Shown one piece after another: positions 1-36,248 of a stretch of 36,248 nucleotides of DNA. The stretch is taken from contig DYNY01000010.1 of the NCBI GenBank assembly GCA_020720815.1, positions 1-36,248 on the forward strand. Reading direction: 5' to 3'. The notes under the pieces are model-generated. The model did not search any database. It saw nothing but the letters and a program-made list of their open reading frames with translations, and was not told where the DNA came from. This DNA comes from Candidatus Elulimicrobium sp. GTDB taxonomy: Bacteria > Patescibacteriota > Minisyncoccia > Phycocordibacterales > UBA918. The stretch's first letter is position 1; each line of letters opens with the position of its first letter. Both the position numbers and the translations under genes were made by a program.

Positions 1-1
1 T

Positions 2-241
2 GGTTGTGCTCCCTCTGGCACTAAGCTAAAGCCAGGCGGTAGATCACTATTTGAATGGAATTTAGCGGGCTACGGCGTTTCGGGTTTCTTCTACAATCGT
101 GCCAGCTACGGCTACTTGTGGTCGTCTTCCGAGTCCGGTGGCAGTGCCTGGGTCCGCATCGTCCTTTCTGGCGATGCTCAGGTGTTCCGCAATGCGGGTG
201 GCAAGACGGTCGGCTGTTCTGTCCGGTGTCTTCAGGATTAA
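2..241 (+). CDS. C-terminal end of a C-type-lectin/FISUMP-like protein, possible DGR target (partial)
   Basis: The reading frame is open from the window edge to TAA at 239-241, so only the last 79 residues are visible. It reads YGVSGFFYNRASYGYLWSSS, then SESGGSAWVR, and ends GCSVRCLQD. The WSSSE, SAWVR and SVRC blocks are typical of the Fibrobacter succinogenes major paralogous (FISUMP) domain and of formylglycine-generating-enzyme-like C-type lectin folds. These are also the fold of many diversity-generating retroelement (DGR) target proteins, which are common in CPR genomes. Many codons here have the NNC/NNT form expected if a template with AAC/AAT codons were mutagenised at adenines. No template repeat or reverse transcriptase lies in the window, so the DGR role is inference; the fold assignment is fairly safe. 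The N-terminus, probably including a signal or anchor, lies outside. Confidence 0.7.
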   Translation, partial: GCAPSGTKLKPGGRSLFEWNLAGYGVSGFFYNRASYGYLWSSSESGGSAWVRIVLSGDAQVFRNAGGKTVGCSVRCLQD

Positions 242-245
242 TAAG

Positions 246-267
246 TACCTAAGCCCTGCCTTAGGTA
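246..267. repeat. 8-bp perfect inverted repeat five bases after the lectin-like stop codon
   Basis: TACCTAAG (246-253) and CTTAGGTA (260-267) pair perfectly around a 6-base loop. No T tract follows at once, so this is not a standard terminator. In known DGRs a hairpin or cruciform of similar stem length just after the variable repeat is needed for efficient retrohoming, so the position is suggestive. The loop here is six bases rather than the four of the model system. Confidence 0.6.
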
Positions 268-277
268 ATAAAAGAAA

Positions 278-301
278 AAGCCCGCTTGTTGGCGGACTTT
301 T
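278..301 (+). terminator. Rho-independent terminator after the lectin-like gene
   Basis: AAGCCCGC (278-285) pairs with GCGGACTT (292-299) with one mismatch around a 6-base loop, and four T follow (298-301). An A-rich run precedes it. It would end the transcript of the partial gene at the window edge. Confidence 0.65.
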
Positions 302-350
302 GGGCGAGCGAGCTGGTTTTAGGTGTGTCCCCCTATTCACGGCTGAGGTC

Positions 351-650
351 TTAACTAGGTGAAATCGGTATCACAAGCGTTTGTTGATATTCAGCTTTGG
401 CTTCTGCGGTCGGTTGATACCAGAAGACACGACGCAAAACATCTCTTTTCTCCAGTGTCTTTTGCCGTGTTACTAGCTTGTACCGGTCTCTCAGTCTGAT
501 AAGACGGTGGTAGACGCCGTGGTGTTTTGGTAGACGCACCTGGATCTGTTTAATGGTCGCTGGCCTGCCTATTTCTAGCAGGACTCGAAGCACGTCAGCT
601 TCGGGGCTGGGAATGAGGAGTTTAAGAACGGGCTTTTTTTCTGTGCTCAT
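351..650 (-). CDS. Small winged-helix-like protein of unknown function
   Basis: 99 residues. The middle (about 15-80) reads as helix, helix, helix, then a basic hairpin: PEADVLRVLLEIGRPATIKQ leads into a segment with HHGVYHRLIRLRDRYKL. That is the layout of a winged helix-turn-helix of the MarR/ArsR size class. The ATG has a clear Shine-Dalgarno, GGAGG, four bases upstream, unusual in this window. It is transcribed towards the lectin-like gene, so the two converge. It might regulate a neighbour, but I recognise no specific family. The C-terminus is short and polar with no membrane segment. Confidence 0.6.
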   Translation of the reverse strand: MSTEKKPVLKLLIPSPEADVLRVLLEIGRPATIKQIQVRLPKHHGVYHRLIRLRDRYKLVTRQKTLEKRDVLRRVFWYQPTAEAKAEYQQTLVIPISPS

Positions 651-790
651 GGCACCTCCGGTGTTTATCTATGCCAACCATACCACAAGAATTAAATTAT
701 GGAAGACTTGGCTGTCTAAGGGTGACCTAAGGACTCTAAACTCTACCTAGGTAAGTCATCGCTTTGCAACCGTAGCGTACTATCATTGGC

Positions 791-818
791 TTGACTTTAA
801 GCCATTTTTTGGTAATGT
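791..818 (+). promoter_or_regulatory. Sigma70-type promoter for the ribosomal protein cluster
   Basis: TTGACT (791-796), a 16-base spacer and TAATGT (813-818). It is the best match in the roughly 300-base gap before uS14, leaving a leader of about 125 bases. Confidence 0.5.
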
Positions 819-837
819 TGCGGGCAAGGCGTGGTCT

Positions 838-925
838 TTCTGGTTTCTATAAAAACCAAAGACTCGCTGCTTGGCTACTCATTAGCTAAGCGATTATCAG
901 GGAGTAAGTTAGAGATTCTCTCTAA
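838..925 (+). promoter_or_regulatory. Structured 5' leader of the uS14-SecY operon
   Basis: Three stem-loops follow each other in the leader. TGGTTT (841-846) pairs with AAACCA (853-858). A 10-bp stem joins 868-877 and 883-892 around loop CTCAT. A 7-bp stem TTAGAGA/TCTCTAA joins 909-915 and 919-925 around a 3-base loop. Ribosomal protein operons are often autoregulated by such leaders; which protein would bind is unknown. The rest of 651-949 shows no gene. Confidence 0.45.
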
Positions 926-949
926 TACTACTTCATAAAAATATATAAA

Positions 950-1135
950 GTGGCTAGAAAATCAGTAATATTACGTTCCGTCCGTGAACCAAAATATGCT
1001 TGCCAAGTTGTACGACGATGCAAGCTGTGCGGACGAAAGCGAGGCTACATGCGAGACTTTGATACTTGTCGTATCTGTTTCCGTGAATTAGCCCATGAAG
1101 GACATATACCAGGTATAACGAAATCATCATGGTAG
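950..1135 (+). CDS. rpsN: 30S ribosomal protein uS14, zinc-ribbon type
   Basis: 61 residues, the size of the zinc-binding form. CKLCGRKRGYMRDFDTC holds CxxC, and CRIC follows, giving the four Cys ligands (about residues 24, 27, 40, 43). The C-terminus IPGITKSSW is canonical. The start is GTG with no Shine-Dalgarno. In most bacteria uS14 follows uL5 inside the spc operon; here it is the first gene after a 300-base non-coding gap, so the S10/spc cluster is split upstream of it. Its stop overlaps the uS8 start by seven bases, pointing to coupled translation. Binds 16S rRNA in the head of the small subunit. Confidence 0.96.
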   Translation: MARKSVILRSVREPKYACQVVRRCKLCGRKRGYMRDFDTCRICFRELAHEGHIPGITKSSW

Positions 1136-1521
1136 GAGATACAATTGGCGATTTCATTATCCGCCTAAAGAATGCTGGAGCAGTTGGTAAAAAAGCTGTT
1201 TCTGTCCCACACTCAAAGCTCCGCCAAGCAGTAGCAGATAAGCTAGTAGCTACCGGGTATATAGAGAGTGCAAAGATGGAAGGGAAAAAAGTACAGAAAA
1301 CACTAGCAGTAGTTTTGAAATACGAAAACGGTAAACACCAAATTTCTGGTGTTAAGCGTGTTAGTAAGCCAGGACGTCGTTTGTACACAAAGGTCGCAGA
1401 TATTCACCCCGTTAAGTTTGGTCAAGGGCATATGATCCTTTCTACACCAGCCGGCATTCTCACCAATGAGGAAGCAAAGGCGAAAAATGTAGGAGGAGAG
1501 CAGCTTTTCATCATTTGGTAA
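1129..1521 (+). CDS. rpsH: 30S ribosomal protein uS8
   Basis: 130 residues, full length. The start MVGDTIGDFIIRLKNA matches the family, as does the C-terminal GVKRVSKPGRRLY segment and the ending with GGEQLFIIW. uS8 binds the central domain of 16S rRNA and in enteric bacteria is the translational repressor of the spc operon, so it is the first candidate for feedback on the leader. It overlaps uS14 by seven bases and is followed one base later by uL6. Confidence 0.96.
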   Translation: MVGDTIGDFIIRLKNAGAVGKKAVSVPHSKLRQAVADKLVATGYIESAKMEGKKVQKTLAVVLKYENGKHQISGVKRVSKPGRRLYTKVADIHPVKFGQGHMILSTPAGILTNEEAKAKNVGGEQLFIIW

Positions 1522-1522
1522 T

Positions 1523-2053
1523 ATGAGTAGATTAGGAAAACAACCAGTAACCATACCAAAAGGTGTCACTATAACAAGTGATAAGGGTACCGTTACTGTA
1601 GTCGGTCCAAAGGGAACTTTGGCTCGAGAAATGAAAAATGATGTAACAATCACCATTGCTGACGAAGCGGTTACCCTTACTCCTGGTAAGACGGTAGCGG
1701 CTAAGGCCCTTTGGGGTACTTATGCAGCACATATTCGTAATATGATTAAGGGTGTGACTGAAGGTTTCACCAAGATACTAGAGATTGAAGGAGTGGGTTA
1801 TCGGGCTGAACTTAAAGGGACTAATTTAGTTCTTAGTGTCGGCTTTTCTCACCCAGTCATATTGGCAATACCGGCTGGTGTCGTAGCCTTAGTTGAGAAG
1901 ACAGTGGTTACTTTAACAGGAGCTGATAAAGATGTCCTTGGACAATTTGCTGCTAACGTACGTAAGGTCAAGAAACCAGAACCGTACAAAGGCAAAGGAA
2001 TTCGTTATCGTGGCGAATACATTATTCGTAAGCAGGGTAAGAAGGCCGCATAA
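1523..2053 (+). CDS. rplF: 50S ribosomal protein uL6
   Basis: 176 residues, the usual length. The N-terminal MSRLGKQPVTIPKGVTI and the C-terminal KPEPYKGKGIRYRGEYI with KQGKKAA are diagnostic. Two repeated domains are expected, with the conserved junction GVTEGFTKILEIEGVGYRAE near residue 85. It binds 23S rRNA near the factor-binding site. It starts one base after the uS8 stop with no Shine-Dalgarno, so translation is probably coupled. Confidence 0.96.
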   Translation: MSRLGKQPVTIPKGVTITSDKGTVTVVGPKGTLAREMKNDVTITIADEAVTLTPGKTVAAKALWGTYAAHIRNMIKGVTEGFTKILEIEGVGYRAELKGTNLVLSVGFSHPVILAIPAGVVALVEKTVVTLTGADKDVLGQFAANVRKVKKPEPYKGKGIRYRGEYIIRKQGKKAA

Positions 2054-2074
2054 GCTGGAAATACGATATAAAGT

Positions 2075-2425
2075 ATGGAAAAAACACAATACAAAAATAA
2101 TCAACGTATTTCACGACACAAGCGTATACGCGCTAAGGTGTCTGGTACGGCAGAGCGACCACGGCTGGCTATCTTCCGTAGTAACCGCTACATTTACGCA
2201 CAACTTATTGATGATACTGCGGGCAAGACTATCGCCTGCGTTGATTCACGAAAATTGGCTGGCAAGACTCTCACTGAGCGAGCTGCTAATGTTGGAGCTG
2301 AAGTAGCTGTTAAGGCGAAGGTGGCTGGTCTAACTGAAGTAGTATTTGACCGTGGTGGTTTCCGTTATCAGGGAGCAGTAGCTGCTTTGGCGGAAGGAGC
2401 GCGTAAGGGAGGACTAGGATTCTAG
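2075..2425 (+). CDS. rplR: 50S ribosomal protein uL18
   Basis: 116 residues. RISRHKRIRAKVSGTAERPR near the N-terminus, then LAIFRSNRYIYAQLIDD and the C-terminal FDRGGFRYQGAVAALAEGAR with GGLGF match uL18, the 5S rRNA-binding protein of the central protuberance. A 21-base gap separates it from uL6. The basic N-terminal tail fits 5S rRNA binding. Confidence 0.95.
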   Translation: MEKTQYKNNQRISRHKRIRAKVSGTAERPRLAIFRSNRYIYAQLIDDTAGKTIACVDSRKLAGKTLTERAANVGAEVAVKAKVAGLTEVVFDRGGFRYQGAVAALAEGARKGGLGF

Positions 2426-2458
2426 TGCGAGGTTTACTTAACAAAATATAAAATAACA

Positions 2459-3091
2459 ATGACAGAAATTAAACAGCCGGAAGCTACAACTGACGTAACG
2501 TCAGATCTTGAAGTGGTTACACCTACTTCATCCGATGCACCAGCTGTTGCCACTGTTGAGACTCCTGCCACAGATGCAAGAGGCCGTCGCGGTGCACAGG
2601 GAGGTGATAAAAGAAATCAACGACGTCCACGTCGTGGGGGAAGACCGGAGCGAGTTCGTCCAGAGTTTGACCAAAAAATCATTAGTATTCGTCGTGTAAC
2701 GCGTGTGATGGCTGGTGGTCGTCGCTTTAGTTTCTCAGTTGCTATTGTGATTGGAGACAAGCGCGGTAAGGTTGGAGTTGGGATTGGTAAGGCTGGAGAT
2801 ACTCAAGCAGCTATCGAAAAGGCTGTCCGTGATGCTAAGAAGAGTATGATAATTGTACCAATGAATAAGGAAGGTCATATTTTACACGATGTGCATACTA
2901 AGTATGCCTCTAGTGAGGTGATGATTATGCCAGCACCAGGTCGTGGTATAGTGGCCGGCTCATCAGTACGTACTGTACTTGAACACGCTGGAGTAAAAGA
3001 CGTTACTGCTAAGATTTTCTCTCGTAGTAAGAATAAACTTAATAATGCCAGAGCAGCTGTCGAAGCTCTTAAGCTCCTAAAAAATAAATAG
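2459..3091 (+). CDS. rpsE: 30S ribosomal protein uS5 with N-terminal extension
   Basis: 210 residues against about 165 in E. coli. The first 60 or so residues are a low-complexity tail, acidic and Thr/Ala-rich, then very basic (DKRNQRRPRRGGRPERVRPE). The core then follows: KIISIRRVTRVMAGGRRFSF, GDKRGKVGVGIGKAGD, and the C-terminal domain with APGRGIVAGSSVRTVLEHAG and RSKNKLNNARAAVEAL. uS5 takes part in decoding fidelity. No Shine-Dalgarno precedes the ATG. The next gene, three bases on, is uL15: the uL30 gene that usually sits between them is missing, as known for CPR bacteria. Confidence 0.95.
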   Translation: MTEIKQPEATTDVTSDLEVVTPTSSDAPAVATVETPATDARGRRGAQGGDKRNQRRPRRGGRPERVRPEFDQKIISIRRVTRVMAGGRRFSFSVAIVIGDKRGKVGVGIGKAGDTQAAIEKAVRDAKKSMIIVPMNKEGHILHDVHTKYASSEVMIMPAPGRGIVAGSSVRTVLEHAGVKDVTAKIFSRSKNKLNNARAAVEALKLLKNK

Positions 3092-3094
3092 TAT

Positions 3095-3547
3095 ATGCAG
3101 CTACATGAACTAAAACCAACCGCTCCAAGAAAGACGGCCAAGCGAATTGGTCGCGGTGGAAAGCGTGGTAAGACCTCAGGTCGCGGTGGAAAGGGACAGA
3201 CAGCACGAACTGGTAATAGTACTCGTCCAGAAATGCGAGACTTTATTAAGAAGCTACCAAAGCTACGTGGTTTTGGTAAGAATCGAGCGCGTACAGTAAA
3301 CAGTGAAAGAGTGAAGGCGGTTGTAGTCAATCTAACCAAGATTGAGTCGGCTTTTGTTGCCGGAGACATTGTGTCACCAAAGACTCTAGTTAGTCGTGGC
3401 GTTATTTCTACAGCCAGTAAGCGAGTACCAACGGTTAAGGTTTTAGCCACTGGTGAAATTACTAAAAAGCTTTCTTTTGAAGGTTGTTCAATGTCAGCCA
3501 CGGCTATCACTAAGATTGAAAAGGCTGGTGGAACGGTAGCTAAATAA
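3095..3547 (+). CDS. rplO: 50S ribosomal protein uL15
   Basis: 150 residues, typical length. MQLHELKPTAPRKTAKRIGR, then GGKGQTARTGNSTRP and the C-terminal SATAITKIEKAGGTVAK are characteristic. The Gly/Arg-rich N-terminal extension threads into 23S rRNA. It begins three bases after uS5, consistent with one transcript, and precedes secY as in most bacteria. Confidence 0.95.
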   Translation: MQLHELKPTAPRKTAKRIGRGGKRGKTSGRGGKGQTARTGNSTRPEMRDFIKKLPKLRGFGKNRARTVNSERVKAVVVNLTKIESAFVAGDIVSPKTLVSRGVISTASKRVPTVKVLATGEITKKLSFEGCSMSATAITKIEKAGGTVAK

Positions 3548-3563
3548 GGTACTATAAGTACAT

Positions 3564-4835
3564 ATGCCAAAATTCTTCCATAAAATCAGTCTTATCTTCA
3601 CTGAAAGAGCTATTCGTAATCGTATTTTATTCGTCTTGGTTGCCTTGGTGTTTTTCCGTTTATTAGCCGCTATTCCAATTCCGGGAGTTGACCAGGCGGT
3701 GCTATCACAATTCTTCAGTAACAATCAGTTCCTTGGTCTATTAAACATTTTCTCAGGTGGTGGTTTGGCTAACCTATCTATCGTGATGCTGGGTGTGGGG
3801 CCTTTTATTACTTCTTCGATTATTCTTCAGCTGATGACAGTCATGTCACCGAAGCTTAAGAGTATGTATACCGAAGAAGGGGAGGCTGGACGTGCTCGCT
3901 TTACACAATATGGTCGCTTACTCACTTTACCACTAGCAGTCTTGCAAGGATTTGGCTTTTTAACTCTTTTGCAAAGCCAGGGTGTCATTACTGGTTTATC
4001 CGCTTTTGATTTTGCGGTTAATGTAGTATTGATTGTAGCTGGTTCAATTATGCTGATGTGGATTGGTGAACTAGTAACTGAGTATGGTATTGGAAACGGA
4101 GTTTCGATTCTGATTTTTGCTGGTATCGTAGCGTCTTTACCATCAACTCTAAGCCAACTACTCTTTACCTTTGATCCTTCCAAGTTACCACTTTTTATTG
4201 GTTTTGCGTTTATCGCTTTAGCCATTATCTTCGCAGTAGTGTTTATGACTGAAGCAGAAAGACCGGTGCCAATTACTTACGCTAAGCAAAGTCGAGGTGG
4301 TACCACATATGGTGGTAGCTCATCCTATTTACCACTGCGTCTTAATCAGGCTGGAGTTATTCCTATTATTTTTGCTTTATCAATTCTACTGTTCCCACAG
4401 ATGGTGCTAAATATCCTTACGGCCTTTGATTTACCATGGGTAGCTGGAGCGACGGAAACGGTTAACGCTTTATTAGCAAATCAATTACTTTACGGTGGAG
4501 TTTATTTCCTCTTAGTCTTCCTCTTTACCTTCTTCTACACCGCGGTAACATTCGATCCTGATGCTATTGCCAAGAACTTGCAACGAAACGGTGCTTATAT
4601 TCCTGGTATTCGTCCAGGCGATCATACCTCGGAGTACCTAGGTAACCTCATCACTCGTTTGACATTAGTGGGGGCTGGTTTCCTTGGTGTAATTGCAGTC
4701 TTACCGATTGGTATGCAAATGGCGACCGGTATCGCAGCGCTAGCAATCGGCGGTACAGCGGTATTGATTGTGGTGTCAGTAGTGTTGGACATGATTAGAA
4801 GAATCGATGCTCAATTATCTCTAAGAGAGTACTAA
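3564..4835 (+). CDS. secY: Preprotein translocase channel subunit SecY
   Basis: 423 residues with about ten hydrophobic segments. Family signatures are visible: AIPIPGVDQ near residue 37, the region ending SIVMLGVGPFITSSIILQLM, the TM5 region LVTEYGIGNGVSILIFAGIV, and the cytoplasmic loop with ERPVPITYAKQ. The pore plug region after TM1 is present. It exports unfolded proteins across the membrane with SecA and SecE, neither of which lies in the window. It is the last gene of the ribosomal operon; a strong bidirectional terminator follows. Confidence 0.97.
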   Translation: MPKFFHKISLIFTERAIRNRILFVLVALVFFRLLAAIPIPGVDQAVLSQFFSNNQFLGLLNIFSGGGLANLSIVMLGVGPFITSSIILQLMTVMSPKLKSMYTEEGEAGRARFTQYGRLLTLPLAVLQGFGFLTLLQSQGVITGLSAFDFAVNVVLIVAGSIMLMWIGELVTEYGIGNGVSILIFAGIVASLPSTLSQLLFTFDPSKLPLFIGFAFIALAIIFAVVFMTEAERPVPITYAKQSRGGTTYGGSSSYLPLRLNQAGVIPIIFALSILLFPQMVLNILTAFDLPWVAGATETVNALLANQLLYGGVYFLLVFLFTFFYTAVTFDPDAIAKNLQRNGAYIPGIRPGDHTSEYLGNLITRLTLVGAGFLGVIAVLPIGMQMATGIAALAIGGTAVLIVVSVVLDMIRRIDAQLSLREY

Positions 4836-4847
4836 AATATCATCTTC

Positions 4848-4895
4848 AATATTAATACAAAAAATCGCCAGGTGGCGATTTTTTGTATTAATATT
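4848..4895. terminator. Bidirectional terminator, 22-bp perfect stem
   Basis: The arms 4848-4869 and 4874-4895 pair without a mismatch around loop AGGT. Six A on the left arm and six T on the right arm let it work on both strands. It ends secY from the left and the minus-strand CMP-kinase-like gene from the right. The minus gene's stop codon (4888-4890) lies inside the right arm. Confidence 0.85.
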
Positions 4896-5520
4896 GATTT
4901 TTGAACGAGTAGCCTAAAGGGACAGTGCTAGTTTCCTGTTTCCAGGTGTCGGTCTTTAACCAACGGCGATAAACATCAAACACCGTCAGTGCTACTGTCT
5001 GAGGACTATGTCTTGAGGTGTCAATCACCAAATCAAAATGGGAAAGATTATAAGGATCTACATTGTAGAGATTTTTGAATCGGTCTTGTTCGGTATCCAT
5101 GCGCGTTCTTACTTGTTTAGCCACTAAATCAAGCGAATCAACTTTTTCGCCACTTTTAAGGCGCATATTGTTACTAACGGCGTCTTTGTAAATACGGACA
5201 GTTGCTACCTGGATATCCAGATCTAGGTATACCTTAAAGGATTCAGGTATCCAATAAAATCCTAAACGCGAGTCAATCACTACGTCTTTTTTGTTGCGGA
5301 AGTTGCGAAGATATTCGTCAATTTTGGTATCGAGAGAATAGTCGGCTAAAGCTTGTTGATTATACTCACTCAGAGTCATGTCATGGCGTTGGAGAATGGT
5401 TCGTACCATGTCACCAGAAGAGTGACGAGTATAACCAAGTAAGTCGGCCACCTTGTCAGCTGTTGATGATTTACCACTACCTGGTTTACCAGAAATCGTA
5501 ATAATGTGTTTTCTATCCAT
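4888..5520 (-). CDS. Cytidylate-kinase-like P-loop kinase, archaeal type
   Basis: 210 residues from ATG at 5518-5520. A longer frame exists, but the family N-terminus begins here: MDRKHIITISGKPGSGKSS, with the P-loop at about residues 10-17. LGYTRHSSGDM follows, as in archaeal-type CMP kinases (GYxxxSxGD). VVIDSRLGFYWIP resembles the substrate-binding strand, and LVIDTS sits near the end. It probably phosphorylates CMP/dCMP, or a related nucleotide, using ATP. It is divergent from the adenylate-kinase-like gene at 5581 across 60 bases and interrupts the usual secY-adk-map order. The substrate is inferred from family resemblance only. Confidence 0.75.
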   Translation of the reverse strand: MDRKHIITISGKPGSGKSSTADKVADLLGYTRHSSGDMVRTILQRHDMTLSEYNQQALADYSLDTKIDEYLRNFRNKKDVVIDSRLGFYWIPESFKVYLDLDIQVATVRIYKDAVSNNMRLKSGEKVDSLDLVAKQVRTRMDTEQDRFKNLYNVDPYNLSHFDLVIDTSRHSPQTVALTVFDVYRRWLKTDTWKQETSTVPLGYSFKNQY

Positions 5521-5580
5521 CGTAATAGCATAACATAACTGGTTGCGGTGACTGCCAAAACCTGGTACCCTCGATGAGTT

Positions 5581-6150
5581 ATGGACAATAAAACCAAATA
5601 CAAAAGTATTGTTTTGATGGGAAAGATTGCTTCTGGTAAGGGTACACAAGCCAAAGCAATAATCGCTAATTTTGGTGGAATTTTTTATTCTAATGGCGAA
5701 AAGACTCGAACCGCCACCAAGGAAGATAGCAACTTTGGTAGAAAGGTAAAACAGGCGTATGAGGAAGGCTATCTAATGCCAGAATGGTTGGCTTCCTACT
5801 GGATGACGCACGCTCTTGTTTCTGAACACGAACATGATCTCATTGTTTTTGAAGCGGTAGCCAAAAAACCTAATGAAGCTGAGATGTTCCATAAAATACA
5901 TGATTGGTTAGATAGACCGTACATCGTTTTAAATCTTGAGGTCAGTGATGAGGTAGTGAGGGAAAGAAGTGAAGCAAGATCTAGAGACGTGGTAGATACT
6001 CATAAATCGGTGGAGAAGCGGCTCGAAGAATATCACCAACACACTGCTTTTTCAGTTGAATTTTTCCGCCAGCAAGGTACTCTAATTGATATTGATGGTT
6101 CGTTTACTCCGGAAGTTGTACAAGAAAAGATTTTTAGTTATCTTAAATAA
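5581..6150 (+). CDS. Adenylate-kinase-like P-loop protein (paralogue)
   Basis: 189 residues. The P-loop region is VLMGKIASGKGTQAKAI, where adenylate kinases have GxPGxGKGTQ; here Ala-Ser replaces Pro-Gly. The usual DGFPR segment is replaced by LIVFEAVAKKPNEAEMF. An Arg pair in ERSEARSRDVV, and VEKRLEEYHQHT near the C-terminus, match the short-LID adenylate kinase layout. The zinc-type LID domain is missing. The next gene is a more standard adenylate kinase six bases on, so this is a diverged tandem paralogue. A changed substrate or a regulatory role is possible; nucleotide phosphotransfer is the safe call. Confidence 0.7.
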   Translation: MDNKTKYKSIVLMGKIASGKGTQAKAIIANFGGIFYSNGEKTRTATKEDSNFGRKVKQAYEEGYLMPEWLASYWMTHALVSEHEHDLIVFEAVAKKPNEAEMFHKIHDWLDRPYIVLNLEVSDEVVRERSEARSRDVVDTHKSVEKRLEEYHQHTAFSVEFFRQQGTLIDIDGSFTPEVVQEKIFSYLK

Positions 6151-6156
6151 AAAATA

Positions 6157-6765
6157 ATGCATACTCTCAAACCCCACACCATTATATTTATTGGTCCACA
6201 AGGTAGTGGCAAAGGCACGCAGATTGAAAAACTTAAAACTGTTTTAGAAAAAGATGACGAACGTCGTCGTGTGGTTGATATTCAAACTGGTAGACGTTTC
6301 CGTTCACTTGCGGCCAAACAAGAGACTTTTGCTGAAGATAAAGTGGCCGAGACACTCAATGCTGGTTCGCTTCAACCAGACTTCCTCTCAGCAGTTCTTT
6401 GGGGGCAGGCGATGGTAGATCAGCTAGATCCTAAAAGTCATCTTTTGATTGATGGTTTTCCACGTACGGTGGCTCAAATTGCTGATCTTGAAGACGCGAT
6501 GTACTTTTTTGAACGAGGAGTGATTGATGTGATAAACCTAGTTACACCCGAGGAGGTGGTAAGGGATCGTATGTACAGTCGTGCCCGGGCTGATGATACA
6601 GATGCTTCAATTGAAGAACGTTTGCGTTGGTATCGGGAAGATACTTTGCCAGTGATTGAATATTATAAAAAAAGACCAAATACTGTCGTTCACCATATCG
6701 ATGGTACAAAAAATATTGATGAGGTGCACGAACAAATTCTCAATACTCTTAATTTACACGTATAA
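6157..6765 (+). CDS. adk: Adenylate kinase, short-LID form
   Basis: 202 residues. IIFIGPQGSGKGTQIEKL is the P-loop with the GKGTQ ending typical of adenylate kinase. HLLIDGFPRTVAQ is the AMP-site DGFPR motif. RMYSRARADDTDASIEERL holds the Arg and DD residues flanking the LID, which is reduced to a few residues with no zinc cysteines. Balances AMP, ADP and ATP. It lies between the paralogue and map; its TAA overlaps the map ATG (TAATG), so the two are translationally coupled. No Shine-Dalgarno. Confidence 0.85.
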   Translation: MHTLKPHTIIFIGPQGSGKGTQIEKLKTVLEKDDERRRVVDIQTGRRFRSLAAKQETFAEDKVAETLNAGSLQPDFLSAVLWGQAMVDQLDPKSHLLIDGFPRTVAQIADLEDAMYFFERGVIDVINLVTPEEVVRDRMYSRARADDTDASIEERLRWYREDTLPVIEYYKKRPNTVVHHIDGTKNIDEVHEQILNTLNLHV

Positions 6766-7535
6766 TGATTACCAAAAAAACTCCAGCGGAGATAGAAATA
6801 TTGAAAGAAGCAGGTTCGTATTTGGCGAAGATTTTGAAGGAGTTGTCTAAGGTGTCCGTCGCTGGTAACACCACTCTAGATATTGATGATCGGGCTATGG
6901 AACTTTGTGAGGAGTTGGGGGTGGAGCCGGTGCTTTTAGGTTACCATCCAAGTTTTGCTGAGTACCCATATCCAGCCGCTGTATGTGTGTCGGTTAATGA
7001 ATGCGTTCAGCATGGTATTCCTAGCGAGAAAGTGATACTTAAAGAGGGTGACGTAGTTAATATAGATATGTCTATCGCTTATCAAGACATGATAGTCGAT
7101 AGTGGTATTACTGTCGGGGTGGGTGAGATATCTAATGAAGCGCGCACCCTTCTAGCAACTACACAAGAGGCCTTAGCACTAGGAATTAAAGCTGCTAAGC
7201 CTGGTAATCGTATTGGTGATATAAGTGCCACTATCCAGCAGTTTATTGAGTCTCGCGGTCTATCAGTGGTCGAGGTGCTTTGTGGTCATGGGGTAGGGTA
7301 CGCGGTTCATGAAGAGCCAACTATTCCTAATTTCGGTAAAGCGGGTACGGGGCCACTGATTGAAGTGGGACATGTTTACGCCATTGAACCGATTGTTAAT
7401 ATTGGTAAGGCAGAGGTTTATTTTGATGATGAGGGTGATGGTTATAGTGTCTATACTAAAGATGGTTCTTGGTCAGCCCACTTTGAACATACAGTAGCGA
7501 TTACTGAAAAAGGTCCGGTTATTTTGACTAAATAG
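6765..7535 (+). CDS. map: Methionine aminopeptidase, type I
   Basis: 256 residues. All five metal ligands and the catalytic His can be placed: QHGIP (His), VNIDMS (Asp), IVDSGITVG (Asp), CGHGVGYAVHEEP (His), YAIEPIVN (Glu) and SAHFEHTVAI (Glu). It removes N-terminal Met from nascent proteins, and ribosomal operons often carry it after adk. It starts inside the adk stop codon. Two hairpins follow the stop. Confidence 0.95.
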   Translation: MITKKTPAEIEILKEAGSYLAKILKELSKVSVAGNTTLDIDDRAMELCEELGVEPVLLGYHPSFAEYPYPAAVCVSVNECVQHGIPSEKVILKEGDVVNIDMSIAYQDMIVDSGITVGVGEISNEARTLLATTQEALALGIKAAKPGNRIGDISATIQQFIESRGLSVVEVLCGHGVGYAVHEEPTIPNFGKAGTGPLIEVGHVYAIEPIVNIGKAEVYFDDEGDGYSVYTKDGSWSAHFEHTVAITEKGPVILTK

Positions 7536-7543
7536 TTTGTATG

Positions 7544-7603
7544 ACTCTGTGGAGGCTTAGCCTCCACAGAGTAGTGTTGTCCTACAAAGGGTGGCCCTTT
7601 GTA
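7544..7603 (+). terminator. Two tandem hairpins after map
   Basis: ACTCTGTGGAGGC (7544-7556) pairs with 7560-7572 around TTA. TACAAAGGG (7583-7591) pairs with CCCTTTGTA (7595-7603) around TGG. Both stems are perfect. T tracts are weak, so termination or 3'-end stabilisation are both possible. Confidence 0.6.
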
Positions 7604-7644
7604 TATTTAGTACCTTTTGGGTTTTGGTAAGACATAAGCTACGC

Positions 7645-7673
7645 TTGAATAAAGCCATTATAACGGCTATACT
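7645..7673 (+). promoter_or_regulatory. Sigma70-type promoter of ndk
   Basis: TTGAAT (7645-7650), a 17-base spacer and TATACT (7668-7673). The ndk ATG lies 25 bases after the -10 box. Confidence 0.75.
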
Positions 7674-7698
7674 GCCGACATAATTGTAAGTATTTGTT

Positions 7699-8304
7699 AT
7701 GAAAAAACACCCACATCAAGAGCGTTCCTTAGTTCTTTTAAAGCCAGACGCAGTACAACGAAGTTTGGTTGGAGAAATTACTAAGCGATTTGAGCAGACA
7801 GGTCTCAAGATTAGTGCCATGAAGATGATGGTGGCGACTGAGGATCAACTTCTTTCCCACTACAATAAATCTGATGATTGGTATGAACGAAAAGGTAAAG
7901 GGGTGGTAGAAGAGTTAAAAAGTCAGGGTAAAGAAATAGACCGGGAACCAATTGAATATGGGAAAGATATCATTCGCACCATTGTTACCTACATGACGGC
8001 TGCCCCAGTTGTAGCTTTGGTACTGGAAGGTAATAAAGCTGTCTCTGTGGTGACTAAAATTGTTGGTTCTACCGAACCGGCTACTTCTGACATTGGTACA
8101 ATCCGTTCAGATTACACTTTGGATTCTTATTCTCATGCTACCTATGAAAATCGAGCCGTTCGCAACCTAGTACATCAGTCAGAGTCGCCAGAGGAAGCTG
8201 AAAGAGAAATAAAAATTTGGTTTAATGAGTCTGAGATTATGAAATACGTAACGGCCCAAGAACGAATTCTTTACGATGTAAATTTTGATGGTATTCCTGA
8301 ATAA
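7699..8304 (+). CDS. ndk: Nucleoside diphosphate kinase with internal insertion
   Basis: 201 residues against about 140 for most bacterial enzymes. RSLVLLKPDAVQRSLVGEI is the canonical start, and GTIRSDYTLDSYSHA and RAVRNLVHQSESPEEAEREI include the active-site His. An additional segment of about 45 residues (near 55-100, with WYERKGKGVVEELKSQGKEI) sits between the KPDAV strand region and the AAPVVALVLEG strand; longer NDKs of this type occur in some other lineages. A C-terminal tail also extends past the catalytic His. It transfers phosphate from ATP to NDPs. It has its own promoter and may be monocistronic. Confidence 0.92.
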   Translation: MKKHPHQERSLVLLKPDAVQRSLVGEITKRFEQTGLKISAMKMMVATEDQLLSHYNKSDDWYERKGKGVVEELKSQGKEIDREPIEYGKDIIRTIVTYMTAAPVVALVLEGNKAVSVVTKIVGSTEPATSDIGTIRSDYTLDSYSHATYENRAVRNLVHQSESPEEAEREIKIWFNESEIMKYVTAQERILYDVNFDGIPE

Positions 8305-8344
8305 AAAAACTACCCAAGAATTTTTTTTGTGTTAGTATATTTAA

Positions 8345-8522
8345 GGAACCACGTTACGTATGTTCCGATTAAAAATAACTATGCCGGGCTGCCAGCAGTC
8401 GTAAGAGACCATGAGAACCTTTACCGGATTTCAGACATCACTTAGAAATGGTGCCCACCTGGGATTTCCAGGAGCATACGTTGTGGTTCCCTTTGAAAAA
8501 ACACCTCTCGCAGGTGTTTTTT
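8345..8522 (+). ncRNA. Candidate structured non-coding RNA, unknown family
   Basis: No frame is convincingly coding between ndk and 8540. The ends of the segment pair: GGAACCAC plus ACGTATG (8345-8362, three extra bases) with CATACGT plus GTGGTTCC (8476-8490). Inside are small hairpins such as CCTGG GATTT CCAGG near 8455-8473. A perfect terminator follows (AAAAAACACCT 8496-8506, AGGTGTTTTTT 8512-8522). A -10-like TATATT (8336-8341) lies just before. About 178 nt closed by one long stem recalls 6S RNA in size, but I cannot match 6S, SRP or RNase P signatures. A cis-acting leader for the next gene is the alternative. Confidence 0.6.
8496..8522 (+). terminator. Rho-independent terminator of the structured RNA
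   Basis: An 11-bp perfect stem, AAAAAACACCT with AGGTGTTTTTT, around loop CTCGC, ending in six T. It lies 18 bases before the ATG of the next gene. Confidence 0.85.
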
Positions 8523-8539
8523 CATGTTAGGATATTGAT

Positions 8540-8920
8540 ATGAAATTACTTTTTTCTGGAATTGGTCTACTTTTATCTTGGAGTCTTTTTGTGACCGTTC
8601 ACCTTTATTTCCTTCACTTTTTTCTTTATTGGCATTTAGATTGGCTGGACACATTGATGCATATTTGGGGGGGGATGCTTTTGGTGACCTCGTGGTATGA
8701 GTTAAAGCGACTTAAAGTATTTGCGCCATTAGTTTCAAAGGCCTGGTGGCACCCGTTACTTTTTTTGCTACTGGTAATAGTGTTTTGGGAGGTGTTTAAG
8801 TATTTGATTGCTGATGTAGTGAGTCAGAATTATGAACTTGATACAGTAATTGATTTAGGTGCTGGTTTGTTTGGGGGGTTAATTACTTTTTATTGGTTTA
8901 GTCGTGGTGAAGTTAAATAA
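8540..8920 (+). CDS. Small integral membrane protein, YjdF/VanZ-like
   Basis: 126 residues with about four hydrophobic helices (near 5-28, 38-55, 70-90, 104-120). The pattern LDWLDTLMHIWGGMLL, then FWEVFKYLIADV, then LDTVIDLGAGLFGGL matches the D...H..GG, WE.FE and D...D...N.lGa arrangement of DUF2238/YjdF-like proteins. Function is unknown in the family. It follows the terminator of the structured RNA closely, so it either has its own start in that region or depends on read-through. The next gene begins four bases after its stop. Confidence 0.6.
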   Translation: MKLLFSGIGLLLSWSLFVTVHLYFLHFFLYWHLDWLDTLMHIWGGMLLVTSWYELKRLKVFAPLVSKAWWHPLLFLLLVIVFWEVFKYLIADVVSQNYELDTVIDLGAGLFGGLITFYWFSRGEVK

Positions 8921-8924
8921 TTCT

Positions 8925-10286
8925 ATGAAATCGACACTTGGTTTTTATGGTGGGGTTGGATCAGTTACGGGAGCAAATTTTATGCTAGATACTGGCAAAG
9001 CGTCTATATTGGTCGATTGTGGTTTAGTCCAAGGTGATCGCTTTGCCGCCACAAAAAACGCTGAGCCTTTTGTCTATGACCCAGCCACGGTGGACTACTT
9101 ATTGATTACTCATGCGCACGCTGATCATATCGGTCGTATCCCCAAGTTGGTGAAAGATGGTTTTACTGGTGATATATATAGCACCACCGCCACAAAGGAT
9201 CTGGCTAGTGTGATGCTCGTAGATGCCCTCAAGGTGATGGAGTATGAAGCCAGGCGTTATGGTTATGAGCCACTCTATGATGAGGGTCATATCATGGCCG
9301 CTCTTTCAAAGTGGAAGACCGTCTCATACGAAGAAAAATTCAAGCTCAAAGATGATATTACTGTCTGGTATACGGATGCCGGACACATTCTTGGTTCAGG
9401 CATGATTCATCTCACTCGTGGTAATAGAAAGATTGTCTTTACTGGTGATATTGGTAATGTCCCACAGCCACTTTTGCGGGCACCGGTTATTCCGCAAGAT
9501 TACGATTATTTGGTGATGGAAAGTGTTTATGGTGACCGCTTACATGAACAAGTAGCGGAGCGCACTGCTCTTTTGCAATCCTATATTGAAGAAGCGCAAG
9601 CTAAGGGTGGGACACTGATTATTCCGGCTTTCTCACTGGAAAGAACTCAAGCGATGCTCTATGAGATCAATAATTTGGTCGAATCTGGCAAAGTTAAGCC
9701 CTTGCCTGTTTTCCTAGATTCACCACTAGCTATAACTGTCACTGGTATTTATCGACAATACATTAATTACCTACGACCAGAAATCCAAAACCAGATAAAT
9801 GAGGGAGATGATATTTTTGATTTTAAAGGCCTGCAGTTTACCGGCAGTATTGATGATTCAAAAGCTATCAGTACCGAAAAAGGTGCCAAGATAATTATTG
9901 CTGGCTCAGGTATGAGTCATGGTGGTAGGATTCGCCGACACGAACAAGAATTTCTTGATGAAACTAACACCACGTTACTCTTAGTCGGTTATCAATCAGT
10001 CGGTAGTGTGGGACGTCTTCTCCAGGATGGAGCTAAGACCGTCATTATCGATGGTGAGAAAGTAAAAGTAAAAGCTAAGATTGCCATGATTCAAGGTTAC
10101 TCAGGCCATGCTGATAGAGACCAACTAATCGAGCTAGTTGCCAATGGTGGTGCTAAAGCCAAGCAAGTGTTTGTGACAATGGGGGAGGAACGTTCCTCCC
10201 TCTTCCTAACCCAACGCCTACGCGATTACTTAGGGCTCAATGCCGTGGCTCCAGAAGAGAACCAGGAAGTAGAGATAGAGTTTTAG
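8925..10286 (+). CDS. Beta-CASP metallo-beta-lactamase nuclease (CPSF/RNase J-like)
   Basis: 453 residues from ATG 8925; an in-frame GTG at 8904 would add seven residues and overlap the previous gene, but MKSTLGFYGGVGSVTGANFM fits the family start. HAHADHIGR is the zinc-binding motif 2, DAGHILGSG and TGDIGN are motifs 3 and 4, IPAFSLERTQAMLYEI is the beta-CASP motif, and GYSGHADRDQL is the C-terminal His motif. The family processes or degrades RNA, in the cytoplasm. The short form without an RNase J C-terminal domain resembles the YSH1-type MBL-fold hydrolases. A strong terminator follows. Confidence 0.88.
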   Translation: MKSTLGFYGGVGSVTGANFMLDTGKASILVDCGLVQGDRFAATKNAEPFVYDPATVDYLLITHAHADHIGRIPKLVKDGFTGDIYSTTATKDLASVMLVDALKVMEYEARRYGYEPLYDEGHIMAALSKWKTVSYEEKFKLKDDITVWYTDAGHILGSGMIHLTRGNRKIVFTGDIGNVPQPLLRAPVIPQDYDYLVMESVYGDRLHEQVAERTALLQSYIEEAQAKGGTLIIPAFSLERTQAMLYEINNLVESGKVKPLPVFLDSPLAITVTGIYRQYINYLRPEIQNQINEGDDIFDFKGLQFTGSIDDSKAISTEKGAKIIIAGSGMSHGGRIRRHEQEFLDETNTTLLLVGYQSVGSVGRLLQDGAKTVIIDGEKVKVKAKIAMIQGYSGHADRDQLIELVANGGAKAKQVFVTMGEERSSLFLTQRLRDYLGLNAVAPEENQEVEIEF

Positions 10287-10290
10287 TACC

Positions 10291-10324
10291 AAAAAGCACC
10301 GTCCCTAAAGGGACGGTGCTTTTT
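10291..10324. terminator. Bidirectional terminator, 15-bp perfect stem
   Basis: AAAAAGCACCGTCCC (10291-10305) pairs with 10310-10324 around TAAA. The A and T ends serve the beta-CASP gene on the plus strand and rplT on the minus strand. Confidence 0.9.
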
Positions 10325-10327
10325 GAA

Positions 10328-10672
10328 TTATTTGACGGATTCAACTAGCCTTCCGAAGGCTTCTGGGCGGTCTTTAGCCAAAGTTGCTAGGACCTTGCGG
10401 TCGATTTCAATATTCTTAACTTTTAGAGTATTGATGAAGCGACTGTACTTGAGACCAAAAGCCATTAAAGCGGCGTTGATTCGTACGGTCCAAAGACGAC
10501 GGAAATCATTCTTCTTGTCCTTGCGGTGAGCAAAGGCGTGAAGTTGAGCGTGGTAGATTGCTTCGCGCGCCACTCGCTTTTTCTTTGAACGTTGCAGTTT
10601 GTACCCCTTTACCTCATCGAGGATATTGCGACGACGTTTTTGCGCCATCAATCCTCCTTTTACGCGTGCCAT
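10328..10672 (-). CDS. rplT: 50S ribosomal protein bL20
   Basis: 114 residues. MARVKGGLMAQKRRRNILDE, then KRVAREAIYHAQLHAFAHRK and LWTVRINAALMAFGLKYSRF are diagnostic. A long basic N-terminal helix binds 23S rRNA and is needed early in 50S assembly. It is the last gene of infC-rpmI-rplT, with 36 bases between rpmI and rplT. A Shine-Dalgarno-like GGAGG lies a few bases before the ATG. Confidence 0.96.
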   Translation of the reverse strand: MARVKGGLMAQKRRRNILDEVKGYKLQRSKKKRVAREAIYHAQLHAFAHRKDKKNDFRRLWTVRINAALMAFGLKYSRFINTLKVKNIEIDRKVLATLAKDRPEAFGRLVESVK

Positions 10673-10708
10673 ATGATGTGTATTATTTAAAAATTACTGA
10701 TAAAGGGA

Positions 10709-10900
10709 TTATGCACCAGTACTTGGTAGGAAGCGACGGGTTATACGCTTACTAAGGGTAAGAAGCTGGGTTCGCTTGCGGCGGAGACGTTGTTGTCCGG
10801 TTTGGCGAGCGTTGAAGTGGTTTTGACCAGGCTTACGAGCTACCAGTTTTCCGTTCTTAGTCACCTTGATGCGTTTACTGAATGATTTGTTTGTCTTCAT
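10709..10900 (-). CDS. rpmI: 50S ribosomal protein bL35
   Basis: 63 residues from ATG at 10898-10900; a longer frame runs upstream but MKTNKSFSKRIKVTKNGKLV is the family start. ARKPGQNHFNARQTGQQRLRR and the rest are very basic. It sits between infC and rplT as in almost all bacteria. Confidence 0.93.
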   Translation of the reverse strand: MKTNKSFSKRIKVTKNGKLVARKPGQNHFNARQTGQQRLRRKRTQLLTLSKRITRRFLPSTGA

Positions 10901-10978
10901 ATATAATTTATCTAGCCGTAGCCGAAGTGTCGCAACTATAGCGTATACCGAGCCTTCTGGCAAGTGTTTTCCATTGTT

Positions 10979-11647
10979 TTATACCATGCCGTCCTCTAGG
11001 AGGTCGTCGAGGTTCTTTTTCTTCGATTTTTGGGTTGTTTCTAGGATTTTTTTTGGTTTTTCATCAATTATTTTCTTGGGTCCACCTTTAGCGGTCAAAG
11101 TCGCTTTGGTTCCGGGTACACGTTCTAATGTAATACTATAGCCTTTGGGGCTTTTCTTCATTTCGTCCGCTATTTTGTATTCGGTTGGGATAATTTTAAG
11201 GAAACGATCAAGTCTCTCCTTAAGAAAGCTTTGCTCCATATATTTGTAGCGACCCCAAAGGAAAAGGTCTACCTTGACTCGGTGTCCTTCCTCTAGCCAT
11301 TCTGCAGTGCGACGAGCTTTTAGTTGCTGATCATGGTCACCAGTACCGATTTTAACTTGAACGCCTTTGGTTTCCGTGACATGTGACTTGGCTTTCATCT
11401 CACTGGCTTTGCGTCCAGCTTGGTAACGGAACTTTCCATAGTCCATGATTTTAGCCACTGGTGGATTGGCTTTAGGGGAAATTTCAATTAAGTCTAGATT
11501 AAAAGATTCAGCTACTTTAAGAGCGTCAACTAGTGATAGTTGGCCTAGATTTTCACCCTCTGGTCCAACCACGCGTAATTCAGTCGCTCTAATAGCATGG
11601 TTGATTCTGGTCTTGATGTTTTTATCCGCAATATATGGTTTCTGCAA
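10979..11647 (-). CDS. infC: Translation initiation factor IF-3 with basic C-terminal tail
   Basis: 222 residues. INHAIRATELRVVGPEGENL and LGQLSLVDALKVAESFNLDL form the N-domain; KPNPPVAKIMDYGKFRYQ-like sequence (here KANPPVAKIMDYGKFRYQ) marks the linker; KVDLFLWGRYKYMEQSFLKE belongs to the C-domain. About 35 extra residues rich in Lys follow. The start is read as TTG at 11645-11647, since no ATG lies between the promoter and the conserved INHAIRA; rare start codons are a known feature of infC, used in autoregulation. It binds the 30S platform and checks initiator tRNA. First gene of infC-rpmI-rplT. Confidence 0.93.
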   Translation of the reverse strand: MQKPYIADKNIKTRINHAIRATELRVVGPEGENLGQLSLVDALKVAESFNLDLIEISPKANPPVAKIMDYGKFRYQAGRKASEMKAKSHVTETKGVQVKIGTGDHDQQLKARRTAEWLEEGHRVKVDLFLWGRYKYMEQSFLKERLDRFLKIIPTEYKIADEMKKSPKGYSITLERVPGTKATLTAKGGPKKIIDEKPKKILETTQKSKKKNLDDLLEDGMV

Positions 11648-11662
11648 GAAAGTGGGTCTTAA

Positions 11663-11691
11663 GTTATAAAATTTAATTTGAGTGATGCCAA
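11663..11691 (-). promoter_or_regulatory. Promoter of infC-rpmI-rplT
   Basis: On the minus strand TTGGCA (11691-11686), a 17-base spacer and TATAAC (11668-11663). The proposed TTG start is 15 bases after the -10 box, so the leader is only about eight bases. Confidence 0.7.
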
Positions 11692-11919
11692 ATGATTGCT
11701 ACAATCCCCAACGTTTGGCAACTATTGGTAACCAAAATTTACCATAGATTGCGTATTTAGCAACCCATAGTTTGTATGATAGGGGAATAACATAGCAAGT
11801 TATTTTACTTATTAACCAGTACTGTTTGAAGTATGTGTCCATGAACTTATTTCACGTAATATTTTAAAGTAAAAAATTACGTAAGCTATAAGTTTAGTTA
11901 AGAACTGTATACATAACTA

Positions 11920-11947
11920 TTGGTATTATCATGACAGGTGATACAAT
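11920..11947 (+). promoter_or_regulatory. Promoter of the membrane protein gene at 11957
   Basis: TTGGTA (11920-11925), 16 bases, TACAAT (11942-11947). The ATG follows nine bases after the -10 box, leaving almost no leader. The remainder of the 310-base divergent gap (11692-11919) shows no gene; it is AT-rich. Confidence 0.6.
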
Positions 11948-11956
11948 GTTGAACAT

Positions 11957-12517
11957 ATGTCTAGTGATAGTAGTGAAAAAAACGAAGCTCCAAAGCGTGC
12001 ACCACGCCGACGAGTAGCTAAACCCAAAACCGTTTCGGTTGTGGCGGATACACCAGTGTCAGCTTCTCGTCGCAAGTCCCCCACTACTTTACCAACTAGT
12101 AGTAATAGTATGAATTCACATCGGAAAGTTAGCCCAAAAAAGTATGTAGCACTAGGTCTTATGATTTCCGGTTTGGCCATAGCTACCTTTATTGGGTATT
12201 CTGATAAAGGTCAGATTGATATTACTGCGGTGATTTCTGAGAGAAATTCCAAACTGACTGCTGGTGTGTCAGGTAATGAAGGAATTAATACTACGAACGT
12301 TACTGTGCCGGTACAAAATACCTCAAATCTGCCCGATGGTGGCTTGGTCGGTAGTACCGAACCTGCTTCAGTACCACTTCCGCCCATAGTTGAAACTGCC
12401 ACGACTAGCACTACGACGGCCAGTTCAACCGAAGAAGGTAGCGAATCAGCTACCATTGAAGAAGGAGTTACAGAGCCAACGAACGAAACATCTGTAGTCG
12501 AAACTATTTCGCTCTAA
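11957..12517 (+). CDS. Single-pass membrane protein with Thr/Ser-rich outer tail
   Basis: 186 residues, no recognised family. Residues 1-60 are strongly basic and low in complexity (KRAPRRRVAKPKT and similar). One hydrophobic helix runs over about 63-80 (YVALGLMISGLAIATFIGY). The remainder is acidic and rich in Thr, Ser, Val and Pro, with runs such as TATTSTTTASSTEEGSES. By the positive-inside rule the basic part is cytoplasmic and the tail lies outside. It converges with the SET gene seven bases beyond its stop. Surface or envelope roles are possible; nothing identifies one. Confidence 0.7.
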   Translation: MSSDSSEKNEAPKRAPRRRVAKPKTVSVVADTPVSASRRKSPTTLPTSSNSMNSHRKVSPKKYVALGLMISGLAIATFIGYSDKGQIDITAVISERNSKLTAGVSGNEGINTTNVTVPVQNTSNLPDGGLVGSTEPASVPLPPIVETATTSTTTASSTEEGSESATIEEGVTEPTNETSVVETISL

Positions 12518-12524
12518 CTTACTT

Positions 12525-12920
12525 TCATTTATCTAAACAGGGTGCACAACGACACACGTCTTTTCCAATCAGTTGATCAAAATACATTTTCCCGTAGTTG
12601 TAAGTAAGTTCTTCTCCGACTTTAATAGCGTGCTTGGCGTAGATGAATATTTGTGTTTCGTCCTCGCTTAGTTCCGGGTAACAGTTTGGTTTGCACGAGT
12701 GATTTAAATACCGAGCGGTATTTTCGCGGCCCTTACCATCAACAGTCCAGTTATCATTAAGTTCAAATAAATATTTTCCACCCCGATGATTAGCCTCTTC
12801 TTCTGTTATTCTTTCGCCAGTGTACTCAATGATTAGTTCGCCTTTTTTATATTCGGCTACGGCAAAAAGACCAAGTCCAGCGGAAGATTTTTTTACCGCA
12901 TATTTTTTAGTTGTTTCCAT
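12525..12920 (-). CDS. SET-domain protein, probable lysine methyltransferase
   Basis: 131 residues from ATG at 12918-12920; the frame extends upstream only through a palindrome. KKSSAGLGLFAVAEYKKGEL and YTGERITEEEANHR form the SET-N part. RYLNHSCKPNC (about 70-80) and GEELTYNYG (102-110) are the two motifs building the SAM site and the pseudoknot. A post-SET Cys cluster, CRCAPC (123-128), would share a zinc with Cys80. SET proteins transfer methyl groups from SAM to lysine side chains. The substrate is unknown; ribosomal proteins or DNA-bound proteins are options. The -10 box lies nine bases before the ATG. Confidence 0.88.
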   Translation of the reverse strand: METTKKYAVKKSSAGLGLFAVAEYKKGELIIEYTGERITEEEANHRGGKYLFELNDNWTVDGKGRENTARYLNHSCKPNCYPELSEDETQIFIYAKHAIKVGEELTYNYGKMYFDQLIGKDVCRCAPCLDK

Positions 12921-12929
12921 ATGGGGGAG

Positions 12930-12938
12930 AGTATAGCA
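12930..12938 (-). promoter_or_regulatory. Extended -10 promoter of the SET gene
   Basis: On the minus strand TGCTATACT (12938-12930) is an extended -10 element; no good -35 box is seen. The start codon is nine bases downstream. Confidence 0.55.
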
Positions 12939-12979
12939 ATTTGTGATTAGATATAAAAAGAAACGGTGTGTAGAGTAAT

Positions 12980-13017
12980 TGTGCAGGTAAATTTTCGATT
13001 GAAAATTTACCTGCACA
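12980..13017. repeat. 17-bp perfect inverted repeat upstream of the phosphoketolase gene
   Basis: 12980-12996 pairs with 13001-13017 without mismatch around GATT. It sits between the divergent SET and phosphoketolase genes and lacks a following T tract, so an operator or leader element is more likely than a terminator. Confidence 0.7.
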
Positions 13018-13033
13018 GTCAGCATCTATATTT

Positions 13034-13059
13034 TGTTCAAAACAAAATTGTTTTGAACA
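13034..13059. repeat. Second inverted repeat in the SET-phosphoketolase gap
   Basis: TGTTCAAAAC (13034-13043) pairs with GTTTTGAACA (13050-13059); two further A-T pairs extend it into the AT-rich loop. It includes a TTGAAC that could act as a -35 box. Confidence 0.65.
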
Positions 13060-13065
13060 GGTCAA

Positions 13066-13079
13066 TGATAAATTTATCA
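13066..13079. promoter_or_regulatory. 14-bp perfect palindrome TGATAAATTTATCA, possible operator
   Basis: A perfect dyad 25 bases before the phosphoketolase ATG. Its size and symmetry fit a dimeric repressor site. Ownership by phosphoketolase is inferred from position. Confidence 0.45.
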
Positions 13080-13103
13080 GAAGTTTTGTTATCATGGTGG
13101 GGT

Positions 13104-15461
13104 ATGCAAAATGCTCTTTCAAAATATATTCGTGCCACCGATTATTTGTCCGCTGCCCAGATTTATTTACGAGGTAATTTTTTATTATCTGAACCGCTTA
13201 AGCGGGAACATATTAAACCTAGGCTTTTAGGGCACTGGGGCACTTGCCCGGGTGTAAACTTTACTTACGCTCATATTAATCGCGCTATTATCGAGCACGA
13301 CCTCAATATGATGTTTGTACTTGGACCGGGTCATGGTTTTCCAGCCATTCAATCCAACCTCTTTTTGGAAGGAACTTTGAGTAAATTTTACCCTAATCTC
13401 CCACAGAACGGTGTTGGCTTAGCAGAGCTTGCAAGGAGCTTTAGTTGGCCTTATGGCTTCCCTAGTCATAGCAATCCTGAAGCCCCAGGAGTGATTTTAG
13501 AAGGAGGGGAACTTGGATACGCACTAGCTACTTCCTACGGTGCAGTGCTAGATAACCCTGATTTGATTGTGACCTGTCTTATTGGTGACGGCGAAGCTGA
13601 AACGGGGCCAACTGCTACTGCTTGGCACATCACTAAACTCTTAGACCCAGGTAAGAATGGAGCAGTATTACCGATCCTGCATCTTAATGGCTATAAGATT
13701 TCTGGCCCGACACTTTATGGTCGTATGAATGACGAGGAGTTAACATCACTCTTTCGGGGTTATGGTTATGAGCCACATTTTGTAGACGCTTACCAAAGTG
13801 AAGATGTTCATGCCGATATGATAAAACATATTGACGAAGCCATTGCCTCCATTCGTTTTACTCAACACTGCGCGCGTGAGGGAAGTTTGCATGAAAATCC
13901 GCGCTGGCCAATGATTATTTTACGTACCCCAAAAGGTTGGCATAGTATCAAGCAAATTCGAGAGAAGAAAATTGAGGATAATCATTATTCACACCAAGTA
14001 ATAGCTGAAAATTGTCTACATGACGATGAAGAATTTCGTTTACTCGAAGAATGGCTACGCTCGTATCGCTTTAATGAAATATTTGATGGTGAAAAATTTG
14101 ACGATGAAATCATGTCGCTTGTGCCACGCGAAGGCAGGAAGATGGGTAGTAACCTACACGCTCATGGCGGCGAACCACACTTCAAGCCTTTGATACTACC
14201 AGAACTTACTGACTACACTATTCGTGGTACCTGCAATTTAGATGATCCGATTTGTGGTGAGGTTAGTAGTATGGAAAAGATTGGTGCTTACTTGCGTGAT
14301 ACTATGAAGCTAAATGAAGGCAACCGCAACTTGCGTCTTTTTTCTCCGGATGAAACCTATTCCAATAAATTGCAAGCAGTTTTTGATTACACCGATCGTG
14401 TCTTTGTTTGGCCCCACAAAGAATGGGACAAAGATTTAGCTTGGGATGGGCGAGTGGTAGAGATGTTGTCCGAGCACAGTTTACAGGGTCTAATTCAGGG
14501 TTATATTTTAACTGGCCGGCACGGTATTTTTGCTTCCTATGAGGCCTTTGTTCAGATAGTGGCTAGTATGGCCGATCAGTACGCTAAGTTCCTCAAAATC
14601 GCTCGTAGCGTCTCTTGGCGTGGTCTCATCCCGTCACTCAACTATATTTTGACTTCAACCGGTTGGCGCCAAGAGCATAATGGCTTTTCACACCAGAACC
14701 CTGGTTTTATTGATGGTGTGTTGCAACGGCAAGGATGCTTCACTAACGTCTATTTCCCAGCTGATGCTAATATTGCTCTGGCTACTTTCAAGCGAATGCT
14801 ACAAAGTACCCGTGAGATAAACGTTTTGGTGGGTGAAAAAAGACCACTACCGATTTGGCGTACACAATCTGAAGCGGAAAAAGATGTACAGGATGGATTG
14901 TCGATTTGGGAATTTGCCAGTGACGCTGATCCGCATATGGTGTTTGTTGCGGCGGGTGATTATCCAACCCAGGAAGTATTGGCCGCTATCAGTATTGTAA
15001 GACGTGAATTGCCAAAGTTACGTATGCGCTTTATAAACATCACGTCACTTTCGGCCTTGGGTATCGGCAATTCACAGTGTCGTGTGTTAGAGAAATCGTT
15101 TGAAGAATATTTCACCCCCGATAAACCAATTGTTGTAAACTTCCACGGCTATCCACAGACAATGAAGCAGGTTCTGTTTGATTATGGTTGTAATTCAGAG
15201 CGAGTAAAGGTACATGGATATGAAGAAATTGGTTCAACCACGACTGCCTTTGATATGATGATACGTAATAAGGTTGATCGTTTCCACCTAGCACAAGAAG
15301 CCTTCCGCTGCGCAATTGAGGCTGGTGTGGCCGATGAAGCCACGGTTAAGCAACTGATTGTTAAACATGAAGCTTTTCTTGCTAAACACCAGGAATACAT
15401 CATTGAAAATGGTGATGATCCAATTGATATTACAAACTGGATATGGGAATCACGCTCGTAG
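13104..15461 (+). CDS. xfp: Phosphoketolase (xylulose-5-phosphate/fructose-6-phosphate)
   Basis: 785 residues from ATG 13104. Upstream in-frame codons run through the palindromes, and MQNALSKYIRATDYLSAAQI matches the family start. Visible blocks: EHIKPRLLGHWGTCPG (about 35-50), the thiamine diphosphate motif GDGEAETGP (161-169), HLNGYKISGPTLYGRM, and STGWRQEHNGFSHQNPGF. It cleaves xylulose 5-phosphate (or fructose 6-phosphate) with phosphate to acetyl phosphate plus glyceraldehyde 3-phosphate (or erythrose 4-phosphate). Its 3' end overlaps acetate kinase by 19 bases, so acetyl phosphate made here is used for ATP at once. The pair is a common energy route in CPR bacteria. Confidence 0.97.
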   Translation: MQNALSKYIRATDYLSAAQIYLRGNFLLSEPLKREHIKPRLLGHWGTCPGVNFTYAHINRAIIEHDLNMMFVLGPGHGFPAIQSNLFLEGTLSKFYPNLPQNGVGLAELARSFSWPYGFPSHSNPEAPGVILEGGELGYALATSYGAVLDNPDLIVTCLIGDGEAETGPTATAWHITKLLDPGKNGAVLPILHLNGYKISGPTLYGRMNDEELTSLFRGYGYEPHFVDAYQSEDVHADMIKHIDEAIASIRFTQHCAREGSLHENPRWPMIILRTPKGWHSIKQIREKKIEDNHYSHQVIAENCLHDDEEFRLLEEWLRSYRFNEIFDGEKFDDEIMSLVPREGRKMGSNLHAHGGEPHFKPLILPELTDYTIRGTCNLDDPICGEVSSMEKIGAYLRDTMKLNEGNRNLRLFSPDETYSNKLQAVFDYTDRVFVWPHKEWDKDLAWDGRVVEMLSEHSLQGLIQGYILTGRHGIFASYEAFVQIVASMADQYAKFLKIARSVSWRGLIPSLNYILTSTGWRQEHNGFSHQNPGFIDGVLQRQGCFTNVYFPADANIALATFKRMLQSTREINVLVGEKRPLPIWRTQSEAEKDVQDGLSIWEFASDADPHMVFVAAGDYPTQEVLAAISIVRRELPKLRMRFINITSLSALGIGNSQCRVLEKSFEEYFTPDKPIVVNFHGYPQTMKQVLFDYGCNSERVKVHGYEEIGSTTTAFDMMIRNKVDRFHLAQEAFRCAIEAGVADEATVKQLIVKHEAFLAKHQEYIIENGDDPIDITNWIWESRS

Positions 15462-16618
15462 TCAATCCTGGATCTTCATCCAAAAAATACGCGTTATATT
15501 CTAATCGAACGCTACAGCTAAATGCGTATATTGAGCGTACCAAAGAGGGCTTTGAAATGTGTACCTCTGTTGGTGGAATCCAGCAAGATAATTGCGAACT
15601 GGTTCCCAATCAGGGCTATCATGATAGTCTTAATAATTTTATCAAACGGGCTAAAAGTGAGGGCTTTATTCATGCCAATAGTGATATTATAAAAGTGGCT
15701 ATTAGAGTAGTGGCACCTGGCGTCTTCTTTCAAAGCCACCGCCAAATTGATGAGGTGTTTATTAAAAGGTTGAAAGCATGCTCCAACTTAGCCCCCCTCC
15801 ACGTACCTCATATTGAGCATGAGTTACAAGCTTTGGCGATGGCTTTGTCTTCAGCTAAACTTGTATCGATATCAGACAGTGCCTTCCATAAAACTATGCC
15901 CGAGCTCGCTCGGCTATATAGCTTACCGAAAAAAGACTATGAAGAGTTTGATCTTTATCGTTTTGGTTATCATGGCTTGTCAGTTGCTTCGACCGTGCGG
16001 AGACTTCATGCTGTAACTGGTAGTGATCCTAAGCGGGCGATTGTTTGCCATCTTGGTAATGGAGTAAGTGTTACTGCTCTTAAGAATGGTGAGAGTATTG
16101 AGACCACCATGGGCTACGCTCCCGGTAGTGGATTAATTATGGGGAGTCGGGCCGGGGATGTGGACGTGGGCGCACTTTTGGTCTTGATGCAATACCGCAA
16201 CCTTAAGCCGGTTGATACCCAAACCTATATTCAGACTTACGGTGGATTGAAAGGAATTGCCGGTGAAGCTGATTTGCGTTTTTTACTGGAGCGTCGAGCG
16301 AAAGGGGATAAATCCGCCACATTAGCCATTGCTAGTTTTGTTTATCAAATACGAAAAGCAATTGGGGCACAGATGTTTATCTTGGGTGGAGTTGATACTA
16401 TTGTGTTTACTGCGACAGCGGGAGAAAGAAGTTATTTATTGCGGTCTTTGATTATGGAAAACTTGGAGGATTTAGGAATTTTGATTGATCCTGATAAAAA
16501 TGAAGCTTGTGTTAGTCGTGATGGAGTAATTAGTGATTTTACTTCAAAGATTAAAGTAGCAGTTATAAAGACTGATGAATCCGCTGAAATATTATATGCT
16601 AGTGAGGAAGTTGAGTAG
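15443..16618 (+). CDS. ackA: Acetate kinase
   Basis: 391 residues. ITLVVNPGSSSKKYALY is the N-terminal phosphate-binding start (family: NxGSSSxK). YRFGYHGLSVAS, VCHLGNGVSVTALKNG, TTMGYAPGSGLIMGSRAGDV and the C-terminal GGVDTIVFTATAGE block match ASKHA acetate kinases. The usual FHGTSH appears as YHGLSV, a diverged form. It converts acetyl phosphate and ADP to acetate and ATP. The ATG lies inside the last codons of xfp, so translation is coupled. Confidence 0.95.
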   Translation: MGITLVVNPGSSSKKYALYSNRTLQLNAYIERTKEGFEMCTSVGGIQQDNCELVPNQGYHDSLNNFIKRAKSEGFIHANSDIIKVAIRVVAPGVFFQSHRQIDEVFIKRLKACSNLAPLHVPHIEHELQALAMALSSAKLVSISDSAFHKTMPELARLYSLPKKDYEEFDLYRFGYHGLSVASTVRRLHAVTGSDPKRAIVCHLGNGVSVTALKNGESIETTMGYAPGSGLIMGSRAGDVDVGALLVLMQYRNLKPVDTQTYIQTYGGLKGIAGEADLRFLLERRAKGDKSATLAIASFVYQIRKAIGAQMFILGGVDTIVFTATAGERSYLLRSLIMENLEDLGILIDPDKNEACVSRDGVISDFTSKIKVAVIKTDESAEILYASEEVE

Positions 16619-16674
16619 TTGGTTATTTTTGTTTTGTATAAGTAGGTTAAATAAACATGTTAGACTAATTGTCT

Positions 16675-16953
16675 ATGGGATTTTTTAGTTCAGACACACC
16701 TAAACGTGTCACCAAGGAAGAGTGGAAGGAAATCAGAAGTAATTTATACGGTAAGTTAGATGAGCGAGAAAGGGAAGAATTAGAAAAGTTTTTCCGCGCC
16801 GATCTCGATGAGTTGGGTATCGAGCAAGGTATCTCTAGAGCGGAGTTTGAAGCCAGTATGACTTGGCTTAAAGTCAATATGAAGAAGCATGCGTTTGAAG
16901 AAACTGATTTAGTCGAAATCGCTAAGTATTTTGAAGATCATCTAAAAGATTAA
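16675..16953 (+). CDS. Small charged helical protein, unknown
   Basis: 92 residues from ATG 16675; a TTG two codons earlier is also in frame. It is rich in Lys and Glu and predicted mostly helical (KLDEREREELEKFFRADLDE, then AEFEASMTWLKVNMKK). No cysteine, signal or membrane segment. I recognise no family. It follows ackA by 56 bases and is ended by a hairpin, so it may be its own unit. Confidence 0.65.
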   Translation: MGFFSSDTPKRVTKEEWKEIRSNLYGKLDEREREELEKFFRADLDELGIEQGISRAEFEASMTWLKVNMKKHAFEETDLVEIAKYFEDHLKD

Positions 16954-16957
16954 ATAA

Positions 16958-16987
16958 AAACATCCCCTTCTTGCGAGGGGGATGTTT
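16958..16987 (+). terminator. Hairpin terminator after the 92-residue gene
   Basis: AAACATCCCC (16958-16967) pairs with GGGGATGTTT (16978-16987) around a 10-base loop; the T run is short. Confidence 0.65.
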
Positions 16988-17012
16988 GCTTCGGAGGACC
17001 CTAGGACCCTAG

Positions 17013-17228
17013 TTAGCGTCGGCTTAGTATCTGCCAACCACGAGGATTTCTGAAACGTTCAGTGCGAATGGTGATGACCAAGAACTGCTGTGCTTTCGGA
17101 GAGCGCCGGTTGCGCTTTGGGTAAAATGGGCGTTGCCCCACGACGAGGATACCCTGGTCGCAAAGAGAGTTCAAGGTGTCGTCTCTCTTTGCGCGAGGAA
17201 CCTTTATTTGAATCTCCTTCACGACCAT
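17013..17228 (-). CDS. Small basic protein, unknown
   Basis: 71 residues. MVVKEIQIKVPRAKRDD and then QQFLVITIRTERFRN show alternating hydrophobic strands around a basic loop (YPKRNRRSPK), compatible with a small alpha/beta fold. A second in-frame start, GTG at 17222, has GGGAG six bases upstream and may be the true one. A second minus-strand frame starting at 17271 overlaps it and shares its 5' half, so the exact gene is uncertain. No family recognised. Confidence 0.45.
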   Translation of the reverse strand: MVVKEIQIKVPRAKRDDTLNSLCDQGILVVGQRPFYPKRNRRSPKAQQFLVITIRTERFRNPRGWQILSRR

Positions 17229-17344
17229 CTCCCGTTGAAGCGGATACCCATTTACCCGCTTTTGTAGCCATTAATTTAGCATGGGTTTAATTGCAAAAGC
17301 AACTAATTTAGTATAGTCATCAATAAAATCGATTTTGTCTACGC

Positions 17345-17653
17345 CTAAAAGTTATAATGTACGTCTTTAAAATTAGTTATTTTGCCTTTAGCGTCTACCT
17401 TTATTCCTTCTAGTTTATATAGGGTGCGACGTTTTTTTTCAAGGTCTGGTGCGAGCCAGACCCGGCCTCCAGCATAGACGATACGGTGCCAAGGGATAGC
17501 GCGTTGGTTTTGAGCTTTACTTAAAATACTAGAGATACTGCGCGAAGCCATTGCTCCGCCACCAGCCGCACTAGCTAAGTCACCGTATGTTACTACTTTT
17601 CCTTTGGGTATAGATAGAGCCAGTTCGTAGACAATTTGGGAAAAAGGGGACAT
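17345..17653 (-). CDS. Alkyltransferase-like protein (ATL)
   Basis: 102 residues from ATG at 17651-17653; the frame extends further but MSPFSQIVYELALSIPKGKV is the MGMT-type DNA-binding domain start. TYGDLASAAG follows, then the active-site region reads IPWHRIVYAGGRV (about 53-65). True methyltransferases have PCHRV; the Cys is Trp here, the mark of ATL proteins such as E. coli YbaZ and yeast Atl1. They bind O6-alkylguanine without repairing it and hand it to nucleotide excision repair. It lies downstream of the acyltransferase, about 50 bases apart, on the same strand. Confidence 0.85.
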   Translation of the reverse strand: MSPFSQIVYELALSIPKGKVVTYGDLASAAGGGAMASRSISSILSKAQNQRAIPWHRIVYAGGRVWLAPDLEKKRRTLYKLEGIKVDAKGKITNFKDVHYNF

Positions 17654-17702
17654 GAGATAAATATTAAGAGGTGAGATAGTTAGATGAACTACTATAAGTC
17701 TA

Positions 17703-18323
17703 TTAAAGAATATATAACCGCGCAACCAAAACCAGTCCAACCGATTTTAAAGGAAATTGTTCAGCAATTACCGCAAAGCCGTCATAGGCTCTGTAGAGGG
17801 AGTGACTTCGGGGTGCACTATCTTCGCCATCATAGAGCCATAACCCTTCAGGATAAATGATGAGGACATCACCTCTTGAAAGGAGAGCTACAGAAGAACG
17901 TATAAGTTCAACTAATCCATTACGGTCAACTTCGCCTGCGTTTTCATGGTCAATAATTTCTTGGTACTTCTGGCGTACAAACTGGTCAGGGACACGGTCT
18001 AGAAGTACTTGTTTTTCTTCTGGCGATAGGTGGGCGAGGCTGTCAGGTGAAGTAAGTCCACGAATGGCTCTAACGCCTAGTCCACGTATTGGATGCTCGC
18101 CATGAACTTTTTCTGAAGCGATAACGTGAGCATCGTAGTTTTTAAGAGTTGCTAGTAGTATCTCGGTCTCCTTAAGGTTGAAGTGATTAGCAACCACGAT
18201 GAATGGTCCTTTTTCAGGCAAGTTTTCCATCCCTTCAATGTCAGCTTGTCTGGCATACATCAATTCTAGACCAGCTGAAATAATCAAGTTCACCTTCTTT
18301 TGTGAACGCATACCTTCAGGCAA
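17703..18323 (-). CDS. PlsC-like lysophospholipid acyltransferase family protein, short
   Basis: 206 residues. IEGMENLPEKGPFIVVANHF leads into motif I, NHFNLKE, which has Glu where the family has HX4D. IIYPEGLWLYDG (about 155-166) is motif III (PEG). The protein stops at FPLKSVGLVLVARLYIL, just where the fourth motif (PV) would begin, so the C-terminus is short and may be truncated. No clear membrane helix. The family acylates glycerol-phosphate-type lipids; the altered motif I makes activity uncertain. It lies downstream of tmRNA on the same strand. Confidence 0.65.
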   Translation of the reverse strand: MPEGMRSQKKVNLIISAGLELMYARQADIEGMENLPEKGPFIVVANHFNLKETEILLATLKNYDAHVIASEKVHGEHPIRGLGVRAIRGLTSPDSLAHLSPEEKQVLLDRVPDQFVRQKYQEIIDHENAGEVDRNGLVELIRSSVALLSRGDVLIIYPEGLWLYDGEDSAPRSHSLYRAYDGFAVIAEQFPLKSVGLVLVARLYIL

Positions 18324-18477
18324 GTGCTTTTTCTTGAAAGGCCTTAATTTTGGCTTCCTGTCCTACTGGATTGGTAAATTTCTCCGTAAAGTCTGTGTAG
18401 TATATCAAAAAACAAGAAAGTTTCCCTTGCGAGTAAACTTCCATGTTGTTCCATATTCTTCTGCATACTTCTATGTC

Positions 18478-18874
18478 GGTGGAGATGGCGAGAATTGAAC
18501 TCGCGTCCGAATCAGTTACTCAAGGTGAATCTACAGTGTGTAGTTACTTCTTTGGTTTAAAGTTCTTGTCTTGAGAAGAAACAAAACAACAAGGACTCGA
18601 GTTGTTACAATCTTGATCATTCATGACAACGGCAGAAATGACCACAGTCTCGTGTTTATTCTACAATCGTGCCGTATGAGGCGTTTTAACACGACCGCAT
18701 CGCTCCGGGTCTCGACGAATGGTTACGCGAGAGCGGGAGCGAATCCAAACGCGTTAGCGTAAGGACTTGGTATTGCTTTGTTTGCAAATACAAGGTGGAA
18801 CCTTTTAACGAATTGATTCCAATTTCGACACTGCACACACTTGGGTAGGCTAACCGTCGATGCCTAGCATCCCC
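18478..18874 (-). ncRNA. ssrA: tmRNA (ribosome rescue)
   Basis: Read on the minus strand, the 5' end GGGGATG (18874 down) pairs with CATCTCC near the 3' end (18487-18481) as a 7-bp acceptor stem. The T arm CGAGTTCAATTCTCG is present. The tag frame opens at GCA about 18789 and reads ANKAIPSPYA then NAFGFAPALA before TAA, 20 codons. After the acceptor stem the genome reads ACCG, so CCA is not fully encoded and must be added. It rescues stalled ribosomes with SmpB, whose gene lies 266 bases upstream on the same strand. Single-piece, not permuted. Confidence 0.93.
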
Positions 18875-18899
18875 AGAAAACGCCGGGGGCGTTTTCTGG
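18873..18899. repeat. 12-bp perfect palindrome abutting the tmRNA 5' end
   Basis: CCAGAAAACGCC (18873-18884) pairs with 18888-18899 around GGG, beginning exactly at the mature tmRNA 5' end. It is likely part of a precursor and might guide 5' processing. Another hairpin, GTTGAGTGC with GCACTCAAC, adjoins at 18899-18921. Confidence 0.6.
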
Positions 18900-19041
18900 T
18901 TGAGTGCAATACGCACTCAACCCTATGAAAGACTTTCTCTTCTCGCGTCCAGCTGTTTTGAGCCGGGGGCGTTTTCTGGTTGGGTGCAATAGGCACTCAA
19001 CATTATAGAGAAAGTTCTCTACTTACATCCAGTAATTTTTG
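18882..19041. repeat. Two 80-bp degenerate tandem copies upstream of ssrA
   Basis: 18882-18961 and 18962-19041 align with a period of exactly 80. The first 24 bases of each (GCCGGGGGCGTTTTCTGG and on) are almost identical and the rest is diverged. Each holds the GTTGRGTGC...GCACTCAAC hairpin. A weaker third echo of GGCGNTTTCTGG lies at 19077-19088. Confidence 0.65.
19002..19007 (-). promoter_or_regulatory. -10 box for the tmRNA precursor
   Basis: TATAAT on the minus strand (19007-19002) lies in the distal copy of the 80-bp repeat, about 128 bases before the mature tmRNA. The matching place in the proximal copy reads CATAGG. No clear -35 box. A precursor processed at the 5' end is implied. 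Confidence 0.5.
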
Positions 19042-19139
19042 CTGGGTAATATTAGAGTGGGAAGCGACATGCTTCCGGCGCTTTCTGGGAACGATGTGTA
19101 GTATTTATGACGTAGTATAGGCTTGATACTTACAGCTAC

Positions 19140-19586
19140 TCATTGGCTCTTCATTATTCTATCAATATCTCGCTTACTGTCACGCGTTTTTAGAGTTTCG
19201 CGTTTGTCGGCTTTCTTTTTTCCGCGGGCGATACCGATAGAAAGCTTTAAATGACGTTTATAATTATACCACTTAATTGCCACGATTGTCAATCCTTGCT
19301 GTTCGCTGCTACGTTCTAGAAGGGCTAGCTGTTTTTTGTTTAAAAGTAGCTTACGGGCTCGGTCTGGCACGTAGTTCTTGGGTGTATTTAGGGTTTGGTA
19401 GGGACTAATAGTTGCGTTCACTAAGTAGGCTTCACCGCCACGAATAGTAACGTAAGCACCGTTTAGTGAAGCCTTATTGGCTCGTACTGCCTTTACTTCA
19501 TGACCAAATAAAACCACCCCGGCTTCAAAAGTCTCGAGGATTTCGTAATCAAAGTAAGCTTTTTTGTTGGTGATGTAATCTTTCAT
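19140..19586 (-). CDS. smpB: SsrA-binding protein SmpB
   Basis: 148 residues, full length. NKKAYFDYEILETFEAGVVL, then FGHEVKAVRANKASLNGAYV, YVPDRARKLLLNKKQ, YNYKRHLKLSIGIARGKKKA and the DKRETLKTRDSKRDIDR tail match SmpB. It binds the tRNA-like part of tmRNA and places its C-terminal tail in the mRNA channel. tmRNA follows on the same strand. Confidence 0.96.
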   Translation of the reverse strand: MKDYITNKKAYFDYEILETFEAGVVLFGHEVKAVRANKASLNGAYVTIRGGEAYLVNATISPYQTLNTPKNYVPDRARKLLLNKKQLALLERSSEQQGLTIVAIKWYNYKRHLKLSIGIARGKKKADKRETLKTRDSKRDIDRIMKSQ

Positions 19587-19598
19587 GAAGATTCATAT

Positions 19599-19627
19599 AC
19601 TATAGAGGCTATCAGTGATATCGGCAA
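19599..19627 (-). promoter_or_regulatory. Promoter of smpB
   Basis: On the minus strand TTGCCG (19627-19622), a 17-base spacer, TATAGT (19604-19599). The ATG follows 12 bases after the -10 box. Confidence 0.65.
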
Positions 19628-19693
19628 ACTATAGGCTAGCTGGTTATAAAACCTTAGAATAAGATAAAAGCTCGTAATATTCCTGTTTTTTTG

Positions 19694-19699
19694 TATAAT
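19694..19699 (+). promoter_or_regulatory. -10 box of ftsH
   Basis: TATAAT, with the chosen ATG ten bases downstream. An upstream in-frame ATG at 19698 lies inside this box and is therefore rejected as the start. No good -35 box is visible. Confidence 0.55.
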
Positions 19700-19709
19700 G
19701 GCACACACT

Positions 19710-21773
19710 ATGTCAAAACCAGAAAATGAAGTTAATAAGGAAGTTAAAACGACGGAAGAGGTAAAGCCAGAAGATACGGTTAAGAAAGAATCAACTGAAA
19801 AAACTCCAGATAAAAAGAATGGTAATCATTTACCAACTTTCAAGGAGGTGCGCCAGCACGTTCCGATTGGTCCAGGAAATTTTTGGAATAATATGTTATC
19901 AACCGTAATGTTATTGGTCTTCATTACGTTAGCTTTTAGTTATTTAACCGAAAACCAACAAAAACCCGAACAACTTTCGATTTCGGAAGTGGTACGCCAA
20001 GTCCAGGCTGGCGAGGTAAAAGAAATTGTTGTTCGAGGTAGCCAATTAGAAATTAATTACAATGACGAGACTAAGACCCCGGCCGAAGCCAAGCGTGAGA
20101 CTGATGCCTCTGTATCAGATTCATTGATAAATTTTGGTGTGACGCCAGAACAAATGCAAAGCATTAAGATTGATGTGCAACGTGAGACTGGTTTTAGTTA
20201 TTGGTTTGGTCAGTTTGCGCCATTTTTATTCCCGCTACTATTTTTAGGTTTAATCATTTGGTTTTTCACTCGTTCGGTGAAAGGAGCAGGAATGCAAGCT
20301 TTGAATTTTGGTTCTAGTAAAGCGCGAATGATTGATCCAAATGATACCAATCAAAAGGTTACTTTCAAGGATGTCGCGGGTGCTAAAGAAGCCAAGCAAG
20401 AACTTGAAGAAATTGTTGATTTCCTTAAGAACCCAAAGAAGTTTATTGATATCGGAGCTGAAATCCCTAAAGGTGTCATCATGATGGGGGCACCGGGTAC
20501 GGGAAAGACATTATTGGCTCGAGCGGTAGCAGGTGAGGCGGGGGTACCGTTTTTCTCAATTTCTGGTTCGGAGTTTGTGGAGATGTTTGTTGGTGTTGGT
20601 GCTTCACGAGTACGGGACTTATTTTCGATGGCCAAAAAATCAGCACCAGCGATTATTTTTGTCGATGAAATTGATGCGGTCGGACGGGTACGTGGTACTG
20701 GAGTTGGGGGAGGGAATGATGAGCGTGAGCAAACACTGAATCAAATTTTAGTGGAGATGGATGGTTTTGAGCCGAACGCTAAAGTGATTGTGATGGCGGC
20801 CACTAATCGTCCAGACGTTTTAGATCCGGCCTTACTTCGACCAGGAAGATTTGATCGTCGAGTCACAATAGATCTGCCAGACCGAAAAGATCGCGAAGAA
20901 ATTCTCAAAATACATTCACGCAAAAAGCCTCTCCAGGATGATGTAAATCTAGAAATTGTGGCAATGCGGACACCTGGTTTTTCTGGCGCTGATCTGTATT
21001 CCCTCATGAATGAAGCGGCTATTTTAGCGGCACGTGAACTGCGAAAGAAAGTCGGTCAGTTTGACGTTATTCGTTCAATTGAGAAAGTGATGTTAGGGCC
21101 AGAACGAAAAAGTCATGTTCTGAGTAAACGAGAGAAACTGATAACCGCTTATCATGAAGTCGGACATGCATTAGTGGCTTCGGTCTTGCCTTACGCTGAT
21201 CCTGTTCAAAAGATTTCTGTAATTTCTCGTGGCCGGGCGGCGGGGTACACTCTGAAATTACCTGATGAAGATAGACGGATGCACACCAAGAAAGAGTTCT
21301 TAGACGATATTGCTATGACTTTGGGTGGTTATGTAACAGAAGAAATGGTTTTTGGTGACTTATCAACCGGACCAAGTAATGATCTGCAGGTAATTGCTAA
21401 TATTGCTCGCGACATGGTAACTAAGTATGGTATGAGTTCACTAGGGCCAGTGGCACTAGAGGGGAATGGGGGACGAATGATTGGTGGGGGACAAAGTGAG
21501 GACAGGGGTTATTCACCACAAGTAGCTAAGGCAATAGATGATGAGGTGGCTAGGATTATTGATGAAGCTAAGACTAAGGCGAGGGATATTTTGACCAAGT
21601 ATCGCAAGGCGTTAGACGTCATTTCAATGCGTTTGGCTGAAGTAGAAACTTTAGAGCGAGAAGAGTATGAAGCCTTACTTAAACGTGAAGGGGTAGAGAT
21701 TCAGGATGCCTACAAAAAGCAACGTGAAGAGGACGCGCTAGTGGCTGATCCAACCAAGATTTTGGAGAAATAG
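19710..21773 (+). CDS. ftsH: ATP-dependent zinc metalloprotease FtsH
   Basis: 687 residues. A charged N-terminal extension of about 55 residues precedes membrane helix 1 (60-79); an outer domain and helix 2 (168-187) follow. AAA domain: Walker A GAPGTGKT (260-267), Walker B IIFVDEID (315-322), and [20 protein letters not shown]. Protease site: HEVGH (482-486) and the third zinc ligand Asp in GPSNDLQ (about 558). It degrades damaged membrane proteins and regulatory proteins in a hexamer. The long Lys/Glu-rich N-terminal tail is an addition to the usual form. Confidence 0.97.
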
Positions 21774-21839
21774 TTTTTTTGATAGTCCGTGGAGTTTACT
21801 GACAGGTTTAATTTATCAGGTTTTATTGTGAAGCGCACT

Positions 21840-22577
21840 TTATAAAGTTGAACCGGTTGTTAAATAAGTGTTTGCGTAGTTTGGCAATGGGTTAATAAGA
21901 CGGCATTTTTCGGGTACTATTAATCCATCCTCTAAATATATGATTCGATTACAATATTCTACATACTCTGATTCATGAGTAACCATAACAATAGTTTGTC
22001 CTTTATTGTGCAGGTCATGTAGCAGTTCAATAATGTCGTGTCCAGATATACTATCTAGATTGGCTGTCGGTTCATCAGCAAAAATAATTTTTGGTTTACC
22101 AGCCACTGCTCTAGCAATAGCGACTCGTTGTTGCTCACCACCTGAGAGTTGGCTCGGTAGATTAGTGTCCCTATTAATAAGACCAACTGATGTAAGAGCT
22201 GTTTGTGCTTTTGTTTTGGCTGTCTGCCAGTCTAATCCGCGCATCAATAGTGGCAGGAGTACATTTTCTTCAGCACTGAGGTCTGGTATCAACGCATAAT
22301 CCTGAAAAATATAACCGAGTGTAAATAATCGAAAGTTGACCAGTTCAGTTTCAGAAAAATCTGCAATATTTTTACCCTCAATATAAATTTCGCCTGATGT
22401 TGGTTTATCAAGAGCTGAAAGTTGATAGAGAAGAGTAGATTTTCCAGCACCGGATTTACCCATAATAGCTAAAAATTCACCATCGTGAACTTCAATATTA
22501 ATACCTCGCAAAACTTCGGTAACTAGTTCGTCTTTCCCGTATGATTTAGTTATATTTATACCGGTTATACTTTTCAT
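21840..22577 (-). CDS. ABC transporter ATP-binding protein, MacB/LolD type
   Basis: 245 residues. Walker A GKSGAGKS (about 39-46), Q-loop IFQDYALIPDLSAEENV, signature LSGGEQQRVAIARAVAGKPK, Walker B IIFADEPTANLD and the switch His in VMVTHESEY are complete. VLRGINIEVHDGEFLAIMG is typical of the LolD/MacB/FtsE branch, which powers mechanotransmission exporters rather than channel import. Last gene of adaptor-permease-ATPase, seven bases after the permease. It converges with ftsH. Confidence 0.92.
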   Translation of the reverse strand: MKSITGINITKSYGKDELVTEVLRGINIEVHDGEFLAIMGKSGAGKSTLLYQLSALDKPTSGEIYIEGKNIADFSETELVNFRLFTLGYIFQDYALIPDLSAEENVLLPLLMRGLDWQTAKTKAQTALTSVGLINRDTNLPSQLSGGEQQRVAIARAVAGKPKIIFADEPTANLDSISGHDIIELLHDLHNKGQTIVMVTHESEYVEYCNRIIYLEDGLIVPEKCRLINPLPNYANTYLTTGSTL

Positions 22578-22584
22578 AGTTAAT

Positions 22585-23832
22585 TTATTTACGACCCAGG
22601 ATAGAATCTAAGGTATTTTGTTTTGTTATCATCCAAGCCGGTACAAAACCAGCAATAACGGTTACTGTTACAAGGGCAATGGAACGCAAAAACATACCAT
22701 TTAAGCTAATACTAAGTGAAGCTTTGGAGAAGGGGAAATCGATAGGATTTTGCTGGAAATATGGCAATAAAATATAGTAAGTAATTAAAATACCTATACC
22801 CGAACCAATAATTGCGTAAAAAATAGCTTGAGTTATATAAGCAAATTCGATAGTTCGTCTAGTGATACCAATGGCTTTTAGAATACCAATTTGGCGCCTT
22901 CTCGAGAGAGCATTAATAAAAATTACAATGAAAATTGTAATTGAGGCTACAATCAAGCCAATTGCTCCAGTAAAAAAACCTAAAATATCAAAAGTTTTTC
23001 GTACATCAATTATAAATTTAGGGATATCTTCGGTAAAAGAATTTATTTTACCTAATGATGCCAGGCTACTGTCCCTAATTTTATCCCGAATGACTTTTTC
23101 ATCGTAGCCCGGTTTTAGTCGGATTGCGATTTGATTGGCGTTATAATCAGCCCGATTAAACATACGTCGAAATTCACGTTCGGGTATGTAGACTCCCACG
23201 GAGACCAGGTCGGCCTTAGAGTCAATTATGCCCTTAATGATAAACTCTCGACTCTCTTGACCGACTGTTACTCGCACAGTATCACCAGGGTAAACGTTGT
23301 CCAGTGAATTAAATACATCCCCAAATTGTTTTGCGTAGCGATCTATATTGTATTTACCTATTAAGATGTAACCATTTTCTGTTGAGTCAAAATAACTTCC
23401 TTCGCCGACAATATTTTCTAGTTCAGTAGTTTCTTTTTCGGCGATAGGATCAATTCCAGTAATATTTACAGCGATGATATTTGGTTCATCACTTAAGCTA
23501 TGGCGTTCTTTATAATTGGCTTCGATAGTTGCAAGCCCAGTGTAGCGAGGGGAAAATGAGGCAATTTCCGGATAAGTTTTGAGTTCATCAATTAAGCGTT
23601 CAGTCTCTTTAATACGAGTTTCATTTTCCAGAGGTAATATGTTTATATCACCTAGTGCTTCGCTACGAACTTGATCAAGGGCACCGTCAACAATTCCAAT
23701 CAATATACCACTTAAAGCAACTAGATTTAGAAAAGTAAAAAGAATGACAGTAATAATAAGTAAAGTCGTCCAGAGACTAGCTTGCTGTATTTGTCTTAAG
23801 CCAAGGAAAAGACCAATTCGTAAATCGCGCAT
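22585..23832 (-). CDS. ABC transporter permease, MacB/FtsX type
   Basis: 415 residues. One membrane helix near the N-terminus (about 17-42), a large outer domain with the MacB periplasmic-core pattern (about 45-280), then three helices in the FtsX domain (about 288-315, 335-362, 380-405). SRRRQIGILKAIGITRRTIE is the conserved cytoplasmic coupling segment. Together with the ATPase and adaptor it forms a MacAB-like exporter or a lipid/protein extractor. It starts three bases after the adaptor stop. Confidence 0.9.
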   Translation of the reverse strand: MRDLRIGLFLGLRQIQQASLWTTLLIITVILFTFLNLVALSGILIGIVDGALDQVRSEALGDINILPLENETRIKETERLIDELKTYPEIASFSPRYTGLATIEANYKERHSLSDEPNIIAVNITGIDPIAEKETTELENIVGEGSYFDSTENGYILIGKYNIDRYAKQFGDVFNSLDNVYPGDTVRVTVGQESREFIIKGIIDSKADLVSVGVYIPEREFRRMFNRADYNANQIAIRLKPGYDEKVIRDKIRDSSLASLGKINSFTEDIPKFIIDVRKTFDILGFFTGAIGLIVASITIFIVIFINALSRRRQIGILKAIGITRRTIEFAYITQAIFYAIIGSGIGILITYYILLPYFQQNPIDFPFSKASLSISLNGMFLRSIALVTVTVIAGFVPAWMITKQNTLDSILGRK

Positions 23833-23835
23833 AGA

Positions 23836-25344
23836 TTAAGGTAACACTACTTCCGTGCCTGGTGATAAATTAATTATTTCTACAAGACCATTAGTACCAA
23901 CCAAACCAGTTATAACTTCTGTTCTTAAGATACTACCGTTTTTTTGTTGCATAACATACGTTTTACCATCTGTTGTTAGTAAAAACCTTTTTGGTAAGGA
24001 GTATACATTTAATTTTTCTTGACTCTTAATTTTTATATCAGCATTTAAACCTTCACGAAGCCAGGTAGGATTTGAATCTAACTTTATTAAAGCATCATAG
24101 TATGCCACCCCACCAATATCTGAAGATAATGGCGAGATAAATGTAACACCAGCAGAAAATACTTCTGCTGGTGAGGCATCAAATGATACTTTTACTTCAT
24201 TCCCCACCTTAACTTTTGTGATGTCAATTTCTGGTATTTGGGCCTTAAGGTTATAAGCCCCTTCATAGACTACTGTAACGGTGTGATTGATACTGGTTGA
24301 CTCACCTACTTTCATGTCGACATTGGTGACTATTCCTGTAAAAGGAGATTTTATAATATAATCTGAAATTCTAGCTTCTTGGGCAGAAAGTTGTGCCGTT
24401 GCTTCACGAATGTTTGCCTCAGCCTGGGCGATGGTTTCAGTAGTGGCAGTAGCTAGCAATATTTTTTCTGATTTTTTAGCCAAAATTAGTGCCTCTTCAG
24501 CTGACTGTATAGCAGATTTTTCTTGTGTTAGGAGTAAATCGTAGGTATTTCTTAAAGATAAGTAATTCAGACTTCGTGTATTAGGAATAGAGATTAACCA
24601 ATTACTAGCTTTATATTTTTCGGTGTCAGAAAATTTTATAAAAAGCCCACAATTTCCGAGTGTTTCTGGAACATCAGTATTGGCATTAAATGTTCCATTG
24701 CTAAGTCCGCTTAAATAATAAGAAATTCCTGAAGGAGCATTTGAATTATAGATAGACAAGGTGTAGGTACCTTCATCTTCACAAAGATAGTTACCAGAAA
24801 TCGTGGGAGGAGTGTCGTCGTTTGTGTTGTCTACCGGATAAGCTTGTAAATCATTTGATAGTAAGTTTTTGCGAGCATTTATAATGGCTTGGTTAAAATT
24901 TTCTTTAGTATTTATTAGTTCAGTTTCAGCCATTTTTACATTGAATTGAGCTTTGTCTTTTTCTTCTGCGGTGGCACCCCTTACTAACTGTTGTTTAATT
25001 TGTTCAAAATATTTTACTTTTTCTACGAGGCTATTATATTCTGCTACTAAGGAGTGATTAGTTATGGTAGCTATTACTTCACCTTCCGCAACAAGTTCTC
25101 CTTGTTTTTTATAAATATTTTGAATGGTGCCATTAACCGAAAAACCCAACTTGGCCATTTTGTCGGCTTCAATTTTTCCAGAAACTGTAACCGTCTCCTC
25201 TACATTTGAGGATTCTACTATGGCTGTCTCGGAAGTATTCCCTTCAATAATATAAAAAGTTTGATACAAGTACCAACCTCCAATGGCGATTACAATAGTA
25301 AAAACTAAGTAAGTCAGAAAATGTCGAGCAAATAGAATACGCAT
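23836..25344 (-). CDS. MacA/HlyD-type adaptor with a beta-rich insert
   Basis: 502 residues. One N-terminal membrane helix (about 8-30). The lipoyl/barrel-sandwich half follows (ETVTVSGKIEADKMAKLGFS, QGELVAEGEVIATI), then one helix of the hairpin (100-165). The insert of about 95 residues (168-262) contains PPTISGNYLCEDEGTYTLSI and NSNAPSGISYYLSGL, two Cys (188, 232) and many Ser, Thr and Asn. The second helix (265-340) and the other half (ISDYIIKSPFTGIVTNVDMK) complete the fold. Comparable inserts seem usual in CPR adaptors. In a bacterium without an outer membrane the target is unclear; it may bind exported peptides or link to cell-surface structures. Confidence 0.85.
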   Translation of the reverse strand: MRILFARHFLTYLVFTIVIAIGGWYLYQTFYIIEGNTSETAIVESSNVEETVTVSGKIEADKMAKLGFSVNGTIQNIYKKQGELVAEGEVIATITNHSLVAEYNSLVEKVKYFEQIKQQLVRGATAEEKDKAQFNVKMAETELINTKENFNQAIINARKNLLSNDLQAYPVDNTNDDTPPTISGNYLCEDEGTYTLSIYNSNAPSGISYYLSGLSNGTFNANTDVPETLGNCGLFIKFSDTEKYKASNWLISIPNTRSLNYLSLRNTYDLLLTQEKSAIQSAEEALILAKKSEKILLATATTETIAQAEANIREATAQLSAQEARISDYIIKSPFTGIVTNVDMKVGESTSINHTVTVVYEGAYNLKAQIPEIDITKVKVGNEVKVSFDASPAEVFSAGVTFISPLSSDIGGVAYYDALIKLDSNPTWLREGLNADIKIKSQEKLNVYSLPKRFLLTTDGKTYVMQQKNGSILRTEVITGLVGTNGLVEIINLSPGTEVVLP

Positions 25345-25358
25345 ATAGCTATCGAATT

Positions 25359-25367
25359 ATTATAGCA
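25359..25367 (-). promoter_or_regulatory. Extended -10 promoter of the exporter operon
   Basis: TGCTATAAT on the minus strand (25367-25359). The ATG is 14 bases after it, and there is no clear -35 box. Two inverted repeats directly upstream (25377-25454) could be operators. Confidence 0.6.
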
Positions 25368-25376
25368 GTTTCAGGT

Positions 25377-25417
25377 ACCACTTTCTTATAGTTACAAACT
25401 ATAAGTGGTCGTTTTTT
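25377..25417 (+). terminator. Hairpin with T6 tract, terminator-like on the plus strand
   Basis: ACCACTT plus TTATAGT (25377-25392, two-base bulge) pairs with ACTATAAGTGGT (25398-25409), and TTTTTT follows at 25412-25417. No plus-strand gene ends here, so it may instead act as an operator or DNA structure at the exporter promoter. Confidence 0.5.
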
Positions 25418-25454
25418 ACATAAAATCAACTGTTGATAAATTTTATGTAAAAAA
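25412..25454. repeat. 15-bp perfect AT-rich inverted repeat
   Basis: TTTTTTACATAAAAT (25412-25426) pairs with 25440-25454 around a 13-base loop. It lies between the tRNA gene and the exporter promoter. Confidence 0.65.
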
Positions 25455-25485
25455 GCGCCATCGGATGAAGGTCTTTATAAATGTG

Positions 25486-25558
25486 TCCGCCAACTTGGAC
25501 TCGAACCAAGGGCCACAGAGGTATAAGCTCTGCGCTCTACCAACTGAGCTATTGGCGG
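25486..25558 (-). tRNA. trnI: tRNA-Ile with anticodon UAU
   Basis: 73 bases. On the minus strand the acceptor strand CCGCCAA pairs with TTGGCGG, A73 follows, and CCA is not encoded. The D arm is GCTC AGTTGGTA GAGC. The anticodon arm is CAGAG, loop CTTATAC, CTCTG; T33 precedes TAT at 34-36. The T arm is CTTGG TTCGAGT CCAAG. UAU reads the codon AUA. Most bacteria decode AUA with a CAU tRNA modified to lysidine, so this gene is unusual. C1-G72 is also uncommon for Ile. Confidence 0.92.
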
Positions 25559-25601
25559 AAGATTGGTTCGCAAACTATACCGTATTTGGCTAAAGCCGGC
25601 A

Positions 25602-25642
25602 ACGAAAACCGAGTGATGGCCAAGCCACCACCCGGTTTTCGT
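25602..25642. repeat. Long imperfect hairpin upstream of the tRNA gene
   Basis: ACGAAAACCG (25602-25611) pairs with CGGTTTTCGT (25633-25642), and GTGATGGC pairs with GCCACCAC inside, with one mismatch, around CAA. It lies between the putative RNA gene and the tRNA on the same strand. Confidence 0.6.
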
Positions 25643-25689
25643 ATGTATTGTGGTTCTGTGTAGTAATAAAGAATTAATCCGGAAAATAT

Positions 25690-26209
25690 AAAAAGTGAAA
25701 GGGCCCCACGCTGACGTTGCGTTGGGGCCCGTGCCGAAAGCCAAAGCTACGGCGGGTGGATGTGATTGTTCACATCGCCTCCTTGGTTGCGACCGGTGCC
25801 ACAGCGGTGTGGCGACGTCCAGTCTGTACTTTGCTGCTGGGGTCAAGCCAACCCCAGGGCGATGTTGGCTGAAGGTCGACAAGCCCAGTCAATCCCAATC
25901 AGCCGGGGGAAGCGGGCAGACACGGGGCGATCTTTCAGAAATGCCCCGTGTGCCCTAGCGAACGTTGCAGTCATTTAGGACCTGCGACGACGTCCGCAAC
26001 TCGAGAGACGGCCAGGCGTGGCCCGGGTTCAGGCAACGCCGATGCCTGCGGGCAGGTCCGAGATGGGGTCGACCGGCGAAGAGAAGGTGGAAGCCGCTGT
26101 TTTTACGACGGTGGAGGCCACCGGGGGTCCGTGGGTCATGGGGATTCCTCAGGAACAAATTGGTGGGACGTCACCAACAACGGTTAGTAGAGACAGAGTC
26201 GCTACTCAC
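25690..26209 (-). ncRNA. Candidate ~520-nt GC-rich structured RNA, unknown family
   Basis: The block 25700-26180 is far richer in G+C than its surroundings (by hand, 36 of 60 and 43 of 60 in the lines at 25861 and 25981), but no frame exceeds about 90 codons on either strand and none resembles a protein. A consensus promoter lies at one end (26216-26243, minus) and a GC hairpin with a T-rich tail at the other. Inside are many stems: ACACGGGGC with GCCCCGTGT (25919-25951), CTGGGGT with ACCCCAG, GATGTGA with TCACATC, TTGGTG with CACCAA. I found no match to RNase P, SRP or 6S signatures. A degraded gene of foreign origin is the main alternative. Confidence 0.5.
25701..25730 (-). terminator. Terminator of the GC-rich RNA
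   Basis: GGGCCCCACGC (25701-25711) pairs with GCGTTGGGGCCC (25719-25730), one bulged base, around a 7-base loop. Read on the minus strand it is followed by TTTCACTTTTTATATTTT. Confidence 0.6.
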
Positions 26210-26215
26210 TTAAAT

Positions 26216-26243
26216 AGCATAGCATACTTAAAAATATTGTCAA
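26216..26243 (-). promoter_or_regulatory. Strong promoter for the GC-rich RNA
   Basis: On the minus strand a perfect TTGACA (26243-26238), 16 bases, TATGCT (26221-26216). This is one of the best -35 boxes in the window, and no plausible coding gene follows it. Confidence 0.65.
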
Positions 26244-26272
26244 GCTCTTAGAAAGAGTTGATTTGTATAGCA

Positions 26273-26307
26273 AAAAGCTGGGAAAGGCGAAGCCTTTCCC
26301 AGCTTTT
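26273..26307 (-). terminator. Terminator after recG
   Basis: AAAAGCTGGGAAAGGC (26273-26288) pairs with 26292-26307 around GAA, 16 bp perfect. On the minus strand the stem ends in TTTTTG. It separates recG from the next promoter. Confidence 0.85.
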
Positions 26308-26342
26308 AGATAAATGAAGGATTAATTAAAGGTGAAATAATG

Positions 26343-28529
26343 CTACTCCATATGTAAGGTCTTGCTAATGGTGGCGATTTTTGTGGCGATGATTGGGTGC
26401 TTCGTTAGTTCTTGGTCTTCTTCAATAAGACGTTGTGCCTCTTTACGGGCAGCTTCCACCAATTTAATATTTTTTAAGGCTTCCATTCCCAAATCTGATA
26501 GTCCCCATTGCTTCAGACCGTAAAGTTCGCCACTACCACGCTGAGTGAGATCATATTCGGCTAATTCAAAACCATTTTTTGCTTGAGTTAAGGCTTTTAG
26601 TCTTTCAAGAGTTTTGCCACTTTTGCCAGTGCTATCTTTACTGGTGACGGAAAAGCAGTAGGCTTGGTGAGTACCACGGACGACTCGTCCGCGTAGTTGG
26701 TGTAGTTGAGCTAAACCAAAACGCTCTGCTCCTTCGATAATGATGTTGGTGGCATTAGGTACATTAACACCGACTTCTACTACTGAAGTGGCTACCAAAA
26801 TATCGACTTCATGTTTCATAAACTTTTCCATCACGGTGTCTTTTTCTTTTGGGGTCATTTTGCTATGGAGGATATCAATCCGAGCGTCTTTAAAAATCTG
26901 TTCCTTAAGTCTTTGTGCTTCTTGTTTAACCGATTTTAACTGAAGAGCATTTTCTTTAGTGGGGTCTGGTTCATCAATACGCGGGCAGATGACGTAAGCC
27001 TGGCGACCAGCTTTTAATTCACTTCGTATATGTTCATAGACCTTATCGATTTGACTAGGAGTAGAGAGTTTGGTGATGATGGGCTTGCGACCTTTAGGCA
27101 TCTCATCAAGGAGTGAAATATCTAAGTCGCCATAGACTGTAAGCGCTAGGGTGCGGGGAATCGGGGTGGCAGTCATGGAGAGGAGGTGAGGCATACGGGT
27201 ATCCTTTTTAGCCAGTGCCCGTCGCTGTCCCGTGCCGAAACGGTGTTGTTCATCGATGATGACATGAGCAAGATGTTTAAACTCAACTGACTTATAGATG
27301 AGGGCATGGGTGCCTATTAAGATTGGTATTTCACCATTTTTTACCCACTTTAAAAGCTGGGTACGAGAAATTGTGGTCGGTTTCGTAGGGTTTCCTTTAG
27401 ATGGAAATTTCATGCAACCACTACCAGTGATAAGCCCAATAGCGATTGGTAGATGAGCGAAGTATTGAATAAAAGACTCGAAGTGTTGTTTGGCTAATAT
27501 TTCTGTCGGAGCCATGTAAGCTACTTGGAGTGCACCAAATTCTAGTTTCTTTCCGCTACCTTCGGGGGGTCTAGAGGTAGCCACCGCATAGGCGGTAGTG
27601 GCTGCTACCGCTGTTTTGCCACTACCAACATCACCCTCTAGTAGCCGCGACATTGGGTGCTTACCACCGAAGTCTTTCATAATATCGTCAATGGTGCGTG
27701 CTTGGGCTTTAGTTAATGGGAAAGGAAAACGTTCAATAAATTTATCAAGGTGACTTTGCTCAGTCTTTACAATATAGCTATTAGAAACATTAATAGTCGC
27801 TCGTTCTTTTGCTTTAGCGGTTTGAATATAAAATACTTCTTCAAATGCAAAGCGTTTGCGGGCACTTTGCGCGTGCTCCGCCTTTTTAGGTGTGTGTATC
27901 CAAATGAGGGCAGTATTTAAAGTAGGAAGATTGTAGCGTTTTAAAATTCCTTCTGGAATCGGGTCGATGAGTTTATCTAATACACTACTGCTAAAACATT
28001 TTTGGACAGTATGATAGAACCATTTAGAAGTAACACCTTTGGTCTCACGGTAAACGGGGTAGATAGTCTCATCTAATTGTTCAGTGTCTTTAAAAATCGA
28101 GTCATGTCTATCAATTGGTAAGCTATCTAATTTTTCTACCTCAGGGTTGGCCAAGTAGAGCTTGCCTTCAGTGCCTGTAACCTTACCTGCTACCTTTACA
28201 TACAGGCCATCAGTGAGCATTTTAGCGATATATGGCTGATTGAACCACATGATTTTTATGCGAGCCGTCCCATCTTCTATCCAGCCTTCAGAGATAGGGA
28301 CACGACTCTTCCAAGATTTGCGCGTGTTAAGTCCACCAAGTTGGCCAAACACGACAGCGTCTTGATCTTTTACTAGGGAGCCGACTGATTGAATTGAGGA
28401 AATATCTTCATACCGTTGTGGTAGGTGAAGAAGTAAGTTTTCGATTGTCAAAATTCCTAGACGCTTAAGAGCTTTTTTGTGTGGTTCATCGAGACGAAAG
28501 TGAGTGGTGAGTAAGTCAGATGGGAGCAT
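26343..28529 (-). CDS. recG: ATP-dependent DNA helicase RecG
   Basis: 728 residues from ATG at 28527-28529; the open frame runs 36 codons further, but the promoter -10 box (28538-28543) lies there. The N-terminal wedge has the OB-like segment VVFGQLGGLNTRKSW. The helicase part holds Walker A GDVGSGKT (299-306), the DEQH box (IIDEQHRFGTGQRR), motif III MTATPIPRTLAL, and QLRGRVVRGTHQAYC as motif VI. It remodels stalled forks and branched DNA. One of the longest genes here, with its own promoter and terminator. Confidence 0.95.
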   Translation of the reverse strand: MLPSDLLTTHFRLDEPHKKALKRLGILTIENLLLHLPQRYEDISSIQSVGSLVKDQDAVVFGQLGGLNTRKSWKSRVPISEGWIEDGTARIKIMWFNQPYIAKMLTDGLYVKVAGKVTGTEGKLYLANPEVEKLDSLPIDRHDSIFKDTEQLDETIYPVYRETKGVTSKWFYHTVQKCFSSSVLDKLIDPIPEGILKRYNLPTLNTALIWIHTPKKAEHAQSARKRFAFEEVFYIQTAKAKERATINVSNSYIVKTEQSHLDKFIERFPFPLTKAQARTIDDIMKDFGGKHPMSRLLEGDVGSGKTAVAATTAYAVATSRPPEGSGKKLEFGALQVAYMAPTEILAKQHFESFIQYFAHLPIAIGLITGSGCMKFPSKGNPTKPTTISRTQLLKWVKNGEIPILIGTHALIYKSVEFKHLAHVIIDEQHRFGTGQRRALAKKDTRMPHLLSMTATPIPRTLALTVYGDLDISLLDEMPKGRKPIITKLSTPSQIDKVYEHIRSELKAGRQAYVICPRIDEPDPTKENALQLKSVKQEAQRLKEQIFKDARIDILHSKMTPKEKDTVMEKFMKHEVDILVATSVVEVGVNVPNATNIIIEGAERFGLAQLHQLRGRVVRGTHQAYCFSVTSKDSTGKSGKTLERLKALTQAKNGFELAEYDLTQRGSGELYGLKQWGLSDLGMEALKNIKLVEAARKEAQRLIEEDQELTKHPIIATKIATISKTLHME

Positions 28530-28537
28530 ACCCCAGA

Positions 28538-28566
28538 ATAGTAACAGAGGCGATAGCGGTTGACAA
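28538..28566 (-). promoter_or_regulatory. Promoter of recG, near-leaderless
   Basis: On the minus strand TTGTCA (28566-28561), 17 bases, TACTAT (28543-28538). The ATG is eight bases after the -10 box. Its -35 box overlaps that of the plus-strand promoter. Confidence 0.7.
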
Positions 28567-28588
28567 AAGAGTATCATTAAGGTTTTAT
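28560..28588 (+). promoter_or_regulatory. Divergent promoter sharing the recG -35 box
   Basis: TTGACA (28560-28565), 17 bases, TTTTAT (28583-28588). TTGACAA reads as a -35 box on both strands. It would serve the small gene at 28661 with a leader of about 65 bases. Confidence 0.45.
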
Positions 28589-28660
28589 GGTGATTGGCAA
28601 AAGTCTGGTGAAAGCCGACTTTAATGTTTTTAAACACGCACCTGTTTCAGGAGAAAAACG

Positions 28661-28825
28661 ATGTGTAATCAAAATTACAAACAGCTGGTAGCTGGAGAAT
28701 CCGTTAGACTGACAGATATACATGTAAGTTGGCCTCGTAAGGGCTGGCTTGGTTGGTTCTGGCCAAGAAGGGCGGTCATTGATTTGGCGGTAGTGAAAGA
28801 TTTCCGATTACCTGGAAAAGTGTGA
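28661..28825 (+). CDS. 54-residue small protein, unknown
   Basis: ATG to TGA, with a good Shine-Dalgarno AGGAG seven bases upstream, rare in this window. The sequence begins MCNQNYKQLVAGESVRLTD, has a Trp-rich centre (SWPRKGWLGWFWPRR), and ends DLAVVKDFRLPGKV. Trp and Arg together suggest membrane-surface or nucleic-acid contact, but nothing identifies a family. The frame of the next gene is open across its last ten codons, shifted by one base. Confidence 0.5.
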   Translation: MCNQNYKQLVAGESVRLTDIHVSWPRKGWLGWFWPRRAVIDLAVVKDFRLPGKV

Positions 28826-28841
28826 GACCAATGAAAAGACT

Positions 28842-29363
28842 TTGTGCCCAAAGCTTCTAGAAGACCAGGAAAACATAGTCCATAAAGTATCACCTCCGAT
28901 GGAAGCGGTGATAACGCATAAAGTTGAGGCTGTCACCACTTCTTTATCAGCTAAGGTGCAGACAAAGTTGGTGTCGGGAGTACTTTTATTGGATCCGGTC
29001 AAGGTAGCAAAGAGGCTTGTGCCCGAGCCAACTTTGGCTACTAGGAGTTCACGTATGAAGTCGTGTCACCTGACAGCCACAGACAAGACAGAAGGCCTCC
29101 TTAAGTTGCCAACGCCGGAGGGACTAATTTGGTTTTATCGGGTTTTGACCGAAGGAAGGTTCAGCCTCCAATTAGTCAAAGTTCCGAACAATAACCCCCT
29201 TCATGCACTTTTTCACGAGATAAAGAAGACCAACCGTCATGTTTCGTTGTGGGTTGGAAGACGTGGTCTTATGTTGACTTCAGTAGGCTCACCTTCCTGG
29301 GAGTTGGCTGAATACCTCAAGGGGGCTTTGCTTGAAGATCCTGGACAGGCAAGAGTCGCCTGA
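28842..29363 (+). CDS. Unknown protein, up to 173 residues
   Basis: The first start in frame is TTG at 28842; ATG at 28899 would give 154 residues. Neither has a clear Shine-Dalgarno. The C-terminal half looks folded (LPTPEGLIWFYRVLTEGRFS, then HVSLWVGRRGLMLTSVGSPS and WELAEYLKGALLEDPG). No family recognised. The frame is open upstream to 28797, overlapping the 54-residue gene with a +1 shift, so translational coupling, frameshifting or an assembly indel are all possible. Confidence 0.5.
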   Translation: MCPKLLEDQENIVHKVSPPMEAVITHKVEAVTTSLSAKVQTKLVSGVLLLDPVKVAKRLVPEPTLATRSSRMKSCHLTATDKTEGLLKLPTPEGLIWFYRVLTEGRFSLQLVKVPNNNPLHALFHEIKKTNRHVSLWVGRRGLMLTSVGSPSWELAEYLKGALLEDPGQARVA

Positions 29364-29382
29364 TGAATTTTTTGCGTAGTCG

Positions 29383-29388
29383 TATAAT
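29383..29388 (+). promoter_or_regulatory. Orphan -10 box TATAAT
   Basis: A consensus TATAAT lies 30 bases before a strong terminator, with no gene between. A transcript of about 75 nt could be made. The -35 region is poor. Confidence 0.35.
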
Positions 29389-29417
29389 ATCAGCTGTACA
29401 TACCCTAGTAGTAACAA

Positions 29418-29470
29418 AGCCCGATTATCTGAAAGACGTCTAGTCTTTCAGATAATCGGGCTGTTCTTTT
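29418..29470 (+). terminator. Terminator, 20-bp perfect stem
   Basis: 29418-29437 pairs with 29443-29462 around GTCTA, followed by a T-rich tail (GTTCTTTTTT). It ends the 28842 gene or the short transcript. Confidence 0.85.
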
Positions 29471-29524
29471 TTATTAAAATAAAAATGGCGTATACTAGTT
29501 TCTACTTAGTATTTGAATATATTT

Positions 29525-30712
29525 ATGCCAGTAAAAAAAAGTGTTACAAAAAAAGTGGTTAGTAAAAAGGTGATAAAGAAAGATTATGCCAAGATGTCTC
29601 TAGCTCTACATAAGAAGTTAAAAGGAAAGCTGGAAGTAATTTCTAAAAGTCGACTTCTTACGCGAGATGAGTGGAGTACGATGTACACCCCTGGGGTAGG
29701 GGCGGTCTCTAGTCATTTGGCAAAATACCCTAAAGATGCCCGTGAGTACACTATGAAGCGTAATAGTGTGGCAGTAATTAGTGATGGTTCGGCAGTTTTA
29801 GGGTTAGGTAATATTGGTCCGATCGCAGCCTTGCCGGTCATGGAGGGAAAGTGTGCCATACTCAAAGAGATGGCTGGGATAGACGGTTTTCCAATTGTGC
29901 TTGATGTACATACAGTTAATGAAATTGTGGCAGTGGTTAAGGCGCTAGCACCCACTTATGGGGCCATTAATTTAGAAGACATTGCTTCCCCACTTTGTTT
30001 TGAGATTGAAGAGAGATTGAAGGCAGAGCTTGACATCCCGGTTATGCATGATGATCAGCATGGGACCGCTATAGTGGTTTTGGCTGGACTTTATAACGCC
30101 ACCAAAGTGGTAAAGAAAAAATTTGAAAGTCTTAGAGTAGCTGTGGTCGGAGCAGGTGCTGCTGGGCGGGCCGTTACCTTACTTTTAATTAAAGCAGGCA
30201 TCACTGATATTGTTGTGACTGATAGTAAGGGGATTATTTATAAAGGGCGCGCTGGGCTTTTGGGATATAAACGTCAATTGGCTGAAATAACAAATCTCGG
30301 ACAAAAACAAGGCGATGTACTTAGAGCAGTTACGGGGGCTGATGTGGTAATTGGTGTATCTGGCCCGGGTACAATTGCGAAAGTACACGTGTCGGCGATG
30401 GCTAAGGATGCAATTGTGTTTGCTTTAGCTAATCCTGTGCCAGAAATTATGCCCGAAGACGCTAGACTAGCTGGTGCGGTAGTAATAGCTACTGGTCGCT
30501 CTGATTTTTCTAATCAAATAAATAATTCCCTTGTTTTCCCAGGTATTTTTCGTGGTGCCTTAGATAGGGGAGTGAACAATATCACAGATGAGATAAAGCT
30601 GGCAGTAGCAAAAAAAATTGCTGGTTTAGTAAAAAAGCCAACTGCTGATAACGTGATTCCGCCGGTGATGACACCAGGCTTAGTGAAAGCTGTGGCCAGT
30701 GTGATACGTTAG
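29525..30712 (+). CDS. NAD(P)-dependent malic enzyme
   Basis: 395 residues from ATG 29525; an in-frame TTG four codons earlier is less likely. A basic N-terminal tail (KKSVTKKVVSKKVIKK) is added. MYTPGVGAVSSHLAKYP holds the catalytic Tyr; LGNIGPIAALPVMEGKCAIL and KEMAGIDGFPIVLDV include the catalytic Lys; NLEDIASPLCFEIEERL and MHDDQHGTAIVVLAGL bind metal; VAVVGAGAAGRAV is the dinucleotide fold. It turns malate into pyruvate and CO2 with NAD(P)H. A -10 box TATACT lies at 29491-29496. It is a rare piece of central metabolism in a reduced genome. Confidence 0.95.
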   Translation: MPVKKSVTKKVVSKKVIKKDYAKMSLALHKKLKGKLEVISKSRLLTRDEWSTMYTPGVGAVSSHLAKYPKDAREYTMKRNSVAVISDGSAVLGLGNIGPIAALPVMEGKCAILKEMAGIDGFPIVLDVHTVNEIVAVVKALAPTYGAINLEDIASPLCFEIEERLKAELDIPVMHDDQHGTAIVVLAGLYNATKVVKKKFESLRVAVVGAGAAGRAVTLLLIKAGITDIVVTDSKGIIYKGRAGLLGYKRQLAEITNLGQKQGDVLRAVTGADVVIGVSGPGTIAKVHVSAMAKDAIVFALANPVPEIMPEDARLAGAVVIATGRSDFSNQINNSLVFPGIFRGALDRGVNNITDEIKLAVAKKIAGLVKKPTADNVIPPVMTPGLVKAVASVIR

Positions 30713-30724
30713 AAAATAGAAAAT

Positions 30725-30762
30725 CCCAAAGCACAGCTGACTTTAGTCAGCTGTGCTTTGGG
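30725..30762 (+). terminator. Long perfect hairpin after malic enzyme
   Basis: 30725-30741 pairs with 30746-30762 around a 4-base loop. The T run is absent, so it may protect the 3' end or act with a factor. Confidence 0.6.
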
Positions 30763-30875
30763 CATGATGTGGTATTTATGATATCACTTAGAGTCCCTTG
30801 GGTTGTCGTAGGGTGGCGGGACCCCTTTGTTTTTAGAGAGTCTATTGATGGAAAAAATAATTCAATAAAAATATT

Positions 30876-30903
30876 TTGCATTCATAAAAGCCTCTGCTAT
30901 ATT
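30876..30903 (+). promoter_or_regulatory. Promoter of the 55-residue basic protein gene
   Basis: TTGCAT (30876-30881), 16 bases, TATATT (30898-30903). The TTG start with its Shine-Dalgarno lies 40 bases on. Confidence 0.6.
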
Positions 30904-30942
30904 AAATGGGGTATTTGTTTAATTAACGGCTGGAGGTGTGTC

Positions 30943-31110
30943 TTGAAACAGAAAAGGCAAAATTACCGTACGACCCGTCGTCAGCAAGTAAAAGGGACCA
31001 GGCAAACTTGGCGAAAGAGAATCCGAAAGATGCTGACAAATCTTGAGAAACAACAACAAGGGCTATTTTTTCCTTCGTTGGATCATTTCTCAATACACAT
31101 CTCCGAGTAG
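30943..31110 (+). CDS. 55-residue highly basic small protein
   Basis: The open frame is longer (from 30769), but a promoter lies inside it and GGAGG (30932-30936) is six bases before TTG 30943. From there it reads MKQKRQNYRTTRRQQVKGTR, then QTWRKRIRKMLTNLEKQQQG and ends HFSIHISE. Arg, Lys and Gln dominate; a single helix is likely. RNA or DNA binding is an inference from charge. A terminator follows within eight bases, so this is its own unit. Confidence 0.55.
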   Translation: MKQKRQNYRTTRRQQVKGTRQTWRKRIRKMLTNLEKQQQGLFFPSLDHFSIHISE

Positions 31111-31117
31111 GATTAAG

Positions 31118-31155
31118 AGCCTACGACGCGGTCATCGCGTCGTAGGCTTGAATTT
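31118..31155 (+). terminator. Terminator after the small basic protein
   Basis: AGCCTACGACGCG (31118-31130) pairs with 31136-31148 around GTCAT; TGAATTTTTT follows. Confidence 0.85.
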
Positions 31156-31216
31156 TTTAATAAACAACACCGCCCTTTTATTTTAGGCGGTGGCGTAAGT
31201 GAATCCTTCAAGGGGC

Positions 31217-31453
31217 TCACGTGGTGTATGGTTTATCTACACAACGATCTTCTACATAGAGACGTTTTGTCAATCTGACGATTTCCTGACGAATTATGGT
31301 GTCTCCTTGGAGGATCTTTGTCGAAGCTAAGGTCCCTAAGAATTTATAAAGTTCAGGCAAAGACCACTCATTTCCGAGCAACTCGGCCAATTCTTCGGGG
31401 TGAGCTTTGCTTTGTGTGACAAAGGTCTGGCGGTCTATTTCGGTGGTGTTCAT
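31217..31453 (-). CDS. 78-residue protein, unknown
   Basis: From ATG at 31451-31453 (a GTG 14 codons earlier is also open). The sequence MNTTEIDRQTFVTQSKAHPE, then LAELLGNEWSLPELYKFLGT and IIRQEIVRLTKRLYVED, is soluble and mostly helical. No motif recognised and no neighbour in an operon. Confidence 0.5.
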   Translation of the reverse strand: MNTTEIDRQTFVTQSKAHPEELAELLGNEWSLPELYKFLGTLASTKILQGDTIIRQEIVRLTKRLYVEDRCVDKPYTT

Positions 31454-31575
31454 GTTGAAGGTTCCCAGGTTGGGTCGGGTAGAAGAACTAAACACTGTCT
31501 GTTATCTTAGCAGATAATTAGGCCATTTTGTAAATCAATATGGAATTTCATCTTATGTACATTTATAAGATATCG

Positions 31576-31584
31576 TGCTATAAT
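31576..31584 (+). promoter_or_regulatory. Extended -10 promoter TGCTATAAT-type
   Basis: TGCTATAAT at 31576-31584. With the terminator at 31967-31997 it defines a unit of about 400 nt around the 31656 frame. Confidence 0.55.
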
Positions 31585-31655
31585 ATAAAACCTAGCGTTC
31601 TCTCTGTTTGAATCAGGTCAATTTCAAGTAACAAAATCCTTTTTGGAAAGGTTGC

Positions 31656-31919
31656 TTGTTGTTTACTCGATTCGAAGTGGGTCGGGTAGAAGTTAAGTTA
31701 GAAATCAACATAGGAATTAAATTGATAGAAGCAAAAACAGCCGAACCGTACAAATCGACATCGGCGACTACTGCAAGAATTATTCCTCACAACGGAGACT
31801 TTGATCGGCGAATGGTCGGACAGATTTCAGAGACTCCTCCCTTGAAAGGTAGACAGTCTTTGGAAATGTTGGTCAGTGCAAGGTGGTGGTATGAGACAGA
31901 AGGCGTTAGTTCTTGTTGA
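31656..31919 (+). CDS. 87-residue possible protein, unknown
   Basis: Starts at TTG 31656, with AAAGG a few bases upstream. It reads VGRVEVKLEINIGIKLIEAK near the N-terminus and SLEMLVSARWWYETEGVSSC at the end. Strand-like alternation is seen in the first third. It is bounded by a good promoter and terminator, so the unit is transcribed; whether protein or RNA is its product is uncertain. No family recognised. Confidence 0.4.
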   Translation: MLFTRFEVGRVEVKLEINIGIKLIEAKTAEPYKSTSATTARIIPHNGDFDRRMVGQISETPPLKGRQSLEMLVSARWWYETEGVSSC

Positions 31920-31966
31920 GAAGAGATAGGTTGATCTAGGGATTACGGCTACGTTCAAAAATAAGC

Positions 31967-31997
31967 AAAAGCGCATCTCTTTGAGGTGCGCTTTTTT
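31967..31997 (+). terminator. Terminator
   Basis: AAAAGCGCATCTC (31967-31979) pairs with GAGGTGCGCTTTT (31983-31995), one G-T pair, around TTT, and ends in six T. The rest of 31920-32097 shows nothing else. Confidence 0.85.
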
Positions 31998-32097
31998 ACT
32001 AGTTAATTCAGAATGTCACGATTAAACGTTTTCTTAACATGTTTAATTAAACTTGCCACAAAGTGAGCCTGGTGGACGTTTTTTACTACTCATTTCT

Positions 32098-32400
32098 TTA
32101 TTCAGGACTTTGTTGTCTCCAAGTATCTTCGAAACGCCCAGCGTCCATACTTGTGTCCTCATTAATTTTTAGTCTTGCAATTCTTTCTCGCCTTTTTTCT
32201 CCCTGTTTTTCCATCATTTCTAAAATAGCCTCAAGTTGTTGGTGAGCTTGTTCCTTGGCCAGTTCGCGTGTTTTTGGATTGGGATTTTTTTCAACCTCAA
32301 CGAATAAATCTAATAAATTACGTTGACCATCTTCAATGGTCAACCTCAGACTCTCTTCAGAAAGCTCAGCTATAGGGGTTTCAAATTTTGGTGTTTCCAT
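32098..32400 (-). CDS. 100-residue helical protein, unknown
   Basis: The sequence is charged and helical throughout: ELSEESLRLTIEDGQRNLLD, then KTRELAKEQAHQQLEAILEM and KQGEKRRERIARL. A coiled coil over about 25-80 is plausible. No signal, Cys or known motif. It precedes no other gene closely on its strand. Confidence 0.55.
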   Translation of the reverse strand: METPKFETPIAELSEESLRLTIEDGQRNLLDLFVEVEKNPNPKTRELAKEQAHQQLEAILEMMEKQGEKRRERIARLKINEDTSMDAGRFEDTWRQQSPE

Positions 32401-32460
32401 ATACCTAACATTCTCTCATTCTGGCTAAAAATGGCAAGGTGTATTAATTAACTCCAGGTC

Positions 32461-33054
32461 TTATTTTTTTCTAAAAATGAAGTTTAAGTAGTTTTTTGAT
32501 CTCGGTTTGAATGTTTTGTAGTAAACAAGCTCAAAGCCGTGTTCTTTACACAGGTCTATAACTTCGTCTTTCTGATAGAAACTGAACCAGCGAGGCATAT
32601 CGACGCCAGAACTTTCTTTATATTCTTCGGTATCTCCTTCGATAAGACCGAGAGCGAAGATGCCGGAGGATTTCAATACACGAGAAATTTCTTTGAGAGG
32701 AATATTAATAGATTTTTTGGGAGTATGAAGGAGAGCGGTATATGACCACACGCCATCAAATGACTCACTCTCAAACGGCAAATTATCAAACCCCGCAAGG
32801 ACTGATGAGAGGCCTCGTTCGGAAGATAACCTCACCATTGCTTCTGAGGCATCAACGCAGATAACATCCTTACCCGCTTGCTGAAGTAATAGGCCATCTC
32901 TCCCCGGGCCACTTCCAACATCGATTATTTTCTTACCAGACAATTCAATGAACTTGTTTAAGAAAGTGCGAGGAAACCGTTCCCAAAAACCGACGGTTTC
33001 GTCATCGTACTCCTTTGCCATTTTGTTGTATGTGTCGATTGTCTGCTTATCCAT
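32461..33054 (-). CDS. Class I SAM-dependent methyltransferase
   Basis: 197 residues from ATG 33054 (207 if ATG 33084 is used; the domain begins at DTYNKMAKEYDDE after either). Motif I KIIDVGSGPGRDGLLL, acidic loop residue in VICVDAS, LAGFDNLPFESESFDGVWSY as motif II/III, and LKSSGIFALGLIEGD are the Methyltransf_11/25 pattern. The substrate is unknown; such proteins methylate small molecules, quinones or tRNA. It lies just outside the inverted-repeat cassette, whose left repeat starts 93 bases upstream of its start. Confidence 0.85.
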   Translation of the reverse strand: MDKQTIDTYNKMAKEYDDETVGFWERFPRTFLNKFIELSGKKIIDVGSGPGRDGLLLQQAGKDVICVDASEAMVRLSSERGLSSVLAGFDNLPFESESFDGVWSYTALLHTPKKSINIPLKEISRVLKSSGIFALGLIEGDTEEYKESSGVDMPRWFSFYQKDEVIDLCKEHGFELVYYKTFKPRSKNYLNFIFRKK

Positions 33055-33146
33055 GTTTGATGACTTTAACTTAGATTTCCGCATTCAGGTAATCGGGTCG
33101 CTCTACTTACCCAAGCCTTCGGGTCTGCCGATACTTAGTTCTTAGT

Positions 33147-33339
33147 GCGGTGTTTGTTGGACAAAGTTCGAAACTATTTCGAGCAAAATCCAAATGATTA
33201 AAATGGACTCGGCAGGGCGAAACAATTTGTCTGGGGGAAAGGATTCGCCCTGCCTCGGCTGATTTCCCGCCCGCAGGAGGGGTCTGGGGAGGAATGCGGG
33301 CGGGTTTCGGACTGGGGGTTTTCGGAAATTCGGCGGCTA
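33147..33339. repeat. Left arm of a perfect 193-bp inverted repeat
   Basis: Base by base this segment is the reverse complement of 35632-35824. It contains two internal stems: GGCAGGGCGAA (33211-33221) with 33244-33254, and CCCGCCCGCA (33266-33275) with 33295-33304. It ends two bases before the stop codon of the cassette's last gene. Confidence 0.97.
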
Positions 33340-33340
33340 A

Positions 33341-34164
33341 TTATTCCTGATTTGCTTCCTTGTTAGGATTATACTCTATTTTAAGAGGCAAATCAGTCAT
33401 TGCATAATGGACAAATTGTTTTCCGAGCTCTGTAAGCTCGTACGAATCTTCGTCGTCAAATGCGGAAGTAACGGGTTTTGGTCCCGATCCTTTCGGGCGG
33501 CGTTGTGGAGTTTTTGGAACAAAATTTCCATAGTAATCAACTTCACGATGTTGTCTTATCACTCCACCAGTACTTAAATCTCGGAAAAGCAATTTGAACA
33601 AATCCGCGTCTGCGGAATTTTCCGCAACTCCTACCTTTCCTAAATCAGTCCACACACCACCGCGAGAAACCCCGTTTGTTCCGTGCTTATAAATTACAGC
33701 GATTACTTTGAAATGAAGTTCGGAATACATTTTGAGCCAATCAATAAATAGACGGACGACTTCGTCGTTCGTCATTGATGAAGCGGCAGCGTTAGCAAGT
33801 ATATTTCTGATGTAAGTTCTTTTGTCTTCACTTTCCGCTCCAGACCATTCTCGAAATGTCTTTTTCAAAAGCGATTGATATTCTGTGCTTTCCAATCTTT
33901 TAGCAATTTCTTCGTCGTGAATATCTAGGCGAGCCATTATTTCGAGAATGGTTCTTTCTTTTTCCTTTATTTCATCTTCAAGCATTTTTATCCAATGACG
34001 GAAAAATTTATTTACTCTTTCTTGCTCATTTTCAGACCATGCTCCCGCCGCCGCAGAAAGTAAACCTCCAGCAAAAGGAACGGCTCCGCCGATTACTTGC
34101 AAAGCACCACGAACATTTTTTGGGTTTTACCTTCCTCTGGTAATTTTTTATCGTCTTCTGCCAT
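33341..34164 (-). CDS. Unknown cassette protein, interrupted by a frameshift
   Basis: The gene should begin at ATG 34164, two bases after the transporter stop: MAEDDKKLPEEGKT. At a run of six A (34121-34116) the frame must shift by -1 to continue as NVRGALQVIGGAVPFAGGLL and on to the stop at 33341. The longest single frame begins only at TTG 34102. The body has a Gly/Ala-rich stretch, a coiled coil (ENEQERVNKFFRHWIKMLED and on, 27-75), a helical part, and a winged-helix-like end. It resembles unnamed proteins with a glycine-rich start and helical body. Sequencing error, true mutation or programmed slippage cannot be separated here. Confidence 0.65.
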
Positions 34165-34166
34165 AA

Positions 34167-35333
34167 TCAACTATTCCGATTTTTAAATAATCTCCAATAT
34201 AAAATTATCGGAACTATTGATAATAATTGAGCTGTGAGAAAAGCATATGTCGGGCCGACTTTGTCAGCTAAAAGTCCCAAAGAAACACTAGCTACTCCAA
34301 AAAATAAACTGCCCGCCAAAGAGTTCAAAGAACCCATAGTGGCTCGTTGTTCGTTAGAAAATTCTTTTTGCATCAAACTGCTTTTGGCAACAGAGCCAGT
34401 TCCATGACCCACGGAAGCTACCGCTCCAATAAGCGGAGTTAAAACTGTAGGATAAGCGACGATAGTTGTTCCCACCACAAAACTGGCAGAGTTTCCCCAC
34501 ATCAATATTTTTAACTCACCAAATTTTCTAACTAATTTTCCTGATATACGATAGCCGATTGTGGCAAATAGATGACCTAAAACTCTTGTTAGGGCAATCG
34601 CCCAAGCAGGCCATAAGGTCGCAAAGAAAGCTGGAGAAAATTCGTGCATTGACTCGCCAATTCCATAACCGAAAATTTGAGCAAAGCTCAAGGTTCTTAA
34701 TTTTGCATTTTCTTTAAATTTCCTCAGTGCTTCCTTTAAGTGACTAAAAACATTTGTCTGAATAACCTCGTAGTGTCGCTTGGGTTCAATAAGTCGAAAT
34801 GCCAAAATAAAACCGACCACTTGCGGAATAACCGAAAGCCAAAAGAGAAACTGAAATGATTCAAAGCCTAGAGTAAAACTTCCAATCAATGCTGAAATTC
34901 CCAAAGCAACTTGAAACATAGAACTGGTTTTTCCTTCATGCTCACTGTAATGCTCTTCCTGTCCTTCTTCTTTGAGCGAATCATAAAGTAACGCGGAGTT
35001 ATTGCCGCTAAAAAGCGCAAACGACAATCCTTCCAAAATCGCGCCTATTGCCAGAAAAGTAAACGATCCACCAATCGCGTAACAAACAATCGCAAGAGCG
35101 CTACTCGCTTGTCCAAGAACTACGATCATTCTTCGTCCAACCAAATCTGACAGTACTCCGGTGGGTACTTCAAAAATCGCGGAAGCGATTTTTCCTATAG
35201 AAAAAACACCTAGTCCCAAAGCAAACGATCCAGTAACCTGTGTAAAATACAAAACTGCGATAGCACTATAAATGCGAAAATCGTTGCAAAAATTTAGCCA
35301 CCCTATAAGTCTTATATTTCTGTGTATAGTCAT
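34167..35333 (-). CDS. Major facilitator superfamily transporter
   Basis: 388 residues with about eleven to twelve hydrophobic helices. FEVPTGVLSDLVGRRMIVVL between helices 2 and 3 is the MFS signature (GxLaDrxGRR). A charged central loop follows helix 6 (LIEPKRHYEVIQTNVFSHLK). Substrate unknown; drug or small-molecule efflux is usual when an Xre-type regulator precedes the gene. ATG at 35331-35333 is six bases after the regulator stop. A hydrophobic Phe-rich codon choice and low G+C set the cassette apart from the GC-rich arms. Confidence 0.9.
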   Translation of the reverse strand: MTIHRNIRLIGWLNFCNDFRIYSAIAVLYFTQVTGSFALGLGVFSIGKIASAIFEVPTGVLSDLVGRRMIVVLGQASSALAIVCYAIGGSFTFLAIGAILEGLSFALFSGNNSALLYDSLKEEGQEEHYSEHEGKTSSMFQVALGISALIGSFTLGFESFQFLFWLSVIPQVVGFILAFRLIEPKRHYEVIQTNVFSHLKEALRKFKENAKLRTLSFAQIFGYGIGESMHEFSPAFFATLWPAWAIALTRVLGHLFATIGYRISGKLVRKFGELKILMWGNSASFVVGTTIVAYPTVLTPLIGAVASVGHGTGSVAKSSLMQKEFSNEQRATMGSLNSLAGSLFFGVASVSLGLLADKVGPTYAFLTAQLLSIVPIILYWRLFKNRNS

Positions 35334-35339
35334 AAAAAA

Positions 35340-35552
35340 TTAGTCCACCAAATCATCAAGAGAAATTTTAAAAACTTTTGCGATTTTCGCCACTACTTTA
35401 ACTGAAGGATTTTTAATAACCCCCGATTCCATTTTAGTCAAAGTCGTATAAGAAATATCGGCTTCTCTAGCTAGTTTTTCTTGGGTTAAACCAGCTTTTA
35501 GCCGATATTTCTTAATTTTATTCCCAATGACATTGTTATCCTTATTGTGCAT
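35340..35552 (-). CDS. Xre-family DNA-binding regulator
   Basis: 70 residues, little more than the Cro/C1 helix-turn-helix: GNKIKKYRLKAGLTQEKLAR then EADISYTTLTKMESGV and NPSVKVVAKIAKVFKISLDD. First gene of the cassette operon, so probably autoregulatory. TATTCTCA and TGAGAGTA lie as an imperfect inverted pair upstream (about 35571-35620) and may be operator halves. Confidence 0.9.
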   Translation of the reverse strand: MHNKDNNVIGNKIKKYRLKAGLTQEKLAREADISYTTLTKMESGVIKNPSVKVVAKIAKVFKISLDDLVD

Positions 35553-35631
35553 ATATTACTAGTATGATATTCTCAATACAATATGACTTGCAATATTATA
35601 ATAACAAATATGAGAGTATTATTCAATTTTA

Positions 35632-35824
35632 TAGCCGCCGAATTTCCGAAAACCCCCAGTCCGAAACCCGCCCGCATTCCTCCCCAGACCCCTCCTGCGG
35701 GCGGGAAATCAGCCGAGGCAGGGCGAATCCTTTCCCCCAGACAAATTGTTTCGCCCTGCCGAGTCCATTTTAATCATTTGGATTTTGCTCGAAATAGTTT
35801 CGAACTTTGTCCAACAAACACCGC
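35632..35824. repeat. Right arm of the perfect 193-bp inverted repeat
   Basis: Exact reverse complement of 33147-33339; identity stops at both ends at the bases given. Beyond it lies a short non-coding stretch with the hairpin GCCACGC/GCGTGGC (35922-35938). Confidence 0.97.
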
Positions 35825-35967
35825 CAAAATTCGGAATTCAAATTTCCGCCAAAAATATGGTCGGCACGAAGCGCCGTCTGTTCTGCATTCCCCCCACAAA
35901 ATCCTGATTCTGCAAGGATTCGCCACGCTCCGCGTGGCTCCTCGTTTGCCAATACAATTTCAATTTT

Positions 35968-36248
35968 ATGAATAATCACACCAGAAAGTTTTTTATCTAT
36001 ACTCGCAAATCTACCGATACAGAGGATCGGCAAGTTAGAAGCATTTCGGACCAACTGGCCGAACTCAAGGAGTTAGCGGTTAAAGAGCAAATTGAGGTTG
36101 TAGATATATTCGTGGAAAAACAAACTGCTAAATCGCCGGGTCGGCCAGTATTTAATGAAATGCTTCTCCGTATCGAGCAAGGTGAAGCAAATGGGATTTT
36201 GGCGTGGCACCCCGACAGATTAGCTAGAAATTCCGTTGATGGTGGAAA
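35968..36248 (+). CDS. Serine recombinase, N-terminal part (runs off the window)
   Basis: 93 codons visible. KFFIYTRKSTDTEDRQVRSI holds the conserved Tyr11, Arg13 and catalytic Ser15, and ILAWHPDRLARN (about 77-88) is the second conserved block with the active-site Arg residues. The YTRKST start is typical of large serine recombinases/integrases. They integrate or invert DNA at short attachment sites. The long C-terminal domain lies outside. It suggests that the cassette belongs to an integrative element. Confidence 0.93.
   Translation, partial: MNNHTRKFFIYTRKSTDTEDRQVRSISDQLAELKELAVKEQIEVVDIFVEKQTAKSPGRPVFNEMLLRIEQGEANGILAWHPDRLARNSVDGG

Follow-up and report, generated by a model that had tools for sequence, protein, structure and literature searches.

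Introduction

The GC-IGR approach finds candidates for non-coding RNAs (ncRNAs) in the GC-rich intergenic regions of AT-rich genomes (PMC6429828 and work cited there), and GC-rich intergenic regions also yield short open reading frames (ORFs) that encode peptides (PMC6429828). On orphan structured RNAs in Patescibacteria we found little literature. Here we analyzed a stretch of 36,248 nt (referred to as the window), which makes up contig C8 in full; the genome (G000) has 856 kb in 49 contigs and an estimated completeness of 98%. Counts given for this genome refer to 517 kb of unmasked sequence, with several small contigs masked. The named relatives of the window's RecG are Patescibacteria MAGs labelled as Kaiserbacteria, Paceibacterota or Parcubacteria. 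We focused on a GC-rich block next to recG, which we read, with a probability of about 0.5, as a putative species-restricted orphan ncRNA gene on the minus strand.

Results

Genomic context and transcription signals

The block and its surroundings have the following layout.

26343-28637, minus: recG, upstream neighbour of the block (Pfam RecG_wedge, DEAD, Helicase_C)
About 26273-26307, minus: hairpin terminator of recG, between recG and the block
26216-26243, minus: promoter TTGACA (26243-26238), 16-nt spacer and TATGCT (26221-26216), with TG preceding the -10 element
25690-26210, minus: GC-rich candidate ncRNA unit of about 510-520 nt, without coding signal or Rfam match
25689-25731, minus: terminator-like hairpin GGGCCCC...GGGGCCC followed by TTTCACTTTTT (pair probability 1.00)
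25485-25558, minus: tRNA-Ile, anticodon TAT (UAU), downstream neighbour of the block
23836-25344, minus: gene of a HlyD-type membrane-fusion protein, beyond tRNA-Ile

The order of recG, tRNA-Ile and the HlyD-like gene is common to some congeners. Since recG has its own terminator upstream of it, the block stands alone. The initial annotation had claimed a consensus -35/-10 pair, and the minus strand indeed carries one, with 10 of the 12 consensus bases. The motif TTGACA-15..18-TATNNT is rare (14 sites in 517 kb of the own genome vs 4 in one dinucleotide-shuffled copy), and a chance match at the block is therefore unlikely. As a general marker of RNA genes the motif was rejected, as most of the 16 other matches to an extended pattern precede ordinary-looking coding frames.

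The claim that G+C content rises sharply above that of the neighbours holds as well, with 0.61 in 25690-26200 vs 0.42 window-wide; the richest 400-base stretch in the block reaches 0.64, vs at most 0.525 elsewhere in the window. The GC hairpin with a T tail was confirmed too. Its stem has 7 bp (GGGCCCC/GGGGCCC at 25730-25724/25707-25701) and an inner CGC/GCG extension with a bulge, and hairpin and T-rich tail are located where G+C content drops, but the tail TTTCACTTTTTATATTTT on the 3' side is interrupted, and a simple terminator scanner missed the hairpin. Apart from this imperfect T tail, the block has the promoter and terminator of its own that are expected of an RNA gene.

Known RNA families

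At gathering score, Rfam models matched only tmRNA and tRNA in the window, and no family in the block.

About 18477-18874: tmRNA, Rfam match away from the block

This agrees with the initial annotation, which could not link the block to RNase P, SRP, 6S or tmRNA and had proposed a scan that includes RNase P. With E values up to 10, scanning the block gave short weak chance matches, many of them to the recG terminator hairpin. RNase P RNA (RF00010) and tmRNA (RF00023) were both rejected as identities of the block, for which neither covariance model gave a match; the genome's copy of the former lies outside the window at G000:C23:95-532, and tmRNA is encoded at the site listed above. The block is within the size and G+C range of known large RNA families. 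That it is a diverged member of one of them (RNase P, tmRNA, SRP, 6S, ROOL, GOLLD, OLE or others) is nevertheless highly improbable and appears already largely refuted, given the chance matches and the location of RNase P and tmRNA elsewhere in the genome.

Two other units, L118 (about 1500-1720) and L121 (about 1500-1800), both on the minus strand, are each roughly 170 nt in length and have long closing stems. They have promoters of the TTGACA...TATGCT type and a 6S-type rod appearance, and no Rfam family matches them at gathering score.

Coding potential

No long frame had been seen in the block, and in fact the longest minus-strand frame within it encodes 67 aa; a 135-aa minus frame at 25475-25882 extends past the terminator into the tRNA gene. 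A long frame with high third-position G+C, the sign of a GC-rich orphan protein gene, is thus absent. To score the block with frameshifts tolerated, we used a codon model derived from GC-rich protein genes in the own genome and its congeners. The minus strand scored 1.2 vs 1.9 +/- 1.8 for shuffles, that is, without coding signal, and the plus strand scored 3.8 (p = 0.09). Control GC-rich protein genes of the genus, scored by leave-one-out, gave z values of 1.3 to 22.5, nearly all above 3, and in a second run with 119 training genes the z value of the block was -0.1. The lack of coding signal in a test that tolerates frameshifts supports a non-coding transcript. Moreover, of all GC-rich islands that lack coding signal in the 517 kb of own genome examined, the block is the longest. 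A protein match to one of the short frames would have spoken against an RNA gene; the short frames tested found none in Pfam, PHROG or NCBIfam, and the translated frames of the block had no match in GTDB genomes and viral contigs.

One short ORF deserves separate mention.

26029-26139, minus: 36-codon ORF MTHGPPVASTVVKTAASTFSSPVDPISDLPAGIGVA with Shine-Dalgarno-like GAGGA at 26150-26146, a possible small protein or remnant

It bears on a second reading, the main alternative to an orphan RNA gene, in which the block would be a protein gene of the genus's GC-rich orphan class, either short or decayed, with promoter, GC-rich leader, ribosome site, short ORF and terminator. The product would be a 36-aa peptide, with a long untranslated part on the 3' side of its ORF, or else the frame would be broken beyond recognition. 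The ORF has a G+C content by codon position of 0.61/0.61/0.78, and its peptide lacks Arg, Cys and Trp, as do 0.2% of stop-free shuffled stretches, a feature chosen after seeing the peptide. Similar units with short ORFs behind strong ribosome sites are also found at L161 and L214. Against this, an ORF of 36-codon length with Shine-Dalgarno site and ATG occurs in 10% of shuffles, the codon score is borderline (p = 0.05), and the 36-aa frame has no match among 38 congeners. About 330 nt of GC-rich sequence 3' of the ORF would be left unexplained, and no coding trace is present across the block even with frameshifts allowed. We consider a protein gene possible but rather unlikely. A peptide family built from the short ORFs of such units was rejected, with no score above that of shuffled queries.

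GC-rich orphan protein genes of the genus

The initial annotation took G+C enrichment as a sign of structured RNA, and this sign is weak here, since high G+C also marks orphan protein genes of the genus. The own genome and its congeners hold GC-rich islands (0.57-0.68) that are clearly protein-coding, their third-position G+C being high, and most islands of the own genome are of this kind. For the protein reading speaks an intact unit of the same layout in the own genome, the L085 gene, where an AT-rich promoter TTGACA...TATAGT leads directly into a GC-rich gene of a secreted protein with its own terminator. This gene (about 2266-3093 on G000:C22, minus) has a G+C content of 0.63 in a 41% G+C Patescibacteria genome, and its product ends in a PEP-CTERM-like C-terminus, EPGSLALAGLGLFGATLIRRRRS, a tail recognized by eye only.

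The same reading is favoured by GC-rich genes that can be recovered near recG in relatives. GC-rich orphan genes or islands are present on the upstream side of recG at L008 (about 3800-4320), L011 (about 930-1450) and L021 (about 3860-4500), and the surroundings of recG seem to collect GC-rich orphan units in these three congeners. Another point in its favour is the GC-rich island at L098 16541-16986 (G000:C35), which looks frameshifted. Its signal-peptide-like start and its codon-biased part lie in different frames, and it is probably a frameshifted orphan gene.

Predicted folding

Two internal hairpins stand out in the predicted fold.

25914-25955, minus: strongest internal hairpin, 4 + 8 bp, GGGC/GCCC and CACGGGGC/GCCCCGTG (pair probability 1.00)
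25759-25776, minus: hairpin GATGTGA/TCACATC, directly 3' of AAGGAGG (pair probability 0.97)

Further helices are predicted at 26015-26040 and 25837-25857. The many internal stems described initially do appear in the predicted fold, but only in moderate excess over chance, and GC-rich protein genes share this stem richness. Minus-strand folding energy is below that of all shuffles, with z about -4 to -4.5 for the whole unit and -2.7 to -3.2 once the terminator region is left out; the plus strand folds equally well. For comparison, z is -3.75 for tmRNA and -8.5 for RNase P, and GC-rich protein genes of the genus range from -1.5 to -4.9. The block (-2.7 to -4.5) does not fold beyond comparable coding sequence, and because of this overlap folding energy does not separate the RNA reading from the protein reading.

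The AAGGAGG-like Shine-Dalgarno motif at 25784-25778 (minus) lies near the 3' end of the unit without a long ORF. It is also found near the 3' end of the recG-tRNA gap units L213, L214 and L215, a recurrence that may be due to chance.

Search for relatives

The initial annotation suggested collecting homologous blocks in relatives and had named the lack of any as refuting an RNA gene. At sequence level, no homologous block was found. With BLASTN, none of 34 genomes from the same genus and 24 from the same order matched. Three overlapping sets (38 congeners, 397 genomes from the order, 380 from the phylum) likewise hold no sequence relative, and the alignments that BLASTN did return cover just the promoter or chance stretches no longer than about 36 nt. 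No match came from phages or plasmids, nor from GTDB and viral contigs. With no homologue, the structure of the block has no covariation support. The collection did yield one positional look-alike without sequence similarity.

L214:4793-5315, same strand as the window unit: unit directly downstream of recG in the Paceibacterota MAG Tobar12.5m-G43 (RecG 76%)

The two units are alike in position, strand and TTGACA promoter, and in length (522 nt vs about 555 nt, with a G+C content of 0.57 in L214). Both have a short 5' ORF, of 35 codons in L214, and a GC hairpin with a TTTTTATATTTT tail, the tails reading TTTATCTTTTTATATTTTAC in L214 vs TTTCACTTTTTATATTTTCC in the window. Unlike the window unit, L214 has some codon signal (z 3.8), and its core shows no significant similarity to that of the window unit (global p = 0.33, local p = 0.66). 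With a core alignment no better than shuffles, it was rejected as a sequence homologue. The likeness may go back to a common ancestor followed by fast change, or the two units may have come to occupy a variable gap independently. Both units could represent a single class of large RNAs that evolve fast and are fixed downstream of recG in a Kaiserbacteria-like lineage. This idea, which we regard as quite doubtful, is based on the position, strand, length, G+C and signals that they share, and would mean that their sequences have become too different for BLAST to recognize. A terminator shared by L214 and G018 was rejected as a special feature, for the G018 copy is a generic terminator that ends an ordinary membrane protein gene.

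L119 1500-2045 (G079:C32) is an orphan GC-richer unit of about 500 nt with a near-identical promoter and a fold z of about -6. Rfam gave no match for it, and none of the 41 genomes searched holds a convincing relative; as a relative of the block it was rejected, sharing the promoter only and being without convincing relatives in its own family.

The gap between recG and tRNA-Ile varies among relatives from 30 to over 1300 nt with changing content, and in the close congener G032 (RecG 80%, 99% complete) it spans only 263 nt and has no GC block. This variation, together with the missing homologue in the genomes searched, would suit a reading in which the gap is a site of frequent turnover and the block functionless GC-rich DNA, foreign or drifting, into which an adjoining promoter happens to fire. 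However, the common start and end of promoter, block and hairpin fit a transcription unit better than random DNA, and no phage or plasmid match was obtained. We hold functionless DNA to be improbable.

Discussion

An RNA gene, which the initial annotation held likely, is still the best reading, because the unit has both a promoter and a terminator, gives no coding signal even with frameshifts allowed and stands by itself; the arguments from high G+C and from stems are weak here. On these grounds we infer a functional transcript. A strong sigma-70-type promoter would start transcription near 26210 on the minus strand, and polymerase would move through the GC-rich sequence for about 510 nt until stopped by an intrinsic terminator near 25700. 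The product would be a stable ncRNA with multiple hairpins, limited to the species or a very close group, whose 5' and 3' ends may pair (AGTG/CACT) and which, once folded, would presumably act in trans. As an RNA, it would be a stable, species-restricted molecule of 510 nt, encoded by a Patescibacteria genome of less than one megabase.

We keep this claim modest because folding energy is non-diagnostic, the 36-codon ORF with its Shine-Dalgarno-like site remains and the collections searched hold no sequence relative. Also counted against it are the lack of covariation, a fold z that overlaps that of protein genes and is equal on both strands, the interrupted T tail and the finding that GC-rich islands are mostly protein genes. 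The case is also a caution: in this genus, neither high G+C nor strong folding tells RNA genes apart from GC-rich orphan protein genes, so that a codon test and homologues are needed.

Among known systems, class A bacterial RNase P RNA (RF00010) resembles the block in size and as a stand-alone RNA gene, but it has a separate genomic copy and its model does not match the block. The GC-rich orphan protein genes (such as L085, and L011, L008 and L021 near recG) share with the window unit an AT-rich promoter, a GC-rich block and an own terminator; they differ from it in having frames of roughly 120-250 codons with codon signal, neither of which the window unit has. Comparative sequence analysis is applied to each motif in GC-IGR searches, while the window unit has no homologue to compare (PMC6429828). 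In its layout the unit is nonetheless like the GC-IGR candidates, being a long GC-rich intergenic region with no known gene in an AT-leaning small genome (PMC6429828).
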